This document shows positions 1 through 64,000 of a DNA stretch of 64,000 nt, piece after piece. The translations under genes and the position numbers were made by a program. The notes under the pieces were generated by a model. It did no database searches. It was not told where the DNA came from and saw only the letters and a program-made list of their open reading frames with translations. Numbering within the stretch: position 1 is the first letter of the stretch; each line of letters begins with the position of its first letter. The stretch is from an uncultured Ignavibacteria bacterium (GTDB taxonomy: Bacteria > Bacteroidota > Ignavibacteria > Kapaibacteriales > Kapaibacteriaceae), in the NCBI GenBank assembly GCA_937870915.1, contig CALMZQ010000026.1, positions 1-64,000 on the forward strand, read 5' to 3'.

Positions 1-88
1 GAGTAAGGCTCCCGACGTCACTCCGGGAGAGTAAGGCTCCCGACGTCACTCCGGGAGAGTAAGGCTCCCGACGTCACGCCGGGAGTGG
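1..88. repeat. 28-bp GC-rich tandem repeat, cluster A
   Basis: About three head-to-tail copies of a 28-base unit (gtaaggctcccgacgtcac plus tccgggaga). Each unit holds the AatII palindrome GACGTC and two alternative stems: CTCCCG pairs with CGGGAG inside the unit, and CGGGAG pairs with CTCCCG of the next unit across a 7-base loop. The cluster lies just 3' of the HTH gene (minus strand) and runs off the window edge. There are no unique spacers, so this is not a CRISPR array. Related clusters occur at 821-880 and 2132-2178. Confidence 0.9.
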
Positions 89-113
89 GGAAATTCGCCC
101 CTTCGCCTTGCCC

Positions 114-329
114 CTAGCGCTTCTTCCATTGAAACACGTCGTCGAGTGTAACGCCAAAGACATCAGCGATCCGGAAGGCAGTTTCGAGTGATGGAGAATA
201 TTTGCCCCCTTCGATGGCGGCTATGGTCTGACGGGTGAGGCCAACGCGCTCTCCGAGATCGGACTGCGACATTTCTTTGTGCTCAAATCGCAATCGGCGG
301 ATGGTGTTGGTAATGATGCCGTCGCTCAT
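114..329 (-). CDS. Small XRE/Cro-type HTH transcriptional regulator
   Basis: A 71-residue protein that is almost entirely one helix-turn-helix domain: an arginine-rich first helix, then SQSDLGERVGLTRQTIAAIE as the recognition HTH, ending with the DDVFQWKK tail typical of the YozG-like group. The start was set at the ATG overlapping the stop of the upstream membrane-protein gene (ATGA at 326-329). The longer in-frame extension to 398 has no family resemblance. Regulators of this group usually pair with a small membrane protein, as here, and probably repress their own operon through the dyad at 775-815. This could also be a toxin-antitoxin-like pair, but nothing in the partner resembles a known toxin. 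Confidence 0.85.
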   Translation of the reverse strand: MSDGIITNTIRRLRFEHKEMSQSDLGERVGLTRQTIAAIEGGKYSPSLETAFRIADVFGVTLDDVFQWKKR

Positions 330-757
330 GATCGCTGCTTGTAATAGTTGCGGACGATGATGGTGTCGCGAACAAACTCGGTGATGAAGACCACGCAAAT
401 GGCATCGTTAACGATGGACCAGCCACTTTCAACGAACGGTTTGTAGATACCAACGATGATGATGCCGGTGAGGAGTATCCAGTAGCCGGCACGATAGGAC
501 TGACGCTCTATGGCTAGGTCGCGCTCATCTGCCGGCGCTTTGGCATCTGCGGGATACTTCAATCGCAAAACCAGATATCCAAGTCCCACAAACACAGCAA
601 AGGCCGATGACGCAATGCCGTAGAGTTTGAGCTGTTCAAATCCGGGCATTGGGATCACTACCCCTTGCTGAAACCCGTACGAGTAGATCAGATATGGGCC
701 GAGTGTAGCGACCATGGACAAGAGCATCATCCAAGCGATCCGTTCACGAAACGCCAT
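326..757 (-). CDS. Four-helix membrane protein paired with the HTH regulator
   Basis: A 143-residue integral membrane protein with about four hydrophobic segments (near residues 8-28, 45-65, 90-110 and 115-130) and a short charged loop around residue 75 (PADERDLAIERQ). It resembles DUF2178-like proteins encoded next to YozG-type regulators; the family name is tentative. A GGAG ribosome site sits 7 bases before the ATG. Its 3' end overlaps the HTH gene by 4 bases, so the two are probably co-translated. Function unknown; it may be the membrane input or target of the regulator. Confidence 0.7.
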   Translation of the reverse strand: MAFRERIAWMMLLSMVATLGPYLIYSYGFQQGVVIPMPGFEQLKLYGIASSAFAVFVGLGYLVLRLKYPADAKAPADERDLAIERQSYRAGYWILLTGIIIVGIYKPFVESGWSIVNDAICVVFITEFVRDTIIVRNYYKQRS

Positions 758-774
758 CGTTGACTCCAGAATGA

Positions 775-815
775 ATGTTAAGAATACTGTACAATATGCA
801 CAGAATACTTAACAT
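775..815 (-). promoter_or_regulatory. Dyad operator upstream of the HTH/membrane operon
   Basis: ATGTTAAGAATACTGT (775-790) faces ACAGAATACTTAACAT (800-815) across 9 bases. Fourteen of 16 arm positions are symmetric. It lies 18-58 bases before the membrane-protein start, where a promoter should be, and is AT-rich in a GC-balanced region. An operator for the XRE protein encoded in the same operon is the simplest reading. Confidence 0.65.
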
Positions 816-820
816 CCTGC

Positions 821-880
821 TCACTCCGGGAGAGTAAGGCTCCCGACGTCACTCCGGGAGAGTAAGGCTCCGGGAGTGAC
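821..880. repeat. 28-bp GC-rich repeat, cluster B
   Basis: Nearly two units of the same repeat as cluster A. The second is cut short so that it closes on itself as a compact palindrome (CTCCGGGAG). It lies between the HTH/membrane operon promoter and the stop codon of the Fic gene (5 bases away), so it is 3' of a gene, as are the other clusters. Confidence 0.9.
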
Positions 881-884
881 TCTA

Positions 885-2045
885 TCACGCAAAGGGCTCG
901 GCACCTTCATTCAGTATCGCCAGAAAGTGGTGATAGGCATATACGCGATTACGCTGTTTACCGGTGATCTCGCGCACGATACCAAGGCTCAGGAGGATGT
1001 CGATGGCCTTGCTCGCTGTGGGGAAGGTCATGTTAGCCATCTCGCAGATGTGATCGATGGTGACGATGGGTCGCGCCTGTAAGGCCGAATGCACACGGAG
1101 AACACTGCCTAGCTTGAGGCCATTCGTGCGAATGGCTTCGTTGTCGATATTGAAACGATAGAGAAGGCGATGTGCTGTTTCGACAGCACCGGCAGACGTT
1201 TGCTCCACTCCCTCCATAAAGAAGCTGAGCCACTGCTCCCAATCTCCTGTTGTCCGAACACTTCCTAGTAGTCGATAGTATTCGGCCCGGTTCTGCTTGA
1301 GATACAAACTGAGATACAAGAGCGGCTGACGAAGCACGCTCTCGTTCTGCAAGATCATCGCTATGAGCAGTCTGCCGGTTCTTCCGTTTCCGTCGAGAAA
1401 TGGGTGGATCGTTTCGAATTGCACGTGAGCCAACGCGGCCTTCACGAGAGTGGGTACATCATTGCGATGGATGTACTTCTCTAATTCGGACATGCATTGT
1501 TCCACCGAGGTTGCTGGCGGGGGCACGAACTCTGCATTGCCGGGGCGGGTGCCTCCGATCCAATTCTGACTGCGGCGGAATTCACCGGGCATGCGATCAG
1601 AACCACGGCCACCCGACATGAGCCGCTCATGGATCTCCTTGATAAGTCGATTCGAGAGCGGAAACCCTGCCGACATTCGATCCAAACCGTGCTGCATGGC
1701 CGCCACGTAGTTCGAGACCTCCGCAACATCGTCGAACGGCACACCAGGGACTTCATCGAGTTCATATAGAAGGAGGTCTGAAAGCGATGACTGTGTCCCC
1801 TCGATCTGCGAAGACAGAACAGCTTCACGTCGGACATACGAATACAGAAAGATGCTCGGATCCGGGAGCAAGGCCGACACGCTATCCAGCCTACCACATG
1901 CCAGCAGCGCGCGCTCCATTGTCCGACTCAATGCAGCATCCATGTCAATGGGTGGAGAGGGCGGCAAAGCCCTCGGCACGAAAGCACGTACCGTCTCACC
2001 CCCAACAGAAGTGGTTTCATAAGTTCCGTTTTCAAGCCGGTTCAT
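885..2045 (-). CDS. Fic-family protein AMP-transferase with C-terminal winged helix
   Basis: A 386-residue Fic protein. The catalytic loop HPFLDGNGRTGR is complete at residues 214-225, so AMP transfer from ATP to a protein hydroxyl is expected. SSQIEG at residues 78-83 fits the inhibitory motif (S/T)xxxE(G/N) in the N-terminal domain (class II, self-inhibited). The last 90 residues look like a winged helix (ITIDHICEMANMTFPTASKA region), so the protein probably binds DNA and controls its own gene through the half-sites at 2073-2125. No separate antitoxin gene is present, as expected for class II. The ribosome site is weak. The target is unknown; the gene sits in a cassette bordered by repeat clusters B and C. 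Confidence 0.93.
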   Translation of the reverse strand: MNRLENGTYETTSVGGETVRAFVPRALPPSPPIDMDAALSRTMERALLACGRLDSVSALLPDPSIFLYSYVRREAVLSSQIEGTQSSLSDLLLYELDEVPGVPFDDVAEVSNYVAAMQHGLDRMSAGFPLSNRLIKEIHERLMSGGRGSDRMPGEFRRSQNWIGGTRPGNAEFVPPPATSVEQCMSELEKYIHRNDVPTLVKAALAHVQFETIHPFLDGNGRTGRLLIAMILQNESVLRQPLLYLSLYLKQNRAEYYRLLGSVRTTGDWEQWLSFFMEGVEQTSAGAVETAHRLLYRFNIDNEAIRTNGLKLGSVLRVHSALQARPIVTIDHICEMANMTFPTASKAIDILLSLGIVREITGKQRNRVYAYHHFLAILNEGAEPFA

Positions 2046-2072
2046 GACACCAATCTACTAATTCTTGGTCGT

Positions 2073-2125
2073 TATTAAAGAAAACGAGCATTTTCTTTAA
2101 TAGTGGGATTCGCTATTAAAGAAGA
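2073..2125 (-). promoter_or_regulatory. Fic promoter operator: perfect 12-bp inverted repeat plus a third half-site
   Basis: TATTAAAGAAAA (2073-2084) and its exact reverse complement TTTTCTTTAATA (2091-2102) are separated by 6 bases. A third copy, TATTAAAGAAGA, is at 2114-2125. The set lies 28-80 bases upstream of the Fic start. Three half-sites on a 53-base stretch suggest cooperative binding by the winged helix of Fic; this is an inference from position and symmetry. Confidence 0.7.
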
Positions 2126-2131
2126 CGTTTG

Positions 2132-2178
2132 TGGCTCCCGACGTCACTCCGGGAGAGTAAGGCTCCCGACGTCACTCC
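2132..2178. repeat. 28-bp GC-rich repeat, cluster C
   Basis: About 1.7 units of the cluster A/B repeat. The TGA stop of the serine hydrolase (2172-2174) is part of the repeat sequence (GAGTGACGTC on the minus strand), so the repeat supplies the end of that gene. Confidence 0.9.
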
Positions 2179-3941
2179 CCCACAACTACTGCACGCACAA
2201 CGTTTCCCCACCTCACGTAATTCATACCGGGTATGAGTCCAACGGTAGAGATATTGGTTGTTGGTCCTGCAACGCGAAGTACAACTTCGCCTACCGTATT
2301 CACAATTTCGATGTTGCTCAATGCACAAGTAAACGTAATGTGTCCATACGCGGGATTGGGATACACCACAATCTTGTTCTCCGTTACATCATGTTCCCCG
2401 TCTACACCAGTAAAGGTCGTACGAATGTTATTCGACGTATCCGAACTGCAACTCCCCTCCGTCACGATAACGTAGTAGGTGTCCTCCACCGTAGGCGTAT
2501 AGTTCTGATTCGTCGCACCTGCAATCTTCCCCGCAATGTTGTACCACTGGTTTCCCACAGAAACATTTGATCGAAGCACCGTTCCGTCAAAGGTGATCAC
2601 GGGGATAGGGGGCTTGGGAGTAATAGTGATCGACAACGACGTTGCTCCTCCTTCGCCAAAGCTATTCACGCCTCGTACGGTGATGCTCCCAGAGGTGGCG
2701 ACATCTGTCATCTGAATGACGATGGTGTTGGTTGTGCTTGCCCCTTGCATACCTTCCGACAAGATCCACTCATAGGTATCTGCACCGGGGATGATGGGTG
2801 TGGTGAAGGTTACGGAGTCTTGACCAGCACACATGGTTGTGGGACCAGCGATCGATGCAGCACATGCAGGTAGACGTTCGATGATAACGTTGTAGAGCAA
2901 GAGTGTTACTCCTTCAACTCCGGATGGCCAGGAGTTGGAGATGCCACATACTGCTGCGCCAAGACAGGGGTCGTAAACCATGCGGCTGCGGTAGCCCCAT
3001 GTGGAACCGCCGTGACCCATCACGATGTGATCGAAGAAGGACTGGCGTTCAATACCAAGGCCATACGTGTATGGTCCGGGTGTTGCTACAAACGTGGTGA
3101 GCTCTCTGAATGCTGCGGAGTCGAGAAGTTCTCCACCAAGCAACGCGGCATACCACCGAACCATATCTCTCGATGTTGAGAACATCGCACCAGCACTTGC
3201 CCCGGCAGTATTCAAACCCACACGTGATGAATCGTGAAGATCTACTCCATTAAACCATCGATGTGCAATTGGACCGGGCGCAATTTCTTTCACATCAAAG
3301 AACGTTTCATCGAGTTCCAATGGTGAGAGAATGTGCTCGCGAATCAGCGTTGAGATATGTTTACCCGATGATTGCTCCGCAATGAGTCCGGCTATCACAT
3401 AGTTCATGTTCGAATACCCCCAACCTTTACCCGGTGCGAACAATGGAGCACCCACCCATTGCATCACCTCTTCGGGAGTGAACACACGCGTAGAGTTTTT
3501 GCGGATCGTATCCACCCACGGCGCAACGAATAGCGGATCCGAGATGCCACTGGTGTGTTGTAGGAGCTGGCGGACAGTGATGCCTCCATCGATATTCGGA
3601 TACGGGGCTATCCACTTCCCAATCGAATCACCAAGACTCAGTGTTCCGCTCTCCGAGAGCTTGAGGATCGCAACGGCTACAAAGAGTTTGGTATTACTGG
3701 CAATGCCAAAGAGCATGTTCGGCTCTATGGAAACACCGGCATGAGAAACTCCCGCCGTGCCTGTCCATACGTTGCGTCCGGGCAGTTGCACGCTAACAGA
3801 CGCCCCTTTGATGTTCGGGAGCGACGCTACGTATTTGGCGAGCGTGTCCTGCAATGCCTGCGCAAGACGCGGGTTGATCGGTTGCGTACGTGCATCAACA
3901 AGCGCGAGGACAAGCGCACAGGCAAGGAGGAATGTCTTCAT
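2172..3941 (-). CDS. Secreted serine hydrolase (beta-lactamase class C fold) with T9SS sorting domain
   Basis: A 589-residue protein with a signal peptide (MKTFLLACALVLALVDA). The beta-lactamase/PBP-type domain (about 25-350) has all three motifs, numbered from two codons upstream of the chosen ATG: S84-x-x-K87 (SNTK), Y178-S-N (YSN) and H312-G-G (HGG, the KTG equivalent). This points to D-alanyl peptidase or esterase-like activity outside the cell. Residues 365-515 hold Ig/PKD-like modules, and the C-terminus (VVYPNPAYGH onward) is a T9SS type A sorting domain, so export across the outer membrane is expected. The ATG at 3941 was chosen over an in-frame TTG at 3947. A TAnnTTTG box ends 3 bases upstream of it and no ribosome site is seen. 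Confidence 0.9.
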   Translation of the reverse strand: MKTFLLACALVLALVDARTQPINPRLAQALQDTLAKYVASLPNIKGASVSVQLPGRNVWTGTAGVSHAGVSIEPNMLFGIASNTKLFVAVAILKLSESGTLSLGDSIGKWIAPYPNIDGGITVRQLLQHTSGISDPLFVAPWVDTIRKNSTRVFTPEEVMQWVGAPLFAPGKGWGYSNMNYVIAGLIAEQSSGKHISTLIREHILSPLELDETFFDVKEIAPGPIAHRWFNGVDLHDSSRVGLNTAGASAGAMFSTSRDMVRWYAALLGGELLDSAAFRELTTFVATPGPYTYGLGIERQSFFDHIVMGHGGSTWGYRSRMVYDPCLGAAVCGISNSWPSGVEGVTLLLYNVIIERLPACAASIAGPTTMCAGQDSVTFTTPIIPGADTYEWILSEGMQGASTTNTIVIQMTDVATSGSITVRGVNSFGEGGATSLSITITPKPPIPVITFDGTVLRSNVSVGNQWYNIAGKIAGATNQNYTPTVEDTYYVIVTEGSCSSDTSNNIRTTFTGVDGEHDVTENKIVVYPNPAYGHITFTCALSNIEIVNTVGEVVLRVAGPTTNISTVGLIPGMNYVRWGNVVRAVVVGE

Positions 3942-3944
3942 CGC

Positions 3945-3952
3945 CAAACATA
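3945..3952 (-). promoter_or_regulatory. TAnnTTTG -7 promoter box of the serine hydrolase gene
   Basis: On the minus strand TATGTTTG is followed after GCG by the ATG at 3941. It matches the Bacteroidota -7 consensus TAnnTTTG. With a start site 4-7 bases downstream, the transcript would begin at or beside the start codon. No clear -33 TTTG is seen. Confidence 0.5.
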
Positions 3953-3994
3953 CTACACCCGACTCCTACCCGACTTCATGGTTGTTACGTGTGG

Positions 3995-6900
3995 TCACTC
4001 CACAGCTTTGACATTATCGTCGGGAATCCGATCCACGAGATAGTTATATGGGTCGATGCCCACGCTAGCCGGACGTTCTTGCACGTTAAAGGTGTAGGAA
4101 TTCGTTGACCGCGATACCTTCACACGACGCATGGCCAGGGGCTTACCCAGTTTTCTCCCTTTGGACGCCTCTCCAAACACACCAATGTCGATGTAATCCT
4201 GCAACGCTACCGGTGTCTCCTTACCAAGCGTATCGGCACGGTATTTCTCAGAACGGGTGTTCACCGTCACCTGCCATTGTGCGCCCACCTTCTTCACGCT
4301 CGACGATTCAACACGATTGGAAAACAAGGTGATGTTCTCGAACAGATCCGCAATGAGATACTGCAAGGTATCGGGCGTCACTTCTCTGAATGCGTTTACG
4401 GCATGGATCGATGTCGGATAAGGGGCTTCCTTATACGCATGGTCTGCCAAGAGCTTGCGCAAGGCTGCGTTCACGTTATCCTCTCCAATCATTTCTTTGA
4501 GGTAATAGAGAACTACGGAGCCTTTGTTGTAATGAATGTAGCCCTGACCTTCGGTTGCCATGATCGGGCGCTCGGCTTCGTATTCACCTGCCCTACCGCT
4601 CAGGTACTTATCCATCTCATACGAAAGGAACTTCCGCATCTTCTCCTTGCCATACTCCTTCTCCATCACCATCAAGGCGGAGTATTCGGCAAATGACTCG
4701 GAAAGCATCTCAGATCCTTGCATGTCCGCCCCTACGAGTTGATGGGCCCAATACTGATGACCCATCTCGTGGGAGACTACAAAGAACACAAAGTCAATGT
4801 CGTCCTCGCCAACATCGCGCAGATCAGCAATGAATCCAATTCCTTCGCTATAGGGCATGGTACCGGGAAATGCCTGAGCAAAACTCGCGTAGCGTGGGAA
4901 CTCAATGATCCTGCACTGCTTGTGCATGTAGGGACCATAATTGTTGGTGTAATACTCCAGACTCTTTCGCAGACTCTTGAGCATGTTTGGGACGTTGTAG
5001 GCATGCTGTGGAATGTGATACACTTCTAGATCAATGCCATTCCACTTCTCTCGGGCAACATTGTATCGGGCCGACATAAACGAATAGAAGTTTGCCGATG
5101 CATGGTCCAGAGTGTACTCGAAGTACCGACGTCCGTTCTTCTTCCACTCTCTGCGTAGCGAACCGGGTGCAATGGCAATCTGATCTTCCGTTGTTCCGAT
5201 TACGGTTGACACATTCACAAGATCGGCATCTACGTCGAGGTACATTCTTCCGCGAGCATCCATATCCGTAGTGTCGAGCTTTGGCATTCTACGTCGAGGG
5301 GGTAAACCATATTCGCGACGTTTGTTCTTGTCTGACAACTCCGCACCGGTACTGTATCCAATGCTTGGCAGAATCTCCATGTTGTTGAAGAATGTTCCGT
5401 TCTGTGTCACCGATGTGTTCGATACATAGTTCTCGAAGCCCTTGGCGATGTAATGTCCATACGTATGGATCGGCAAGGTATCCCCAGGCATCATCGGCGA
5501 TGTCAACCGATAGATGCGATACTTCAAGCGGGTGTCGTTCAACGCGATCTTCGCGCCCGGAATGTTGATCACTACGGAGTCGAGCGATGAGGGGATGTTA
5601 AAATGGATGTCGCGGATGGATTCATTGGTCTTGTTTACCACATGCCCCTTCACATCTACGAACAGATTGCGCTGCTCAGGATAGATTTCGATGGCATACT
5701 GTAAATCGACCCAACGTGGCTGAGCAAGCTTCTCATACTTCTTGTACGTGAGCTCGTAGGTCTTTGCCATCTCTTCGTCTTCATCAGACGATGTATAGGT
5801 GTTTACGATCTTAGTGTTGTAGTACACCCACCCTCCACAGAGGAGGAAGGCGAGAATGGCAATCGATATCTTGCCACGTTGTTCAATGAGTCGGACCCTT
5901 GCCGTGGCTAGCCGTGAACGGAAGGACGTTTCTTTGCCGCGCTGAACGAAGGCATAGACGAGTCCAGTGATAACTAGTGCAGCAAGAGACCAATAGACGT
6001 TGAACCAGACCTGAGGTGTAACGAAGGGACCCCACGCATTCATGTCGGAGTAGATAAAGCTGGGAGTAGCTCCATATCGTGCCATGTTCGACTGAATATC
6101 CAGGGCCGGCCAAACAAACGCGTTAACAACTAACACTGCCACAAAGGCGAAGTAGGCTACATAGCGGTTGTTGATCAGCGATTGGAATAGAAACGACATC
6201 ACAATGAGGTAGCCGAATGACAACCCTTCAACAACAATGAGTCGGATGAAATATTGCCACAGGTCCACCTCTGCAAAACCGTTGAGCAGCTGTATCGCTA
6301 TTGCAACAGGCATAGCACTTGCAAGCACCAAGAGTATCCCGCAGAAGAGGGCGATCATTTTGGATGCAAGCATCATGCTGGTTGCCATCGGTGTTGCGTC
6401 TACGATCTCCGATATCCGCGCGTCTCTATCGCGCCATACGATAACACCGGTATAGAAAGCGATTACCCCAACAACAAAGAGCGAGAAGCCCCCTATCACC
6501 GTGTTCAGGACATTATAGGTTACGGGATATTGCGCGCCTCCATAACTATCTGTGAATGTTATGAGACTTGCCACAAGGTTGATGAGCCCAATCACCACGA
6601 TGATGATAAACGGTCGGTTCTTTACCAACGCCTTCAGCTCATATCCAACCAGGCCCAACAAGGTGCTCAGTCGAAATCTGTACAAAGGCGCTTCTGCAAA
6701 GGGGCGAAATGGCTCGTATGCTGTGGAGGGTGCTGCTGAATCGACAACATTCTTCTTTGAACGTGTGCGCGTGCGACGTTTGGTTGTGGAGAACATCGCA
6801 TAGATGCCAACGATAAGGAGTGCGGCTACGCCCATCCATACGAGTCGGTTGGTGAGCAGGTCGCCCTCCAACGCAGCAGGCATTGCATTACGTTCATCCG

Positions 6901-7570
6901 TTGTAAGATACTTTGTCGCAATACTAAATGGCTGTGAACCGAAAGGATCGAGAATGTTAGCAAGCCACTCTTGTTCAATATCTCGCGTATAGCCCTGACT
7001 CACCACGTAGAATACGAGGATCATCATGCTGCCAACAAAGGACACAATGGTGCTGCGGAAGATCATCGCCAAACCGTAGACGATGGCACCAGTCAGAAGC
7101 GTATTGGGGATTGCAAACGTTATCAGACCGTAGAGGTGACCGCTCCACACAATAGGACCATACCGTGCAGGTTCTGCCCATGGCATAAGGGGACCAAACA
7201 ATGAGCCGATACTCACGCCAAGAAGCGGAATGATGGCAACGGTCACAGCGCCAAAGAACTTACCGAAGAAATATCCTGGGCGAGAGATGGGAGAGGAGAA
7301 GATGAACTGGTCCATACCCGTGCTAACATCACGGTTGGCTGTAGCAGACATAAAGGCCGTTGTCATGAGCAAACACAACAACGACATCAACATATAGTAC
7401 CCCTCGATCACATACGGAGCGTTCTTGTGCACACTCCCAACGCCCCCTCCCAACTGAATGGAATCGGAACTCACGGCACCAAGAACAAGGAGAGTATTGA
7501 TGCCGAGGAAGATCCACGTCATCGGCGATCGAAGCCACTGCTTCCACTCGAACGTCAAAAAGGTAAACAT
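3995..7570 (-). CDS. ABC transporter permease fused to an M1-family aminopeptidase
   Basis: A 1191-residue fusion. The first ~590 residues contain two ABC-2-type permease blocks of about six membrane helices each. A further helix near residue 590 leads to a periplasmic M1 peptidase domain (about 620-1150). Zinc ligands are visible in HEMGH (934-938) and in SESFAEY (Glu 958). The spacing to the third ligand is one residue longer than in classic M1 enzymes. The exopeptidase GxMEN motif is replaced by GTMPYSEG, so aminopeptidase specificity may differ. The gene follows its ATPase gene by 11 bases and no other subunit is needed. Such fusions are known in Bacteroidota; the substrate is unknown. 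It may export and trim a peptide, or degrade what it exports. Confidence 0.9.
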   Translation of the reverse strand: MFTFLTFEWKQWLRSPMTWIFLGINTLLVLGAVSSDSIQLGGGVGSVHKNAPYVIEGYYMLMSLLCLLMTTAFMSATANRDVSTGMDQFIFSSPISRPGYFFGKFFGAVTVAIIPLLGVSIGSLFGPLMPWAEPARYGPIVWSGHLYGLITFAIPNTLLTGAIVYGLAMIFRSTIVSFVGSMMILVFYVVSQGYTRDIEQEWLANILDPFGSQPFSIATKYLTTDERNAMPAALEGDLLTNRLVWMGVAALLIVGIYAMFSTTKRRTRTRSKKNVVDSAAPSTAYEPFRPFAEAPLYRFRLSTLLGLVGYELKALVKNRPFIIIVVIGLINLVASLITFTDSYGGAQYPVTYNVLNTVIGGFSLFVVGVIAFYTGVIVWRDRDARISEIVDATPMATSMMLASKMIALFCGILLVLASAMPVAIAIQLLNGFAEVDLWQYFIRLIVVEGLSFGYLIVMSFLFQSLINNRYVAYFAFVAVLVVNAFVWPALDIQSNMARYGATPSFIYSDMNAWGPFVTPQVWFNVYWSLAALVITGLVYAFVQRGKETSFRSRLATARVRLIEQRGKISIAILAFLLCGGWVYYNTKIVNTYTSSDEDEEMAKTYELTYKKYEKLAQPRWVDLQYAIEIYPEQRNLFVDVKGHVVNKTNESIRDIHFNIPSSLDSVVINIPGAKIALNDTRLKYRIYRLTSPMMPGDTLPIHTYGHYIAKGFENYVSNTSVTQNGTFFNNMEILPSIGYSTGAELSDKNKRREYGLPPRRRMPKLDTTDMDARGRMYLDVDADLVNVSTVIGTTEDQIAIAPGSLRREWKKNGRRYFEYTLDHASANFYSFMSARYNVAREKWNGIDLEVYHIPQHAYNVPNMLKSLRKSLEYYTNNYGPYMHKQCRIIEFPRYASFAQAFPGTMPYSEGIGFIADLRDVGEDDIDFVFFVVSHEMGHQYWAHQLVGADMQGSEMLSESFAEYSALMVMEKEYGKEKMRKFLSYEMDKYLSGRAGEYEAERPIMATEGQGYIHYNKGSVVLYYLKEMIGEDNVNAALRKLLADHAYKEAPYPTSIHAVNAFREVTPDTLQYLIADLFENITLFSNRVESSSVKKVGAQWQVTVNTRSEKYRADTLGKETPVALQDYIDIGVFGEASKGRKLGKPLAMRRVKVSRSTNSYTFNVQERPASVGIDPYNYLVDRIPDDNVKAVE

Positions 7571-7581
7571 GGAGACGTCCG

Positions 7582-8454
7582 TTAAATGAGTGAGTTAAGC
7601 TTGGCGAAGTAGACGTCCTCCAACGTTTCATCTGCTGATGTAAATCCTTCTGCAGGGACATCATCGGAATACACGTGGAGAAGGGGCTTGCCACCAACCA
7701 GCTTGTGGCTTATCACTCGGTAGTGTTCCTCAAACATGGCAAGGTCTGCACGTTCAACTCGACGTTCGTAGATCTTACCCCGTACCATGTTCAACGCATC
7801 GTCCGTTGTTCCGCTGTAAAGCACCCTACCCTTATCCATTACTGCCATGTGTGTGCAGAGTTCTCGCACATCCTGTACGATGTGGGTAGAGAGAATCACC
7901 ACTACCTGCTCACCGATCTCACTCAGGATGTTGTAGAACCGATTGCGCTCGCCCGGATCAAGTCCGGCTGTTGGCTCATCTACGATAACCAGCTTAGGGC
8001 TCCCGATCAAACATTGTGCAATGCCAAAGCGTTGTCGCATGCCACCGGAGTAGCTACTCACAGCCTTCTTGCGTTGATCGAAGAGATTCACTTTGTTAAG
8101 CAGGTAGTCCACCATCTCTGCTCGTTGTTTCGCATTGGCGTGACCCTTGAGGATGGCCAGATGATGCAGAAGATCTGTTGCGGATGTGCGCGGATATACA
8201 CCAAACTCCTGAGGCAGATAGCCGAGGAGCTGGCGCACACGATCCTTGTCCTTGAGAATGTTCACATCACCGAGGGTGATAGAACCAGAGTCAACCTCTT
8301 GGAGCGTTGCCAACGTGCGCATCAGTGTAGACTTTCCGGCTCCGTTTGGTCCTAGGAGACCAAACATTCCGGTGCCGATCGAACATGTCACATCATCAAG
8401 AGCACGCACACCATTGCCGTACTCCTTGGTCACGTTGTTGATCTCCAATCGCAT
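7582..8454 (-). CDS. ABC transporter ATP-binding protein
   Basis: A 290-residue ABC ATPase with Walker A GPNGAGKST (35-43), Q-loop PQEFG (81-85), signature SYSGGMRQR (134-142), Walker B LVIVDEP (155-161), D-loop AGLD and switch His in STHIVQD. The sequence is of the CcmA/NatA type that drives ABC-2 permeases. It is first in a two-gene operon with the permease-M1 fusion, with which it should form the complete transporter. A GGAG ribosome site precedes the ATG by 7 bases. Confidence 0.95.
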   Translation of the reverse strand: MRLEINNVTKEYGNGVRALDDVTCSIGTGMFGLLGPNGAGKSTLMRTLATLQEVDSGSITLGDVNILKDKDRVRQLLGYLPQEFGVYPRTSATDLLHHLAILKGHANAKQRAEMVDYLLNKVNLFDQRKKAVSSYSGGMRQRFGIAQCLIGSPKLVIVDEPTAGLDPGERNRFYNILSEIGEQVVVILSTHIVQDVRELCTHMAVMDKGRVLYSGTTDDALNMVRGKIYERRVERADLAMFEEHYRVISHKLVGGKPLLHVYSDDVPAEGFTSADETLEDVYFAKLNSLI

Positions 8455-8522
8455 CGAAACTCCGCAGTAGGGGTGAAACAGTCAGGCCCCCTTGACGACG
8501 AAGGACCCGGAAGGTTTCAAAT

Positions 8523-10595
8523 CTACTCGCAGGAAGTGTTCGGACAGAGGACAACCCTCCGTCCACCTGTTACCGGACGTCCCGTAAAGGTCTTCTCATA
8601 TCCGGGCACGCGTATCTCTACGCCTGCAGCACGCTTGAGCGCATATGGCAGATCGCGTTGATCGATGGCCTGACCGCGCGAGCTCACCCGCAGAAGTCCG
8701 CGACTCTGCAAGTCTCGATATTGTGGGATGGTCTCTCTACAGACATTGTCAAAGAGAATAGCAAAGTAGAGCGATCGAAGGTCACTGAGAAGTTGATTGC
8801 CCCCTGCCCTACCTCCATAACCACCGCGATTAAAATGTTTGTTCGTAGCGATGTAGGGAACAATCGCACTGTCGATCTCAATATGCGGCGCTAACGCATG
8901 AACGGATGCAAAGTCACGTCCCGTATACATACACTTGGGATGGATCGCTCTGTCGTCTGTCGTTCCAACATAGGTCACGTGCACAGGCAACCCTTCTGCC
9001 ACCGCCTGTTGCAAACAAGGATCGGTGAGTGCACTCCGCACTTCATCGCGCATGTGCTCAATGTTACGGTCCACCAACTCTGCCCATACATCGCCACTGT
9101 CATTGAACTCTCTGTAGTTCACGCAGTTCTCTGCTCCTCGCGGACTTCGCACGAGGGATGCCGGTGTAAACGAGTATGTATACGCCTCATTCGACTCACA
9201 ATGTTCGGGCTGCTTGAGATCCTTACACGCCAAATCGTCCGTGAACAGCGATGCACATGGTGTATAGGAACGGTATGCTCGTGTTGTTGGGCACCAATAT
9301 GCCGTTACAAAGAACGGTACGTTAAACGTGCGGAACGTGAATTCGCATTTACGTTTGCGTGTTGTGGTATCATCAAGGTAGATCACGTGTTCAAGCCTTG
9401 CATCACACCTCGAAGCTGTATTCACAACGATGGTATCAACGCTACTCACAAATCCGTTTGAAGGGGGCACGGCACTCACCACAAATGTTCTTGTTGAAGC
9501 ATCGAGTGAAGACCTAGGCGATTGTGCCTTTGACACAACGAGCTCAACAGATCCATCAGCATCCGTAGCGAGTTCTTCTTCCGATCCGTCCACAACGTCT
9601 CGAACACGTACGGACGTGCGAACGGTGGAGATCGAATCGAGATCGCCAAAGAACCGTCTCTTCTGCTCATCACGAATAGTCGTACGAGCAGTTACTCGGA
9701 ACATAACCGAACGCTGCGTCTTTTGTAGAGCAACACGGTAGATGCGGAATTGACGATCCGCACCCTGTTCTCGATCACTGGAGAAGTAGAACCATCCGCC
9801 CCCTGGAGAGACTACCGGGTGATATTCGTTGCTGCCCTTCTCATTTATGCCATCGATGAGAAGGGGCTCCGGGGTCGAGGTGAGCTTGCCTGTGGATGCA
9901 TCGATCTCTGCCGACCAAATGTCTTGATCACCGTTGGCATTGCAAGAGAAATAGATGCGACCGTCGGCAACATATGGAGAAGTTTCGTGTCGATCAGACT
10001 GCGCCAAGCCCTCTACGGCAACTGGTTCAGACCATCCCGTGGATGTTCGATGTGTGCGGAAGATATCGGCTCTTCCCGACCCAGGAGAAAGTCTATCAGA
10101 CGCGAAGTAGATGTATGCACCTCGCGGACCAAAGACCGGAGTGTCATCCCAAGCGCTGCTGTTGAAGCTTGCGCGCTCAACTCTCCACGTACCGTTGCTG
10201 CTACGCCCCACATAGACATCGTTGCTTCGCCGTCCGGTAACGGTACTCTGACGATCAGATACAAAGACCACTTCATTTGAATCACATGGGTTGAAATGGG
10301 GCACACCATTGTACATCGCATCCGGATCGTTGAGTGATGTCTCTGAGATCTGGATCGGTCGTGCAAAGCCCCTTGTATCATTGGTGGACTGGGCGAGTGT
10401 GCGTTGTGCTCGATCGCCGCGTGTAGAGGCAACGGTTAACCACACATCGATGCGTTTGCCAACCTCGCGGAATGCAATCGCGTATGTTTCTGCGCCTACG
10501 TTGATCGCAGTATCGAGCTCGGTGGTTGTGCTGTCTGCACGTGTAATCTGCGCACTAGTCACTACCACCAGGAGAAACGCAAGAAGGTACTTCAT
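8523..10595 (-). CDS. PD40 beta-propeller protein with divergent OmpA-like C-terminus
   Basis: A 690-residue exported protein (signal MKYLLAFLLVVVTSAQITRA). Residues ~60-330 show repeated TolB/PD40 blades (FVSDRQS, YFASDRLSPGSGRADIF, YFSCNANGDQDIW, YFSSDREQGADRQ). A carboxypeptidase-regulatory-like segment follows. The last ~150 residues track the OmpA peptidoglycan-binding fold: GTTDDR for GHTD, NQLLSDLRS for the NxxLSxxRA helix, and AGVEIRV for the final strand. The ATG at 10595 overlaps the upstream stop (ATGA); the longer reading frame upstream of it lies inside the lipoprotein gene. The architecture recalls T9SS PorE and the PD40-OmpA partners of SprB-like adhesins. Confidence 0.75.
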   Translation of the reverse strand: MKYLLAFLLVVVTSAQITRADSTTTELDTAINVGAETYAIAFREVGKRIDVWLTVASTRGDRAQRTLAQSTNDTRGFARPIQISETSLNDPDAMYNGVPHFNPCDSNEVVFVSDRQSTVTGRRSNDVYVGRSSNGTWRVERASFNSSAWDDTPVFGPRGAYIYFASDRLSPGSGRADIFRTHRTSTGWSEPVAVEGLAQSDRHETSPYVADGRIYFSCNANGDQDIWSAEIDASTGKLTSTPEPLLIDGINEKGSNEYHPVVSPGGGWFYFSSDREQGADRQFRIYRVALQKTQRSVMFRVTARTTIRDEQKRRFFGDLDSISTVRTSVRVRDVVDGSEEELATDADGSVELVVSKAQSPRSSLDASTRTFVVSAVPPSNGFVSSVDTIVVNTASRCDARLEHVIYLDDTTTRKRKCEFTFRTFNVPFFVTAYWCPTTRAYRSYTPCASLFTDDLACKDLKQPEHCESNEAYTYSFTPASLVRSPRGAENCVNYREFNDSGDVWAELVDRNIEHMRDEVRSALTDPCLQQAVAEGLPVHVTYVGTTDDRAIHPKCMYTGRDFASVHALAPHIEIDSAIVPYIATNKHFNRGGYGGRAGGNQLLSDLRSLYFAILFDNVCRETIPQYRDLQSRGLLRVSSRGQAIDQRDLPYALKRAAGVEIRVPGYEKTFTGRPVTGGRRVVLCPNTSCE

Positions 10596-12562
10596 AGAAC
10601 AAACATTGGATAGCAGATCTCGATACATACTTGTGGCAATGAGTTTGGCCCAGGTCGGTCGAGGCCAACGGCTTGGATCCAAATGAGCGCACACTGAAGT
10701 CCTGTGGAACCGATCTTGGTATAGAGCACAACATCTCCCGCGCTGAGTCCCGCTAATGACGCAGAACCCAATGTGAGATCGTTCTTCATGTCTGAACACT
10801 CTGATGCCGCATTGAGTGGATAGGTATCGCAGATGCTCTGACCGGGGTTAACGCTAAATCCTGTTGCGATGCGGCGGAACACACCGTAGGACTGACCGCC
10901 ATTTCCACCGGAACCAAGTTCAACATCGAATGTTGTCCCGTTTGGTGTGAGACTCTTGACGAATACATCGTACTGTTGGAAGCTCTGATTATCGTTCTGG
11001 TAGACGATGTTCGTTTTGTTTTCTACGAGCTGGATGCTCTCTGCATAGACATTCGGAAAACCTGCTGGACGGAATTGGCGGAGGCACTGATACTTGAACG
11101 CATCGCACTGGATGTAGGCGTCGCCAACAACACCGATGTTCACGTCGGGACCACAACCGGTAACGCTGATCGTTCCCGCAAAGAACTTGTCACCACGTCC
11201 TGCAATTGGAGTGGCCGGGTTTGCATCCCAATCAGGCTTTGAGGCACCAAAGGATATCGTGATCACTCTCTTTGACCGAGGAGCAAGAACAATCTGGCCT
11301 GAGGGGGCGATTGTAAATAGTCCGTTGTTGCTGCGTACGTTCACCGTGATCTCACAATCACCATTGTTCGCAATCGAAAACGTATCCGTTGTGGAAGTAT
11401 CTGCAAAGACACATTTCTGAAGTGTGTCGATAAGGCTTTGATTCACAACGCAGGCAGGTGAGAGAACATCCGTTGTGAGATCCAGAACAAGCCTGCTTGG
11501 ACATTGTTCAATAACTCCTGTGGTAAGATTGCGTGTTTGCATTGTCCACTCAAGCGTCCGCTTAATCTGTCCGGTGTTTTGTGGAGTTATCTCCAAAGTG
11601 ATCTCCGGGAACAACTGACCACTGCGAACAACAAAGTTCTGTCCACTTGTGAGCTTCACTGCATTATCAGAGCCGGATGCCAACGTGAAGTCCGTAACGC
11701 AGTCCGGACCGCCTCCAAAGGCAGGTACAATCGTGGTTAATGGCACATCAACCGAAGCTGTTGCACCGATACAGACAGCTTGTGTCGTGAATGCTGTGCG
11801 TTGGAAGGTTGGGCAAGGGCATGGTTGACAAGACACAGCGCCTATGATCACTACATCATACGCAACAAGTACTGCATTCGAATTGGCCGTGCGACCTTCT
11901 ACACGTACCGTGAATTCTTCGCTTTGTCCAACTGCCGTACCAAGTGGAGGTGCATATGTTGCGCAGACCTCCACTCCGGATGAGCCAACGTTAAAACTTC
12001 GCAGATCTACTGAGATCGAGCCTTGGGTGCTATCCGTTGCTGTATAGATCAGGCCATCCGGGCAGGTGGACAGGTACATCACACATTCGCGTGCAGTTGC
12101 CAATCCCCCTTGTGGACATGTTTCAAGGAGTACCGTGTCTCTGCCATTTAACGAGCCGCATGGGGTTGGTGGCGCAACCGCTAATGTGATAAGCGTATCA
12201 TTACAAACGGATGTAGTAAAGGTAAGGGGGCCTGCAGCACCTGTTGGAGATGTAGACGGAACGTTAACGATCAGTCGGACAGAATCGCGAAGTGTGGACA
12301 CTTCAGGTATCACCCATTGTGCATAACCATCCGGCCCAGTCACCGCACGCGCTCCGATTGGAGCATTGATGCCAGTAAACTTTGACCAATCAATCGTTGC
12401 ATCGATGATCGGTTCATTCGATGTTGATCGAAGTTCAAGCGTCATCGTTCGTTGCGTTGTTAGGTCAGTAGGCTGCGTTGCATTCTGACACGAAAAGATC
12501 AGAAGCGCAAGGAGCCCCATAGCTCCGAATCGAAGACGTACGAGTTGTTGTATCATCACCAT
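10592..12562 (-). CDS. Large Ig-like/choice-of-anchor lipoprotein
   Basis: A 656-residue protein with a lipoprotein signal (LLALLIFSC, Cys near 24). The body is made of beta-rich repeats: an Ig-like module at 35-105, a Cys-rich module around 245-260 (CQPCPCP), and an ASH/choice-of-anchor-D-like module near 390-500 (FSIANNGDCEITVNV). It has 24-25 cysteines, which suggests disulphide-stapled surface modules. The start ATG at 12562 overlaps the upstream gene's end by 7 bases; the ATG at 12556 is nearly as good. It is the middle gene of an envelope trio. No enzymatic motif is seen, so a structural or adhesive role is an inference. Confidence 0.75.
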   Translation of the reverse strand: MVMIQQLVRLRFGAMGLLALLIFSCQNATQPTDLTTQRTMTLELRSTSNEPIIDATIDWSKFTGINAPIGARAVTGPDGYAQWVIPEVSTLRDSVRLIVNVPSTSPTGAAGPLTFTTSVCNDTLITLAVAPPTPCGSLNGRDTVLLETCPQGGLATARECVMYLSTCPDGLIYTATDSTQGSISVDLRSFNVGSSGVEVCATYAPPLGTAVGQSEEFTVRVEGRTANSNAVLVAYDVVIIGAVSCQPCPCPTFQRTAFTTQAVCIGATASVDVPLTTIVPAFGGGPDCVTDFTLASGSDNAVKLTSGQNFVVRSGQLFPEITLEITPQNTGQIKRTLEWTMQTRNLTTGVIEQCPSRLVLDLTTDVLSPACVVNQSLIDTLQKCVFADTSTTDTFSIANNGDCEITVNVRSNNGLFTIAPSGQIVLAPRSKRVITISFGASKPDWDANPATPIAGRGDKFFAGTISVTGCGPDVNIGVVGDAYIQCDAFKYQCLRQFRPAGFPNVYAESIQLVENKTNIVYQNDNQSFQQYDVFVKSLTPNGTTFDVELGSGGNGGQSYGVFRRIATGFSVNPGQSICDTYPLNAASECSDMKNDLTLGSASLAGLSAGDVVLYTKIGSTGLQCALIWIQAVGLDRPGPNSLPQVCIEICYPMFVL

Positions 12563-13608
12563 CCCCAGTGCAGTGCAACTCTGAGCAGCACGGAATGCAC
12601 TTCATTTGTGTTCACCTGAAAGACGTTGCCACATTCCACACAAGGCGTGCGAAGGTTGAGTCGAGCAAAACGATATGCTAGCTGCGCATGCAACCAGTTT
12701 GTGATCGCAATGCCCGCGCCGCCACCTGCTACCCACTGACCATATTCATCGGGGTTGATCGACGGATCCGGGCCCGCCCCTTCAAAAGAGCCATTGAACA
12801 CCGGTCCCCCTTCAAGAAAAAGGTAGGGGGCATGTTCGTCCAGTTCTATGACACGTTCGTGGACGAGGATGGCTGCACGGTCAACGGAATCGGGTCCGGG
12901 TCTGCGTACCGCCCCATCCGGAGCCGGTATGGTATCCGGACGCGGTTCGCAGGAGAACGAGCACGCATCCGGCAGGTAGCGGGCCGAAGTACGGTCCTGC
13001 AAAGCGGCGAATGAATATCGAAGGTGGCCGAGGGTAGGAAATCTCATACGCCCACCTTCCATCATCAGTCCACCACCAAGAGCCAGGGACAGGTTCCTTC
13101 CGAGCATAGCACCGAATGGAGCCACAAGGATCTCAGCGCCAAAGTACACCGCATTGAAGCCTATCTGTGGTCTTACAGATTCATCGCTACCACCATATCC
13201 CAAAACTCCACCCACTTCGATGAACGAGGTAGGGACGTGAGGTTCAGAACTGATGACGTATTCTGCCACCGGTGTGATTGGGACATAGAGTGGTGGAGTT
13301 TTGCCAAGCGTTAGTCCCATCACAAGTGTCTGTGCATGGTCGGCAAGAACCACAGTATCCTTACACGAGCCTGTCTCCTTCGAAGAGAACCGATAGGCCT
13401 GCACTACCTCCGGGCCTATACGCAGAGTATCGCGAGTGACGTGAGTGAACACACGGGCCGGGTCCGTTCTTCCGCCCGTTAGTCGAAGGGTAAACGAGCC
13501 GTCCCCCGCGCGAGCGCACGGAAAGACACACGTTCCGCACGAATCGCCAGGCATAGCTGAGATGATGGACGCCGAGGCGAAGAATACTACAACCAAGTAT
13601 CGAAGCAT
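12556..13608 (-). CDS. Outer-membrane beta-barrel protein of the envelope trio
   Basis: A 350-residue protein with a signal peptide (MLRYLVVVFFASASIISA). Its C-terminal two thirds alternate polar and hydrophobic residues in beta-strand fashion (YLFLEGGPVF, LHAQLAYRFARLNL) and it ends in VALHWGW with a terminal aromatic residue, as outer-membrane barrels do. An N-terminal Cys cluster (CGTCVFPC) may be surface exposed or disulphide bonded. The ATG at 13608 was preferred to a TTG at 13635 because it gives a proper signal peptide. A PorP/SprF-like partner role is inferred from the gene order only. Confidence 0.75.
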   Translation of the reverse strand: MLRYLVVVFFASASIISAMPGDSCGTCVFPCARAGDGSFTLRLTGGRTDPARVFTHVTRDTLRIGPEVVQAYRFSSKETGSCKDTVVLADHAQTLVMGLTLGKTPPLYVPITPVAEYVISSEPHVPTSFIEVGGVLGYGGSDESVRPQIGFNAVYFGAEILVAPFGAMLGRNLSLALGGGLMMEGGRMRFPTLGHLRYSFAALQDRTSARYLPDACSFSCEPRPDTIPAPDGAVRRPGPDSVDRAAILVHERVIELDEHAPYLFLEGGPVFNGSFEGAGPDPSINPDEYGQWVAGGGAGIAITNWLHAQLAYRFARLNLRTPCVECGNVFQVNTNEVHSVLLRVALHWGW

Positions 13609-13611
13609 CGG

Positions 13612-13619
13612 CAAAGTTA
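13612..13619 (-). promoter_or_regulatory. TAnnTTTG -7 box of the envelope trio
   Basis: TAACTTTG on the minus strand, followed by CCG and the ATG at 13608. It forms a back-to-back pair with the plus-strand box at 13640-13647. No ribosome site fits between it and the start, so a leaderless mRNA is likely. Confidence 0.5.
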
Positions 13620-13639
13620 CTTCACCGGGCAGCAAGGCG

Positions 13640-13647
13640 TATCTTTG
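13640..13647 (+). promoter_or_regulatory. TAnnTTTG -7 box of the beta-flower gene
   Basis: TATCTTTG lies 18 bases before the ATG at 13666, leaving room for the AAGGAA ribosome site at 13655-13660. It diverges from the minus-strand box 20 bases away. Confidence 0.5.
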
Positions 13648-13665
13648 TGGCTACAAGGAACAACA

Positions 13666-13950
13666 ATGGCGAAATATAAATTCGACGGCCGTTATCTCAC
13701 ATCTGCCTCCGGACTGCGTATTGGAGAGCTCGTAGTGAACGCCATCAAGGACGAGGGCGGAGCCAAGATCGGGATCATTGACGGAGACATAATCAAGAAT
13801 GCCCGGGGCATAAAGGTTGGCTCTTTTGATGGCAACAACATCAAGGATCACGCCGGCAATCGTGTGGGTGGGATCGCGGATGTTGCCAGGTCCGTTAACG
13901 GCACGATTGGTATGCCGATCGTTGCAATGTGGTGGTTCTTTGTGAGGTGA
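13666..13950 (+). CDS. Five-fold beta-flower-type small protein
   Basis: A 94-residue protein built of four to five repeats of a short beta motif of the form (F/I)DGxxIKDxxGxKIG: YKFDGRYLTSASGLRIG, IIDGDIIKNARGIKVG, SFDGNNIKDHAGNRVGG. This pattern fits proteins catalogued as 5-fold beta-flower; the assignment rests on the repeat pattern. A hydrophobic C-terminus (IGMPIVAMWWFFV) may anchor it. The ATG at 13666 with AAGGAA upstream was chosen over a GTG 21 bases earlier. Function unknown. Confidence 0.7.
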   Translation: MAKYKFDGRYLTSASGLRIGELVVNAIKDEGGAKIGIIDGDIIKNARGIKVGSFDGNNIKDHAGNRVGGIADVARSVNGTIGMPIVAMWWFFVR

Positions 13951-13975
13951 ATATGGCAGCAACAACCGACGTGTT

Positions 13976-14482
13976 TCATCCTACCGTCCGCCTCCGGAAG
14001 AACCACATCAATACTGTCCCCTTGCCAACAACGCGCGAAACTTCGTTCATGATGAAATACGGCACGAGGGCAAACACGAAGACGAAGATGCGTGATATCA
14101 TCTCGTAAACACCAACTGCCGTGATCTCTTCCAGTGATGCAACCACACTGAGCCCATCAATGAGTCCACGAACGAGATGCTCTATTAGAACAAACAACGC
14201 AGAGAACAACGTAAACAAGACTACCTTGTACGCGGTGGGAATGATAAGGGGCTGATCGTCAAACCGCTTCACCACGGAAACAAACTTCACGATCAAAATC
14301 ACCTTGGCAAAAACCAAGGCCTTGATAATGGCAAATCCATATTCGTGATACTCCACCCCCAAGTGCGCCATAACCAGGGTTCGATAGGTTAGGAAAGAGC
14401 CAAAGATGAAAAAGAGGTAGAGCGTAATCCCCACCATCTCTTTAAACTCCTTTACAAACCACTTTACTGCAGCATTGCTCAT
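13976..14482 (-). CDS. Four-helix inner-membrane protein, function unknown
   Basis: A 168-residue protein with about four membrane helices (near 18-40, 52-72, 84-106 and 125-148) and a basic C-terminus (WFFRRRTVG). The MSNAAVK start at 14482 is preferred to one 7 codons upstream because AGGGG lies 8 bases before it. It diverges from the WYL regulator gene across the octamer microsatellite and converges with the beta-flower gene. I do not recognise the family; control by the WYL protein is plausible from position only. Confidence 0.7.
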   Translation of the reverse strand: MSNAAVKWFVKEFKEMVGITLYLFFIFGSFLTYRTLVMAHLGVEYHEYGFAIIKALVFAKVILIVKFVSVVKRFDDQPLIIPTAYKVVLFTLFSALFVLIEHLVRGLIDGLSVVASLEEITAVGVYEMISRIFVFVFALVPYFIMNEVSRVVGKGTVLMWFFRRRTVG

Positions 14483-14530
14483 TTCATCCCCTTTGTATCT
14501 CATGTTACACTAACAATCTACCACTCCTAC

Positions 14531-14602
14531 ACATTAACACACTAGCACATTAACACATTAGCACACTAACACATTAGCACATTAGCACACTAGCACATTA
14601 CC
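14531..14602 (+). repeat. Nine-unit 8-bp microsatellite ending exactly at a start codon
   Basis: Nine consecutive octamers of consensus ACAYTARC (for example ACATTAAC, ACACTAGC, ACATTAGC) fill 72 bases with no indel and end directly before the ATG at 14603. They replace any ribosome site for the WYL gene and occupy the spacer between two diverging genes. Copy-number change by slippage would move upstream promoter elements in steps of 8 bases. Confidence 0.92.
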
Positions 14603-15568
14603 ATGTCTCACCACATTCGCCGCACGGTCCGCATACTCTCGATGTTATCGAGTGGCAACGCCTTTACAACTGCCGAGATCGCTCTTCGAGTATCCGCACT
14701 TGAAGATGACAAGGAAGTGTCCATTCGACAGATACAACGCGATCTGCGCACGATGACGGAGGCGGGTGTTCCGCTTGTTGAATCCCGCGACGGCCGATCT
14801 ATCCGCTGGTCCATGCCATCAGGCTCACGAATGCTCCAGCCCCTTTCCATCAATTCTGGTGAACTGCTATCGCTTCACATCTTGAAGGGGGCTCTCACGT
14901 CATTCAGGGGTACGCGCGTTGAACATGATGTGGACCGGCTGATGCGGAAGTTAGAGAAGATCGCTCCCGGCACAGTGTTCATGCGGGAGGATCTTGTGAG
15001 TGACGTATCGCCCGGCCGATATGCAACGGCAGTTAATGATGCAGTCCTTGTGGACATTGTTGAGGCAATTGTAGACCCACATTGGGACCGCGTTACGTAT
15101 CGCAGCATCCATGCGTCTACTGTTAAGACCTTTGTTGTGAGCTTCTGTCGACTTATCAATCACGCCGGTCGGCTTTATGTTGCCGCATGGCACCCCGTGC
15201 ATAATCGATACATTACTCTCGCTGCTGATCGGATCGATCATGTGAAACGAGCCAGCGACATCACCGATCCGATCCACATTTTCAACGAGAAAAGGTATCG
15301 TTCTGGTCGATTTGGTGTGTATGATGGAGATGTTACGTCCATCAAACTCAGCATCAACAAGCAGGCCGCCCAGTTCTTTACCTCCAGAATGTGGCATCCG
15401 TCGCAGGAGTTTTCTGAGCTCTCCAACGGCAACGTGACGATGACGCTTCATGCCCCGCTCTCCCCGGAACTCATCTCATGGATTGTAAGCTGGGCCGACG
15501 TCCTAACCATCATTTCGCCCAAGAAACTCAAGGAAGCCTGCCGCTCCAAGGTCGCTAGCCTTCTATAA
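14603..15568 (+). CDS. WYL-domain transcriptional regulator
   Basis: A 321-residue DeoR/WYL-type regulator. A winged HTH is at residues 1-65 (TAEIALRVSALEDDKEVSIR, then RQIQRDLRTM as recognition helix). The WYL domain is at about 145-230 with the core RLYVAAWHPVHNRYITLAADR, followed by a WCX-like C-terminal domain (SIKLSI...WHPSQEF). WYL domains sense nucleotides or other ligands and often control stress, repair or defence genes; the target here is unknown. No ribosome site is visible because the octamer array abuts the start. Confidence 0.9.
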   Translation: MSHHIRRTVRILSMLSSGNAFTTAEIALRVSALEDDKEVSIRQIQRDLRTMTEAGVPLVESRDGRSIRWSMPSGSRMLQPLSINSGELLSLHILKGALTSFRGTRVEHDVDRLMRKLEKIAPGTVFMREDLVSDVSPGRYATAVNDAVLVDIVEAIVDPHWDRVTYRSIHASTVKTFVVSFCRLINHAGRLYVAAWHPVHNRYITLAADRIDHVKRASDITDPIHIFNEKRYRSGRFGVYDGDVTSIKLSINKQAAQFFTSRMWHPSQEFSELSNGNVTMTLHAPLSPELISWIVSWADVLTIISPKKLKEACRSKVASLL

Positions 15569-15625
15569 GGGACCCCGGCTGCCAAATCCCAGTTTCTGGC
15601 ACGTGCATTGCTCATTACCCGCCCT

Positions 15626-16669
15626 ATGACTTCCCTGCGCCTGCTTTCCATAGCCTTCGTGGCAGTTCTCATCCTTACCGGATGTACCTCCGATGTGGTT
15701 GTTCCTGACCCACCAAAGGATGTTATGACCTTTGTCGCACGCGATCCGGTCACTCGCATCACTACATTCTATCGAATGAATGTAGACGGAACGGAGCGCA
15801 CCAGCCTAGGACCTGTCCCAGCTCCAACCAAGTATCATATCGCGGTTACGGACGCTGGACGGTATCTCTTTTATTCAGGCAAAAGTGGGTCGGACCTACC
15901 GCTCTACCGTTTCGATGCAACATCAACAACGTACGCCCAGGTCAGCCCAACTAGTGCAGTCTTCGCTACTCCATCTCCGGACGGACAACGCATTGCGTGG
16001 TTCGAACACAACAACGGTCGATATGAACTTGTTGTTTGTGGTAAGGATGGCACGGGGCGCATCACGCTTGCAGATTCAGCTCTGATCAAAGCCTCACTCC
16101 ATGTTCAAGCTCCACCCGCTTGGTCGCCCGATGGCTCCAAGATCTGCTTCGTAGCCGTTGATACCACCCTCTCCGGACGTATTGGACCGGTCCCGTTCGT
16201 GGTGAATGTTACCACTCGCACATCACAGCGCTATCGCACACGCGATGAAGTGCGCGCCGCTCAATGGATCGCTAACGATGCAATCGTCTATCTCTGGAAC
16301 GAGCGCAACTCCTTTGTTCTGAAACGCTTCGCTCTGAGCACGGAACGCGAGGATAACGTCACCTCAACTCTTCCATCATTGAATAGCCCCACGATATCTG
16401 TCTCACCGGATCATTCAACCATCGTCTGCATCAACCCTATGGTTATTGTGGATGTTGCTACGGGAACGTATACGTCTGTCAGCACCAATGATGCAGTGAT
16501 CCATTCACAGATGTGGTCGCCTCGCAGCGATGAGTTCATCTATGGCGATAAAACAACGTCCCAGCTCTATTCTGAACGCCTCTTCCGCGTCTCAAAGAAG
16601 GGCTCCCCACTTCCCTTGGTTGGCGTAGACTCGCTTGGCAGTTCGGCCAGCGTTGTGTGGATGAAGTAA
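15626..16669 (+). CDS. TolB-like PD40 beta-propeller lipoprotein
   Basis: A 347-residue lipoprotein with a textbook lipobox LTGC (Cys 20) after MTSLRLLSIAFVAVLI. The body carries PD40/WD40-like blades: FYRMNVDGTERTSLG, ATPSPDGQRIAWFEH, APPAWSPDGSKICFV, SVSPDHSTIVCI and MWSPRSDEFIYG. TolB-type propellers bind proteins or sugars in the envelope. The ATG at 15626 was chosen over a TTG 18 bases upstream since it starts the signal peptide. It appears to stand alone; partner unknown. Confidence 0.85.
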   Translation: MTSLRLLSIAFVAVLILTGCTSDVVVPDPPKDVMTFVARDPVTRITTFYRMNVDGTERTSLGPVPAPTKYHIAVTDAGRYLFYSGKSGSDLPLYRFDATSTTYAQVSPTSAVFATPSPDGQRIAWFEHNNGRYELVVCGKDGTGRITLADSALIKASLHVQAPPAWSPDGSKICFVAVDTTLSGRIGPVPFVVNVTTRTSQRYRTRDEVRAAQWIANDAIVYLWNERNSFVLKRFALSTEREDNVTSTLPSLNSPTISVSPDHSTIVCINPMVIVDVATGTYTSVSTNDAVIHSQMWSPRSDEFIYGDKTTSQLYSERLFRVSKKGSPLPLVGVDSLGSSASVVWMK

Positions 16670-16731
16670 GGGGCAACAATATCTGTAGAGTACGTTCGGT
16701 TTTCCTCACATCATTGTGAGGGGCTTCTATC

Positions 16732-18921
16732 GTGCATCGAATCATATCCATAACCATTTGTCTGGTCATCTCATTCTCGTCCACGGTAATGGCACAACCT
16801 CCATCGCCGTGGTCCCGAGTCTCACCGGTGCCGGAAGCTGAAACGCTCCTTTCCCTTGATATGCAGGACGCATCGTTGGGGATTGCCTGCGGCTCCGGTG
16901 GCGTTGTTACAACGCTATCCGATAGTGGTCGGATTCGATCATTCACGTCAACAATCAGCCAACACGACTTGAATGACGTTTGCTTCGTGTCATACAACAG
17001 CGCCATTTGCGTGGGGAATCGTGGAGAGATGTATCGCTCTTTTGATTCTGGACGTACGTGGTCTCAACTCAAGCATATTGTCGATCATGATCTAAGTGCT
17101 CTGGATGTTGGTTCCAACGGGACAGTGATCGTTGTCGGAACATCAGGAACGATTCTGCGAAGTACAGACTCCGGTTCGACCTGGATCAATGTTTCGATTC
17201 AAACGGACCAAACGCTTCGAACTATTGCCGGCTCAGACGGACTTTGGATCAGTGCCGGAACCGGCGGAACCCTTCTTCGGTCACTGGATGATGGCATTAC
17301 GTGGTCATCAATGTCAGGAATCGATGGCATCAGCGATAGACCGATTACAAGTGTTTCCATACTCCCTACAATCCCCCGACGCATAGTTCTTTCTCAGGAC
17401 CCAGTGACTATTGCTACTTCAGTTGATGACGGGGCTTCTTGGTCCGTCCGATTTCTTGATTCTGCCGTTGCATACTCAGATTCTCGAGCAACTACACATA
17501 GCCTCACTGTTACTCCGAATGGCAAGATCATTTTCTTAGTCGTAGAAGACCTCCAATCTCCGTATCAACGTTCATGTTGGTCAATCGATAGCGGCTCAAC
17601 GTGGCAGTTCAAAGACTATGGGTTTGGGAATACGTCGCGTTCCGCACAATTCATCAGTGATTCATATGGCTGTTTGGTGGGCGAAAGAGGGTGCTACCTT
17701 CGGATGAGATTTCGCAATGATTCATTGCGTTTTTCATTCGACAATGGTGTTAGTCGGCGGCCGCAATGTGCCGAACGTGACCCAGAAGGAACTGTGTATA
17801 TAGGTGGTTCAAATGGAAACGCATGGGTGCACAGATCTCGCGATAACGGCAGATCGTGGACACCCATTCTTACTCCTTTGCCGTTTCATGAGGTACATGC
17901 TATAGCTACACCATCTCAAGAGGTCATCGTTGTTGCACTCGATACACTGATCGGCGGTAGGTATCTCGGCCGGATCGTGGCTTCCAAAGACAGTGGTGTA
18001 ACATGGAGTACCTTCACATTCACTGACTCCTCAGCTACGAATGGGCTTGCCATGTCCAATGCCTCGCACGGCGTGCGAACCACGTATGCGAGCTATAGCC
18101 GCACATCTGATTCCGGAACAACATGGGACACTCGCCCCTTACCTCCGTTGGTAGATTTTATTGCCGGTCCAGTTGCCATGTTCGATGAACGCACGTATTG
18201 CTTCGTCGCTAGAGATGTAGAAGGCCAGTATCGAGTCTGCCGCACAAATGATGATGGTGGTTCATGGAAGACCTCCTCTCCACTTCCAACACCGATACAG
18301 AGTTGGCGATTTTTGTCCGTTCGCGAAGGATGGGCGATTGGATCAAAATCAAACGGAATAGGCCAGCAGTCATATGACGTGATTCTTCGAACCGACGATG
18401 GTGGCATTACGTGGGAAACAGTGATGGAAAAATCGAACCCACCCATGTCCTTCGGCTTAACGGGAATCGACTTTGTTGATGCACAGAACGGAATCGCTGT
18501 GGGCCGCGCCGGGAAGATCCTCATCACATCCGATGGTGGCACAACCTGGACGCCAGAGCTATGGGCGGGTCCTAACTACGACTTCTCGGGCGTACGGTGG
18601 ATGAAGGACCGAAGTGTAATCGCATTCACGAACGATGCCTTGCGCACTCTACGGAGGGACTTTCCTGTTACGAGCAGTGTTGCCTCTCGTGACTCAGAGC
18701 GCAGAATTGAGGTATATCCAAACCCGGCAAGTAGTTCAATATCGATCTCCTCTTCAGCCCCCGTTACATTCCTAACGCTCACAGACATTCTCGGTACTAC
18801 GCATACTTTTGCAGCGGCGCCGCAAATCTCCGTCTCCAATCTCCCTGCGGGGGCCCATATCCTTAACGCCTATTTCCTCGACGGGAGGAGAGTTTCGCAG
18901 GCCGTATTCATCTTCCGATAG
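16732..18921 (+). CDS. Secreted Asp-box/Ycf48-like beta-propeller protein with T9SS sorting domain
   Basis: A 729-residue protein with a signal peptide (ICLVISFSSTVMA). About eleven Asp-box repeats (S/T-x-D-x-G-x-T-W) run through it: DSGRTW, DSGSTW, DDGITW, DDGASW, DSGSTW, DNGRSW, DSGVTW, DSGTTW, DDGGSW, DDGGITW, DGGTTW. These fit one or two Ycf48/sialidase-like propellers. The C-terminus (VYPNPASSS onward) is a T9SS type A sorting domain. The GTG start at 16732 has GAGGGG about 10 bases upstream. Catalytic sialidase residues are not evident, so adhesion or scaffolding is more likely than hydrolysis. Confidence 0.88.
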   Translation: MHRIISITICLVISFSSTVMAQPPSPWSRVSPVPEAETLLSLDMQDASLGIACGSGGVVTTLSDSGRIRSFTSTISQHDLNDVCFVSYNSAICVGNRGEMYRSFDSGRTWSQLKHIVDHDLSALDVGSNGTVIVVGTSGTILRSTDSGSTWINVSIQTDQTLRTIAGSDGLWISAGTGGTLLRSLDDGITWSSMSGIDGISDRPITSVSILPTIPRRIVLSQDPVTIATSVDDGASWSVRFLDSAVAYSDSRATTHSLTVTPNGKIIFLVVEDLQSPYQRSCWSIDSGSTWQFKDYGFGNTSRSAQFISDSYGCLVGERGCYLRMRFRNDSLRFSFDNGVSRRPQCAERDPEGTVYIGGSNGNAWVHRSRDNGRSWTPILTPLPFHEVHAIATPSQEVIVVALDTLIGGRYLGRIVASKDSGVTWSTFTFTDSSATNGLAMSNASHGVRTTYASYSRTSDSGTTWDTRPLPPLVDFIAGPVAMFDERTYCFVARDVEGQYRVCRTNDDGGSWKTSSPLPTPIQSWRFLSVREGWAIGSKSNGIGQQSYDVILRTDDGGITWETVMEKSNPPMSFGLTGIDFVDAQNGIAVGRAGKILITSDGGTTWTPELWAGPNYDFSGVRWMKDRSVIAFTNDALRTLRRDFPVTSSVASRDSERRIEVYPNPASSSISISSSAPVTFLTLTDILGTTHTFAAAPQISVSNLPAGAHILNAYFLDGRRVSQAVFIFR

Positions 18922-19025
18922 AGATTCATTTGACTCGTTTTTTACAAGCTGGCAAACGCCTACTTTGCTCCATCTGACCCGACCCACAGGTCACTAATCA
19001 ATTCGTGCACGATTCGGTACAAATG

Positions 19026-19060
19026 CCGTAGTTTCTACGACATTACCAGCCGAACTACGG
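19026..19060. promoter_or_regulatory. Inverted repeat upstream of the Crp/Fnr run
   Basis: CCGTAGTT (19026-19033) and AACTACGG (19053-19060) are exact inverted copies, with a nested CGTAG-TTT-CTACG hairpin. They lie 65-99 bases before the first Crp/Fnr start in a 203-base intergenic stretch (18922-19124) that otherwise shows no gene. It could be an autoregulatory operator or an upstream terminator remnant. It does not match the classic FNR or CRP consensus. Confidence 0.4.
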
Positions 19061-19124
19061 ATGTGGATCTGTTGTTGCGTAGGTAACTTGCACACGTCAT
19101 TCACTACGTACGGACAGACACGAT

Positions 19125-19829
19125 ATGCTCTCGAATTCTGAATCGTGTTCTTCATGCGGCTCACGCGTTACGTCAACTCTTGGGTCGCTCACGTGCGATG
19201 AAGCCGTAGAGGTTTCAGACATCAAAACGTGTACGCAATACAGTCGCAATGCATCTATCTTCAACTACGGCCAATACCCGCGTGGAATTTTCTGCATTCA
19301 TCACGGTCACGTAAAACTCACACGCCCTGGCTCAGACGGTCGTGAACAGATTCTACGCTTTGCCGGTGCCGGAGATATGGTGGGTTATGCGAGCATGGTC
19401 TCCGGCGTTCCCTATACAATGAACTGCACGGCCGTGGAAGATTCGGGCATTTGTTTCGTTCCGAGTGAAACCATCTTCCGCATTGTGCGCGAGAACACAC
19501 ACCTTGCCCTGCGTGTGATGCAGGACCTTTCGCACGAAGTTGAAGATGCTGAACGTCGCGTTGTGGAGATCGCCCAGAAGTCCGTTCGCGAGCGTGTTGC
19601 CGAAGCACTTCTTGTCCTTAAAGAAACGTTTGGACTGAGCGAAGACGGCGAAACACTCAACAGCCCCCTCACCCGCGAGGAAATCGCGTCCATTGTAGGT
19701 ACGGCCCCGGAGAGTGTTATCCGTACGCTCTCAGAGTTTAAGTCCGATAAGCTTATCGAGACTCAGGGCCGCACGATCCGCCTCAAGAATATGAAGGGGC
19801 TGATCAAAACCGCAAATATCACGGACTGA
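19125..19829 (+). CDS. Crp/Fnr-family regulator with Cys-rich N-terminus
   Basis: A 234-residue regulator. The cyclic-nucleotide-binding beta roll spans about 40-125 (IFNYGQYPRGIFCIHHGHVK), the dimer helix 130-165, and the C-terminal HTH about 180-225 (LTREEIASIVGTAPESVIRT). Four N-terminal cysteines (C8, C11, C24, C36) could hold an Fe-S cluster as in FNR, but their spacing is not that of E. coli FNR; redox or oxygen sensing is therefore tentative. It heads a run of three regulators reading the same way. Confidence 0.9.
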   Translation: MLSNSESCSSCGSRVTSTLGSLTCDEAVEVSDIKTCTQYSRNASIFNYGQYPRGIFCIHHGHVKLTRPGSDGREQILRFAGAGDMVGYASMVSGVPYTMNCTAVEDSGICFVPSETIFRIVRENTHLALRVMQDLSHEVEDAERRVVEIAQKSVRERVAEALLVLKETFGLSEDGETLNSPLTREEIASIVGTAPESVIRTLSEFKSDKLIETQGRTIRLKNMKGLIKTANITD

Positions 19830-19883
19830 CCTGACAAAAGTCATAGTAAGACCACAGGTCTACTGGCGAACTTGGTGCTGTTC

Positions 19884-20507
19884 ATGAAACATGACACTAC
19901 CACATTGCCCATTGCTCCATGGGATACGATTTTCCCGGAAACGTCCCGACGTAACGTTCCGTGCGAATTGGATCTTTACACACCCGGTGAATCTTCCGAC
20001 TCTGTCTTCCTCGTAGAAAAAGGAGGCATCGTGGAGATCCGCGCAGATGGCTTGGGCATCACCCACGCTGTAGGTCTTAGCGGCCCTGGCGCACTCCTTG
20101 GAGCTCGCCTTACCACCACCGCCGCTGTCCATGCTGTACGTGCAACGGCTATTGTGGATAGCATCGTTCGTGTGATGGAAAGGGCTAAGTTCCTTCAGTC
20201 AACCCTGTCCAACCCTGAATTGGCTGCAGCCTATATGCACCAACTCGCAAATAGACTTGAAACGGCTCGACATTTATCTGAAACCTGCGCTGCGCCAACA
20301 ACAGGCGACCATATTCTTGGTGTCTTGGAAACTGTTGCAGCTACGTTCGGTGTTAGAGATGATGGCTCTGCTACCGTCCCTGTACAAGAGACACTCTTGG
20401 AACGTATGACGGGCACTCCACACCGCCTGCTCATTGCAGCGGTTCACGAACTTCGATCACACGGACTGGTCCGAATAGAAAAGGATGCTGTACGATGGGT
20501 ACTGTAA
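19884..20507 (+). CDS. Second, shorter Crp/Fnr-family regulator
   Basis: A 207-residue protein with a beta-roll region (LDLYTPGESSDSVFLVEKGG), a dimer helix (NPELAAAYMHQLANRLETAR) and a C-terminal winged helix (VQETLLERMTGTPHRLLIAA). The roll lacks the arginine-containing phosphate cassette of cAMP-binding members, so its ligand is unknown. The ATG at 19884 is used instead of a TTG at 19872; both have poor ribosome sites. It follows the first regulator by 54 bases and shares a TAATG stop/start with the next gene. Confidence 0.8.
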   Translation: MKHDTTTLPIAPWDTIFPETSRRNVPCELDLYTPGESSDSVFLVEKGGIVEIRADGLGITHAVGLSGPGALLGARLTTTAAVHAVRATAIVDSIVRVMERAKFLQSTLSNPELAAAYMHQLANRLETARHLSETCAAPTTGDHILGVLETVAATFGVRDDGSATVPVQETLLERMTGTPHRLLIAAVHELRSHGLVRIEKDAVRWVL

Positions 20508-20968
20508 TGACCAACACCGAAGCTCTCAAGGTCTCACCTTTGGAGCAAGGACAGATGCTTCGAGCGTGTATGTTGCGAGAGATGCGTTATACCGGACTCT
20601 TGAAGAACATCGCCAATGAACTTTCGAATATCGAGGCCATTCTCCCACCGGATACACGCCGCGAAGTACAAGGACTTCACCGTGAGGTGATGCAGGCTTT
20701 AGATTCAGACTCGATGGCTCATTTTGAGCACATCTTTGAAACAATGCACGGCGGATACCTTCAGCGTCTGGCTTCTGAGTTCCCAACACTCACGCCTACG
20801 GAACTCCGACTTGCCGCATTTCTTCGTCTCCCCATGCCATCGAAAGAGGTTGCCAGGCTCTTCTCATGCTCGGTACGCAGCATAGAAAAGCACCGAGAAC
20901 GCATGCGGAAGAAGTTTGAACTTGAGCCGCACGACAATTTGACCACGTTTCTAGCCTCCAGGGTGTGA
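20507..20968 (+). CDS. LuxR-type HTH protein without receiver domain
   Basis: A 153-residue protein. An all-helical N-terminal part (residues 1-95) precedes a LuxR/GerE HTH: LTPTELRLAAFLRLPMPSKE, then VARLFSCSVRSIEKHRERMR. The VRSIEKHR helix is typical of HTH domains found at the end of Bacteroidota sensor propeller proteins, but no sensor is fused here. The start was placed at the ATG overlapping the TAA of the preceding Crp-like gene (TAATG); an ATG 12 bases earlier is possible. Co-translation suggests that the two act together. Confidence 0.8.
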   Translation: MTNTEALKVSPLEQGQMLRACMLREMRYTGLLKNIANELSNIEAILPPDTRREVQGLHREVMQALDSDSMAHFEHIFETMHGGYLQRLASEFPTLTPTELRLAAFLRLPMPSKEVARLFSCSVRSIEKHRERMRKKFELEPHDNLTTFLASRV

Positions 20969-20995
20969 TAGTCTAATCCCGCTGGCACTTTTTCG

Positions 20996-21003
20996 TACCT
21001 TTG
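20996..21003 (+). promoter_or_regulatory. TAnnTTTG -7 box before the DUF3098 gene
   Basis: TACCTTTG 52 bases before the ATG at 21056, within the 87-base gap after the LuxR-type gene. It fits the Bacteroidota -7 consensus and leaves an ordinary leader with an AAAGGAA ribosome site. Confidence 0.45.
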
Positions 21004-21055
21004 CGAGTCTGCTAACGGCAGCAGACATCCGTCCTACCGCAAAGGAATCGTCTCT

Positions 21056-21316
21056 ATGGCCAAGAAGATCGAGCGCCCAACGTTGGGCAAACAACCAAAG
21101 ACAACATGGACCAATCCGTGGTCCCGTCAGCACTATATCTACCTCGCAGCCGGCGTTGCCGTAATCGTTGTAGGATTCTTGCTGCTTTCCACGGGGATCT
21201 CCCAATGGGATAATCCGCTTGCTGTTGATGTAGCTCCTGTCGTTCTTGTTCTCGGATACTGCGTTGCAATTCCTGTTGCCATCATGTGGGCTGGCAGAGC
21301 AAAGACAGACGCCTGA
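21056..21316 (+). CDS. DUF3098-like small membrane protein
   Basis: An 86-residue protein with a basic N-terminus (MAKKIERPTLGKQPKTTW) and two membrane helices (about 30-48 and 58-80; IYLAAGVAVIVVGFLLLS and VAPVVLVLGYCVAIPVAI). This fits DUF3098, a Bacteroidota/Chlorobi family of unknown function. The AAAGGAA ribosome site is 10 bases upstream. It is followed after 14 bases by the DUF1232 gene, probably in one transcript. Confidence 0.75.
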   Translation: MAKKIERPTLGKQPKTTWTNPWSRQHYIYLAAGVAVIVVGFLLLSTGISQWDNPLAVDVAPVVLVLGYCVAIPVAIMWAGRAKTDA

Positions 21317-21330
21317 AAAGGCAAAACCTC

Positions 21331-21675
21331 ATGATCAAAAAATACGCCGATGACGTTCGTCCGGAAGACGAGGAACAAATCCTCGTACGTACCGAACGAC
21401 GCATTCGATCCGTTTCGCGCCTCCATGCAGCCTCTACGCTTGTGCGCAACCTCGGCGTCCTCTTCCGCATGATGCGAGACCAGACATTCAAAATGTCCTG
21501 GCCTACACGTGCAATGATTCTCGGCGCCCTCGTGTATTTCTTGATACCAACCGATGCCACCCCGGATTACATTCCGGTACTCGGATACGTAGATGATACG
21601 CTCATCGTGGGATGGGTGATCAAACGTCTCGCTCGAGAGATCGAACGTTTTAAGTTTCATTCCCGAACCCTATAA
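21331..21675 (+). CDS. DUF1232 (YkvA-like) membrane protein
   Basis: A 114-residue protein with a charged N-terminus and one hydrophobic region carrying the DUF1232 signature: VYFLIPTDATPDYIPVLGYV, then DD. Function unknown; members sit in the inner membrane or peripherally. The ATG at 21331 with AAGG upstream is preferred to an earlier in-frame start (21286) that would overlap the DUF3098 gene. Confidence 0.85.
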   Translation: MIKKYADDVRPEDEEQILVRTERRIRSVSRLHAASTLVRNLGVLFRMMRDQTFKMSWPTRAMILGALVYFLIPTDATPDYIPVLGYVDDTLIVGWVIKRLAREIERFKFHSRTL

Positions 21676-21705
21676 GGGGCTTCTCGGCGCGAGTTAAGTT
21701 TTTGT

Positions 21706-21750
21706 AAAGGTTGATCGCTTGTCAACTTTTGTGAGGTTGCACAACCACAC
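21706..21750 (+). promoter_or_regulatory. Two consecutive dyads before the DUF1800/DUF1501 operon
   Basis: Dyad 1: AAAGGTTGA (21706-21714) faces TCAACTTTT (21722-21730), 8 of 9 matches. Dyad 2: GTGAGGTTG (21731-21739) faces CAACCACAC (21742-21750), 8 of 9 matches with a 2-base centre. They are adjacent and end just before the AAAGG ribosome site of the gene at 21766. An operator pair or a 5' leader structure are both possible. Confidence 0.5.
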
Positions 21751-21765
21751 AAAGGTTGCCGTTGA

Positions 21766-23280
21766 ATGATACCTGAACTAGAGCCGATCACTGCCTCTGA
21801 GTTTGATGCCCAAGCCGCATCGCACCTGTTGCGTCGCACCGTTATTGGTGCTCGTTCTTCTGAGATCCGACTTGCCCTGAACACGGGTCTTGAGGCGACG
21901 CTGAACAGACTCTTCACCCCATTCGATCCAGATCGTTCCTCGATTCAACATATGATCGGGAACAAGGTATGGAGTGAATCCCGACCACATTCGAGTCCGC
22001 GTTGGTATGGGTTCTTTGACGAAAAGAACGGTCGGTATACCGACCTTCGTCAATGGATATGCCGAAACATCGTAACAAGCCCTACATCACTGCAGGAACG
22101 CATGACGTTGATGTGGCATATGCACTTCCCGTCTTCGTGTGGTGGCAGCCATTTTGCTGAACATTGCCTGGATCAGAATGAAGTGATGCGTAAGCTCTGT
22201 CTCGGCGATCTCCGAGAACTGGTGTCGCAGGTCACCCTTGGTCAGGCAATGCAGATTTATCTCGATGGAGTACACAGTTACTGGAATGACCGCGAAAACG
22301 CTGTCAATGAAAACCATGCCCGCGAGTTTCTAGAGATCCATGTGTTGGGTCACTCTTCGCGGACCGGTCAGCCCCTTTGCTCGCAACAGGATATCGTTTC
22401 CATAGCGCACGCTTTTACGGGTACACACATCACCGAGGAATGGTCGGCCTACGATGCAGCGTCGGATGATCTGCTTCGCGATCGAGAATGTTCGTGGTCA
22501 GCACACCGTTGGGATCCCCGAGACAAAAACATTATGGGCATGGTCGGTCCATGGAAGCCAACAGACGTTGTGAACATCTTATTCCAACAACGCTCGTCCG
22601 ACATCGCATGGTGGTTTGCAAAGAGGCTCTGCGAAGAATTCATCGCCCGCCCAAGTGAAACATCGCCGCATGAAGTAGAAGGGATAGCAGATCTCCTTCT
22701 CACAAATGACTTCGACATTGGCAGAACGATGAGAACGTTGCTATCAAGCAAGCTGTTCTTTGATAGACGATTTCGGCTTCGCTTGGTGAAAACGCCTATG
22801 CACTTGTGGCTAGGTAGCCTGCGGATACTGGAGGTTACGGATATTCCGGACTTCTTTCTAGACTCTCCAAGGCATGGCGACGATCTAATCTCTCGTCTTG
22901 CCGCATTTGGGCATCTTCCATACGAACCGCCTAACGTATCGGGGTGGCATCGAGATCTGGATTGGCTCACACCCTCAGACGTTTCGAGACGCATCGCACA
23001 ATGCACGAAGCTTGCAGAAGGGAAGCTCACGTTCAAGAACGAGTCAACGAATTGGAGAGTCAACCTCTACAATCCTGTTCAGGTTATCGATCGTGTTGGG
23101 GGGATGAACAACATAGAAGCACTATCTCAAACACTCTGCAATGACGTGCTAGGCGTAGATGATACCGATCTGATTCAACGCCTACATTCTCAACTGCGTA
23201 GCAGGCCAATGTCACTTGAAACGCGTCAGCAACAAGGACTGTCATCGGTGATGTCTAGCCCCTTTTATCAGTTATTCTAA
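21766..23280 (+). CDS. DUF1800 family protein
   Basis: A 504-residue protein with the DUF1800 landmarks: an N-terminal HLLRRTVIGARSSEI segment, VNENHAREFLEIHVLGH near residue 180, the FTGT segment, and the WWFAKRLCEEFI helix near 285. No clear signal peptide is visible. The family is found next to DUF1501 proteins in many phyla, as here (5 bases apart), and the pair probably acts together; the biochemical role is unknown. An AAAGG ribosome site lies about 11 bases before the ATG. Confidence 0.88.
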   Translation: MIPELEPITASEFDAQAASHLLRRTVIGARSSEIRLALNTGLEATLNRLFTPFDPDRSSIQHMIGNKVWSESRPHSSPRWYGFFDEKNGRYTDLRQWICRNIVTSPTSLQERMTLMWHMHFPSSCGGSHFAEHCLDQNEVMRKLCLGDLRELVSQVTLGQAMQIYLDGVHSYWNDRENAVNENHAREFLEIHVLGHSSRTGQPLCSQQDIVSIAHAFTGTHITEEWSAYDAASDDLLRDRECSWSAHRWDPRDKNIMGMVGPWKPTDVVNILFQQRSSDIAWWFAKRLCEEFIARPSETSPHEVEGIADLLLTNDFDIGRTMRTLLSSKLFFDRRFRLRLVKTPMHLWLGSLRILEVTDIPDFFLDSPRHGDDLISRLAAFGHLPYEPPNVSGWHRDLDWLTPSDVSRRIAQCTKLAEGKLTFKNESTNWRVNLYNPVQVIDRVGGMNNIEALSQTLCNDVLGVDDTDLIQRLHSQLRSRPMSLETRQQQGLSSVMSSPFYQLF

Positions 23281-23285
23281 ACGAT

Positions 23286-24806
23286 ATGAAACGCAGGAAC
23301 TTTCTTCGATCCGTAGTTGCCACAAGTGCCCTCGCAGCGCTTCCGGGGCTACCAACACTCGCGCGAATTATGCATGCACCAGATGCAGGCATGGGGTGGA
23401 TCTCTGCGCCTGTGAACAGCAACAACAACATCCTTGTTGTAATTCGGCTCTTTGGCGGCAATGATGGATTAAACACCCTCATTCCCATTCACGATGATGA
23501 ATACTATCGGATTCGACGGGATACTGCTAGCGTAGACATGTCCATCAAGGCAGAGAGTACGTTGCCGATTCCGGGTACAACGGAACTTGCCTTCCATCCT
23601 TCATTGAAGCCGTTATCTACGCTCTTCAACGAGAACAAGGTTGCCATCGTACAGGGTGTTGGTTATCCGAACATGGACCTCTCGCACTTCCGCGGGACAA
23701 ACATCTGGCTCTCTGCCTCAGATAGCAACGTGTTTGAAACTACGGGATGGATGGGCCGATTTCTAGAATTGCGCCATCACGAAAAATTAGAATCGGCAAC
23801 GGACCCGTTTGCGATAGAGATGGGCGATAAGATGGGGCGGGCGTTTGTGGGCATGCAAACGCACATGGGTATCACGTATGAAACCAATACACCAATCGCC
23901 GAGAAGGTTGGACTATCAACAGAAAACATCCTTGGACCAGACCTCGAAGCTCTCATTCACCGTCAAGCAAAGGACGGCAAGAAGTTTATCCGTCGTACAG
24001 ATTCGGCTGTGAACAGTGTTCCCTACGGAAGTGGCGAATACTACAATGGTCCGGGAAACTTTGGGAAGTCCTTGCGCACAATATCTCGCAGTATTCGTGG
24101 CGGTCTTACAACACAACTGTACATCGTACATACCGGACAGTTTGATACACATTCCAATCAACAATACGATCACGCCCAACAGCTCGATGAAATGTCTACC
24201 AACGTGCTCGCCTTCCAACGCGAAATGGAAGAAGCCGGAATGGCAGACCGCGTCTCGATGCTTATCATGAGCGAGTTCGGGAGAAGACCTGCACCAAAGG
24301 CAACGGGCACAGATCATGGTACTGCAGCGCCCGTGTTTGTTGTAGGGTCCAGTGTGAACGGTGGACTCTATGGTGTACCTCCAAGCGTACACGACCTCAA
24401 TAGTGATGGGAATCTTCACTGGCATGTTGATTTTCGCAGCATTTATGCTTCTGCGTTGGAGCAATGGTTTGGCGACGACCCAACAACGTATCTGCCGTCT
24501 GTACTTCCTCGACAGTTTCCTACCATACCACTGTTCCGGACTCCTTCCTCGTCATTGACTTCAGCACAGAACGTATGGCCCTCTCCATGCTCGAATACCG
24601 TGAACATCTCCGTTACCACGGGTACAACCGGCCCGGTACGCGCAACCATTACAGATATGAACGGACGTCCACTTCGCGTCTATGACGCCGAGGTTTCAGG
24701 GGGCGCAATCCAGCTCAACGTATCATCCGTTTCTCAGGGAATGTATGTTGTCCAATTGGCATCGGGCGCTCTACAAACCTCTGTTCCTATCATCATCAGA
24801 AGATAG
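23286..24806 (+). CDS. DUF1501 family protein with Tat-like signal and T9SS sorting domain
   Basis: A 506-residue protein. The N-terminus RRNFLRSVVATSALAALPG is a twin-arginine-type signal. The DUF1501 body shows FGGNDGLNTLIPIHDDEYYR, YPNMDLSHF, HTGQFDTHSNQQYDH and SEFGRRPAPKATGTDHG, in line with the alkaline-phosphatase-like fold assigned to this family. The final ~75 residues (VWPSPCSNTVNIS to IIIRR) form a T9SS type A sorting domain. The predicted route is folded export by Tat, then passage of the outer membrane by T9SS; that combination is inferred from the two signals. Confidence 0.88.
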   Translation: MKRRNFLRSVVATSALAALPGLPTLARIMHAPDAGMGWISAPVNSNNNILVVIRLFGGNDGLNTLIPIHDDEYYRIRRDTASVDMSIKAESTLPIPGTTELAFHPSLKPLSTLFNENKVAIVQGVGYPNMDLSHFRGTNIWLSASDSNVFETTGWMGRFLELRHHEKLESATDPFAIEMGDKMGRAFVGMQTHMGITYETNTPIAEKVGLSTENILGPDLEALIHRQAKDGKKFIRRTDSAVNSVPYGSGEYYNGPGNFGKSLRTISRSIRGGLTTQLYIVHTGQFDTHSNQQYDHAQQLDEMSTNVLAFQREMEEAGMADRVSMLIMSEFGRRPAPKATGTDHGTAAPVFVVGSSVNGGLYGVPPSVHDLNSDGNLHWHVDFRSIYASALEQWFGDDPTTYLPSVLPRQFPTIPLFRTPSSSLTSAQNVWPSPCSNTVNISVTTGTTGPVRATITDMNGRPLRVYDAEVSGGAIQLNVSSVSQGMYVVQLASGALQTSVPIIIRR

Positions 24807-24832
24807 TGGCTCGCTCACAGTGGCCAACGTCG

Positions 24833-24840
24833 TAGTTTTG
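24833..24840 (+). promoter_or_regulatory. TAnnTTTG -7 box of lysA
   Basis: TAGTTTTG 20 bases before the lysA ATG, in the 54-base gap after the DUF1501 gene. A CGGAG ribosome site lies between them. Confidence 0.5.
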
Positions 24841-24860
24841 CCGCTCACCGGAGCACAACT

Positions 24861-26093
24861 ATGGATCTTACGAACGGCCGATATCAAATCGGCGGCATTC
24901 CTGTTGACGACCTTTGCGCTATTGCAGGCGCGCCGGTCTACGTGTACGACACGGCCATCATGGCCCGCCAAGTAGACCGCCTTCGCTCGGCGTTTCCAAA
25001 CGTATCTCTGCGCATCATGTATGCCTGCAAAGCACTCACCAACATCACGGTCCTCAAAGTGATGAAGGGGCTTGGCACCGGCCTCGATACGGTATCCCTG
25101 CAAGAAGTGGAGCTTGGTCTCCATGCAGGGTTTACACCAGAGGAGATCCTCTACACACCAAACATGGTTTCGTTCGAAGAACTGCGGACGGCTGTCAATC
25201 TCGGCGTTCATATCAATATTGACACGATCTCCGTACTCGAGCGATTTGGACATGAGTTTGGATCCCGCGTACCCGTGTGTATTCGTGTTAACCCGCACAT
25301 CATGGCAGGGGGCAATGAACGCATCAGTACCGGACATATCGATTCTAAATTCGGCATCTCAATTCATCAAATGCGTCACGTTCAGCGCATCGTTGCAACT
25401 CACGGCATTCATGTGAACGGTTTACACATGCACACAGGAAGCGACATCGTAGATGCCGACGTATTCCTGCAAGGTGCAGAGATCCTCTTTGAAACGGCTG
25501 AGATGTTCCCCGAGCTCACGTTTGTCGATTTTGGAAGCGGGTTCAAGGTACCGTACAAGCCGGATGATATCTCAACAGACATCGAAGATCTTGGCTCGAA
25601 GCTTTCTGCTCGTATCGCACAATTCAATGCAGAGCGTCAAACACCGATTGAGGTGTGGTTTGAACCGGGCAAGTTTCTCGTGAGCGAATCAGGTACGTTT
25701 CTCACTCGTGTGAATGTGATCAAGCAAACAACAGCAACTGTTTTTGCCGGAATCGATTCTGGTTTGAATCACCTTATCCGGCCCATGCTCTACAATTCGT
25801 ATCACCACATCATCAATGCAAGCAATCCCACCGGAACGCCGCGCATCTATACCGTTGTGGGGTACATCTGCGAGACCGATACGTTCGGGTGGGATCGCAA
25901 ACTCAACGAAGTACGCGAGGGCGATGTTCTGGCCTTCCTCAACGCAGGCGCATACGGTTACATGATGTCTAGCAACTATAATAGTCGCTACCGTCCGGCT
26001 GAGATCTTGGTCCACAAGGGCAAGGCCCAGGTGATCCGTCGCAGAGAGACCATTGAAGATCTCCTCTCTACACAGATCGAGGTTGAACTTTAG
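24861..26093 (+). CDS. lysA: Diaminopimelate decarboxylase
   Basis: A 410-residue PLP enzyme of fold type III converting meso-diaminopimelate to L-lysine in the cytoplasm. The PLP lysine is K57 in MYACKAL. Other family landmarks are HMHTGSD (sheet 5 His), VDFGSGFK (glycine loop), WFEPGKFLVSESG, and CETDTFGWDR with the active-site cysteine from the partner subunit. The length is normal. No lysine or peptidoglycan neighbour is present. Its TAG shares bases with the TAA of the convergent gene at 26090, leaving no room for a terminator between them. Confidence 0.95.
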   Translation: MDLTNGRYQIGGIPVDDLCAIAGAPVYVYDTAIMARQVDRLRSAFPNVSLRIMYACKALTNITVLKVMKGLGTGLDTVSLQEVELGLHAGFTPEEILYTPNMVSFEELRTAVNLGVHINIDTISVLERFGHEFGSRVPVCIRVNPHIMAGGNERISTGHIDSKFGISIHQMRHVQRIVATHGIHVNGLHMHTGSDIVDADVFLQGAEILFETAEMFPELTFVDFGSGFKVPYKPDDISTDIEDLGSKLSARIAQFNAERQTPIEVWFEPGKFLVSESGTFLTRVNVIKQTTATVFAGIDSGLNHLIRPMLYNSYHHIINASNPTGTPRIYTVVGYICETDTFGWDRKLNEVREGDVLAFLNAGAYGYMMSSNYNSRYRPAEILVHKGKAQVIRRRETIEDLLSTQIEVEL

Positions 26094-26989
26094 AAGTTCA
26101 GTCCGATTCCAACATTCCACATGTGAACGTTCATCGGAGCAGCAGTTGTGAACGGCCAGTTCATCTGATTCATACGCAAGGCTTTGAAGCCAGCGGCTAC
26201 GCCGTTCTTGAGGATGAAGTACACGATGGGCATGGCCGCAGGTGATGATTTCCCAATCTCACGTGCAAACCAGGTAGCACCTGCATCGGCGATACCTTCG
26301 ATACCTTCACTCAATACCCAATACCAGAACATGTGGCGCGGATAGATCTGCGACCATTCGTAGCCAACACGAAGACTGAGCGGACCCGCAACACGCCACT
26401 CAATGGTGGGACGCATAGCTTCGCCGAACCGAAGAGCCCCTTCAAAATCACGAAGGGCTTGTGCGGATGTAGAATCTGCTGTGACCGTTTGCGGAGTTAC
26501 AGACGTCCACGAAAGAACTGCACTCGAAGCGAGGAACATCACGTTCGAGGATTCACCAAGCTTATAACCAAAGCCTGATTCATCGGCGAGACCGATGCGA
26601 AAGAGGTTTGTTGAGCTTGTGGCTGCAATAGCAGGGTTGTCGCCCTCTGCTTGAATGGAAATGTTCTGGGCGTCAGCTGCCTTACCGTACCACAGATAGA
26701 CATTACTAGAATACCGCTGGATAATGCTTGGGTCGCGGAACCAGGCCTTTTCGCGAGACATCCCAAGCGTACCGCCAAAGGTCATGTCCTGCTCAATGGT
26801 TCCTGAGATCCCCTCACGCGACGGTGTTGCAGAACCATAGAACAATGAGACCACCGGAGTGCGCTCATTGAAGTCCACTTCCATCATGAAACTACTTGTC
26901 GAGTCATCCTTGTGTGTTCGCGAGCTCATCGCAAGTGCGCTTATGCTTGCAACAACAACACCTACTACGATTAGTACCGTTGAACGCAT
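26090..26989 (-). CDS. Predicted outer-membrane beta-barrel protein
   Basis: A 299-residue protein with a signal-like N-terminus (MRSTVLIVVGVVVASISALA). The sequence alternates in beta fashion (VVSLFYGSATPSRE, SVMFLASSAVLSW-like segments, LSLRVGYEWSQIYP) and ends in WNVGIGLNF with terminal phenylalanine, as in outer-membrane barrels. The ATG at 26989 has AGAGGG 7 bases upstream; a GTG 6 bases earlier would place the ribosome site too close. It is the last gene of the long minus-strand operon. Function not recognised. Confidence 0.6.
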   Translation of the reverse strand: MRSTVLIVVGVVVASISALAMSSRTHKDDSTSSFMMEVDFNERTPVVSLFYGSATPSREGISGTIEQDMTFGGTLGMSREKAWFRDPSIIQRYSSNVYLWYGKAADAQNISIQAEGDNPAIAATSSTNLFRIGLADESGFGYKLGESSNVMFLASSAVLSWTSVTPQTVTADSTSAQALRDFEGALRFGEAMRPTIEWRVAGPLSLRVGYEWSQIYPRHMFWYWVLSEGIEGIADAGATWFAREIGKSSPAAMPIVYFILKNGVAAGFKALRMNQMNWPFTTAAPMNVHMWNVGIGLNF

Positions 26990-27017
26990 GGTCACCCTCT
27001 ACTCTTGTGATATGATC

Positions 27018-28043
27018 CTATTTCCCTGAATCGTCAGACGGACGTTTGCGCCTGCTACGCATCTTCCGTTCTGTTGGTTTCCGCTCATCGAGATTCTCTT
27101 TAAAGACCAATCGGTCCGACGTGTAGACCTTGCTTCGCCCTTCTTCGCGTGTGTTACGCCGTGCGCTGCCGCCGGGGTTTCCTGTGTACACGCCACCCGC
27201 AGCACCCGGACGTCCACCACGTTTTGGCCTACCGCCAAAACCACCGCGTCCGCCTGCACCACCTGGTCGAGATCCACCACCCGGACGTGATCCTCCGCCA
27301 CCAAATCCGCCACGCTGACCACCACGTGCGCCAGCACCCGGACCACTACGTCCTCTCGACGGACGATATGCAGGGTTTTCACTCGTAAGCGGCTGTCTCT
27401 CATCAAAAGATCTCGGTCCTCTCTGATCGCGCCCCTGATCCCGTCCCTGATCCCGTCCTTGATCTCGTCCTTGATTACCTCGTGGCCCTCTCGGGCCTCG
27501 TGGGCCTCTTTGATCCCGTCCTTGATCCCCTCTTGGGCTACTTGGCCCTCTTTGAGCATTTCCATCTTCGAACTGCGGGTTTGGCCTGCGTTGCGGTGGC
27601 CGTTGTCCACCATAGCCACTTCGTTGGCCGCCGTCACTTCGTGGGCCACCTTCGCTTCTCTGCGAACCACCGCCATAGCCGTTGCCCGCATTACGCGGGC
27701 CACCGCTACTACGTTGACCGCCCCCGAAACCACTGCCACCGCTTCGTTGGCCACTGCCGCTTCGTTGGCCACTACCACTGCGTTGGCCGCCACCACTGCG
27801 TTGGCCACCCTCACCGTAACCACCGCCACTGCGTTGGCCACCGTCACCATAACCACCGCCACTACGTTGGCCGCCGCTACGTTGACCACCGCCACCATAA
27901 CCACCGCCACCGCGTTGGCCGCCGCCTTGACCGCCCGATGGGCGTGGCCTGCGTCCACGCGGACCATTTTCTCGGCCCATTGCCGAATCATTGGTCAACG
28001 GCTGACGTTCCGGGTCGCGGTCTTCCCTGTTTCTGTTCTCCAT
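27018..28043 (-). CDS. Arg/Gly-rich (RGG-repeat) disordered protein
   Basis: A 341-residue protein, almost wholly Gly, Arg, Gln, Ser, Asp and Pro. Residues ~35-135 are repeats of GGQRSGGGYG type. Residues ~165-215 are collagen-like triplets and GRDQ repeats (GPRGPRGPRGNQ, GRDQGRDQ). Residues ~235-290 are GGFGGGGSRPGG type. A basic tail (KPTERKMRSRRKRPSDDSGK) closes it. No folded domain or signal peptide is visible. RGG proteins generally bind RNA or phase-separate; that role is inferred from composition. The alternative frame over the same DNA is rich in Ala/Val and reflects the repeat. It is in operon with a thioredoxin-like gene 9 bases upstream. Confidence 0.75.
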   Translation of the reverse strand: MENRNREDRDPERQPLTNDSAMGRENGPRGRRPRPSGGQGGGQRGGGGYGGGGQRSGGQRSGGGYGDGGQRSGGGYGEGGQRSGGGQRSGSGQRSGSGQRSGGSGFGGGQRSSGGPRNAGNGYGGGSQRSEGGPRSDGGQRSGYGGQRPPQRRPNPQFEDGNAQRGPSSPRGDQGRDQRGPRGPRGPRGNQGRDQGRDQGRDQGRDQRGPRSFDERQPLTSENPAYRPSRGRSGPGAGARGGQRGGFGGGGSRPGGGSRPGGAGGRGGFGGRPKRGGRPGAAGGVYTGNPGGSARRNTREEGRSKVYTSDRLVFKENLDERKPTERKMRSRRKRPSDDSGK

Positions 28044-28052
28044 ACTCTCTCG

Positions 28053-28703
28053 TTATCCCTTCTTCCACTTGATGGTACACCCGATGGCCTTTGTGGTGGC
28101 TGTTTCGGGCTTCGTGTTCTTGAGGAGTGCATTCACTGCATCCTCAACGAACTTCGATTCTGTTTTTGATGCGTCATCCGGATTATCATCGATGGCGCCA
28201 ATGTATTCTACTGTCCAGCCCGTGCGAGTGCGAAGCAATACAAACACATGTGGTGTCCGGCGAGCCCCATACTTTTTTGCGACGATCTGTGTTTCATCGA
28301 TAACGTACGGGAATGGGAATTTCTTTTCGGATGCACGTTCCTGCATCTTCGTAAAGGCATCTTCCGGTACAATAACGGTATCGTTTGGATTCACGGCCAG
28401 GACCGGGAAACCTTTTGTTGCGAATGTATTGTGAAGTTCGATGATACGGTCTTCGTACTTCACGCTATACGGGCAATGATTGCACGTGAAGACCAGGATA
28501 ACACCCTTGGAGTCCACAAAGCTACGCAGTCCTACCAGCTTGCCATCAACATTCTTTAGGGTAAAATCAGGAGCCTGGTCTCCAACTTTCAATCCATCAG
28601 GAGCCAGAGGATTTTGAGCATGGAGGGGGCTTACCATTCCGCTAGAGAAGCCGAGGAACAGAGTCAATGTAACTACAAGCGTTCGTAGTGATGTACAATT
28701 CAT
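28053..28703 (-). CDS. Secreted thioredoxin-fold protein (redoxin)
   Basis: A 216-residue protein with a signal peptide (LRTLVVTLTLFLGFSS) and a peroxiredoxin/TlpA-like domain (VGDQAPDFTLKNVDGKLVGL). The redox pair is in FTCNHCPYS (CxxC). The cis-Pro loop is RRTPHVFVL. It is predicted to be periplasmic. The ATG at 28703 overlaps the stop of the next upstream gene (ATGA), which settles the start; the longer frame would lie inside that gene. With the adjacent TlpA-like protein it may form a reducing pathway for envelope proteins; the partners are not shown. Confidence 0.88.
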   Translation of the reverse strand: MNCTSLRTLVVTLTLFLGFSSGMVSPLHAQNPLAPDGLKVGDQAPDFTLKNVDGKLVGLRSFVDSKGVILVFTCNHCPYSVKYEDRIIELHNTFATKGFPVLAVNPNDTVIVPEDAFTKMQERASEKKFPFPYVIDETQIVAKKYGARRTPHVFVLLRTRTGWTVEYIGAIDDNPDDASKTESKFVEDAVNALLKNTKPETATTKAIGCTIKWKKG

Positions 28704-29164
28704 CGAATATGATCTCGAAATGTGGTGAATGTCGAGTCGAGGGTACGCTGAGTGAATTCTTGTTCTCGAAAAAGGCGTTTTCCGTTCTTCACAAACAATG
28801 TTGCCGGAATTGCTCCGCTCCACGTTGAATCAACCTTATCAATCCACAGGTGCGGCTTCTGTTCCGTGAACAATACAGTTTCGCAAGCAAACGCTCTTTT
28901 TCGAAGGAATGGGAGCACCTTTGCATTGAGATCTGAAGGCGCGTCGAGACAGACAAGGAGGACCACAACCGGGTTCCCGGATTCTCGACGTGCTAGCATA
29001 TCAAAGGATGGGAGTTCTTCAACACATGGCTTGCACCATGTAGCCCAGAAGTTCACAACGTAGGTTGTGTCTTTTCCGGAGGCAAAACGATGTTCAAGAT
29101 CAGAAAGCGTGACCTTTGGAACGGTCAGGCTGAATACTGAAAGGAGAATCGCAGCTACGATCAC
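28700..29164 (-). CDS. TlpA-like thioredoxin
   Basis: A 154-residue protein: an N-terminal hydrophobic segment (MIVAAILLSVFSLTV), then a thioredoxin fold with WATWCKPCVEELPS (CxxC) and the cis-Pro loop GAIPATLFV. It is probably anchored in or exported across the inner membrane for thiol reduction. The start is a GTG overlapping the upstream TGA (GTGA at 29161-29164), one of several such junctions here. Confidence 0.9.
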   Translation of the reverse strand: MIVAAILLSVFSLTVPKVTLSDLEHRFASGKDTTYVVNFWATWCKPCVEELPSFDMLARRESGNPVVVLLVCLDAPSDLNAKVLPFLRKRAFACETVLFTEQKPHLWIDKVDSTWSGAIPATLFVKNGKRLFREQEFTQRTLDSTFTTFRDHIR

Positions 29165-29871
29165 GTAATCACATCACCAACAGGTTCAAGAAGTTCGGCT
29201 TCGGTTGTGTTGACCTTGATGCGCGATACCTCACGAGTGATCGGAAACGCTTCAAGAAGTCCTTCGTCAAGTGGTCTCATGAGTGGTTCGATTATCTCGC
29301 GGTCTGCCGCATGCAGCCATGCTTCTCGCTCACCGTGCGGAATGACAACAGGCATACGCTGTTTCGTATTGTGTACATAGGACATCAAAAGATTTGCGTC
29401 CGTTGTCACGATCGAAAAGGTCCGATGTTGCTCCCCACTGGCCTTATTCGTCCACTCTTCCCAAATACACCCAAGCGTAAAGATCTCCGATCCGACCATC
29501 CTCACAAGATGTGGTTGCTTCACCTTTTCGAGGTGTCTCCACTCAACAAATGCATTAACCGGTAGAAGCCCCCTTCGTTTCACGATGGCATCGCGAAATG
29601 ACGGTTTTGTGTAGATCGTCTCACGCCGTGCATTCAAGGTCATCGCACGCAGCTCATGCGCTGCGGCTTCGTCCTTCGTCCAACGAGGAATGAGCCCCCA
29701 TTCTGCCATGGATACACGTTCCGGCTCTGCGCCGGTTATGAAGGGCAAGGACGGGTGGGCAAATGCAGAGACGTGAAAGAACGGGGTATAGTCTTCCGGA
29801 TGGTCAAACAACGAACCGGTGTCGGTCTCAATGACGTGCGTAGATGCAAAGATCGATACCGTAAAACACAC
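29161..29871 (-). CDS. SOS-response-associated (SRAP/HMCES/YedK) protein
   Basis: A 236-residue SRAP protein, which crosslinks abasic sites in single-stranded DNA through Cys2 to protect forks. The start was set at the GTG at 29871 because only this start gives Met-Cys2. Other active residues line up with E. coli YedK: Asn 80 (LNARRET), Glu 110 (FVEW) and His 157 (YVHNTKQRMPVVIP). A longer frame upstream would bury Cys2. The GTG lies one base after the nuoL stop (TAA-C-GTG), so translation probably depends on nuoL. The operon context is metabolic rather than repair. Confidence 0.92.
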   Translation of the reverse strand: MCFTVSIFASTHVIETDTGSLFDHPEDYTPFFHVSAFAHPSLPFITGAEPERVSMAEWGLIPRWTKDEAAAHELRAMTLNARRETIYTKPSFRDAIVKRRGLLPVNAFVEWRHLEKVKQPHLVRMVGSEIFTLGCIWEEWTNKASGEQHRTFSIVTTDANLLMSYVHNTKQRMPVVIPHGEREAWLHAADREIIEPLMRPLDEGLLEAFPITREVSRIKVNTTEAELLEPVGDVIT

Positions 29872-29872
29872 G

Positions 29873-31834
29873 TTAGCGAAGGAATGGGAATACCACCATC
29901 GCAACGAGAATAACGATACCGGCCATCATGACCAAGGCATAATTCTGAGCTACACCTGTCTGAAGCCTACGGAGTGCAGAGCCAGTAACGCCAACAACAC
30001 GAGCAGAGCCATTCACGGCACCATCAATGAGGATCACATCAAAGATCTTCCACAAGAAATCGCGCGAAAGGGCAACGATTGGTCCCGCGATGACCATATG
30101 ATAGATTTCGTCAACATAATATTTATTCAGAAGCAATTGATACACTCCCTTGAATTTCTCAGAGAGTGCGTTTGCCCTTTCAAGACCGTTGGCATAGATC
30201 CGCTTAGCAAACAGAATACCGAGGATTGCCAAAACGGTAGAAGCCGTCATCAGCATGATCTCGAGCGAGGTATGATCGCCACCATGAACTGGCAGCATGG
30301 ACATGCCGCTGGCAAAGATTGGCTCTAGCCAATGCTCCAAAAGATTCGGGAAATGCAGTGCGTGCCCGATCACATGCGGAACACCAAGGAATCCGCCAAA
30401 TATCGAGAGGAAGGCCAAGACGATAAGAGGGATGGTCATCGTTGATGGCGACTCATGCGGATGAACATGATGATGATCGAATCGCTCTGTGCCATCAAAC
30501 GTCAATGTTGTAACACGCCACATGTAGAATGCCGTAGTAAAAGCTGCTACTGCACCTACGGCCCAGAGAACGGGACTGCCATTCAAGAATGCGAACCACA
30601 GGATCTCATCCTTGGAGAAGAATCCGGAAAGGAACGGAATGCCGGAAATCGCAAGTGTTCCAATAAAGAACGTGCGATACGTGATCGGCATGTACTTCTT
30701 GAGTCCACCCATCTTCATGATGTCTTGTTCGTGGTGCATACCGTGAATAACGGAACCGGCACCAAGGAAGAGAAGGGCCTTGAAGAAGGCGTGCGTCATT
30801 ACGTGGAAAACACCGGCGGTAAAGGCACCTACGCCGAGTGCTACGAACATGAAGCCCAGTTGAGAAACCGTTGAATACGCAAGGACCTTCTTGATGTCTC
30901 GTTGGGCGATACCGATGGTGCCGGCGATGAGGGCTGTAGTGATACCGATGCCGGCAACAACTGCCAACGTTGTTGGAGACATTGCAAAGAGGACGTTGGT
31001 ACGGGCGATAAGGAAGATGCCGGATGTAACCATCGTGGCTGCATGGATCAATGCCGAAACCGGCGTGGGACCGGCCATAGCATCCGGAAGCCAAATGCCG
31101 AGCGGAATCTGCGCGCTCTTACCAGTACATCCCAAGAAGAGGAGCATCGTAATCACAGTAACGGCAGTACCGCCTACCGAGAGAACGCCGGGCGCTTGAG
31201 CGTTAATTGTTGCGTAGTCCAACGTACCAAAGGTGTTGAACAACATGAACATCGCTAGGAGTACGCCGAAGTCGCCGATACGGTTTACAACGAATGCCTT
31301 CATCGCTGCATCGCCGGTCCACGTGATCTTTGTCCCGTCGAACTTCCTGTCATACCAGAATCCGATGAGCAGGTACGATGCAAGACCAACACCTTCCCAA
31401 CCAAGGAAGGTTAGGAGGAAGTTGCTGGCAAGCACCAGGTTCAGCATCATGAAGACAAAGAGGTTCAGATAGGCAAAGAATCGTGGGAATCCCTTGTCGC
31501 CATGCATATAGCCAATGGAATACACGTGGATCAGGAAACCAATTCCGGTGATGATAAGCGTGAACAGGATCGACAATTGGTCGAACTGATACGCCACATC
31601 AACATTGAAGGACCCGGTTGCGATCCATGAGTAGACCTTTACGATCACGGAGCGATCTTCCGGGGCTCGATTTACGAGTCCCACAAAGACCGTAATGGCC
31701 GTAACGAAGCTGGCGAGAATGGCCGAGCTTGCAATGCCCCCTATCAACTTTTCGTTCTTGATGCGTTTGCCAAAGAAGGCAACGATCACAAAACCGATGA
31801 GGGGAAAGAGGGGTATCAGTGCTGCGTAGTTCAT
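29873..31834 (-). CDS. nuoL: NADH-quinone oxidoreductase subunit L (proton-pumping antiporter-like)
   Basis: A 653-residue membrane protein with the NuoL/Mrp-antiporter pattern: WEGVGLASYLLIGFW (key Glu), NRIGDFG, GCTGKSAQIPLGIWLPDAMA (key Lys), STVSQLGFM, HAFFKALLFL and SGFFSKDEILW. The C-terminal part includes the amphipathic HL helix and a final membrane anchor. It pumps protons within complex I, but no other nuo gene (K, M or N are expected beside it) is in the window. Its start overlaps the amidotransferase gene by ATGA. A DabB-type role is possible in principle, but no DabA homologue is adjacent. Confidence 0.93.
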   Translation of the reverse strand: MNYAALIPLFPLIGFVIVAFFGKRIKNEKLIGGIASSAILASFVTAITVFVGLVNRAPEDRSVIVKVYSWIATGSFNVDVAYQFDQLSILFTLIITGIGFLIHVYSIGYMHGDKGFPRFFAYLNLFVFMMLNLVLASNFLLTFLGWEGVGLASYLLIGFWYDRKFDGTKITWTGDAAMKAFVVNRIGDFGVLLAMFMLFNTFGTLDYATINAQAPGVLSVGGTAVTVITMLLFLGCTGKSAQIPLGIWLPDAMAGPTPVSALIHAATMVTSGIFLIARTNVLFAMSPTTLAVVAGIGITTALIAGTIGIAQRDIKKVLAYSTVSQLGFMFVALGVGAFTAGVFHVMTHAFFKALLFLGAGSVIHGMHHEQDIMKMGGLKKYMPITYRTFFIGTLAISGIPFLSGFFSKDEILWFAFLNGSPVLWAVGAVAAFTTAFYMWRVTTLTFDGTERFDHHHVHPHESPSTMTIPLIVLAFLSIFGGFLGVPHVIGHALHFPNLLEHWLEPIFASGMSMLPVHGGDHTSLEIMLMTASTVLAILGILFAKRIYANGLERANALSEKFKGVYQLLLNKYYVDEIYHMVIAGPIVALSRDFLWKIFDVILIDGAVNGSARVVGVTGSALRRLQTGVAQNYALVMMAGIVILVAMVVFPFLR

Positions 31835-32739
31835 CCGATTTCCGGGGCGATAGTCTCGAAGTCCAGTTTCTCTACGTCCATCTCGATATGATGGAAGTGA
31901 ATGCGCATCGTCTCATCCACAACCATCATGGAATTACGTTCTACCTTCATCCAATCTGATCTGCGGGCAGTGAATGGCTCAGAAGCCACCACAATGGAGC
32001 TTGGTTTGCCGTACGATGGTTCCATCACACAATGGTCGCCAACACAATGATACTCACGTCCATGCATGTAGTACAACGATGCCGGTTGGACGTTTGGATT
32101 GGTGGTATAGCGAACCGCGATCAGGCATGTTCCGTTGGTAACGGCCAGATTAAGATAGGAGTGCTGACGTACGGCAGATTCCATCAACAAGGTGTTGAGG
32201 TCTGAGAACATCATGTTCATGGCTTGCACCATCTCTTCGCATGTCACACTTCCGTGTGGATCTGCGATGTGGTTGAGAAAGAGTCCAAACAGGTGTTCGG
32301 AATCTGTGCTGCCATGTATTGCGTCATATGCCGTGTCATTCAGCGTGCGCAGAAGTTTGCGACGGATCTGTTTGAATCCGCCAACAACCCCATTGTGCAT
32401 GAACATGAGCTGACCGCTAGAAAAGGGGTGGGAGTTCATCTCTTCCACCGGCATACCGGGCGATGCAGCGCGAACGTGCGCAAACATACACGGCGAGTTG
32501 ATCTTCTTGGCCAGACTCTTCAGATTGTGATCGCTCCATGCCGGCTTGATACTACGGAATACGCACGGTTCGTTGTCGAGCTCCGGTGCATAAAATCCAA
32601 TACCAAACCCATCTCCGTTCACAGATACAGACATCTCTCCCGCATTCATCGTCTGCGCTGTAACGAGCGAGAACTTGGGCTTATAGAGCAGATCATCTGC
32701 AAGGATGGATGGTCCGATATAGGCGATAAAACGGCACAT
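31831..32739 (-). CDS. Class II glutamine amidotransferase (YafJ/EgtC-like)
   Basis: A 302-residue Ntn hydrolase with nucleophile Cys2 (MCRFIAYIG) exposed after Met removal. NGDGFGIGFY, FAHVRAAS, NSHPF and MHNGVVGGF are the glutaminase landmarks. No synthetase domain is fused, so the ammonia acceptor must be another protein or a small molecule such as the EgtC hydrolytic substrate. It lies 15 bases after the CADD-like p-aminobenzoate synthase gene and overlaps nuoL. A link to pABA or folate supply is an inference. Confidence 0.9.
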   Translation of the reverse strand: MCRFIAYIGPSILADDLLYKPKFSLVTAQTMNAGEMSVSVNGDGFGIGFYAPELDNEPCVFRSIKPAWSDHNLKSLAKKINSPCMFAHVRAASPGMPVEEMNSHPFSSGQLMFMHNGVVGGFKQIRRKLLRTLNDTAYDAIHGSTDSEHLFGLFLNHIADPHGSVTCEEMVQAMNMMFSDLNTLLMESAVRQHSYLNLAVTNGTCLIAVRYTTNPNVQPASLYYMHGREYHCVGDHCVMEPSYGKPSSIVVASEPFTARRSDWMKVERNSMMVVDETMRIHFHHIEMDVEKLDFETIAPEIG

Positions 32740-32754
32740 GCGCGTTTACGGGGC

Positions 32755-33447
32755 TCAGTTAAGAGCTGCCTTCTCCGTGCACCACGTGTTATAAACGCCA
32801 TCAAGCAGGAGGTTAAAGGCATCGGCTGCTTCACGAGCAGAGTCAAGCGCGGCTTGCTTTTGCTCATCCGTAACACACATGCGCTCAAGTGCTTCGCGCG
32901 TTACCGTACGGTGGATCTCATCTGCGTGCTCGTGAACGGCAAAGAACTCAAGGCCGTTCTTTGTGTCGAGATCATACCATTTCTTGAGTCCGGCGATCTT
33001 CGTTGTGGAGATCTCAGGAATCTGCGATTCGTATGCATACAGCGCAGCAAGGCCTTCTGCCGGGTTGTTACGGCCGGCGAGTTCCTTAAGGATGCGGACC
33101 GATGCGCGTGTGTGCGGAAGGAATCGGCGCTCCTTGATGTCTTCGCGCTTCATGCCCAACTCTTCAGCAAAACGAAGCCAGAGTTCCGGGTGGTTGTCCG
33201 GACCATGTTCTTCTTCGATGAGGTTCTCGAGGAGCATTTGGCGGACAACCATGTCTTCCGTATTGGCGTGTGTGGCGCTCACATACGTTGGGAAGGCATG
33301 GACCTGATGGTAATACTCGGCAGCATACTCACGGAGCATTTCCTTGGTGAGGGTGCCTTCGTTCCACATGATATAGAACGGGTGCTGAAGCATGTGACGC
33401 TCTGTCACGATCTCGTCGAGCTTGATCAGGAATTCTTCGGTCGTCAT
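32755..33447 (-). CDS. CADD-type p-aminobenzoate synthase (haem-oxygenase-like di-metal enzyme)
   Basis: A 230-residue protein of the CADD/TenA-PqqC fold. Key residues match Chlamydia CADD at a constant offset of -2 (my recollection of its numbering). The metal ligands are Glu 79, His 86, Glu 140, His 172, Asp 176 and His 179. Tyr 25 and Lys 150 correspond to the sacrificial tyrosine and the lysine amine donor. It should therefore make p-aminobenzoate for folate from its own side chains. The ATG at 33447 has GAGG 10 bases upstream; a 66-codon extension would cross the promoter and the divergent clpS start. It is the first gene of the eight-gene operon. Confidence 0.88.
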   Translation of the reverse strand: MTTEEFLIKLDEIVTERHMLQHPFYIMWNEGTLTKEMLREYAAEYYHQVHAFPTYVSATHANTEDMVVRQMLLENLIEEEHGPDNHPELWLRFAEELGMKREDIKERRFLPHTRASVRILKELAGRNNPAEGLAALYAYESQIPEISTTKIAGLKKWYDLDTKNGLEFFAVHEHADEIHRTVTREALERMCVTDEQKQAALDSAREAADAFNLLLDGVYNTWCTEKAALN

Positions 33448-33489
33448 GAGGTCGTCCTCGGACTGGTTGAAGTGCGGTGGAATGAGTGA

Positions 33490-33497
33490 CAAAGATA
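33490..33497 (-). promoter_or_regulatory. TAnnTTTG -7 box of the CADD-nuoL operon
   Basis: TATCTTTG on the minus strand, 42 bases upstream of the CADD start. It is back to back with the clpS box (33508-33515), so the two promoters overlap. Confidence 0.5.
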
Positions 33498-33507
33498 GGT
33501 CTTTTCG

Positions 33508-33515
33508 TAGTTTTG
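33508..33515 (+). promoter_or_regulatory. TAnnTTTG -7 box of clpS
   Basis: TAGTTTTG ends 10 bases before the clpS ATG, leaving a leader of only a few bases and no ribosome site. Confidence 0.5.
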
Positions 33516-33525
33516 CCCTGTACCT

Positions 33526-33831
33526 ATGAACGCAATAACAACTGAAATTCATGCCGGCCCGATGGAATGGGCCGATCCGGACGGCGACACCCTGGTGGAC
33601 GTCGGTCTGGCCGCACGTGTGATCCTCTACAACGACGAAGAACACACCTTCGACGAAGTCATCACGCAGATCATCTCAGCTACAGGCTGTTCCTATGAAC
33701 ATGCCGAGGGCCTCACCTACGAGGTACACTCCCGGGGATTGGCCATGGTCTACGAGGGCCAAATTCCGGAATGCCTCCGCGTGAGCAGCATCCTTGAAGA
33801 GATCTCGCTACATACAAACGTCACTTTTTGA
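33526..33831 (+). CDS. clpS: ClpS adaptor for the ClpA protease complex
   Basis: A 101-residue adaptor that delivers N-degron substrates to ClpA(P). The N-degron pocket region reads [15 protein letters not shown], with the conserved Asn-Asp and Thr; [19 protein letters not shown] contains the pocket-closing helix and His. The flexible N-terminus (about 28 residues) is normal. ClpA is not in this window. The gene has a near-leaderless promoter box and its TGA stop is the first triplet of an 8-bp microsatellite. Confidence 0.92.
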
Positions 33832-33865
33832 CGAAGAGACGAATTGACGGAATGACGGAATGACC
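33829..33865 (+). repeat. 8-bp microsatellite TGACGRAR starting at the clpS stop
   Basis: Four octamers plus part of a fifth (TGACGAAG, AGACGAAT, TGACGGAA, TGACGGAA, TGACC). The first three bases are the clpS stop codon. The same octamer family recurs in the opposite orientation at 33907-33962, so the transcript can fold back on itself. Confidence 0.85.
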
Positions 33866-33906
33866 TAGCGACCATTGAAACGATGTTCTCGTTACTGGTC
33901 ATACAT

Positions 33907-33962
33907 GTCATTTTGTCACTTCGTCACTTTGTCACTTCGTCACTTTGTCACTTAGTCACTTT
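33907..33962 (-). repeat. 8-bp microsatellite, seven units, inverted copy of the clpS-side array
   Basis: Seven octamers GTCAYTTN (GTCACTTC, GTCACTTT and so on), whose reverse complement is the (T)GACGAAG family seen at 33829-33865. It ends 2 bases before the TAG of the TPR lipoprotein gene (33965). The inverted pair of arrays between two convergent genes could act as a two-way terminator; this is inferred from symmetry. Confidence 0.88.
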
Positions 33963-33964
33963 AG

Positions 33965-36070
33965 CTATGGCTTTTTCGGCGGCGGTGGCACCCTCGTTGT
34001 GTCCGTACCCATTCCCGGGACATTTCCTTTTGCATTCTGTAGTTGTTGTTGCAAAAGGTCATTCACAGAGCCACCATTGGGGGCGAGACCAGGAATGTTA
34101 GGTAGGGTAAGGTTTGGCGCCGTTACCTGAAGAGCATCTTGGTTGTTCTTGATGAGCTGCTGGAGTACGTTTTGCTCGCCTGCCTTAGCCTTATCAAGGA
34201 GTTCTTGATCTAGATCTCGGAACAATGTTGTGTCTGTGATCTCAACTCCATTAGCCTTGGCAAGGGCGTATTCTACACTTGCGTGGATCTCGCGCGCGTA
34301 TTGTGACCGCGGATATCTCTCGAGGAGCAGTCCATAAAAATACAGTGCACTGTCATTCATGTTCCGATCGCGCTCGTACATCCACCCCATGGCATAGAGT
34401 GCCTTTGGAGCATAGTCGTTTTCGGGGAACTTCTCTACGATGGCCATGTACTGACGTGATGCATATCCGTAGTCCTTCACCAGTCGGAAACTGTTGCCGG
34501 ATCTGTAGAGTTCAGCTGCATCGTCTATGCCACCTTCCGATGTGAATCCGAGATTTGTGGACGCCTCTCGTGCGAATTCTGACTTCGGCCATCGCTCGGC
34601 AACGATCTCAAACAATGAATCAGCCTTATCGGGATCCGTGTCTCGGATAAGTCGCGCTTGTGAGAAGAGGTACCTTCCTTTGGCAGGGTCGTTCACCGAT
34701 GTGCTGTCATACGCAAAGTTGTAGTATACAAGTGCGGAGTCATGTTGCTCCAGCTGCTCAAAGATCCGTCCAAGAGTGAAAAACTCTACGGACCGTTTTT
34801 GAATCAATGAATCCTTATACGTTGTGTCGATAACCAACGCCTGATCAATACTGCGGATCTTCTTGCGCTGATCATCCCACTGTTTCAGCAGGGTGAAATA
34901 TTTATTCGCAACGTCATAGACGGGTGTACGGATAACCTTTGCCTTGGCGAAATATTTCAGCGCCTCATTGTAATTGCCGGCTTTGTAAAGCCCCATTCCC
35001 TTTTGGAAGGATTGAGCCATCATTTCCGGACGACCAACAAATGATGTGTCTGCCTGGCGTTCTCGTGCAATAACGGCCGGATCCTTGGGATTCTCGGTAC
35101 GGAACCGATCAAGTGCCAGACGTTCTGCCTCAATGTAGGACGTCCACTCATTGAAGTTTCTGTTTGCATCGAGATCATCAAAGATCTTTTGTGCATCGTC
35201 AAACTTGCCGAGACGTACAAGACATGAACCTCTGTAGAGCAAGGCTTCAAACTCCGCAAGAGCATCGGGTGTTTCATCGAACACCTTGCGGAAGGCGGCT
35301 TCGGCTAAGGCATATTCTCCAAGCCTGTAATAGATTGACCCAACGTCAACCTGCCATCTGGCGCGTTGTTCTCCGTCCTCACATTGCGCAATGGCTTGCT
35401 TATAAGGGTTCACCGCCTTGTCAATCTGTCCATCCTCAATGGCCATTTCAGCCTGAATGCGATAAGCTTCGGAGAGTATGTCGTAACGGTCCTTGTACCA
35501 AGCCACATCAATAGCTCTAGACAACGTTTGTTTCCCCTGCGTCATCTTCCGCTGCATAAGATAGTCTTTTGCAAGCAGCAAGTGTGCGTCCGGAGAATAG
35601 TCACCATCGGCAAATCGCTCGATGAGTTCAATACATTTCTGCTGTGATGGCACCCACTCAGAGCGAATGAAGTAGGCCTCGGCCATGAGGTACAAGGAAC
35701 CTTGGATGTAGTCGGACTTCGGGTGATTGGCCACGACCTTCGACCCCTTGATTAGGATCGAATCAACCTTTGTTGCCACGGGCTGAAGCTTTGCCCGCTC
35801 TATGATAAAGGCCCGCAGGAACTGATATGTAGTGTTCTTAGGTGGACCGCTCACAAGCCGCATGCTATCCATGGCCGGGACCAAAACGCGGGGTTTGTTG
35901 CGCTTGTTCTCATCCTGAAACTCAAATTCGTCCTTCACCTCGGTCATTATCCGACGCATGTTATAGTACGTGTTGAAATACGTGGTTTGATTGTCAAACC
36001 AGGCACATCCTTGCGTACCCACTGCAATGATCAGGAGGATAAGGGGCGATATGGTGCGGGAACGGGTCAA
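33965..36070 (-). CDS. PorW/SprE-like TPR lipoprotein (T9SS-associated)
   Basis: A 701-residue lipoprotein: signal LILLIIAVGTQGC, lipidated Cys near residue 22. CAWFDNQTTYFNTYYNM after the Cys is the pattern seen at the mature N-terminus of SprE/PorW-type proteins. The body is made of TPR-like helical pairs (AEAYFIRSEWVPSQQKCIEL, GSIYYRLGEYALAEAAFRKV, ALYAMGWMYERDRNMNDSAL). The C-terminus is Gln/Asn/Pro-rich, ending PPPPKKP. SprE/PorW is needed for T9SS function in Bacteroidota; orthology here is tentative. The TTG at 36070 overlapping the upstream TGA (TTGA) was chosen by analogy with neighbouring junctions; a TTG at 36088 is possible. Confidence 0.75.
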   Translation of the reverse strand: MTRSRTISPLILLIIAVGTQGCAWFDNQTTYFNTYYNMRRIMTEVKDEFEFQDENKRNKPRVLVPAMDSMRLVSGPPKNTTYQFLRAFIIERAKLQPVATKVDSILIKGSKVVANHPKSDYIQGSLYLMAEAYFIRSEWVPSQQKCIELIERFADGDYSPDAHLLLAKDYLMQRKMTQGKQTLSRAIDVAWYKDRYDILSEAYRIQAEMAIEDGQIDKAVNPYKQAIAQCEDGEQRARWQVDVGSIYYRLGEYALAEAAFRKVFDETPDALAEFEALLYRGSCLVRLGKFDDAQKIFDDLDANRNFNEWTSYIEAERLALDRFRTENPKDPAVIARERQADTSFVGRPEMMAQSFQKGMGLYKAGNYNEALKYFAKAKVIRTPVYDVANKYFTLLKQWDDQRKKIRSIDQALVIDTTYKDSLIQKRSVEFFTLGRIFEQLEQHDSALVYYNFAYDSTSVNDPAKGRYLFSQARLIRDTDPDKADSLFEIVAERWPKSEFAREASTNLGFTSEGGIDDAAELYRSGNSFRLVKDYGYASRQYMAIVEKFPENDYAPKALYAMGWMYERDRNMNDSALYFYGLLLERYPRSQYAREIHASVEYALAKANGVEITDTTLFRDLDQELLDKAKAGEQNVLQQLIKNNQDALQVTAPNLTLPNIPGLAPNGGSVNDLLQQQLQNAKGNVPGMGTDTTRVPPPPKKP

Positions 36071-37908
36071 AGGGTTCTGCGTAACCAACGATTGCGCATT
36101 TCTTTCTGACGGTCGCTGGGCTGCTCTATTTCAATCACCCTCAGCGTTGGCTGGGCCAATGGTGTTATGGTTGTGGTATAGAGTCGTCCGTCACAATGTC
36201 CGGTGAGTTCTGTCGGTACGCCGATCCGAACCCCACAATAATGGTCAACATTGGCCGGGGATGCAACACGCTTGCCTTCGATGGCTACGATCTCGTCGTC
36301 GATACCAATTCCGGCCTGTGCTGCGGGTGACCCATCTTCAACAGACTTCACAACGATCCTTCCACCGCTATCGGCTAAGGCCATTCCGAGATAAGGGGCT
36401 GGCGGTACATTGGCAAAGGTCACAGCCTCACCGATCTTCACGGATTCAATTGGCTTTGGTGTGTCCACCACCTTCAGTGCAACTGCTTCGAGGATCTCAT
36501 TGTACGGCAGCTCGGTGGTGCCGTTGAGCCACGACATCAGTCTGTCCTTGATCTGGATCTTGGTTGATTCCTCGATCAGTCCGATCACTTCGTTTTCTGT
36601 AAGCCCCCGTGATGGATCGGCCTGATATCTCTTCCAGAATGCGCGCATGGCATCATCGAGAGAATATTTCCCGTCACTGTGATCGATGATATAGACGTCG
36701 AGCAAGAGGATGATCACGCCCCCTTTGAGGTAATACGACGGGAATCGATTGGAGCCGTCGGGACTTGCCATGTACAGTTTGAGCCATGCAAGTGTTGAGC
36801 TGTCGCGCGTTGACATGGCATTTCTGCCCGGAACTGTTGCAAGCTTGCCGATGTGGTCCTTGGAGAGTATCTCGATGTACTCCTTTTCTGTAGAGAATCC
36901 GCAGCGATATGCGAGGAGATCATCGTAGTACGATGTGAGTCCTTCGGCAAGCCACAACATTGGTGTATAGGTCTCACGTGTGTAATCAAACGGTCCCAAC
37001 TCTACCGGTCTGATCCGCTTTACATTCCAGAGATGGAAATACTCGTGACACAACAATGAGAGAAGTCCGATCACCTTTGTTTTATCAAGCATTGCTGATG
37101 GGTCTACAGCATTCACGCTTGAACGTGCGTGTTCCAATCCGCCCCCTGCCCCGGGATAGACCTGGATGATGAAGACGTATCGGTCATAGGGAACGCCACC
37201 GAACATTTCAGCTTCCACCGTTACAATGCGCTTAATCTGTTTCGATAACCACATCACATCGATCGAAAAATTCGTGGGCACAGCCACTTCATGTTTTGCA
37301 CCGGCAAGGTCAAAGGTCTGCACTTGATGATCGCCGATCTCAATTGGCGAGTCGGCCAACACATCATAATTCAGCGCACCGAACAACATCCCTTGTTGAG
37401 AAGGGGCTTGCACCGGTGAAAGTGAAGTTGATACACTGGGCCATGCCGATGTGTTGTGTGTGAGCATCACATGATGAATCTCATCTGTGCGACCTTCTAC
37501 ATACATACAAACAGCCGTTGGAACGAGGAATGCATGGAAGCGATTGACGTGATTTGTACGAACTGTGCGTTCATGCGCATAGATCACATAGTCGATTTCC
37601 ACCGTGCTTGCACCTTTTGTATCAATCACGAGCGACGCTTTGTCTCTCCACTTCGAGGGAGCACTCTTGCGGTTGGCACCGGTTCCTACCCACGTGGTTA
37701 CATTTCCTTGATACCCGGCATAGTCGCGAATCTTGTAACTGCCCGGCGACCACGATGGCATAACAACAGTAATGGCATCGCCCGTAACGTTGTCGATGCG
37801 CATCCGCACACTGATCAGGTGTTGGGCAGCCCGGTCAAAGCCAAGGGTGTAGGTGATAGCGGCTGTTGTACCGCGCAGCTGTTCATCGCGTTGTTCGATG
37901 GAATACAT
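36067..37908 (-). CDS. M61 glycyl-aminopeptidase-like protease with PDZ domain
   Basis: A 613-residue protein. The N-terminal M61 domain begins with VVMPSWSPGSYKIRDYAG. The zinc site is HEYFHLWNVKRIRP with HEYFH at 288-292, and the second Glu lies in WLAEGLTSYYDDL. A PDZ domain occupies about 500-580 (YLGMALADSGGRIVVKSVED). No signal peptide is seen, so the protein is probably cytoplasmic. The start overlaps the upstream stop by one base (TGATG). The substrates are unknown; the family trims peptides with N-terminal small residues. Confidence 0.92.
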   Translation of the reverse strand: MYSIEQRDEQLRGTTAAITYTLGFDRAAQHLISVRMRIDNVTGDAITVVMPSWSPGSYKIRDYAGYQGNVTTWVGTGANRKSAPSKWRDKASLVIDTKGASTVEIDYVIYAHERTVRTNHVNRFHAFLVPTAVCMYVEGRTDEIHHVMLTHNTSAWPSVSTSLSPVQAPSQQGMLFGALNYDVLADSPIEIGDHQVQTFDLAGAKHEVAVPTNFSIDVMWLSKQIKRIVTVEAEMFGGVPYDRYVFIIQVYPGAGGGLEHARSSVNAVDPSAMLDKTKVIGLLSLLCHEYFHLWNVKRIRPVELGPFDYTRETYTPMLWLAEGLTSYYDDLLAYRCGFSTEKEYIEILSKDHIGKLATVPGRNAMSTRDSSTLAWLKLYMASPDGSNRFPSYYLKGGVIILLLDVYIIDHSDGKYSLDDAMRAFWKRYQADPSRGLTENEVIGLIEESTKIQIKDRLMSWLNGTTELPYNEILEAVALKVVDTPKPIESVKIGEAVTFANVPPAPYLGMALADSGGRIVVKSVEDGSPAAQAGIGIDDEIVAIEGKRVASPANVDHYCGVRIGVPTELTGHCDGRLYTTTITPLAQPTLRVIEIEQPSDRQKEMRNRWLRRTL

Positions 37909-38810
37909 CAGCGTTGTCCGAAATAGGTGTTCTTCATAAAGTCCTCGTCAAAGGTCTGGTCTTCTGCTGACTTCACAACATCTGTGCCTTGAGGAACCTC
38001 ACCGCCGGTGATCTCGCGATAATGTTCCCTATTCTCTGCTATCTCTTTATTCTTCTCTGCAATGGTTGCGCGTAGGTCAGCAGCATGGTTCGTTCTCCAC
38101 ATTTGATCGTCGAGTTCACTTTCTATCACAAAGGGATCTTGCCTGCGAAGTCGGCCTAGCTTGCGTTCTTCGATCTGAAGTCTGCGCTCCACCTCATCCA
38201 GCTCTGTCTTCCACCGTTCAATGTCCCAATCATCAGTTGCATGATCATCCTCATCTCCTACACCAAGCACCGTTAGCAAGGATCGGAGTTGACTCACATT
38301 GCGTTGGCGATAGGCGTTTTGCACACGATGCCACTCTTCGGATCCAGGGGCATTCTCGCCTACTGCGTCAGGATGGAGCTTCTTCACCAGCGTGCGATAC
38401 ATCTTCACGAGTTCTTCATCATCATGAAGGTCAACGCGTTGCTGTGCAGCACGTTCGCTCTGTTCAGTATCCATATCGAATGCTTCGCGCAATCGACGTT
38501 TAAACTTGGCGTATTCCTTGTCCACTACCTGGTTAACGAGGTCAATGATCTCCGGCGTGAGCCGTTCTCCGCGGGCGACCTTGATGCTGAGTAGTTCAAC
38601 ACGCCGGAATAACTCAGCCCCTTCCAATGCCTTGAATTGCAATTCGCGTTCAAGGTCACCAAAGTAGTGTTGGTAGGTGGCGTTGAGCCGTGGGCGAACT
38701 TCGTTGGAAAGACGATGCCACTCCTCAACCGCAGCACGCAGTTCACGTCGTGCTGTGTGATAACGAGATCGGATCTCTTCGATCTCGGGGTGGATCTGAG
38801 GTAACGTCAT
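37908..38810 (-). CDS. J-domain protein with flanking coiled coils
   Basis: A 300-residue protein. An N-terminal coiled coil (residues 8-125) leads into a J-like domain with HPD at 146-148 (MYRTLVKKLHPDAVGE, then WHRVQNAYRQRN). A second coiled coil runs from 195 to 275 (ELDEVERRLQIEERKLGRLR). HPD should stimulate DnaK ATPase, so the coiled coils may choose clients. The G/F and zinc regions of DnaJ are absent. A TAACTTTG box overlaps the stop of the upstream gene 5 bases before the ATG. It is followed by M61 and PorW-like genes in one operon. Confidence 0.82.
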   Translation of the reverse strand: MTLPQIHPEIEEIRSRYHTARRELRAAVEEWHRLSNEVRPRLNATYQHYFGDLERELQFKALEGAELFRRVELLSIKVARGERLTPEIIDLVNQVVDKEYAKFKRRLREAFDMDTEQSERAAQQRVDLHDDEELVKMYRTLVKKLHPDAVGENAPGSEEWHRVQNAYRQRNVSQLRSLLTVLGVGDEDDHATDDWDIERWKTELDEVERRLQIEERKLGRLRRQDPFVIESELDDQMWRTNHAADLRATIAEKNKEIAENREHYREITGGEVPQGTDVVKSAEDQTFDEDFMKNTYFGQR

Positions 38811-38815
38811 AACAA

Positions 38816-38823
38816 CAAAGTTA
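38816..38823 (-). promoter_or_regulatory. TAnnTTTG -7 box of the J-domain operon
   Basis: TAACTTTG on the minus strand, whose first three bases are the TAA stop of the BatA-type gene. Only TTGTT separates it from the ATG at 38810, so a transcript from here would be leaderless. Confidence 0.45.
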
Positions 38824-40926
38824 CGATGCCGTTGGAGCTGCCGTCTCTTGCGCCATAAATCGGGAGACCATCATTTCGGCAACAGCACAGGCAAGCGCCA
38901 GAACAATGGCCAGCGGCCACAATTCAGATCCTGTACGAGCGGCTTGTACAACCTCTCGCATGGATCTCTCTGCGGTTACTTCAACAACATGCTCGGCGTT
39001 GGGAACGAGTGGGTTCACAATTGCTTTCCATGAACCGGCATCGAGATAGGTAAGACGAGATTCGTTGGTTGGACCGTTCGCGGTTACGGTGAGTACAGGC
39101 AACGAGTCTGTTGTGAGCACCTTCACCACTCCGCTTCTGAATTGGGGTGGAATGGCGATGACTGTAGATGTTGGCAGTCGCACTGGGGCAACAGTACTCT
39201 TCATGCGTTGCACATCATCCACAACAAAGGCCTCACGTCCGGCCAGCCGCGGTGGTACGGGAACACGCACCGGTTCACCAAGAACAACGTCTACGCCCTG
39301 ATCTCGGGGAGCAACACAATAGAGCATTGTGCGCACAACAAAGGCGGCAAAGAGTCCGGTTCCGGGATAGGTACTCCACGGAATCGTGGGCGCAACAGCG
39401 CAGTACATCACCCGACCTCTACCAACGGCCTGCTCGCTCACAAGTGCACCCGCACCTGTCTGTACGATATCAACCCCACCAACGGCGGGACGTATGCGCC
39501 AAACCTTGGGCGACTCAACACCACGATCTCTGTTTCCATCGTCGCGAAACACTCCGGCAAACAAAGGGTGTGCTCTATCTGTTGTTGTCACGCTGAAAGG
39601 GGCATCTTCCGGTGCATTTTGCGTGTCCTTCATCGACAAACCACAAGCAGACGCCAGTGTTTCTACGCCCGGCTGTTCTGAGGCAAAAAGGAGCAGCCCA
39701 CCGCCCCCTTCAACGAATTGGCGAACGAGTGACGTTTCGGTTTGTGAAACTGCGCCTCCGCTAATGATGATAACATCGAGATCTCCCATAGCCGGAGCGG
39801 CTTGCGATACGGTGGTGAATGACCGCACAATGGGCGAACTACGCTCCATACCCGGCAGTTCCAAGACTGTGCGTACAAAGACGGCCTCTGCAGATGGGCC
39901 AATAAGTGCTACCCTAGCCCTCGCAGGAACCGTATATCCTGCCCAGCGAACATTATCACGATCGATGGCGTCATTCTCAAGCTCAATCGAAGCCGCTATC
40001 ATGCCCGACCGTTGTGGTGGGGCAGCAAGGGTTACCGTGCGTGTTGTTCCGGCCGGAATATCAACGGCCCTTTGCGCAACCCGCGTTCCATCAAATGCCA
40101 TAGAGACCAACACACCAGTTGCGTCTTTCTCACTTCCATTACGAATCGCTGCTTCAATCTCAACAGGTTTGTCTGCTTGCAGAAGTTTCGTAACCACGTG
40201 TAATGAGTCCACCGAGAGATTCTGTTCAAGGCCACGTTGACCTTCTCCGATTCGCACAAGAAAGACCGAAGCGTCCTTTTCGAGAATGCGACCTGAGTCG
40301 TCCGATGCGCGCCATCCAATGCTTGATTGCGCATCGCTCACTACATAGATCTCTCGATGCAGATGTAAGGCATCATCAAGTAAGGGGCTAATGGTCCGCA
40401 ATGATCTCGGGAGATTTGAAGCCCCTTCTGTTAGCGTGATCCTCTCAATTTGGTCGAGAGCCACAGAGAACGTGCGAGAAAAATCGATGGTTTGCCCGGG
40501 ATCGAGTCCGGTCATTGGCAGCACAGCCACCTCATCCCCATCCTGGAGTCCGGCAACGATTTGGCGTGCAGTAGCCTGCGCCTGACGGAGTCGTGAACCC
40601 CGCGCATCTGCGGCCTCCATACTGCCCGAATTGTCGATGAGGATCACGACACTTGATCGCGACGTAGAGCTCAACAGAGGCAGAGAGCCGGGAATGGTTG
40701 GACGAGCGATGGCAAGGATCGCGAAGATGATAAGCAACGTACGAAGCAGAAGGAGGAGAATCTGCTGAAGCTTCAATTTGCGAACACGCGTTTGCTGCAG
40801 TTCAACAAGGAAACGTAACGACGAAAACTCCACCGTGCGCAAACGCCGAAGGTTAAGCAGGTGGAGAAGGACCGGAATGCTCGCTGCCGCAAGGCCAATC
40901 AGAGCAAAGGGGTTAAGGAAGTTCAT
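38821..40926 (-). CDS. BatA-type membrane protein with VWA domain
   Basis: A 701-residue protein. It opens with the BatA N-terminal pattern (FLNPFALIGLAAASIPVLLH, two membrane helices up to residue 75), then a von Willebrand A domain with a full MIDAS start D98-x-S-x-S (LIDNSGSM). A long beta-rich periplasmic part follows, and a C-terminal helix (ELWPLAIVLALACAVAEMMV) closes it. Homologues occur in Bat operons with MoxR ATPases; none is present here. The role is probably metal-dependent protein binding at the inner membrane. The start overlaps the RluB-like gene (ATGA). Confidence 0.85.
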   Translation of the reverse strand: MNFLNPFALIGLAAASIPVLLHLLNLRRLRTVEFSSLRFLVELQQTRVRKLKLQQILLLLLRTLLIIFAILAIARPTIPGSLPLLSSTSRSSVVILIDNSGSMEAADARGSRLRQAQATARQIVAGLQDGDEVAVLPMTGLDPGQTIDFSRTFSVALDQIERITLTEGASNLPRSLRTISPLLDDALHLHREIYVVSDAQSSIGWRASDDSGRILEKDASVFLVRIGEGQRGLEQNLSVDSLHVVTKLLQADKPVEIEAAIRNGSEKDATGVLVSMAFDGTRVAQRAVDIPAGTTRTVTLAAPPQRSGMIAASIELENDAIDRDNVRWAGYTVPARARVALIGPSAEAVFVRTVLELPGMERSSPIVRSFTTVSQAAPAMGDLDVIIISGGAVSQTETSLVRQFVEGGGGLLLFASEQPGVETLASACGLSMKDTQNAPEDAPFSVTTTDRAHPLFAGVFRDDGNRDRGVESPKVWRIRPAVGGVDIVQTGAGALVSEQAVGRGRVMYCAVAPTIPWSTYPGTGLFAAFVVRTMLYCVAPRDQGVDVVLGEPVRVPVPPRLAGREAFVVDDVQRMKSTVAPVRLPTSTVIAIPPQFRSGVVKVLTTDSLPVLTVTANGPTNESRLTYLDAGSWKAIVNPLVPNAEHVVEVTAERSMREVVQAARTGSELWPLAIVLALACAVAEMMVSRFMAQETAAPTAS

Positions 40927-41762
40927 TCAGCGAGCTTCACCTGACGTTGCAATTCAAAAACCTCGTCGCGTGTGAGGTGACGGTATTCGCCGCGAGCGAG
41001 TCCTCGCGTTGTGATACCGGCATACTCCTTACGGTCGAGACGCTTCACATCATACTCAAAGTGTTCAAAGATCCGACGTACTTCACGGTTACGACCTTCA
41101 CGGATGCTAAGCATCACGTTGGTCCGGTCTGATGGATCGATCGTCACCTGACATGGTTGTGTTGGACCATCGTCGAGGTCAATGCCATTGGCGATCTGAC
41201 GTGCATGGTCCTGACGAAGGGGTTTATCAAGGACAGCTTTATACACCCGTACGATACCATAACGCGGGTGCATGAGCATATTGGCTAGGTCGCCATCATT
41301 CGTCAGAAGTAACACGCCTGTTGTATTACGGTCCAAACGCCCTACCGTGAACAATCGCGTCTTGAGCCGAACGATATCGAACACCGTAGCTCGCCCCTTT
41401 TCATCACTTGAGGTAGCGATAACATCTTTGGGCTTGTTGAGCACAATGTAGGTAAGGTGCTTATAGCGAGTGATCGGTTCTCCGTGAACCGTCACCATGT
41501 CATCGATCTCTACCTTGGTGCCAAGTTCGGTAACCACCTGGCCGTTGACCTTTACCACACCTTGGCGAATGAATTCATCGGCCTTTCTGCGTGATGCTAC
41601 ACCAGCATCAGCAATTGCGCGGTTGAGCCGCACAGGCTTTTGTGGTGCTACAAAGTTCTGATCATGGGGCGGAGCAGATTGCCGCGGGGATGTGGGCTGC
41701 TTTGGTGCAGCTGTGCGGGCCGTTTTTTTAGCTGCCGGACGTGTGGGTTTTTGATGGCGCAT
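40923..41762 (-). CDS. RluB/RsuA-type pseudouridine synthase
   Basis: A 279-residue enzyme. A basic low-complexity N-terminal tail (residues 1-43) precedes an S4 RNA-binding domain (VRLNRAIADAGVASRRKADE) and the catalytic domain with GRLDRNTTG (catalytic Asp 144). Later landmarks are VYKAVLD and NREVRRIFEHF. The likely target is 23S rRNA helix 89-90 (RluB) or a similar site. Several in-frame ATGs exist; 41762 was chosen because GAGA lies upstream. All overlap the 3' end of the heptosyltransferase gene by at least 35 bases. Confidence 0.9.
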   Translation of the reverse strand: MRHQKPTRPAAKKTARTAAPKQPTSPRQSAPPHDQNFVAPQKPVRLNRAIADAGVASRRKADEFIRQGVVKVNGQVVTELGTKVEIDDMVTVHGEPITRYKHLTYIVLNKPKDVIATSSDEKGRATVFDIVRLKTRLFTVGRLDRNTTGVLLLTNDGDLANMLMHPRYGIVRVYKAVLDKPLRQDHARQIANGIDLDDGPTQPCQVTIDPSDRTNVMLSIREGRNREVRRIFEHFEYDVKRLDRKEYAGITTRGLARGEYRHLTRDEVFELQRQVKLAE

Positions 41763-42777
41763 AGCGATTCTCATCGTGAGCGTGAAGAAGATGGAGGATA
41801 CCTTCGAAGACGGCATCCACCGTTATGGTTGTCATACATTCATGAGTGCCGAGCGGACACGTTACCGTGCCATGCGCGCTACAAGGTCTGCACGTGAGCT
41901 CTTTCTGCTCGATCACGCGTCCATTGGGACCAAAGGGGGCGAACCCAAACTCAGGAACCGTTGGCCCAAACACTGCTACCACCGGCACATGTTGCAGTGA
42001 CGCAAGGTGCACGGGAGCACTATCATTCGAAACTACGACATTGGCGCGGGCTATCAGTGCTGCTGCTTGCCGTAGGGTGGTTCTCCCCGAAAGGTCTTCT
42101 ACTCCTGCACGTCCCTGAACGATGCCCTGTGTAGTGGCGTCACCAAGGACGGCCACCTGTATCCCTGAGTGTACAAGCATCTCGGCCAACGCACTGAATT
42201 TCTCAGCCGGCCATTGTTTGGTGGGCCAAGCCGAGCCGGGAGCAAGGACCACCAAGGGTCCGGACACCTCCGGAAGAAACGCAGATACAACCGCAGCATC
42301 TGCTTCCGTACAAATGGAAACAGGCAACAGCTCGGCGACAGACGGAACCCTATCAAAAAGGGGCTCCAATAATGTGAGATGTCGCACTACGTCATGTTGA
42401 TGGACTGGATACGGCAATGTATCCGTTGCGATCCATCGAGCTGCCGCATCGGCATACGTCACAACTCTCTCAGCCTTCAGCTCCTTTACGAGGAGCATTG
42501 TACGCAGGCTTTTGTGTGGCACTATGGCAGTCTTCGGTCCAGTAATATTCAAAGACGCAACAAGCTCCCTACGTCCGGCCGCCGATCGATGTACTCCCCG
42601 CTTATCAAAGGCAACTACATCGTCAACCATGCCTAGCCCCCTAACAAACTCCGCAGCTACAGGAGTAGTTACCAGCACAACACGCGCATTTTCGTCCAGC
42701 CTTTTAATGGCTGAACACATCGGCAATGTCAGAAGCACATCACCAAGAAAGGCGGTTTGGAGGATGAAGTAGGTCAT
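41728..42777 (-). CDS. Glycosyltransferase family 9 (heptosyltransferase-like)
   Basis: A 349-residue GT-B enzyme. The N-terminal FLGDVLLTLPM loop, VVLAPGSAWPTKQWPAEKF (nucleotide-sugar site), LSGRTTLRQAAALI and SNDSAPVHLASL are the RfaF/WaaF landmarks. It should add heptose or a related sugar to the lipid A core at the inner face of the inner membrane. The preceding gene encodes a lipid A-type acyltransferase, so this pair belongs to lipo-oligosaccharide synthesis. The gene overlaps the RluB gene at its 3' end and is preceded by a 7-bp repeat. Confidence 0.9.
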   Translation of the reverse strand: MTYFILQTAFLGDVLLTLPMCSAIKRLDENARVVLVTTPVAAEFVRGLGMVDDVVAFDKRGVHRSAAGRRELVASLNITGPKTAIVPHKSLRTMLLVKELKAERVVTYADAAARWIATDTLPYPVHQHDVVRHLTLLEPLFDRVPSVAELLPVSICTEADAAVVSAFLPEVSGPLVVLAPGSAWPTKQWPAEKFSALAEMLVHSGIQVAVLGDATTQGIVQGRAGVEDLSGRTTLRQAAALIARANVVVSNDSAPVHLASLQHVPVVAVFGPTVPEFGFAPFGPNGRVIEQKELTCRPCSAHGTVTCPLGTHECMTTITVDAVFEGILHLLHAHDENRYAPSKTHTSGS

Positions 42778-42790
42778 CGTAAGCCAGATA

Positions 42791-42825
42791 CTAGTTACAA
42801 GTTACTAGTTACGAGTAACTAACTT
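42791..42825. repeat. 7-bp microsatellite (CTAGTTA) between acyltransferase and heptosyltransferase genes
   Basis: Five degenerate heptamers: CTAGTTA, CAAGTTA, CTAGTTA, CGAGTAA, CTAACTT. The last includes the TAG stop of the acyltransferase gene (42819-42821). The first and fourth units can pair as a small hairpin (AGTTAC with GTAACT). It lies 14 bases before the next start. Confidence 0.8.
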
Positions 42826-43697
42826 CTCCACCTTCTATGTTGCCACGACCACAATTCTGGTCTCTTCAGGATAGCCTCTTCGAGAATTCGCACATGACGT
42901 TTTGTGAGTTCGATGATGCCATCCTTGGTATTCTCAAGGTCATGCATAGGCAGCTCATGTATCGGGGCATTGTAGGTGCCATCGGCCATACGCTCGGCAA
43001 AGGCATAGAAGATCGGTGCGTTGTATTTCAATGCAAGAGCAGCGGGAGCTTCATAGGTTGGTGTTGAGCGTCCGAAAAAATCGATCCACGGATCTTTATC
43101 GACCTGGCCATGTTGGTCAACAAGGAAGGCCACAACGCCCCCTGAAGACAAGGCCCGTACAAGTGGGCGAGCAGCCTCTCCCATCGGGACAACCACATTG
43201 CCAAATCGTGTTCGGTACGCGTTGAGAAATCTATCAGCGGCTGCATTGGATTGCGGATGGACAACAATCGTCACCGGTGCATTAAGTAAGATACCCGCCG
43301 TCTGAGCAAGGTATTCCCAATTGCCATAATGTGCAGAGAGAAAGATCGTTGGTTTTCCAGCTCGATGTCTGTTGAGGACAACATCAAAACCCGGGATCTT
43401 CACCCTCGAGGTAAGATCTGTCCTTGTGAGTGCCGGTGTAGCTAGCAGTTCCGAGAGGACGATGCCAAGATTTTCATATGAGCCTCGCATGATCTCTGCG
43501 TGTTTAGCAGCGGAGTACGTAGGGAGTGCCCGTGTGATATTCGCGAGCGTAATGTTTCTTCGTTTAGCAGAGAGCCCCATCAATCGTCTACCCAGGAATG
43601 CTCCAAGACGTTGCCTGCCACTGGGTGTGAGTGTTTGCGCAATACGTCCTAGACCGAGGAGGCCAGCTGTTGTTGATATGTCGGCGATCGACTTCAT
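42819..43697 (-). CDS. LpxL/HtrB-like lysophospholipid/lipid A acyltransferase
   Basis: A 292-residue membrane-associated acyltransferase. The HX4(D/E) motif is HYGNWE at 123-128, preceded by PTIFLSA. The second motif region PMGEAARPLVRALSSGG and the DQH segment follow. It should transfer a secondary acyl chain to lipid A or a similar glycolipid. It overlaps the GWxTD gene by ATGA and precedes a heptosyltransferase gene. Confidence 0.92.
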   Translation of the reverse strand: MKSIADISTTAGLLGLGRIAQTLTPSGRQRLGAFLGRRLMGLSAKRRNITLANITRALPTYSAAKHAEIMRGSYENLGIVLSELLATPALTRTDLTSRVKIPGFDVVLNRHRAGKPTIFLSAHYGNWEYLAQTAGILLNAPVTIVVHPQSNAAADRFLNAYRTRFGNVVVPMGEAARPLVRALSSGGVVAFLVDQHGQVDKDPWIDFFGRSTPTYEAPAALALKYNAPIFYAFAERMADGTYNAPIHELPMHDLENTKDGIIELTKRHVRILEEAILKRPELWSWQHRRWRS

Positions 43698-45118
43698 CTA
43701 CTCGTTGGCATAAGGTTCTCAGGCGGATTGGGGACCGGAGAAAATGCCTTGGCATAGAGATTGTACCAATTCGGTTCGCGCACCTGGCCGATCATTGTTG
43801 AGTGAACAAGTCGATGGTTCTGTTGGAGTTGCCAGTCAACAAAATAGAAGTACACCCCACCTTGGATGTGCTGGTAGAACCAGATCTCATAGGGCTTTGC
43901 ATCGATCGACTGAATGAACTGTTCCACTTGGGTTGGCTGACCATATCGTAGGAGTGCAAGTCCACGATCTGTCTTCCACCCGTTGCGAAACGATGCACTG
44001 GAATAGAAGGTTTGTGCTCGTTTGAACATGGCGCGGAATTCATCTAGTCGTTCATTGGACATTGTAGACACATCGGGATCTCTATTACGCCAAAAGAGGA
44101 ATAGGTAGCGTTGTTGAGCTCGTTCATCTGTACATTGTTCCCGGATAGCCTGCTCTGCTGATGATGCTAACACATCTGACAATTCAAGTTCAAGTGCAAG
44201 TCTCTCACCTTTGATGACGGACCATTCCGACGCTTGAAATTGTTCGTCTTCTGTGAGCATAATTCTGCCTTCAGGGGGCAGTTCTGGATTGAGGATATAG
44301 AATCGTTCTTCGCGGGTGTCGTAGACCGTTGCAAGGTCTCTCGACATCATTCGAACCTTTAGCGTGTAGACGCCAGAGCGTAGGGCACCTGCCGGGATCT
44401 CTTCACGAACAACTAGACCATCGCTGCCCCCTATCATCTTCAGATACGTTGTGAGCTGTTCGTCGCGCACGTTATCGAGAACCTGAAACTCAAGCGCAAA
44501 GGTATCAAGCTTTGCACGGAGGGCATTGTAGATCTCGGCATAGATGCAGATCGATGGATCTCTACCAATGATCTCATGTCGAGGATTCGGAACAGCCGGT
44601 TGTCCGTTCCGGTCGAAGCGCGTATCTGCGCCGAGTTTGATTGGCATCACGAACATCACGTCACTGATCGACGGTAAGTATGTAAAGGGGCGAACAGTAC
44701 TCGTGAACTGACTCGTTACGGAAGAGCTTCTATCGTTGACATCTGTTGCAGTGAATCGAACTGTATATTTCCCCGGAGAAAGCATCAGGGGGCGCACACC
44801 GGAATAGAACTGCTGATGAACGGGCACAGAAGAAGTGCTTGCTGCTGATGAGATCCATTCATCACGTGTTGTGTCTCCCACTTCCGACACCACTTCTAGG
44901 CTACAGAGCAGTTCACCAACAAACCCATTCTGCGTAACAACATATCGCACTGCAGTATCGGCAAATGAGTAGTGGAACTCCCACTTTGTCCGAGCTCCTT
45001 CCCCACGGAACTGTACAACATCGGCAACAATGTCGAGCTGGTCCTGCGACGTTGCATCGGGTGTAAACCACACCAGCGCTACAAGTAGTGAAAGGCAAAA
45101 CATTCTAAAGTTTGTCAT
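43694..45118 (-). CDS. GWxTD-domain exported protein
   Basis: A 474-residue protein with a signal peptide (MFCLSLLVALVWFTPDATS). The GWxTD motif is GWKTDRGLALLRYGQP in the C-terminal third, preceded by helical segments (FRAMFKRAQTFY). The N-terminal half is beta-rich, like an Ig-type domain (YTVRFTATDVNDRSSSVTSQ). The family is confined to FCB and a few other phyla; function unknown. The ATG at 45118 with AGGTC upstream was chosen over the long N-terminal extension, which crosses the PorV terminator. Confidence 0.88.
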   Translation of the reverse strand: MTNFRMFCLSLLVALVWFTPDATSQDQLDIVADVVQFRGEGARTKWEFHYSFADTAVRYVVTQNGFVGELLCSLEVVSEVGDTTRDEWISSAASTSSVPVHQQFYSGVRPLMLSPGKYTVRFTATDVNDRSSSVTSQFTSTVRPFTYLPSISDVMFVMPIKLGADTRFDRNGQPAVPNPRHEIIGRDPSICIYAEIYNALRAKLDTFALEFQVLDNVRDEQLTTYLKMIGGSDGLVVREEIPAGALRSGVYTLKVRMMSRDLATVYDTREERFYILNPELPPEGRIMLTEDEQFQASEWSVIKGERLALELELSDVLASSAEQAIREQCTDERAQQRYLFLFWRNRDPDVSTMSNERLDEFRAMFKRAQTFYSSASFRNGWKTDRGLALLRYGQPTQVEQFIQSIDAKPYEIWFYQHIQGGVYFYFVDWQLQQNHRLVHSTMIGQVREPNWYNLYAKAFSPVPNPPENLMPTSR

Positions 45119-45142
45119 AGTGGTGACCTGCCGTAAAAGAAC

Positions 45143-45173
45143 AATGCCGTCGATCACGATGATCAACGGCATT
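45143..45173 (-). terminator. Rho-independent terminator after porV
   Basis: AATGCCGTCGATCA (45143-45156) and TGATCAACGGCATT (45160-45173) form a 14-bp stem with one mismatch and a 3-base loop. On the minus strand it is followed by GTTCTTTTAC. It begins 31 bases after the porV stop and closes the TonB-giant-PorV transcript. Confidence 0.85.
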
Positions 45174-45203
45174 GAGAAGAGACATTAGAGCGTCAGCCGC
45201 GGA

Positions 45204-46280
45204 TCAGTTGAATCGCATTGCAACGCTAAAACGACTGATAAGACCAAGATTTTGTGTTGGATTGATCGAATAGTCGACCTGACCTTCAAAACCGCCGCCA
45301 TTATATTTCAGACCAACACCACCGGCTAGTCCGAATTGGTCGGAGCCGAAGCGATAACCTGCGCGTACACTGACGAATTCTTTCCACGTGTATTCTGTGC
45401 CGATGGCGAACTGTTCCGGCACGTCAGAGAACGTTTCAAAGTCAACAGCAGCCATCCACGAATGTTGGAGGATACCATCAGCATCGATCTCGGGTTCAAA
45501 CACAGCCCCCTTGCAGAGATCTGCTCCAAGACCGATACGGAATGAGAGCGGGACGTTGAAGTCCGACGTCTGCATCTGCATATCGAGAGGCATGGTATTG
45601 ATACCATCCGTAGGCGGATTTGTGCGGGTGACATTCGGTCCGGTATAGGCTTGTTGTGTGCCCAGTGAGTTCACAGAGAATGCCAATACTAGGCCGTTGA
45701 AGCCCGTGTTGTAGCGAGTCCCAACATCGAACACAAAGCCCGATGCGGACATATTCGTGAAGGCGTGCTGCACGTATTTGGCTGTAGCGCCGAAGGCGAA
45801 CTGCTCGGTAAGGTAGCCGGCAAGTGTGAGGCCAATGGCGATGTCACTAACGTTGTAGATACCTCCGGTGCCCTCCTGCTGATCTGTGGTGGTAACAAAG
45901 ATGTCGCCACTAGAGAATCCCGTAAAGCTGGCTCCAAGGCGGAACTTCTCGCCTACAGGGATAGCAACAGCCGCGAAGCTGTGGGACATACCTGCAAACC
46001 AGAATGTCTGGCTGAAATCAGCGGCGAACCGCTTCACATCAGCTAGACCCGCAGGGTTCCAGAAGACAGATGTAACATCATTGGCAAGGGATGAAAATGC
46101 GCCGGCCATCCCTGTGCCACGTGCACCAACGCCAATCTTGAGGAACTGTCCTCCCGAGAGACCGACCTTGGTAAAATCGCCGGCTGTTACTGCGATGAGC
46201 TGCGCCGATACGATCGGCGTTGAGAAGCAAAGCAGGACAGCCGAAAGCGCGAGACGAAGTGTTGTGTTCATGTTCTTCAT
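45204..46280 (-). CDS. porV: PorV/PorQ-family outer-membrane T9SS protein
   Basis: A 358-residue protein with a signal peptide (LALSAVLLCFSTPIVSA). KVGLSGGQFLKIGVGARGTG, then MAGAFSSLANDVTSVFWNPAG is the PorV/PorQ start. The rest is a FadL-like barrel (strands such as FAFGATAKYVQHAF and VSVRAGYRFG) ending in FSVAMRFN. PorV shuttles T9SS cargo from the translocon to the attachment complex. The ATG has a perfect TAAGGAGG ribosome site 7 bases upstream, the best in the window, suggesting high expression. The genes just upstream encode its likely clients. A second PorV-like paralogue elsewhere cannot be excluded. Confidence 0.9.
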   Translation of the reverse strand: MKNMNTTLRLALSAVLLCFSTPIVSAQLIAVTAGDFTKVGLSGGQFLKIGVGARGTGMAGAFSSLANDVTSVFWNPAGLADVKRFAADFSQTFWFAGMSHSFAAVAIPVGEKFRLGASFTGFSSGDIFVTTTDQQEGTGGIYNVSDIAIGLTLAGYLTEQFAFGATAKYVQHAFTNMSASGFVFDVGTRYNTGFNGLVLAFSVNSLGTQQAYTGPNVTRTNPPTDGINTMPLDMQMQTSDFNVPLSFRIGLGADLCKGAVFEPEIDADGILQHSWMAAVDFETFSDVPEQFAIGTEYTWKEFVSVRAGYRFGSDQFGLAGGVGLKYNGGGFEGQVDYSINPTQNLGLISRFSVAMRFN

Positions 46281-46292
46281 GGGGTGTCCTCC

Positions 46293-49200
46293 TTACTCTC
46301 CGTCACCAACAACACGAGCCGGACCGACAACGACAGAGAACTTACGGTAGACGCTAGCGCCCTCCGGTGTCTCAATCTTTGCCACAAGCATCTGGCTTGC
46401 CACGCGCTGGTTGTTCTTAGAAATGAGCGTCCAGACGTCGGCTCCGGCCTTGTCAGGGGTCACGCCGTTCAGTTCGTTATGTTCGATCGTTGTGATGATC
46501 TCGCCATTCGTGTTGTAGATCGTGATCGTACATACACGTGGAAGACGTGTGAAGTATATCTGACCTTGGAACGGAGTACTTACACCTTCATGCGTAACGT
46601 AGTACGGGTTCGGAACAACCTGAACTTGGTTGAGTTGCTCGTCTGTGTACGACTGCGACGATGTTGTTGCAAGGTACTCGTCATATGGAGCAACCTTGAT
46701 GTAGGCCTTTGTACTATCAAATGGAAATCCGAATGCGCCACCAAAGGTCATGAACCGAACCTTGTCACCAGCCTTAAAATCTTCGGTTGGATATTCTGTT
46801 GGCGGATTGGACGTAGTAGGTGCATTCTCAACAGCTGCAAGGCTCGAAGTACGACGTCCGCGTAGTGAGTAGTCCACAACGAATTGGCATCCACCAATCG
46901 TGAACATATTCAGGAAGTCGAGCGTGTCTTTACCTGTTGTTGATACGTTGCGTGACTTGTAGTAACGCAACTGCTGGCCTACTGGGCGACCTGAATTCGA
47001 CTCAGCAGCATAGAAACGAAGACGAGCAGGGCTCCATTCGCCGTTACGCGAGTTACGCCATCCGAATGCTGCACTACCAAAGTTCCCCATCAGGATCGAC
47101 TCCGGATTTGGGAATGACCTCTGTTGAATCTGCGTCAACTGCGCATAATCCAGTAGCTGTGGCTTGAGATCGAAATCATATCCCACTGTTGCCTTGCCAA
47201 GCGTGCCGTCTGGACGAGGATCATCGCGTTCAAAGGAGTACACATTCTTCACATCGAATGTAAGGTACGGTACATTCTGGAAGGTCATCGTTGAGTCCTT
47301 GCCAACATCATCCGTGGTGTTGAGCTGGAACTTGGTTGTGATGTTTTCCGTGCCACCATCCTTGAACGTCACTTCATAGATGCCCGGACCATTATTGTAG
47401 CTCACTTCCCATGGCTGTGCTGGCACAAAGCCCGGGTATGGCAATTGAATGTAGGCCGGAGCAGGATTCAATTCATTTGTGTTGTCGAGTACACTTGCAG
47501 GGAGGTTACTCTTCTTCACCGAAACCACGGGTGGCCCACTCACGGTGAATGCAGTGTCTGTCCGATACACTCCACCCCACTGTTCCATAGCATAATCGAA
47601 GGCCACACCGAGTGCACCATAGGCGTACTTATTTGGAAGGCAGAAAGCGTCCGATGTGAATGTTCCAGACCGGATTACCTTTTCACGAGAGTCAGGTAAA
47701 CCAAAGGTCGTGGTATCGATACGCATAATTGTACCATCGGAATTGAACGCGGTGTCGATGGTGATACCAAAGGTGTCAACATATACACCAGAGTTTTCCG
47801 TGAAGTATCCAGGAAGACCTGCAGAGGTTGTTTGCGCACAGAGTTCAGGCGGAAGCAGGCTTGACCAGCTGTTAAGATTTTCACGAGTTGCAGAGTCACG
47901 AAGGATAAAGACCACTCCGTACAGGCCGTATCCAGCCGTTGTAGCTTGAGGATCTCTGTTGAATCCACTCCAGAGGCGGAAGAACTCAAGCTCGAGCGTA
48001 CGTCCAGCAAACAGCTGATTGAATCGTTGCGGATCGTCAACGAGGAGACGCACGTTGTAGATACCACCAAGCTTCTTCTTGTTTTGCTCATCCGTAGTGA
48101 ATGTGAACGAAACAGCCTTTCCTGGCCTGGAGGCCAATGGAGTTGCCGTAACGACATTTGGAAGACCAACGGAACGATTATTTAGTTTCGACGGTGTGGG
48201 AAGGAGGAAATCGCCCTCATCATAGGCGCGAACAGCATATGAATAATCGATGTTGTTGATGAGCTTTTCACTTGCTTCTGGATTGCTCGAGTAGGTTACT
48301 CGTCCATCATTATTGTCATCACCAACGTCAAAGAACACGCGGCCGCTCGTCTGTTCGCGCATGTTACGTGCGATGAGGGTTCGACGCACTTCGTTTGTTT
48401 CCTCCCACGGGCGTTTCGTGGCGACGGCCGTTTTAGACCCATCAGATCCAACGATTGTATCAGCATCGTTGAAGAGGAATGGATCTTGCTTCACGCGGCG
48501 AGCGAGGATGAGTTTAACGAGCGAGTCTTTAGCCGCTTTTGCTGCAACGGTGTCCAACTGAAGTGTTGCACCAGTGCGTCCTACAACCGGCAGTGTCTCA
48601 ATAAGAGTTGTGAAGTAGGTGAAGCGAATCGAGTCCAGCTTGTCAAAGTTCGGTACACCGGCCGTTGAGCCCGAAGTGATGATTGTTGAATCGGTACGAT
48701 TGATTCGAAGACCATATCTCGGGTCACGAGCGCGGATCATTTGCGAGAAGTAGGAGCCCCATGGTTCCTGGAATTGGTTGATCGTGCGAACAACCATAAA
48801 TCGCTTCTGGCCTGGCTTGATTACGTCGATGATCGAGAATTGGTCCATGCGAATACCTGAGTTGCCAACAACTGTGCTACCGTCTTTGAGGAACGGAGAA
48901 GCAAGTTGGAACTGACCGATCTGTTTCCATGCGAGAGGACCCTTACGAGCATTCTCTTGATAGTCCACATTGAATGTATCCTGATCGGTGCGGCGTGCGC
49001 GATAGATTCGATAACCCAAGAAGTCGAGGCCACGCTCAAGTGTATCTACGGAGAGTTCTGCTGTAGAATCCCACTGGAAGGCAACAGCATTGTTCAGAGG
49101 AAGAAATCCTTCCGGCGGGATCGCCATAAAGCTATTGACACCGGTTGTAGACCCTGCCGGCGCGCCTTTGATGATCGAGATATCCGGTGGCTTTGGAGCT

Positions 49201-50591
49201 CTGAACTGGTTATCGTAGACGAACTGTGCAAAGCGAACCTTGCGGATCAGCTCAGCCATGTCTTCCGTTGTGCCCGTTGCATCTCCGCCAAGACCTGTTG
49301 CGCCCAGAATGATCCCAACAACGATACGAGCCGAGTCTCCCGGACGCATATTGAATGGGCCCGTTGCCATCATGAGACGACGGTCTCCAGGACCGAGATC
49401 CGGGTCTTTTCGTTGGCTTGAGATGAAGTTATAGCGGTCTTCGTTCTCAATGGGGTCTTCTGTGATAGGCCAGTTACGCATGGTCTGTAGACCAAGTTGT
49501 TCGGACACTGGGAACTGACGCTTGTCCTTACGAAGGAACTTCTCGGCATCAATGGCCGGCGACTCTAGGAAGTTGAATCCGAGGTATCCGAAACCTTGGT
49601 TGGCTTCGCCGCGGTCTGCATTTGTCCACTGTACGGCAAGGTTCAGTTCAGGAGCTTCTAGGTAATATCTAGCGCGGTCGTTTTGGGCACCACCAACTGG
49701 ATTGGTTTGAAGAGCAATGTCTACGTCTTGAACAGCTGCCATCCAGCAGTCATAGAGTGTGTCTTGGTACTTGGTTGGGTGGATGAACATGTACTTCAAG
49801 AAGACGAAATCTGCATAGTCACCAAATCCCCATGAATACACGATCTGTTCGATCTGCATACCAAATGGGTATCCATCTGCCTTGCGCTTGGTAACGCCCC
49901 CTTCATAGTAGCTGAGGTCAGTGTCCTTGTACGTACAGAACACATCTTCTTCAGAAATGAAAGCCGGCCCCTTGGAGTAACTTGTTTTAAAGCGAAGTGA
50001 AGGGTCGTTTACGTACAGACCATAGTAGTTGTTGTAGCGGATTGTGTCCAATGGGCTAGTGTCCCATATCGGCCATCTCGGGAACGTAGGATTCTGGAAA
50101 TCCTGTCCGTCTGTGGAATTGAAATCCGTTGAGAAATACGTGCGGTACTTGTTAACGCCTGCATCCGTGGTGGTATTCACGTCATCACCATCTTCGATGG
50201 TACCTGGTACCATCCAAGAAAGGCCCGAGTTAGGATTATACGTGATCATCACACGTTTGCGGAGGGAGTCCGATCCTGGTGGGCGCTTCCGTGCACCGAA
50301 CCATGCACCACCGGCAAAGATGTATTGGTTACGGCGACCGCGAGGCCAGAAGGTTCCACCTACACCGTTGCGAACGTCGAATCCAAATATCCCATAGTTG
50401 GTGGTCTGGAAATCGATATTTGAAACCACGTTGCGCTGTTGATCGAAAACACCACGAGGTGTTCTCTGCACACTTTCGCCAACCTTGTCTTTTGACTTTG
50501 GCGCGTTTCCGTTGGTACCTGCTTGTGCCGTCACAGTGACCATGGCAAGCATGGTTGCAACCGTGATGCAGAGCATCCATCGTTGATTCAT
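46293..50591 (-). CDS. Giant secreted protein (1432 residues), likely surface-exposed
   Basis: A 1432-residue protein with a signal peptide (LCITVATMLAMVTVTAQAG). The N-terminal 450 residues are rich in Trp, Tyr and Asn (TTNYGIFGFDVRNGVGGTFW, IFAGGAWFGARKR) with no catalytic motif that I recognise. The middle has fibronectin-like segments (GLDFLGYRIYRARRTDQDTF). The final ~110 residues (VVPNPYYVTHEGV to VVGPARVVGDGE) look like a T9SS-type or Ig-like end domain. Start ATG 50591 has GGAG 7 bases upstream; an ATG at 50621 also has one. It lies between the TonB receptor and PorV genes with gaps of 44 and 12 bases. Function unknown; a surface-layer or receptor-partner role is an inference. Confidence 0.8.
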   Translation of the reverse strand: MNQRWMLCITVATMLAMVTVTAQAGTNGNAPKSKDKVGESVQRTPRGVFDQQRNVVSNIDFQTTNYGIFGFDVRNGVGGTFWPRGRRNQYIFAGGAWFGARKRPPGSDSLRKRVMITYNPNSGLSWMVPGTIEDGDDVNTTTDAGVNKYRTYFSTDFNSTDGQDFQNPTFPRWPIWDTSPLDTIRYNNYYGLYVNDPSLRFKTSYSKGPAFISEEDVFCTYKDTDLSYYEGGVTKRKADGYPFGMQIEQIVYSWGFGDYADFVFLKYMFIHPTKYQDTLYDCWMAAVQDVDIALQTNPVGGAQNDRARYYLEAPELNLAVQWTNADRGEANQGFGYLGFNFLESPAIDAEKFLRKDKRQFPVSEQLGLQTMRNWPITEDPIENEDRYNFISSQRKDPDLGPGDRRLMMATGPFNMRPGDSARIVVGIILGATGLGGDATGTTEDMAELIRKVRFAQFVYDNQFRAPKPPDISIIKGAPAGSTTGVNSFMAIPPEGFLPLNNAVAFQWDSTAELSVDTLERGLDFLGYRIYRARRTDQDTFNVDYQENARKGPLAWKQIGQFQLASPFLKDGSTVVGNSGIRMDQFSIIDVIKPGQKRFMVVRTINQFQEPWGSYFSQMIRARDPRYGLRINRTDSTIITSGSTAGVPNFDKLDSIRFTYFTTLIETLPVVGRTGATLQLDTVAAKAAKDSLVKLILARRVKQDPFLFNDADTIVGSDGSKTAVATKRPWEETNEVRRTLIARNMREQTSGRVFFDVGDDNNDGRVTYSSNPEASEKLINNIDYSYAVRAYDEGDFLLPTPSKLNNRSVGLPNVVTATPLASRPGKAVSFTFTTDEQNKKKLGGIYNVRLLVDDPQRFNQLFAGRTLELEFFRLWSGFNRDPQATTAGYGLYGVVFILRDSATRENLNSWSSLLPPELCAQTTSAGLPGYFTENSGVYVDTFGITIDTAFNSDGTIMRIDTTTFGLPDSREKVIRSGTFTSDAFCLPNKYAYGALGVAFDYAMEQWGGVYRTDTAFTVSGPPVVSVKKSNLPASVLDNTNELNPAPAYIQLPYPGFVPAQPWEVSYNNGPGIYEVTFKDGGTENITTKFQLNTTDDVGKDSTMTFQNVPYLTFDVKNVYSFERDDPRPDGTLGKATVGYDFDLKPQLLDYAQLTQIQQRSFPNPESILMGNFGSAAFGWRNSRNGEWSPARLRFYAAESNSGRPVGQQLRYYKSRNVSTTGKDTLDFLNMFTIGGCQFVVDYSLRGRRTSSLAAVENAPTTSNPPTEYPTEDFKAGDKVRFMTFGGAFGFPFDSTKAYIKVAPYDEYLATTSSQSYTDEQLNQVQVVPNPYYVTHEGVSTPFQGQIYFTRLPRVCTITIYNTNGEIITTIEHNELNGVTPDKAGADVWTLISKNNQRVASQMLVAKIETPEGASVYRKFSVVVGPARVVGDGE

Positions 50592-50635
50592 GACATCTCC
50601 AGTTTTCTGCTTCGTATTCATTGTAGGTCTCCGCG

Positions 50636-53600
50636 TCAGAATCTGAATGCCACAGCGAAGTATGCTGTGCGCGGGAATTGATAGTTGCCACGTTGTGCAA
50701 CAAAGTCAGCTACATACATTTGGTATCCGCGGTATGTCTCTTCGTTCGTTACTCGCCCATCATTGTTAAAGTCTACAAGAGGCTGGTACAGCCGCTTTCC
50801 AATCCGATCGTACTGAGCAGGCGCGATCGAAGACTTGTTTGCAGGGTCGGCATCCCGGTAGTAGGTGGTCTGCGGGAAGTCAGATGGCTGGCGATTCAAC
50901 GTCGTACCGTTATAGTCCGGGCTACCCGTTGCAGGATAATAGGCTATAGCATCGGTGAAATTGAGGAGATTCGTCACGTCAAGGGAGAGATCAATTGCAG
51001 AGTTTCCACCGAGAATGTCACCCAATGGAATGGTACGCGTAATGCGAAGCTCCGTATTCCATGTGGATGGAAATCGTGCAGAGTTGATCTGTCCAGCAGC
51101 TTGGCCACGTGCATCAACTGGTGTATATGGAAGACCGGTTTGCCATGATCCGGAAACATTCATTGTGAAGTACTCAAGGAAGGTGATTCCACCAATTGAT
51201 GGACCTTCATCGTTACCCCAGCTAAAACCTAACTGACCGTTCACGCGATTACGTTGGTCAAAGCTGAGTGGGAAATCAGTCACAGGGAATGCCGGATTCC
51301 CTGTATATGGGTCAAGGGCAACAGTGGTGGCACTACTGTTAGCTGTACCGTTCGCAGAAGACAACGTGTAGTTAATATTGAACTGCCAGTTGTCCGTTAA
51401 TCTCTTTTGGAACGTAAGCTCAACGCCGCGGGAGTTACCATAGTCAGCAAGGACTTGCTGATAGAATGGAGTTGGTGCCACACGCACATAGGCAAGACCC
51501 GACTGATTGTAGATATCCTTGTAGTAACCAGTAATGGTAATCGCGAGATCATCCGTTAGCTGTTGATTGTACGCCACTTGATACTGGTTTGTCCGCTGCA
51601 TTTCCATGTTTGGGTTACCAAGCGATTGGGAGCCACGAAGTTGAAATGCATTAAAGGAGTCATAGAAGTCAGACCACGGTGGAGCTTGATAGTAAATACC
51701 GTACGAAAGTTGGAAGTTCTGCCGTTCTGTCAATGGATACGTGATCGAGATGCGCGGACTGATGTAGAACTTCGGCTTCACTTCAGCGAAGCCAGTTGGG
51801 CTTCCAAACGGATAGAACTGATCAAAACTTGTACGGTAGAGGGCGTCTGAATTCAAATAGTCTACACGGAAACCTGGTGTGAACACAAGCCCCTTGAACA
51901 TGATCTGATCTTGAACGAAGATCGCAGCAGTTGTTGGAGTGTACGGCTTTTCAGATGCTGCTTTTGCAGCCAAGGCAGCCGGGTCGCCATTTTGTGTATC
52001 AAAGTAGAGATTACCACCAAACTGATCTCCGTACACATCATAGAACGGAGATCCGTCCCAAGGCGACGAGTTGAGGTGACGTTGAAGATTCAAGGAACGG
52101 AATTCAACACCTGCCTTGAATGTGTGACGTGTTTCACCAACTTCTGCTGAGTGTGTAATGTTACCGTCGATCTGGAAGAAGGTGGCCTTACGGAAATCGA
52201 CTCCACCTTCATTACCACGAGCAGCAAAGAATCCGAAGAGTCCGTATGGATTTGCTGTGGATTGAGCATCCGTCGGACCTTCTACAAAGCCAGTGATCGG
52301 ATTACGCTTCGTTGTTTCGATCTTGACATAACCGTCTTCTGTGTATGCAGTTTGACGGAGGTAGTCATAGGCATCAAGGATCTTGTTTGGCTCTCCATTG
52401 ATGTAGGCAGAGTCATTGAAGGCCATGTTGTCTTCTGGATAATAAAGGTCGAATCCACTGAAGATTCCCGGGGCTTCAAATGTCTTCCGCTTGGCAGTTT
52501 CTGTTGTCTTGCCGTTAAAGGAACCACGAATCTCATACACGGTATTCTGTCCAAGTGTATGATTCAATTGTGCAAACGCATTGGAACTGAATTCTTGTAC
52601 TACGATCTGCTGCGCATTACGAGTTGGAATTCCGTTTGGAGTAGCACCAGCAATAGGATTGCCTGTATTGTCAGTTGCAATTCCCTGCTCATTCGCATAC
52701 AACCAGCCCCAGCTATTACGCTCACCATTTACAAGTCCGTACATACCACCAACAAGCATTGCAATGTCATTACTCAACTGGAATCTCAAGCGACCAGTGA
52801 TGTTCCGTGCCCACGTACGGTTGTTTGGCTGCATGCCCAGATTGTTACCTACTGGGTCCAGTACTTGGAGTCCGATGTTGCGGTGATTCTGATATGAGTT
52901 ACGAACAGAAAAGAAGAACGTAGAACGGTTAAACCCGAGGGGGCCACCTAACGTTACGTCCACAAGGTCTTCAAGCGGATAACCTGCATCTACTCCATTA
53001 CCAGCTGTGCCAAAAAGAAACGGAACGTCCTTTCTCCAGCGAACAAGACCTTCAAAACGATCAGTCTTTCCTGTCTTTACTACGGTGTTAACGATACCAC
53101 CCGTTGCATTTCCGTACTCTGCTCCAAAGCCACCGGTCTGTGCCTGTACTTCCTCAGTTGCAAAGGGGCTTGGCATAGCCGCGGAAACCGTAGCTCCAGA
53201 TTGGCCAAGTCCACCCGTGAACTGGTCAGTTACCGTCAGTCCATCTACGAGAACCTGAGTTTCGGTTGTACGCGAACCACGAACAACGAAGTTGTTGCCA
53301 GATGCACGAATACCGGCGTTAAGAGACAAGGCAGAGGCGACGTTATCACGGGCCACCTTCGTCATATCGGACCCTTTAATGGTACGCGATGTACCAATGT
53401 CCGTACTCCGGATCATTTCTCGGTCCGCTGACACATCCACGGTCTTCATCTTTACGCCACCAACCGACAACTCGAAATTTATCGTCAATGTTTGATCGGC
53501 AACGATCGAGATCCGCTTTACGGCTGTATCATACCCGACGGCTGTAACGCGCACGTCCCACGTCCCAGCGTTGACATTCACGATCGTATACGAACCGTTG

Positions 53601-53770
53601 ATCTTTGTGATACCACCGCGAGTGGTCTCAAGAACACGGACCGTTGCTCCCGGAACGGGCTTTCCGTCTTTATCCAAGACCTTTCCGGTGAGAATACCGG
53701 TGATACCGGCCCATGACGCCGTGCTGGCGGCAATGAGAAGGATCGCGACGAGAAGGTACCGATGTACCAT
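50636..53770 (-). CDS. TonB-dependent outer-membrane receptor with carboxypeptidase-regulatory-like domain
   Basis: A 1044-residue receptor. After the signal (MVHRYLLVAILLIAASTASW) comes a carboxypeptidase-regulatory-like domain (GKVLDKDGKPVPGATVRVLE). The plug follows (about 120-260; ALSLNAGIRASGNNFVVRGS, VQAQTGGFGAEYGNATGG). A 22-strand-type barrel ends in TAYFAVAFRF. It is SusC-like in layout but no SusD-type lipoprotein follows; a giant secreted protein and PorV take that place. AGGAG lies 8 bases before the ATG at 53770; the earlier start at 53800 is less likely. Ligand unknown. Confidence 0.92.
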   Translation of the reverse strand: MVHRYLLVAILLIAASTASWAGITGILTGKVLDKDGKPVPGATVRVLETTRGGITKINGSYTIVNVNAGTWDVRVTAVGYDTAVKRISIVADQTLTINFELSVGGVKMKTVDVSADREMIRSTDIGTSRTIKGSDMTKVARDNVASALSLNAGIRASGNNFVVRGSRTTETQVLVDGLTVTDQFTGGLGQSGATVSAAMPSPFATEEVQAQTGGFGAEYGNATGGIVNTVVKTGKTDRFEGLVRWRKDVPFLFGTAGNGVDAGYPLEDLVDVTLGGPLGFNRSTFFFSVRNSYQNHRNIGLQVLDPVGNNLGMQPNNRTWARNITGRLRFQLSNDIAMLVGGMYGLVNGERNSWGWLYANEQGIATDNTGNPIAGATPNGIPTRNAQQIVVQEFSSNAFAQLNHTLGQNTVYEIRGSFNGKTTETAKRKTFEAPGIFSGFDLYYPEDNMAFNDSAYINGEPNKILDAYDYLRQTAYTEDGYVKIETTKRNPITGFVEGPTDAQSTANPYGLFGFFAARGNEGGVDFRKATFFQIDGNITHSAEVGETRHTFKAGVEFRSLNLQRHLNSSPWDGSPFYDVYGDQFGGNLYFDTQNGDPAALAAKAASEKPYTPTTAAIFVQDQIMFKGLVFTPGFRVDYLNSDALYRTSFDQFYPFGSPTGFAEVKPKFYISPRISITYPLTERQNFQLSYGIYYQAPPWSDFYDSFNAFQLRGSQSLGNPNMEMQRTNQYQVAYNQQLTDDLAITITGYYKDIYNQSGLAYVRVAPTPFYQQVLADYGNSRGVELTFQKRLTDNWQFNINYTLSSANGTANSSATTVALDPYTGNPAFPVTDFPLSFDQRNRVNGQLGFSWGNDEGPSIGGITFLEYFTMNVSGSWQTGLPYTPVDARGQAAGQINSARFPSTWNTELRITRTIPLGDILGGNSAIDLSLDVTNLLNFTDAIAYYPATGSPDYNGTTLNRQPSDFPQTTYYRDADPANKSSIAPAQYDRIGKRLYQPLVDFNNDGRVTNEETYRGYQMYVADFVAQRGNYQFPRTAYFAVAFRF

Positions 53771-53818
53771 GGATCTACTCCTGAAGGACTCGATGGACAT
53801 TTTTTAAATTCTTCTAGA

Positions 53819-55834
53819 TCAGCGGACAACAACAACAGGCACAACGGAACGACGACCGTTTTGCTCTACAACACAGTGATAGGTGCCTGCGCTAAGTGAT
53901 CGTGTTGCGATCACGAGTTCCCATTCACCTTGCGTTGTTGGACTTTGCGATGTCATGATAGTTTCTCCGAGTGTCGAGAGAAGTGACACCGTCACGCGCC
54001 CACTGGTTACACTGTTGATACGAACTGTTGCAACATCGCTTGCCGGATTCGGCATAACGCTGATGTTCGCTTTAAGAGTTTCATCTTCACTGTCAACACT
54101 ATTGACAGGCGTAAGCTGCGCTACATCATAGGCAGCGAACATCACCTTTGCTGCATCTGCAGGAGTTTCAACATTCGTTACACGATCGCCTGGATTTGGA
54201 CTTGCACTGTAGGCCAAATACATCCGGCCATTCAGTACGTCATCACAGAGTGTTCCGTATTGGCAGTTCACACCGTCTACTGTAAGGTCTGTAGGGGGCG
54301 ACCAAATATTCACACCCGCAGGCTTATACGTTGCCCATACGTGGCCGTTTAAAGCATCAACTGCAGAGAGTGTATCGGGCTCGTTTACCGGATTGCCGCC
54401 CGTTGTATCGGCCATGATGTTCTTCGTATCGCCATTCTTGAACGATCCGTACAGACAATAGACCGTGTTCTGTGCATCGATACCGAGCTGCGGCCAACGG
54501 CTTACTCCATCAAACAATCGCAAATTCATCGCATAACCGCTTCCATCCCATGCTGATCCATTCGGAGGAGCCATGAAGAAGAGATTCGTCTCCCCTTCAT
54601 TAGTGTACAGCATCCCAAGGTCGCGAAGGAATGTTTGCTGATTGAGGATCGAGATCAAGCCTTGACGCGTTCCATTCGTATCCTTACGTACAACGTACGA
54701 GGGAACAACACCCATCACATAATGGGTGGTTCCGTCACCATCAATGATCACGTCAAGGTGACCATTCGGCGTAGGGACCGTATCAGAATACACTTCGAAT
54801 GTGCCCCATTCATTCAATGCGGAGTCAATGTCTGAGTATTGCGGGGAGAAAATGACCCTTGCTTGGTCTGCAGGCCATGTTGATCCGCCGTCTGTGGACG
54901 TGCGGGAGATCATGCGGAGGGAATTGTCTGTATACACGATCACCACCTTGTCACCACGTGCTGTTATAGCATAGGTGTCTCCACCAAGACCCACCGGTTG
55001 GGCGCCTTCTGGTGCTCCTGATCCCGTAAAGAGTGTTTCACTGCTCCACGAAAAGCCACCATCTGTAGAACGACGGTAGCCAACTTGAGGATTGCCATCG
55101 GTGAGGGTACGGTTGTAGATCAAATGCGTGTTGCCCTGAGCATCAACGGCAGCACGAGGCCAGAGGGATGAGTCGGCCGGAGACGTTACTTCTTTGAAGA
55201 AGATCGGTTGATCTCCAACTCCGGAATTGCCATAGAAGCGGATTGGAGTGTGTGACGGCGTTCCGATCAGTCCGTCTTGATATTGCACAAGAGATGGCCA
55301 TCCGGCCCGCTGCGACTCTACCTTCTGCCAGTCCTCAATTCCTATTGCCGGGGCGTCCGGTGTAGATACCTCAAGGAACGTGTAATGCGTTCCCCGGTTA
55401 TTGCCGGCAAATCCCGGGATGCGCGTTGCTAGGTCGCGCGTAGAGTCTTTTGACGTCATCCAAACCATCTGAATATACTTGTCTGGACCATCGGCAAAAT
55501 ATGCTAGGCGGTTAGACATCGCACCATTCGTCTGGAAGTCGTAATACGTAAATCCAACTTCAACGCCAGGGAGCCCCGCTTGAACTGCATCCACGATCTT
55601 TGGCGTGCGTTGCCCAAAGATCGGCGACGAAACAGCCTCCCGATATTCAACGTCATTGGCTGTAGTTGAAACTTTACCGATGGACTCACGTACAGTGTTA
55701 CCAACGGACCCTTGTGTCCGTGGTATCATAGTGTTCTTAGCGCTCTTAAGCGACTGAGCAGGCGAAGCCGTACTCGCCAAGGCAAGTGCAAGGACAACAC
55801 CGTACATATGGAAATGCGTCAAAAAACGGTTCAT
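53819..55834 (-). CDS. Secreted sialidase-like Asp-box protein with T9SS sorting domain
   Basis: A 671-residue protein with a signal peptide (MYGVVLALALASTASPAQS). A six-bladed propeller-like region carries Asp-box repeats (STDGGFSWSSETLF, STDGGSTWPADQAR) and YxxxP-type strands (VAAMFAAYDVAQL region). The C-terminus (VMPNPASDVATVRINS, then SAGTYHCVVEQNG) is a T9SS type A sorting domain. An arginine triad typical of true sialidases is not obvious, so glycan binding may be its role. CAGGAG lies 9 bases before the ATG. It heads the TonB-PorV cluster. Confidence 0.87.
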   Translation of the reverse strand: MNRFLTHFHMYGVVLALALASTASPAQSLKSAKNTMIPRTQGSVGNTVRESIGKVSTTANDVEYREAVSSPIFGQRTPKIVDAVQAGLPGVEVGFTYYDFQTNGAMSNRLAYFADGPDKYIQMVWMTSKDSTRDLATRIPGFAGNNRGTHYTFLEVSTPDAPAIGIEDWQKVESQRAGWPSLVQYQDGLIGTPSHTPIRFYGNSGVGDQPIFFKEVTSPADSSLWPRAAVDAQGNTHLIYNRTLTDGNPQVGYRRSTDGGFSWSSETLFTGSGAPEGAQPVGLGGDTYAITARGDKVVIVYTDNSLRMISRTSTDGGSTWPADQARVIFSPQYSDIDSALNEWGTFEVYSDTVPTPNGHLDVIIDGDGTTHYVMGVVPSYVVRKDTNGTRQGLISILNQQTFLRDLGMLYTNEGETNLFFMAPPNGSAWDGSGYAMNLRLFDGVSRWPQLGIDAQNTVYCLYGSFKNGDTKNIMADTTGGNPVNEPDTLSAVDALNGHVWATYKPAGVNIWSPPTDLTVDGVNCQYGTLCDDVLNGRMYLAYSASPNPGDRVTNVETPADAAKVMFAAYDVAQLTPVNSVDSEDETLKANISVMPNPASDVATVRINSVTSGRVTVSLLSTLGETIMTSQSPTTQGEWELVIATRSLSAGTYHCVVEQNGRRSVVPVVVVR

Positions 55835-55868
55835 TCCATCTCCTGTATTACAACTTCGTCATAAGAGG

Positions 55869-55886
55869 GCGCACAAGGCGGTGCGC
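55869..55886 (-). terminator. Possible terminator hairpin after the anti-sigma gene
   Basis: GCGCAC (55869-55874), loop AAGGCG, GTGCGC (55881-55886). On the minus strand it lies 24 bases after the anti-sigma stop and is followed by CCTCTTAT, a weak T tract. A second, smaller inverted repeat (55894-55911) contains the stop codon itself. Confidence 0.4.
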
Positions 55887-55909
55887 AATATACAATGGTT
55901 TTGAAACCA

Positions 55910-57100
55910 TTATGGGGTGATTTGAAGACCAACGATGGCATTCAACAATATCCCCTGAACGGTACGGGCCTCTGCACCAACGGAAAGTGATATCCATTGT
56001 TGGAGCTGAACCTGACCTGTAACACGGCCATATCCTACAAGTCCGATATCATCTACACCCACCCCACCTCGGACGAGGACTTCTGCGAATCCTGATCGTA
56101 TCACAGATTTCTGGACAAAGGCGGATCCCCAAAGCCGCGATGTTGTGGCCGTGGTCGTGATTGTTTCCAGGTCATACCCATTTTTCGGCGTCGGATCCAA
56201 CTTTGATGGCCTGCCACTTTCTCCCGGTACTCTTCCAGCCCAGCCTGCCCCTGGTTCATTGCGCCTGATATTTGCCTTGGTCACCACGTTGCTGGCATAG
56301 GAAAGGGACCCAAACTCCAATCCAACTACAAGACCGTCCCCTACTCCAAACCCAACACTCTGGGAAACGATCGTTGCATTCGACATGCTTGGCTCACTTC
56401 CTCCAAAACCTGTCCCCACGTAGGTTCCGAGAACTACAGCCAACGTGGGAGAATGGGGCTCATCCAATCCTATGCGTGGTTGGTCCGGCCTTGGGTCCAT
56501 GACCGGCGGCGCATCATCAAAAAGTGAGGTAAGAGGACGTGTTGGGAGTTCCACAGACTTGGAATTCTCGGGAGTGCCTTCGTCATCAACACCAAGCGAT
56601 GGTGATCCAAGGACTACGATGGATGCTGTGGACGTATCTAGACGCGCCGGCTGGCTGATGCCAAAATCGTTACGTCCTGCTACCCTTGGTACACGCATTT
56701 CGCCTGTTTTGTGATCAACAGACGCTACCTGGGTTTGAGCAGTACGACCAATGAACTGCATCACAACGTCCTGAACCGGAACGGTGAGGGCAAACAACGC
56801 TACCACCAGGCTTGCCATCAAGCGCTGCATTCGAATGTTCCCGCCTCCACCGCCTTTTCGGGGAAGCGGAGCCGCTGTAGCTGAGTCTATTCTTGAAAAC
56901 ACAGCAGCGAGAGTATCCTCCCGGGTGTCCTCAGGGACCTCGATCGGATCTGCGCATGACATTGCAATGTGGATCAGAATCGCTGCGTCAAAAGCTTCTT
57001 TTGCAGCAGGATCTTCGGAGATCCGCTTGCGCAGTTCCATGTCCTCTTCGATCGAGAGATCGCCGTCGAGATATTTCGAGACGAGAATGTCCGGTATCAT
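55910..57100 (-). CDS. Anti-sigma factor with periplasmic linker and predicted outer-membrane barrel
   Basis: A 396-residue protein. Residues 1-50 are an anti-sigma-like cytoplasmic helix bundle (KYLDGDLSIEEDMELRKRIS) without the zinc His-x3-Cys-x2-Cys motif. One inner-membrane helix follows at about 91-112. Residues 115-228 are a Pro/Asp-rich linker. Residues 229-396 alternate as beta strands (LAVVLGTYVGTGF, VGLEFGSLSY, FAEVLVRGGVGVDDIGLVGY, ISLSVGAEARTVQGILLNAI) and look like a small outer-membrane barrel. The layout matches the dual membrane-spanning anti-sigma factors described in Bacteroides. Its ATG overlaps the sigma gene stop (ATGA). Confidence 0.75.
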   Translation of the reverse strand: MIPDILVSKYLDGDLSIEEDMELRKRISEDPAAKEAFDAAILIHIAMSCADPIEVPEDTREDTLAAVFSRIDSATAAPLPRKGGGGGNIRMQRLMASLVVALFALTVPVQDVVMQFIGRTAQTQVASVDHKTGEMRVPRVAGRNDFGISQPARLDTSTASIVVLGSPSLGVDDEGTPENSKSVELPTRPLTSLFDDAPPVMDPRPDQPRIGLDEPHSPTLAVVLGTYVGTGFGGSEPSMSNATIVSQSVGFGVGDGLVVGLEFGSLSYASNVVTKANIRRNEPGAGWAGRVPGESGRPSKLDPTPKNGYDLETITTTATTSRLWGSAFVQKSVIRSGFAEVLVRGGVGVDDIGLVGYGRVTGQVQLQQWISLSVGAEARTVQGILLNAIVGLQITP

Positions 57101-57666
57101 TTTTCGTGCAGCACTACAGCTGCGAGAAGTTTGCGCATCATAAGTCGGGCGCGATGTACACGCACCTTGGCCAACGAAAGGTCAATAGAGCAGATTTCGG
57201 CGATTTCTTGGTAGGAATGCCCTTCGTATTCACGGAGGATCATTGCCTCGCGTAAAGCCGGAGGGAGCACCTTCATGGCACGCTCAATTTGTTCTCGGAG
57301 GGCAATGTCTACGTCGGCATCTTCCTTCCAGGCATGAGCCCCTTCATCAAATGCTTCATGGGTCTTGCGACGTGACCTGATCATGTTGAGACAGGTCCTT
57401 CGTGCTATCACAAAAAGCCATGAGCGCACGTTGTCCCCACGGAGCTCTTCTCTATGCTCGTAGAATCGGATGAAGGTGTCTTGGAAGGCGTCCTTGGCGG
57501 CTGCTTCATCATCGAGCATGTGCCTGCAGAACCGATACACAGCCCCCTGATAGAGGTCGTAGATCGTACGGAATGCAGCCCTGTCTCCTTGGCGGAAAGC
57601 AGCTACCACCAGAGTGAGATCCTCTGGAAGTAGTGGTTTGCCGGTATGGTTGCCGCGTCCGCGCAT
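57097..57666 (-). CDS. ECF-type RNA polymerase sigma factor
   Basis: A 189-residue sigma-70 family factor. Region 2: YDLYQGAVYRFCRHMLDDEA, then AKDAFQDTFIRFYEHRE and WLFVIARRTCLNMIRSRR. Region 4: LREAMILREYEGHSYQEIAE, then ICSIDLSLAKVRVHRARLMM. It is coupled by ATGA to the anti-sigma gene, so envelope signals probably release it. The start ATG at 57666 has AAGGG 10 bases upstream and is preferred over a TTG 9 bases earlier. The next downstream genes (TonB, PorV, secreted proteins) are plausible targets, but no shared promoter motif was found. Confidence 0.93.
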   Translation of the reverse strand: MRGRGNHTGKPLLPEDLTLVVAAFRQGDRAAFRTIYDLYQGAVYRFCRHMLDDEAAAKDAFQDTFIRFYEHREELRGDNVRSWLFVIARRTCLNMIRSRRKTHEAFDEGAHAWKEDADVDIALREQIERAMKVLPPALREAMILREYEGHSYQEIAEICSIDLSLAKVRVHRARLMMRKLLAAVVLHEK

Positions 57667-57714
57667 GGTATTCAACCCTTCGTTAGGAGGTTGACAACGC
57701 GGAGGAAAAAAGAG

Positions 57715-58410
57715 TTACAGGGACACCACCCAATTCACCAAGGTTAGTGCGCCAAAGATCAGCATTGTGATCACCCACACAACAAGGCCAACGATGATTC
57801 CGAACCGACGGTGCAGTCCTCCCCAGGTTGTAAGAGCAACTGCAATAGCGATATACTGCCACACGGATATCAAACTGATTCGCTGCAACCAGGTAAACAT
57901 CGCTGGAGCGTCAAGGGGGCTTATGAATACCCCTGCATGAAGTCCGGCCCTTGAAGTATGAAAGAGCAAATGCCCTGTTGTTGCTAGCGCAAGATCGGCA
58001 CATTGCAGCAGTGCTGACGAGGCAACCGAAACCATGGCCATAGAGTACGTGACGGGCGCATTGGTCATGAACCGCGTCATCACAAGGAACAATCCGGAGA
58101 GGGCTGCCATGGAGATGATGGTCACCATCAATGCACCTCCGAGTGCTCCGGTGAACTGGCGCTGGGGCGATGAAAGATCGAGCTGCGCCTCCTTAACTGG
58201 GGCGGCGGCAGCATTATTTGTCAGAATGCGAGATTCAACGGCCAATGACACATCGCCGTTCTCCAGCATGGCACACCACGTACTCGTAATGGCTATGAGC
58301 AAGACGGCTATGGCGAAACTCGCCATAGCCGTTTGTGGTGTTGCTTCTTGTACTCTCCATGGCGCAAATAAAAAGTGCCAGAGAGCCTTGCTTGCAGAAA
58401 TGATGCGCAC
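57715..58410 (-). CDS. YIP1-like multi-pass membrane protein
   Basis: A 231-residue protein with five membrane helices (about 28-48, 90-112, 122-145, 175-195 and 205-228). FLFAPWRVQE at the N-terminus and the helix spacing recall the YIP1 domain. The start is a GTG at 58410 with AGGGG about 11 bases upstream; no ATG is available. It follows the M16 gene by 14 bases in the Lnt-M16 operon. Function unknown. Confidence 0.7.
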   Translation of the reverse strand: MRIISASKALWHFLFAPWRVQEATPQTAMASFAIAVLLIAITSTWCAMLENGDVSLAVESRILTNNAAAAPVKEAQLDLSSPQRQFTGALGGALMVTIISMAALSGLFLVMTRFMTNAPVTYSMAMVSVASSALLQCADLALATTGHLLFHTSRAGLHAGVFISPLDAPAMFTWLQRISLISVWQYIAIAVALTTWGGLHRRFGIIVGLVVWVITMLIFGALTLVNWVVSL

Positions 58411-58424
58411 GAAGGATCAGCCCC

Positions 58425-60629
58425 TTACTTCGTTGGCGGAGTGAAGTGGGCGTCCGTGATTGGTGCGTTCACAGTGTAGGTTGCGCGCATGGTCATTGAA
58501 TAGATGCTATTCTGAACCCGTGTGATGCTTGGCATCTTTACACCGGCAACGGTTGTGAACTCTTCATACTTCTCCGTAGTGGTCAAGAGTCCCTGTTGGG
58601 TCTGCTCGTCCTTCTCCAGGCGGGAGACAAGCATCGTTGCTTCATCGATGTAGTAACGATCGGCTCGGCCAAACGGACTGGTAGTTTCAACAAGGATCAT
58701 CCCATCCCGCTTGCCCTTTACCGTTACGGTATATCCATCGGTGATGATCGTTGCAAAAGGGAAGATTCGGGCTTCGAGGATGAGCTTGGCGGACTCGTCC
58801 TTGCTTTGTTCTCCGGCAGGACCGTTCATCATGGAGACCCATGCCGAGGATCCGTTGATCCACTGCGCCTGTTTCATCATTCCAAGATCTAACACCAACA
58901 TCTCCTTGTTTGGCACAGCTACCGTGCGCTCAAAGGTTCCGTTCATGTCCCTTCCCTGCATCTTCATTTCCACTGTGCCCTTCACAACAACGTTCGTTAT
59001 TGCGTCAACGGCGGCGCGTCCTCCCAAGGCTTCAATATACTTGTCAACGAGCTGCTGGGCCGACAGATTCACGGGCTCCAACGCTGCGGCAACTGCAGGT
59101 TCAAGATCGAGTGTAAAATCCTTGATCGGACCGAATTGTTCAAGTTTAGAGCGTACGTCCGGACTTCCTACAACGATTAGTCGAAGGTTGAACATGTTGA
59201 GGTATCTGCTCGCAGCCTCTTGGATATCACCTTCACCAAGCGCTTGAATACGGGATGTGTAGTTGATCACATGGTCAATAGATACATCGTTCATCCATGC
59301 GTTCTGTAAAACGGCGGCAACCGTGCCCGCTCGTTCAAACGCAATTTGATACTGTCCCACTTCTGTGGCAATACGTCTCTGCAATGCTTCTTCTTCCGGG
59401 CCTTCGCCAGCGAGCTTGCGGAGCTCTCTGTAGATAACCATGATCGCAGAGTCTGTTACCGCTGTGCGAACTTCGGATCCAAGTGCAATACGGTTGTAGC
59501 GACGTCCGCGTGTGAGCGTAGAGAACGGCGAATACGTGTACGAGTATGTCTCACGAAGTGTATTGAACAGCATGCTTCCAAAACCACCGCCAACGTAACT
59601 CACCATCACATCCGTTGCATCGTAGTCGGGTGAGCTCACTGCAGGCCCTACGGCAGAGACAACAATAGTACTCTGCACAGATCCCTTGCGTGGCACAAAG
59701 TAGACGCCGGCTGGTTCTGTAGTCATCTTTGGAAAGTCAACTTCTGGGCGAGTTCCCTTTTCCCACGACGTGAAATATTTCTTCAGGAGGTCACGTGCTT
59801 CTTTCTCCGTGATGTCTCCAACGATGGCAATGGACGACGAGTTCGGTCGGATGTAGTTGCTATGGAAGGCAACTACGTCTTCGCGTGTAACGGCTTCGAT
59901 AGTCTCTTTTGAAGTTCGGCGTGCAAGAGGGTTATCCATTCCGTAAATAACCTTGCGCGATAGCGCAGAAGCGATCTCCATTGGTCGAGACCGTCTACTT
60001 TGCACACTCGCTTGGTATTGCTGCTTGAGTTTTGCTAGTTCTTGCTGATCAAACGTTGGTTCGCGCAACTGTTCGCTCATGATGGAGAGCACGGTGTTGG
60101 TGTGCCGTTTGAGGAACGACGCATTGATGTTCATCGACTCACCGGCCGTAGACACAGAGATGCTTGCACCAACGCCATCGAGGGCGTCTGCGATCTTCTG
60201 TGCAGTCCGATTCTTTGTGCCCTTACTAAGCATATCACCTGCAATGGCCGCAGTTCCTTCCTTGCCGGTCGGATCGTATGCGTCTCCACCTCGAACTGCA
60301 AGACTGAACGTTAACGTTGGCTGCTCGTGGTTCTCAATGAGATAGACATGCAGTCCGTTGGAAAGCGTGAACTCTTTGTAGTCAGGAAACTGAAACGCTG
60401 TGCCCGGAAGCGCATTTGGGCGAACATTCAAGTCTGGCGGGTCGAGCTTTTCTGTCTTCGGCGATTCATCAATTGCGGAAGGGGCTTGAGTTGTTGCCGA
60501 CTTCTTCCCCTTCTTCGTTGACTTCTTCTTCGACGTCTGCGCGCCAGCATCAAACGAAAGGACCATCACAAAACTCAGGGCGATCAGCGCGATTCGGTAC
60601 ATGGCAGTAGATGTTGTGTTGGTAGTCAT
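58425..60629 (-). CDS. M16-family protein lacking the zinc motif, fused to a LolA-like domain
   Basis: A 734-residue exported protein (signal IALIALSFVMVLSFDAGA). A Lys/Ser-rich linker (KKKSTKKGKKS) leads into two M16 halves (about 75-490). Where active members have HxxEH, this one reads GTAAIAGDMLSKGT, so it cannot bind zinc. The last ~220 residues (LSAQQLVDKYIEALGGRAAV onward) resemble LolA/LppX-type lipoprotein-sorting domains. It probably serves as the non-catalytic partner of the M16 protein encoded just upstream. The ATG at 60629 was chosen because AAGGGG precedes it; an ATG at 60602 lacks a ribosome site. Confidence 0.85.
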   Translation of the reverse strand: MTTNTTSTAMYRIALIALSFVMVLSFDAGAQTSKKKSTKKGKKSATTQAPSAIDESPKTEKLDPPDLNVRPNALPGTAFQFPDYKEFTLSNGLHVYLIENHEQPTLTFSLAVRGGDAYDPTGKEGTAAIAGDMLSKGTKNRTAQKIADALDGVGASISVSTAGESMNINASFLKRHTNTVLSIMSEQLREPTFDQQELAKLKQQYQASVQSRRSRPMEIASALSRKVIYGMDNPLARRTSKETIEAVTREDVVAFHSNYIRPNSSSIAIVGDITEKEARDLLKKYFTSWEKGTRPEVDFPKMTTEPAGVYFVPRKGSVQSTIVVSAVGPAVSSPDYDATDVMVSYVGGGFGSMLFNTLRETYSYTYSPFSTLTRGRRYNRIALGSEVRTAVTDSAIMVIYRELRKLAGEGPEEEALQRRIATEVGQYQIAFERAGTVAAVLQNAWMNDVSIDHVINYTSRIQALGEGDIQEAASRYLNMFNLRLIVVGSPDVRSKLEQFGPIKDFTLDLEPAVAAALEPVNLSAQQLVDKYIEALGGRAAVDAITNVVVKGTVEMKMQGRDMNGTFERTVAVPNKEMLVLDLGMMKQAQWINGSSAWVSMMNGPAGEQSKDESAKLILEARIFPFATIITDGYTVTVKGKRDGMILVETTSPFGRADRYYIDEATMLVSRLEKDEQTQQGLLTTTEKYEEFTTVAGVKMPSITRVQNSIYSMTMRATYTVNAPITDAHFTPPTK

Positions 60630-60632
60630 GGT

Positions 60633-61967
60633 TCACCCCTTCACTGGCAAGTAGGTGAGAACAACGCGTTCGTTTGTTCCAAAGACTCTCTTTGCAACGC
60701 GCTGGATATCGGCCTTGGTGACCTTCTGATATTTTGCCATTTCTTCGTTAATGGCGCCGGTGGACTTCTCAAAACGATAGGCGTTAGAGAGTGCTAGTGC
60801 CTTTTGGTAGACACCCATCAGACCCTCCACCATTTCGGCTTCCTTGATGTTCTTTGCCTTGGCAAGCTCTTCATCAGTTATGCCATCTCGGATCACACGC
60901 GCGATTTCTGCATCGATGGCCTTTTCTACGTCAGCAAGCCCCTTACCCGGTGCAGCAATACCAACGTAGAATGCCATGCCGGAATATTCGCGTTGCATAA
61001 TGGAGAGAGAAGCTTGAACAGCAATCTGCTGACTATCCACGATAGAACGATAAAGTCGTGAAGACTCCCCATCGGCCATAATCGAACTCAGAAGATCAGC
61101 GGCATAAGCATCCGGATCTGTCATTGGCATTGCTCTGTACGAAACAAAAAGGGCCGGAAGCTGTGCCTTAGGATCGTTGATGGTCTCACGAACTTCGCCC
61201 GTCATCGCAACAAACTCATTGATTACCGGACGTCGTGGTTCCGGCGCTTTTGGATATCCACCAAAGTAGGCGTTGATCGTTTCACGTACGAGTGTTTCAT
61301 CGAAGTCACCGCTTACAACGAGCACGGCGTTGTTGGGCTGGTAAAACGTATCGTAGAACGCTTTGAATTCTGCGATAGAGGCACTGTCTATGTGTTGTGC
61401 AGAACCGATTGGAGCCCATTGATATGGGGTACCTTTGAACAACACGGCCTGAGCCTTCTCCATCCAACCGCCATAGGGAGCGTTGTCATAGCGATTCTTG
61501 CGCTCTTCCTTCACTACGCCGCGTTGTGTTTCCACACCGATAGTATTCACGTGAAGCTTACGCATACGTTGTGCTTCGATCCAGAGGGCAAGACGAATCT
61601 GGTTCGACGGAAGGACGAAATGGTATACCGTCTGGTCGTTACTCGTGAAAGCATTGAGCTGTCCACCAGCCCCATTCACCATCTTATCGATCGTTGCACG
61701 CTCGATGGCATCCGTTGATTCAAACATCAGGTGCTCAAAGAAGTGCGCAAAACCCGTGCGGGACGGGTCTTCATCTCTTGAGCCTACCTTGTAGTGGACA
61801 ACTGTGGCAACCACGGGAGCCGAATGATCCTCGTGGAGGATCACATGGAGGCCGTTCGGTAGGTCATACTCTTTGAAGGCAAGGGGCTTTGTTTGCGCCA
61901 TGGCCGACAACGAGAGGCCCAGGATGGCAACAGCAATGGCTGCGATCCGGGAGGTCGGACGATTCAT
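60633..61967 (-). CDS. M16-family zinc metallopeptidase, catalytic subunit
   Basis: A 444-residue exported peptidase (signal IAAIAVAILGLSLSAMA). The inverted zinc motif HFFEH is at 75-79 in TGFAHFFEHLMFEST, with the distal Glu in VETQRGVVKEERKNR near 150. The second half is the structural M16 domain (LSSIMADGESSRLYRSIVDS). Periplasmic M16 enzymes cut peptides as two-part chambers; the following gene encodes a zinc-less partner. The start overlaps lnt by ATGA. Confidence 0.93.
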   Translation of the reverse strand: MNRPTSRIAAIAVAILGLSLSAMAQTKPLAFKEYDLPNGLHVILHEDHSAPVVATVVHYKVGSRDEDPSRTGFAHFFEHLMFESTDAIERATIDKMVNGAGGQLNAFTSNDQTVYHFVLPSNQIRLALWIEAQRMRKLHVNTIGVETQRGVVKEERKNRYDNAPYGGWMEKAQAVLFKGTPYQWAPIGSAQHIDSASIAEFKAFYDTFYQPNNAVLVVSGDFDETLVRETINAYFGGYPKAPEPRRPVINEFVAMTGEVRETINDPKAQLPALFVSYRAMPMTDPDAYAADLLSSIMADGESSRLYRSIVDSQQIAVQASLSIMQREYSGMAFYVGIAAPGKGLADVEKAIDAEIARVIRDGITDEELAKAKNIKEAEMVEGLMGVYQKALALSNAYRFEKSTGAINEEMAKYQKVTKADIQRVAKRVFGTNERVVLTYLPVKG

Positions 61968-63622
61968 AGGGAAGTATTCTCGATCGAAGTGAAACGGAAC
62001 GGAAGATTACGAAGGAAGAACGGAATTCGTGCAGAGACGAGTGCCAGCAACGTGAGAATCAATCCAATAATTGGCACCGGATCTCCAATGGTCGCATAGA
62101 GTGTACGCTCGGTATTGCGCTGAACGCCTACAACAACCGCCCCCTGCGTCATGGGCTCAATTGCTGGATGTGGGTCTTCCGAGCCATCAGAACGAATGAT
62201 TCCGCTCACTCCGGAATTAGCACAGCGGACAACATTGCGGCGTTGTTCGATCGCGCGCATACGAGCGATATCGTAGTGCTGCTCGGGACCCCAGGTGCCA
62301 TTATACCATGCGTCATTGGTGATGACGCATAACACGTCCGAGCCATTGTTCACAAGATCACGTGCTACTTCGGGGTAGATCGATTCAATACAGATAATCG
62401 TACCTATCCGAGCCAGAGTATCGCTTCCCTTCACTACTGGGAGTGGGATCCTGGTTTGCCCCTTACCCCATGCCGAGATCCCCACACCCCATTCGATCCA
62501 CGACATAGCAAACGTTAGCTGGTCGGCAAAAGGAAGGCGTTCAGCGAAAGGCGTAAGCATGGACTTGCGATGAACCGGAACGTCGCTCTTACCGGCGTTA
62601 ATCATCATGGCCGCGTTAAAGGCATCAAAACGCACGTCCGGGTCCACCTTGGACTGACGAGCAGAAGGGGGCGCTTCACCCGGAGCATAGATCATGATGT
62701 CTGCATATCCCGTCAACAAGCTGAGCTTGGAGGTATCTACCCACGTACGCAACTCTTCCCACTCCGGGATAAACCGAGGATCTCTGATGGTGAACGGAAT
62801 GGCCGTTTCGCTCCATACCACTACGTCGGCCTCGGCGCTCTTGCTACGAATTGAATCGGTCAACCATCGATGCGTTTGAACTTGCAAACGCGTATCCGAC
62901 CACTTATCCCACGGATCTTCATTTGGCTGCACGATCATCGCCGTAAAATCCTTGGTAAAGGGGGCGATGTGGTTTGCCTTCCACGTCCCAACACTGAACC
63001 ACGTAATGAGTGCTGCACCAAGAGTAAGGGACAGACGAGTAACAGACCGCCCTCTGCTTCGCTGCAGTAAGAGATAGACAAGTATTGAGTTCACACCTGC
63101 GATGAGGAAGGATAACCCATAGACGCCTATGATATCTGCGATCTGTGCGAACGGTGTTTGTACAAGTGTATAGCCTGTAGTGAGCCACGGATATGATGCA
63201 TCGGTCTGTCCATGCAACCATTCAAATCCGGCAATGGAGAACGGCGTCAGTGCCAACATCCAGCCTACGCCCAGTCTGCGTCGTATTGATGCAAGCGCAA
63301 CAAAGGGTAGCATCAGGAAGAACGGATGGAAGAGCCAGAGCGCGATACCACTTGCAAAGAGGTATGGATCGGTGCGTTCTTGCCATGAGCACACCCACCA
63401 GTTCGTGATGCCGTGATAGATCACAAACGTCACGTAGAGCCATGCCACGATTGACCATCGACGAGACGATCGCGCGTTCTCCGCCACTGTAAGTAAGAGT
63501 GGGACAAAGGCAATGAATACTAAAACACCGGCAAAACCATTGAGGACCTGCGGGAATGCCAGACCGAGGAGGAGGCCACTCAGTGCTGCGCGAAGAAACG
63601 GATTACGTAGGGTGGTTGACAT
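61964..63622 (-). CDS. lnt: Apolipoprotein N-acyltransferase
   Basis: A 552-residue inner-membrane enzyme that N-acylates the lipid-modified Cys of lipoproteins. Six to seven helices occupy residues 5-210, followed by a nitrilase-like domain with the triad Glu 272 (WSETAIPF), Lys 353 (RKSMLTPFAERLPF) and Cys 411 (ICIESIYPEV). These correspond to E267, K335 and C387 of E. coli Lnt. A final helix is near residue 525. The ATG at 63622 was chosen over one 14 codons upstream because a TAGTTTTG box ends 8 bases before it. Lipoprotein substrates abound in this window. Confidence 0.95.
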   Translation of the reverse strand: MSTTLRNPFLRAALSGLLLGLAFPQVLNGFAGVLVFIAFVPLLLTVAENARSSRRWSIVAWLYVTFVIYHGITNWWVCSWQERTDPYLFASGIALWLFHPFFLMLPFVALASIRRRLGVGWMLALTPFSIAGFEWLHGQTDASYPWLTTGYTLVQTPFAQIADIIGVYGLSFLIAGVNSILVYLLLQRSRGRSVTRLSLTLGAALITWFSVGTWKANHIAPFTKDFTAMIVQPNEDPWDKWSDTRLQVQTHRWLTDSIRSKSAEADVVVWSETAIPFTIRDPRFIPEWEELRTWVDTSKLSLLTGYADIMIYAPGEAPPSARQSKVDPDVRFDAFNAAMMINAGKSDVPVHRKSMLTPFAERLPFADQLTFAMSWIEWGVGISAWGKGQTRIPLPVVKGSDTLARIGTIICIESIYPEVARDLVNNGSDVLCVITNDAWYNGTWGPEQHYDIARMRAIEQRRNVVRCANSGVSGIIRSDGSEDPHPAIEPMTQGAVVVGVQRNTERTLYATIGDPVPIIGLILTLLALVSARIPFFLRNLPFRFTSIENTSL

Positions 63623-63630
63623 GGGTGGCC

Positions 63631-63638
63631 CAAAACTA
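63631..63638 (-). promoter_or_regulatory. TAnnTTTG -7 box of the lnt-M16 operon
   Basis: TAGTTTTG on the minus strand, 8 bases before the lnt ATG and directly after the terminator hairpin. No ribosome site is visible. A very short or absent leader is predicted. Confidence 0.5.
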
Positions 63639-63640
63639 CG

Positions 63641-63674
63641 AACCGCTCCTGCGCCAAGAGGCACAGGAGCGGTT
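63641..63674 (-). terminator. Terminator hairpin between the partial T9SS cargo gene and lnt
   Basis: AACCGCTCCTGCGCC (63641-63655) and GGCACAGGAGCGGTT (63660-63674) form a 15-bp stem with one mismatch and a 4-base loop, 26 bases after the stop at 63701. On the minus strand it is followed by CGTAGTTTTGGG, so its T tract is also the lnt promoter box. Confidence 0.8.
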
Positions 63675-63700
63675 CGATGAAAATCAAACTCGAGGGCGAA

Positions 63701-64000
63701 TTACTTCGCGATCGTCACGTTCTTCGATACGATCATACCGTTGCTACGAAGCACGAGGTTGTAGGAACCCGATGCAAGCGTTCCGGCTTCGATGGTAGCG
63801 TTGTGCGATCCGGCGGCAAGAGAGGCGTTCACTAGAGTGAGCACTTCCTGACCAGCCATGTTCACGAGAACGAGTTGAACATCGCCAGCGGTAGCGAGTG
63901 TGAAGGAGACCTTCGCATCGTTTACCATTGGATTTGGCATAACGTCAGCAAGCATAAGACCATTGCCGTCCGTTCCGATCGTTACGTTCACTTCTTGCGA
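63701..64000 (-). CDS. C-terminal part of a T9SS-sorted secreted protein (runs off the window)
   Basis: The reading frame is open to the window edge; only the last ~99 residues are visible. They contain LADVMPNPMVNDAKVSF, then VQLVLVNMAGQEVLTLVNAS and SGSYNLVLRSNGMIVSKNVT, a T9SS type A sorting domain. The GTG at 63991 lies inside the frame and is not a start. The cargo domain lies outside the window. Confidence 0.88.
   Translation of the reverse strand, partial: SQEVNVTIGTDGNGLMLADVMPNPMVNDAKVSFTLATAGDVQLVLVNMAGQEVLTLVNASLAAGSHNATIEAGTLASGSYNLVLRSNGMIVSKNVTIAK

Follow-up and report, generated by a model that had tools for sequence, protein, structure and literature searches.

A Dma-like ECF sigma/anti-sigma gene pair outside Bacteroidia and its predicted link to a surface-protein module

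Introduction

The closest described systems are the Dma anti-sigma factors, in which an anti-sigma domain, a transmembrane (TM) helix, a long disordered tether and a C-terminal barrel form one protein encoded beside an ECF sigma factor; they are limited to Bacteroidota (PMC13088901). Dma1 and Dma2 of Bacteroides thetaiotaomicron, the partners of Das1 and Das2 (ECF21), share this four-part layout and ECF neighbor with the protein described here (PMC13088901). Reo, the anti-sigma factor of the EcfO-Reo system of Bacteroides fragilis and Phocaeicola vulgatus, is likewise said to reach from the cytoplasm to the surface with a barrel, and the sigma gene of this system is strongly induced by envelope stress (PMC9308784, PMC13114119). 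The regulons of Dma1 and Reo include NigD genes, but nigD1 is not induced by Dma2 (PMC13088901, PMC9308784, PMC13114119). The EcfO-Reo regulon includes NigD lipoproteins and has an effect on O-antigen length. Deleting the anti-sigma factor in such systems activates the sigma factor and vesiculation.

Two other types resemble these proteins in part. Class I anti-sigma factors (zf-HC2/ZAS, RseA_N) likewise begin with a helical domain that precedes one TM helix, but have a periplasmic domain where our 396-aa protein has its C-terminal outer-membrane-type barrel. The Flavobacteriaceae-type pair of an ECF sigma factor and a VWxxI anti-sigma factor (alignment A5, recovered in this analysis; we infer its family f33 to be probably Flavobacteriaceae) shares the TM helix, the long linker, a PF13505-type barrel and the ECF neighbor. 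Its anti-sigma segment is short (~40 residues), in contrast to the four-helix domain of the 396-aa protein.

Results

A gene pair conserved in the Kapaibacterium group

The window analyzed here is a stretch of 64,000 nucleotides from an uncultured Ignavibacteria bacterium. A first-pass annotation of its sequence had proposed an ECF sigma factor with a Dma-type anti-sigma factor. The two genes share 4 bases (ATGA):

57097 to 57666, minus strand: ECF sigma factor gene, 189 aa (Pfam Sigma70_r2 7e-17, Sigma70_r4_2 5.8e-15)
55910 to 57100, minus strand: Dma-like anti-sigma factor gene, 396 aa (open reading frame, AF2 model, relatives with an ECF neighbor)

Both reading frames were present, and the two Pfam matches bore out the assignment of the sigma factor, whose gene starts with the ATG at 57666 or an alternative TTG at 57675. 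The nearest NCBIfam models (TIGR02950, NF058625 and TIGR02985) all scored below cut-off. NF058625 sigma factors were tried as a route to the Bacteroides Dma proteins and set aside; their partners are mostly short anti-sigma factors without barrels.

The gene pair is far from chance, because a match was found in 29 of 60 related genomes (own genome included) and an ECF gene lay directly upstream of all 29 recovered anti-sigma ORFs. The homologue search advised in the first-pass annotation thus found an ECF gene beside 29/29 relatives. The occurrence outside Bacteroidia that it had pointed to also held: the named relatives are Kapaibacterium and Ignavibacteria MAGs. As Kapaibacterium belongs to the phylum Bacteroidota (NCBI taxonomy), the published limit of Dma (PMC13088901) is not broken. 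Similar proteins beside ECF genes were also present in other orders of the class, and the own genome encodes three more proteins of this layout beside ECF genes (L111:3373-4605, L117:2650-3747 and L110:1840-3081). The sigma factors adjoining this anti-sigma family formed one clade in the tree (support 99/94).

Predicted structure of the 396-aa protein

An AlphaFold2 (AF2) model built on a 28-row alignment divided the protein into four parts:

56876 to 57100, minus strand: predicted cytoplasmic anti-sigma domain, residues 1-75, four helices within 3-75 (AF2, weak family matches)
56783 to 56839, minus strand: predicted inner-membrane helix, residues 88-106 (AF2 helix coinciding with a hydrophobic segment)
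56438 to 56782, minus strand: disordered linker, predicted to be periplasmic, residues 107-221 (pLDDT <50 over most of it, 108-217)
55919 to 56437, minus strand: C-terminal 8-strand outer-membrane-type beta-barrel, OmpA-like, residues 222-394 (AF2 pLDDT mostly >90, Foldseek)

No Pfam match above cut-off was obtained for this protein. Its first 131 residues weakly resembled the NCBI anti-sigma model NF052375 (4.5e-5, below cut-off), and zf-HC2 was matched by 8 of 28 relatives (best 9e-6). The anti-sigma domain therefore appears zf-HC2-like, and it is predicted to bind the sigma factor. The hydrophobic segment was present in 28/28 relatives.

Length and topology statistics were taken from the 28 full-length proteins among the 29 relatives. 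Linker length ranged from 91 to 192 residues, and such a floor is expected of a tether that must cross the periplasm. The linker had been described as Pro-rich; this applies to the 396-aa protein (12% Pro) but not to the family (1-17%, mostly 2-7%). The general property is low complexity, with in-frame tandem repeats in several linkers (such as PQSV in L008). In the paralogue L111 the linker consists of NSEQRIA tandem repeats, suggesting length variation. A linker motif (PLTSLF/PTLNSLF) was dropped, as it occurs in some family-f1 members and is missing from most relatives.

The barrel strands were modeled at residues 222-234, 239-254, 257-279, 309-336, 339-350, 354-365, 370-380 and 384-394, close to the barrel of 229-396 claimed from the sequence. 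The long loop between the third and fourth strands (280-308) is predicted to lie outside the cell. Foldseek searches of the barrel against the PDB returned designed TMBs, OmpA and NspA (probability 1.00) as well as OmpX and Ail, with no soluble barrel among the best fifty matches. A PDB sequence search with the family profile gave nothing relevant. In the family, the expected periplasmic turns were near-constant (2, 2 and 4-5 residues) and the expected outer loops variable (L2 20-91 residues, L4 3-19 residues). Hydrophobic and polar residues alternated in strands 1, 5, 7 and 8. Most family proteins terminate in F or L; the 396-aa protein ends in ITP instead. In family f1, Lys300 of the outer loop is invariant and Leu301 nearly so. 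A second model, of the L111 paralogue, reproduced this layout at lower confidence, with helices in the N-terminal domain, another helix spanning the hydrophobic segment, a linker region and an outer-membrane-type barrel, the best fifty Foldseek matches of which were again membrane barrels. Thus, the N-terminal bundle, the single inner-membrane helix and the barrel of the first-pass annotation were reproduced, and its Dma-type layout is supported by AF2, Foldseek and the relatives examined. We consider a location of the barrel in the outer membrane likely.

The likeness to Dma1 and Dma2 is one of layout. The protein described here has a four-helix zf-HC2-like anti-sigma domain, occurs in another class (the Kapaibacterium group) and belongs to a pair linked to a T9SS/TonB surface module. 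Comparison with the Flavobacteriaceae type by hhalign gave a weak overlap in the barrel (34% over 54 columns, first strands) and no relation in the anti-sigma part. The Flavobacteriaceae-type sigma factors formed a separate supported clade in the tree, with sigma factors of other types in between.

A promoter-like motif upstream of the sigma gene

The region before the sigma gene contains one candidate element:

57693 to 57719, minus strand: promoter-like element TGTAACTCTTTTTTCCTCCGCGTTGTC (TGTAAC-N17-TGTC), conserved in relatives

Of the 29 relatives, 22 had the exact motif at this place before the sigma gene (25 when other spacers were allowed), compared with 0 of 1450 shuffled upstream regions. 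We propose that TGTAACTCTTTTTTCCTCCGCGTTGTC serves as an autoregulatory ECF promoter. A copy with a spacer of 16 precedes the sigma gene of the paralogous pair L110. The window contains 2 exact copies versus 0.17 expected, and 1 of 100 shuffles contained two. In contrast, a scan of the own genome detected no enrichment (15 sites versus 27 for the reversed pattern). Many copies are thus chance occurrences and the regulon must be small. Isolated sites (e.g. L283 and L288) were set aside as targets for the same lack of genome-wide enrichment.

A second motif copy in front of the surface module

Downstream of the pair lie the genes of a putative surface module, including the second exact motif copy of the window:

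55885 to 55892, minus strand: TATATTGC, housekeeping-type (Bacteroidota -7-like) element before the 671-aa gene (similar elements in relatives)
53819 to 55834, minus strand: secreted 671-aa BNR-like protein with T9SS sorting tail (Por_Secre_tail 5.3e-7)
53985 to 54011, minus strand: second motif copy TGTAACCAGTGGGCGCGTGACGGTGTC, in the 3' end of the 671-aa gene (synonymous-site conservation)
50636 to 53800, minus strand: TonB-receptor-like protein, 1054 aa (Pfam CarboxypepD_reg 7e-17, Plug 1.8e-7)
46293 to 50621, minus strand: 1442-aa large surface protein without Pfam domain (homologues, synteny)
45204 to 46280, minus strand: PorV/PorQ family outer-membrane protein (NF033709 6.7e-49)
43694 to 45172, minus strand: GWxTD-domain protein, whose gene closes the shared module (TIGR04514 1.5e-18; syntenic in L070 and L072)

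Gene order downstream of the pair is shared throughout the order: the TonB-receptor-like gene comes next, in some cases with one secreted-protein gene in between, and on contigs that extend far enough the 1442-aa, PorV-family and GWxTD genes come after it. The genes upstream of the pair differ between families although the downstream order is kept. The 1442-aa gene is part of this synteny, and 36 of the 40 genomes tested from the order encode a homologue; together with the neighboring receptor-like and PorV-family genes it makes up an unnamed surface module.

Control of the downstream surface module had been suggested in the first-pass annotation, with a promoter search upstream of 55834. The sigma motif was not found there. 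Instead, this gap contains the TATATTG housekeeping-type element, and a TATATTG/TATATTTG-like element occupies the same gap in most relatives; the 671-aa gene thus seems to own a housekeeping promoter, presumably TATATTGC. The idea of control itself gained ground from TGTAACCAGTGGGCGCGTGACGGTGTC, a conserved promoter-like motif located inside the 671-aa gene, within the T9SS-tail coding sequence, 184 bases before the receptor-like gene. The third bases of its GTA and GTG codons were identical in 8 of 9 relatives. By comparison, among the 42 invariant fourfold-degenerate columns of the 671-aa gene the best was identical in 7 of 9, and most in 3-5. In the ninth relative (L056) the embedded motif is lost, and a copy with one mismatch lies close by. 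In front of the receptor gene, no motif of this kind was detected outside family f1. These observations suggest that the surface module is probably a target of the sigma factor through the TGTAACCAGTGGGCGCGTGACGGTGTC promoter.

Genomes without the pair

Nine family members lack the pair, either between the same flanking genes or, where the contig ends early, in the genome as a whole. Where the sigma gene is present, 10 of 11 genomes kept the embedded motif (<=1 mismatch), versus 3 of 9 where it is absent (one-sided Fisher's exact test, by hand, p ~0.012, uncorrected for kinship). The other six pair-less genomes lost the motif together with the VT..VS peptide that it encodes. One of the three keepers, G010, has sigma fragments (E 1e-11) and an anti-sigma 3' end (E 2e-16) with intact flanking genes (L278:3745-4045), which we read as what is left of a deleted sigma/anti-sigma pair. 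Elsewhere in the pair-less genomes, no close copy of the sigma factor was found (best 39% identity). The joint loss of the pair and the embedded promoter in the same genomes represents a natural experiment in regulatory evolution. Note that the 1442-aa module gene persists in genomes without the pair, so that the pair would modulate the module and not be essential to it.

A candidate third target

In five genomes, the own genome included, the motif (0-1 mismatch, spacer 17-18) was also found shortly before a gene for a secreted protein of ~300 aa that has a weak T9SS tail. This gene occurs in 5 of 27 genomes, all five with the pair and all five with the motif before it. We propose it as the third target. 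NigD (PF12667) had no match in the own genome and none in 148 sampled genomes; in contrast to the EcfO-Reo regulon, the regulon proposed here comprises the receptor-like/giant-surface-protein/PorV operon and the secreted protein. This regulon, with its promoter motif and targets, is the main addition to the first-pass annotation.

Discussion

Given the layout, ECF linkage and motif conservation computed here, we consider it likely that the pair is a Dma-like trans-envelope switch that holds back its sigma factor, with a regulon that includes the large surface module. Cytoplasmic retention of the ECF sigma factor would fall to the N-terminal ~75 residues of the 396-aa protein. As to topology in vivo, we infer one helix through the inner membrane, a disordered tether of ~115 residues across the periplasm and an eight-strand barrel in the outer membrane whose long loop faces outward. 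If the barrel changes (through misassembly, failed insertion, or a ligand or lesion at the surface), the anti-sigma domain would be freed or destroyed. The freed sigma factor would then transcribe its own operon from TGTAAC-N17-TGTC, providing positive feedback, and also the TonB-receptor-like/1442-aa/PorV/GWxTD module, from the promoter embedded in the preceding gene, and the small secreted-protein gene elsewhere.

The data are compatible with proteolysis following a failed insertion as well as with release in response to a surface signal. In a variant of this model that differs in the signal, the barrel is a quality-control reporter without a surface ligand: when insertion by BAM fails, the C-terminus is proteolyzed and the sigma factor is freed, similar to the regulated proteolysis of RseA-like factors. 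The P. vulgatus Reo regulon is induced by an envelope-stress toxin, much like the BamA inhibitor bacteroidetocin A (PMC9308784). The highly variable barrel loops argue against one conserved ligand, and the linker, built from repeats in some proteins, is under little constraint. However, Lys300 and Leu301 in the outer loop of family f1 may mean a specific contact. We regard this variant as quite possible, its probability lying somewhat below one half.

It seems unlikely that the embedded motif is a coding coincidence, reflecting the T9SS-tail peptide VTxGxxxVS, with the pair regulating itself only and the synteny of the module being passive. The motif does overlap a conserved stretch of the sorting domain, three pair-less genomes keep it and the module is retained without the pair. 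However, synonymous fixation at the motif exceeds that at every invariant fourfold column of the 671-aa gene, six of the nine pair-less genomes have an altered peptide, and the keeper G010 still has remnants of the pair. Soluble eight-strand up-and-down barrels exist and AF2 cannot place a membrane, but a soluble periplasmic barrel (lipocalin/avidin-like), making the protein an ordinary periplasmic sensor anchored in the inner membrane only, is very improbable in light of the membrane barrels among the best fifty Foldseek matches for both protein and paralogue, the contrast between short, invariant turns at one end of the barrel and long, variable loops at the opposite end, the strand alternation, the mostly F or L C-termini and the linker minimum.

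Returning to the Dma-like switch, the 396-aa protein may work like Dma by layout and yet have an independent origin. We tentatively suggest, with confidence just short of even, that anti-sigma factors anchored in the outer membrane had more than one origin in Bacteroidota: a zf-HC2-type lineage in the Kapaibacterium order and in sister orders, where a genome has several paralogues, and a VWxxI-type lineage in Flavobacteriaceae, each with its own sigma clade. The zf-HC2 type would control surface-secretion modules via promoters hidden in T9SS-tail coding sequence. With the pair described here, direct signaling from the outer membrane to a sigma factor would extend beyond Bacteroidia to a further class, in which a genome encodes several paralogues, suggesting that the layout is a solution of general use and not a peculiarity of gut commensals. 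With a concrete promoter sequence and targets, the regulon and signal are testable with reporters.

Other ECF-linked membrane proteins were observed. In the own genome (C221, C27), L121:1589-3058 and L124:2268-3245 consist of ECF genes followed by single-TM proteins with a C-terminal T9SS sorting domain (TIGR04183, 35.9 and 29.8 bits, cut-off 23), and L122 and L123 probably have the same arrangement. The L121 and L124 proteins are possible anti-sigma factors pulled on by the type IX secretion system, and thus candidate secretion sensors. In two other genomes of the phylum (L163:1161-2771 and L164:1283-2794), ECF-linked TM proteins are made up mainly of dozens of SPDFSRLMA-like repeats, and L163 matches STI1/HOP DP.
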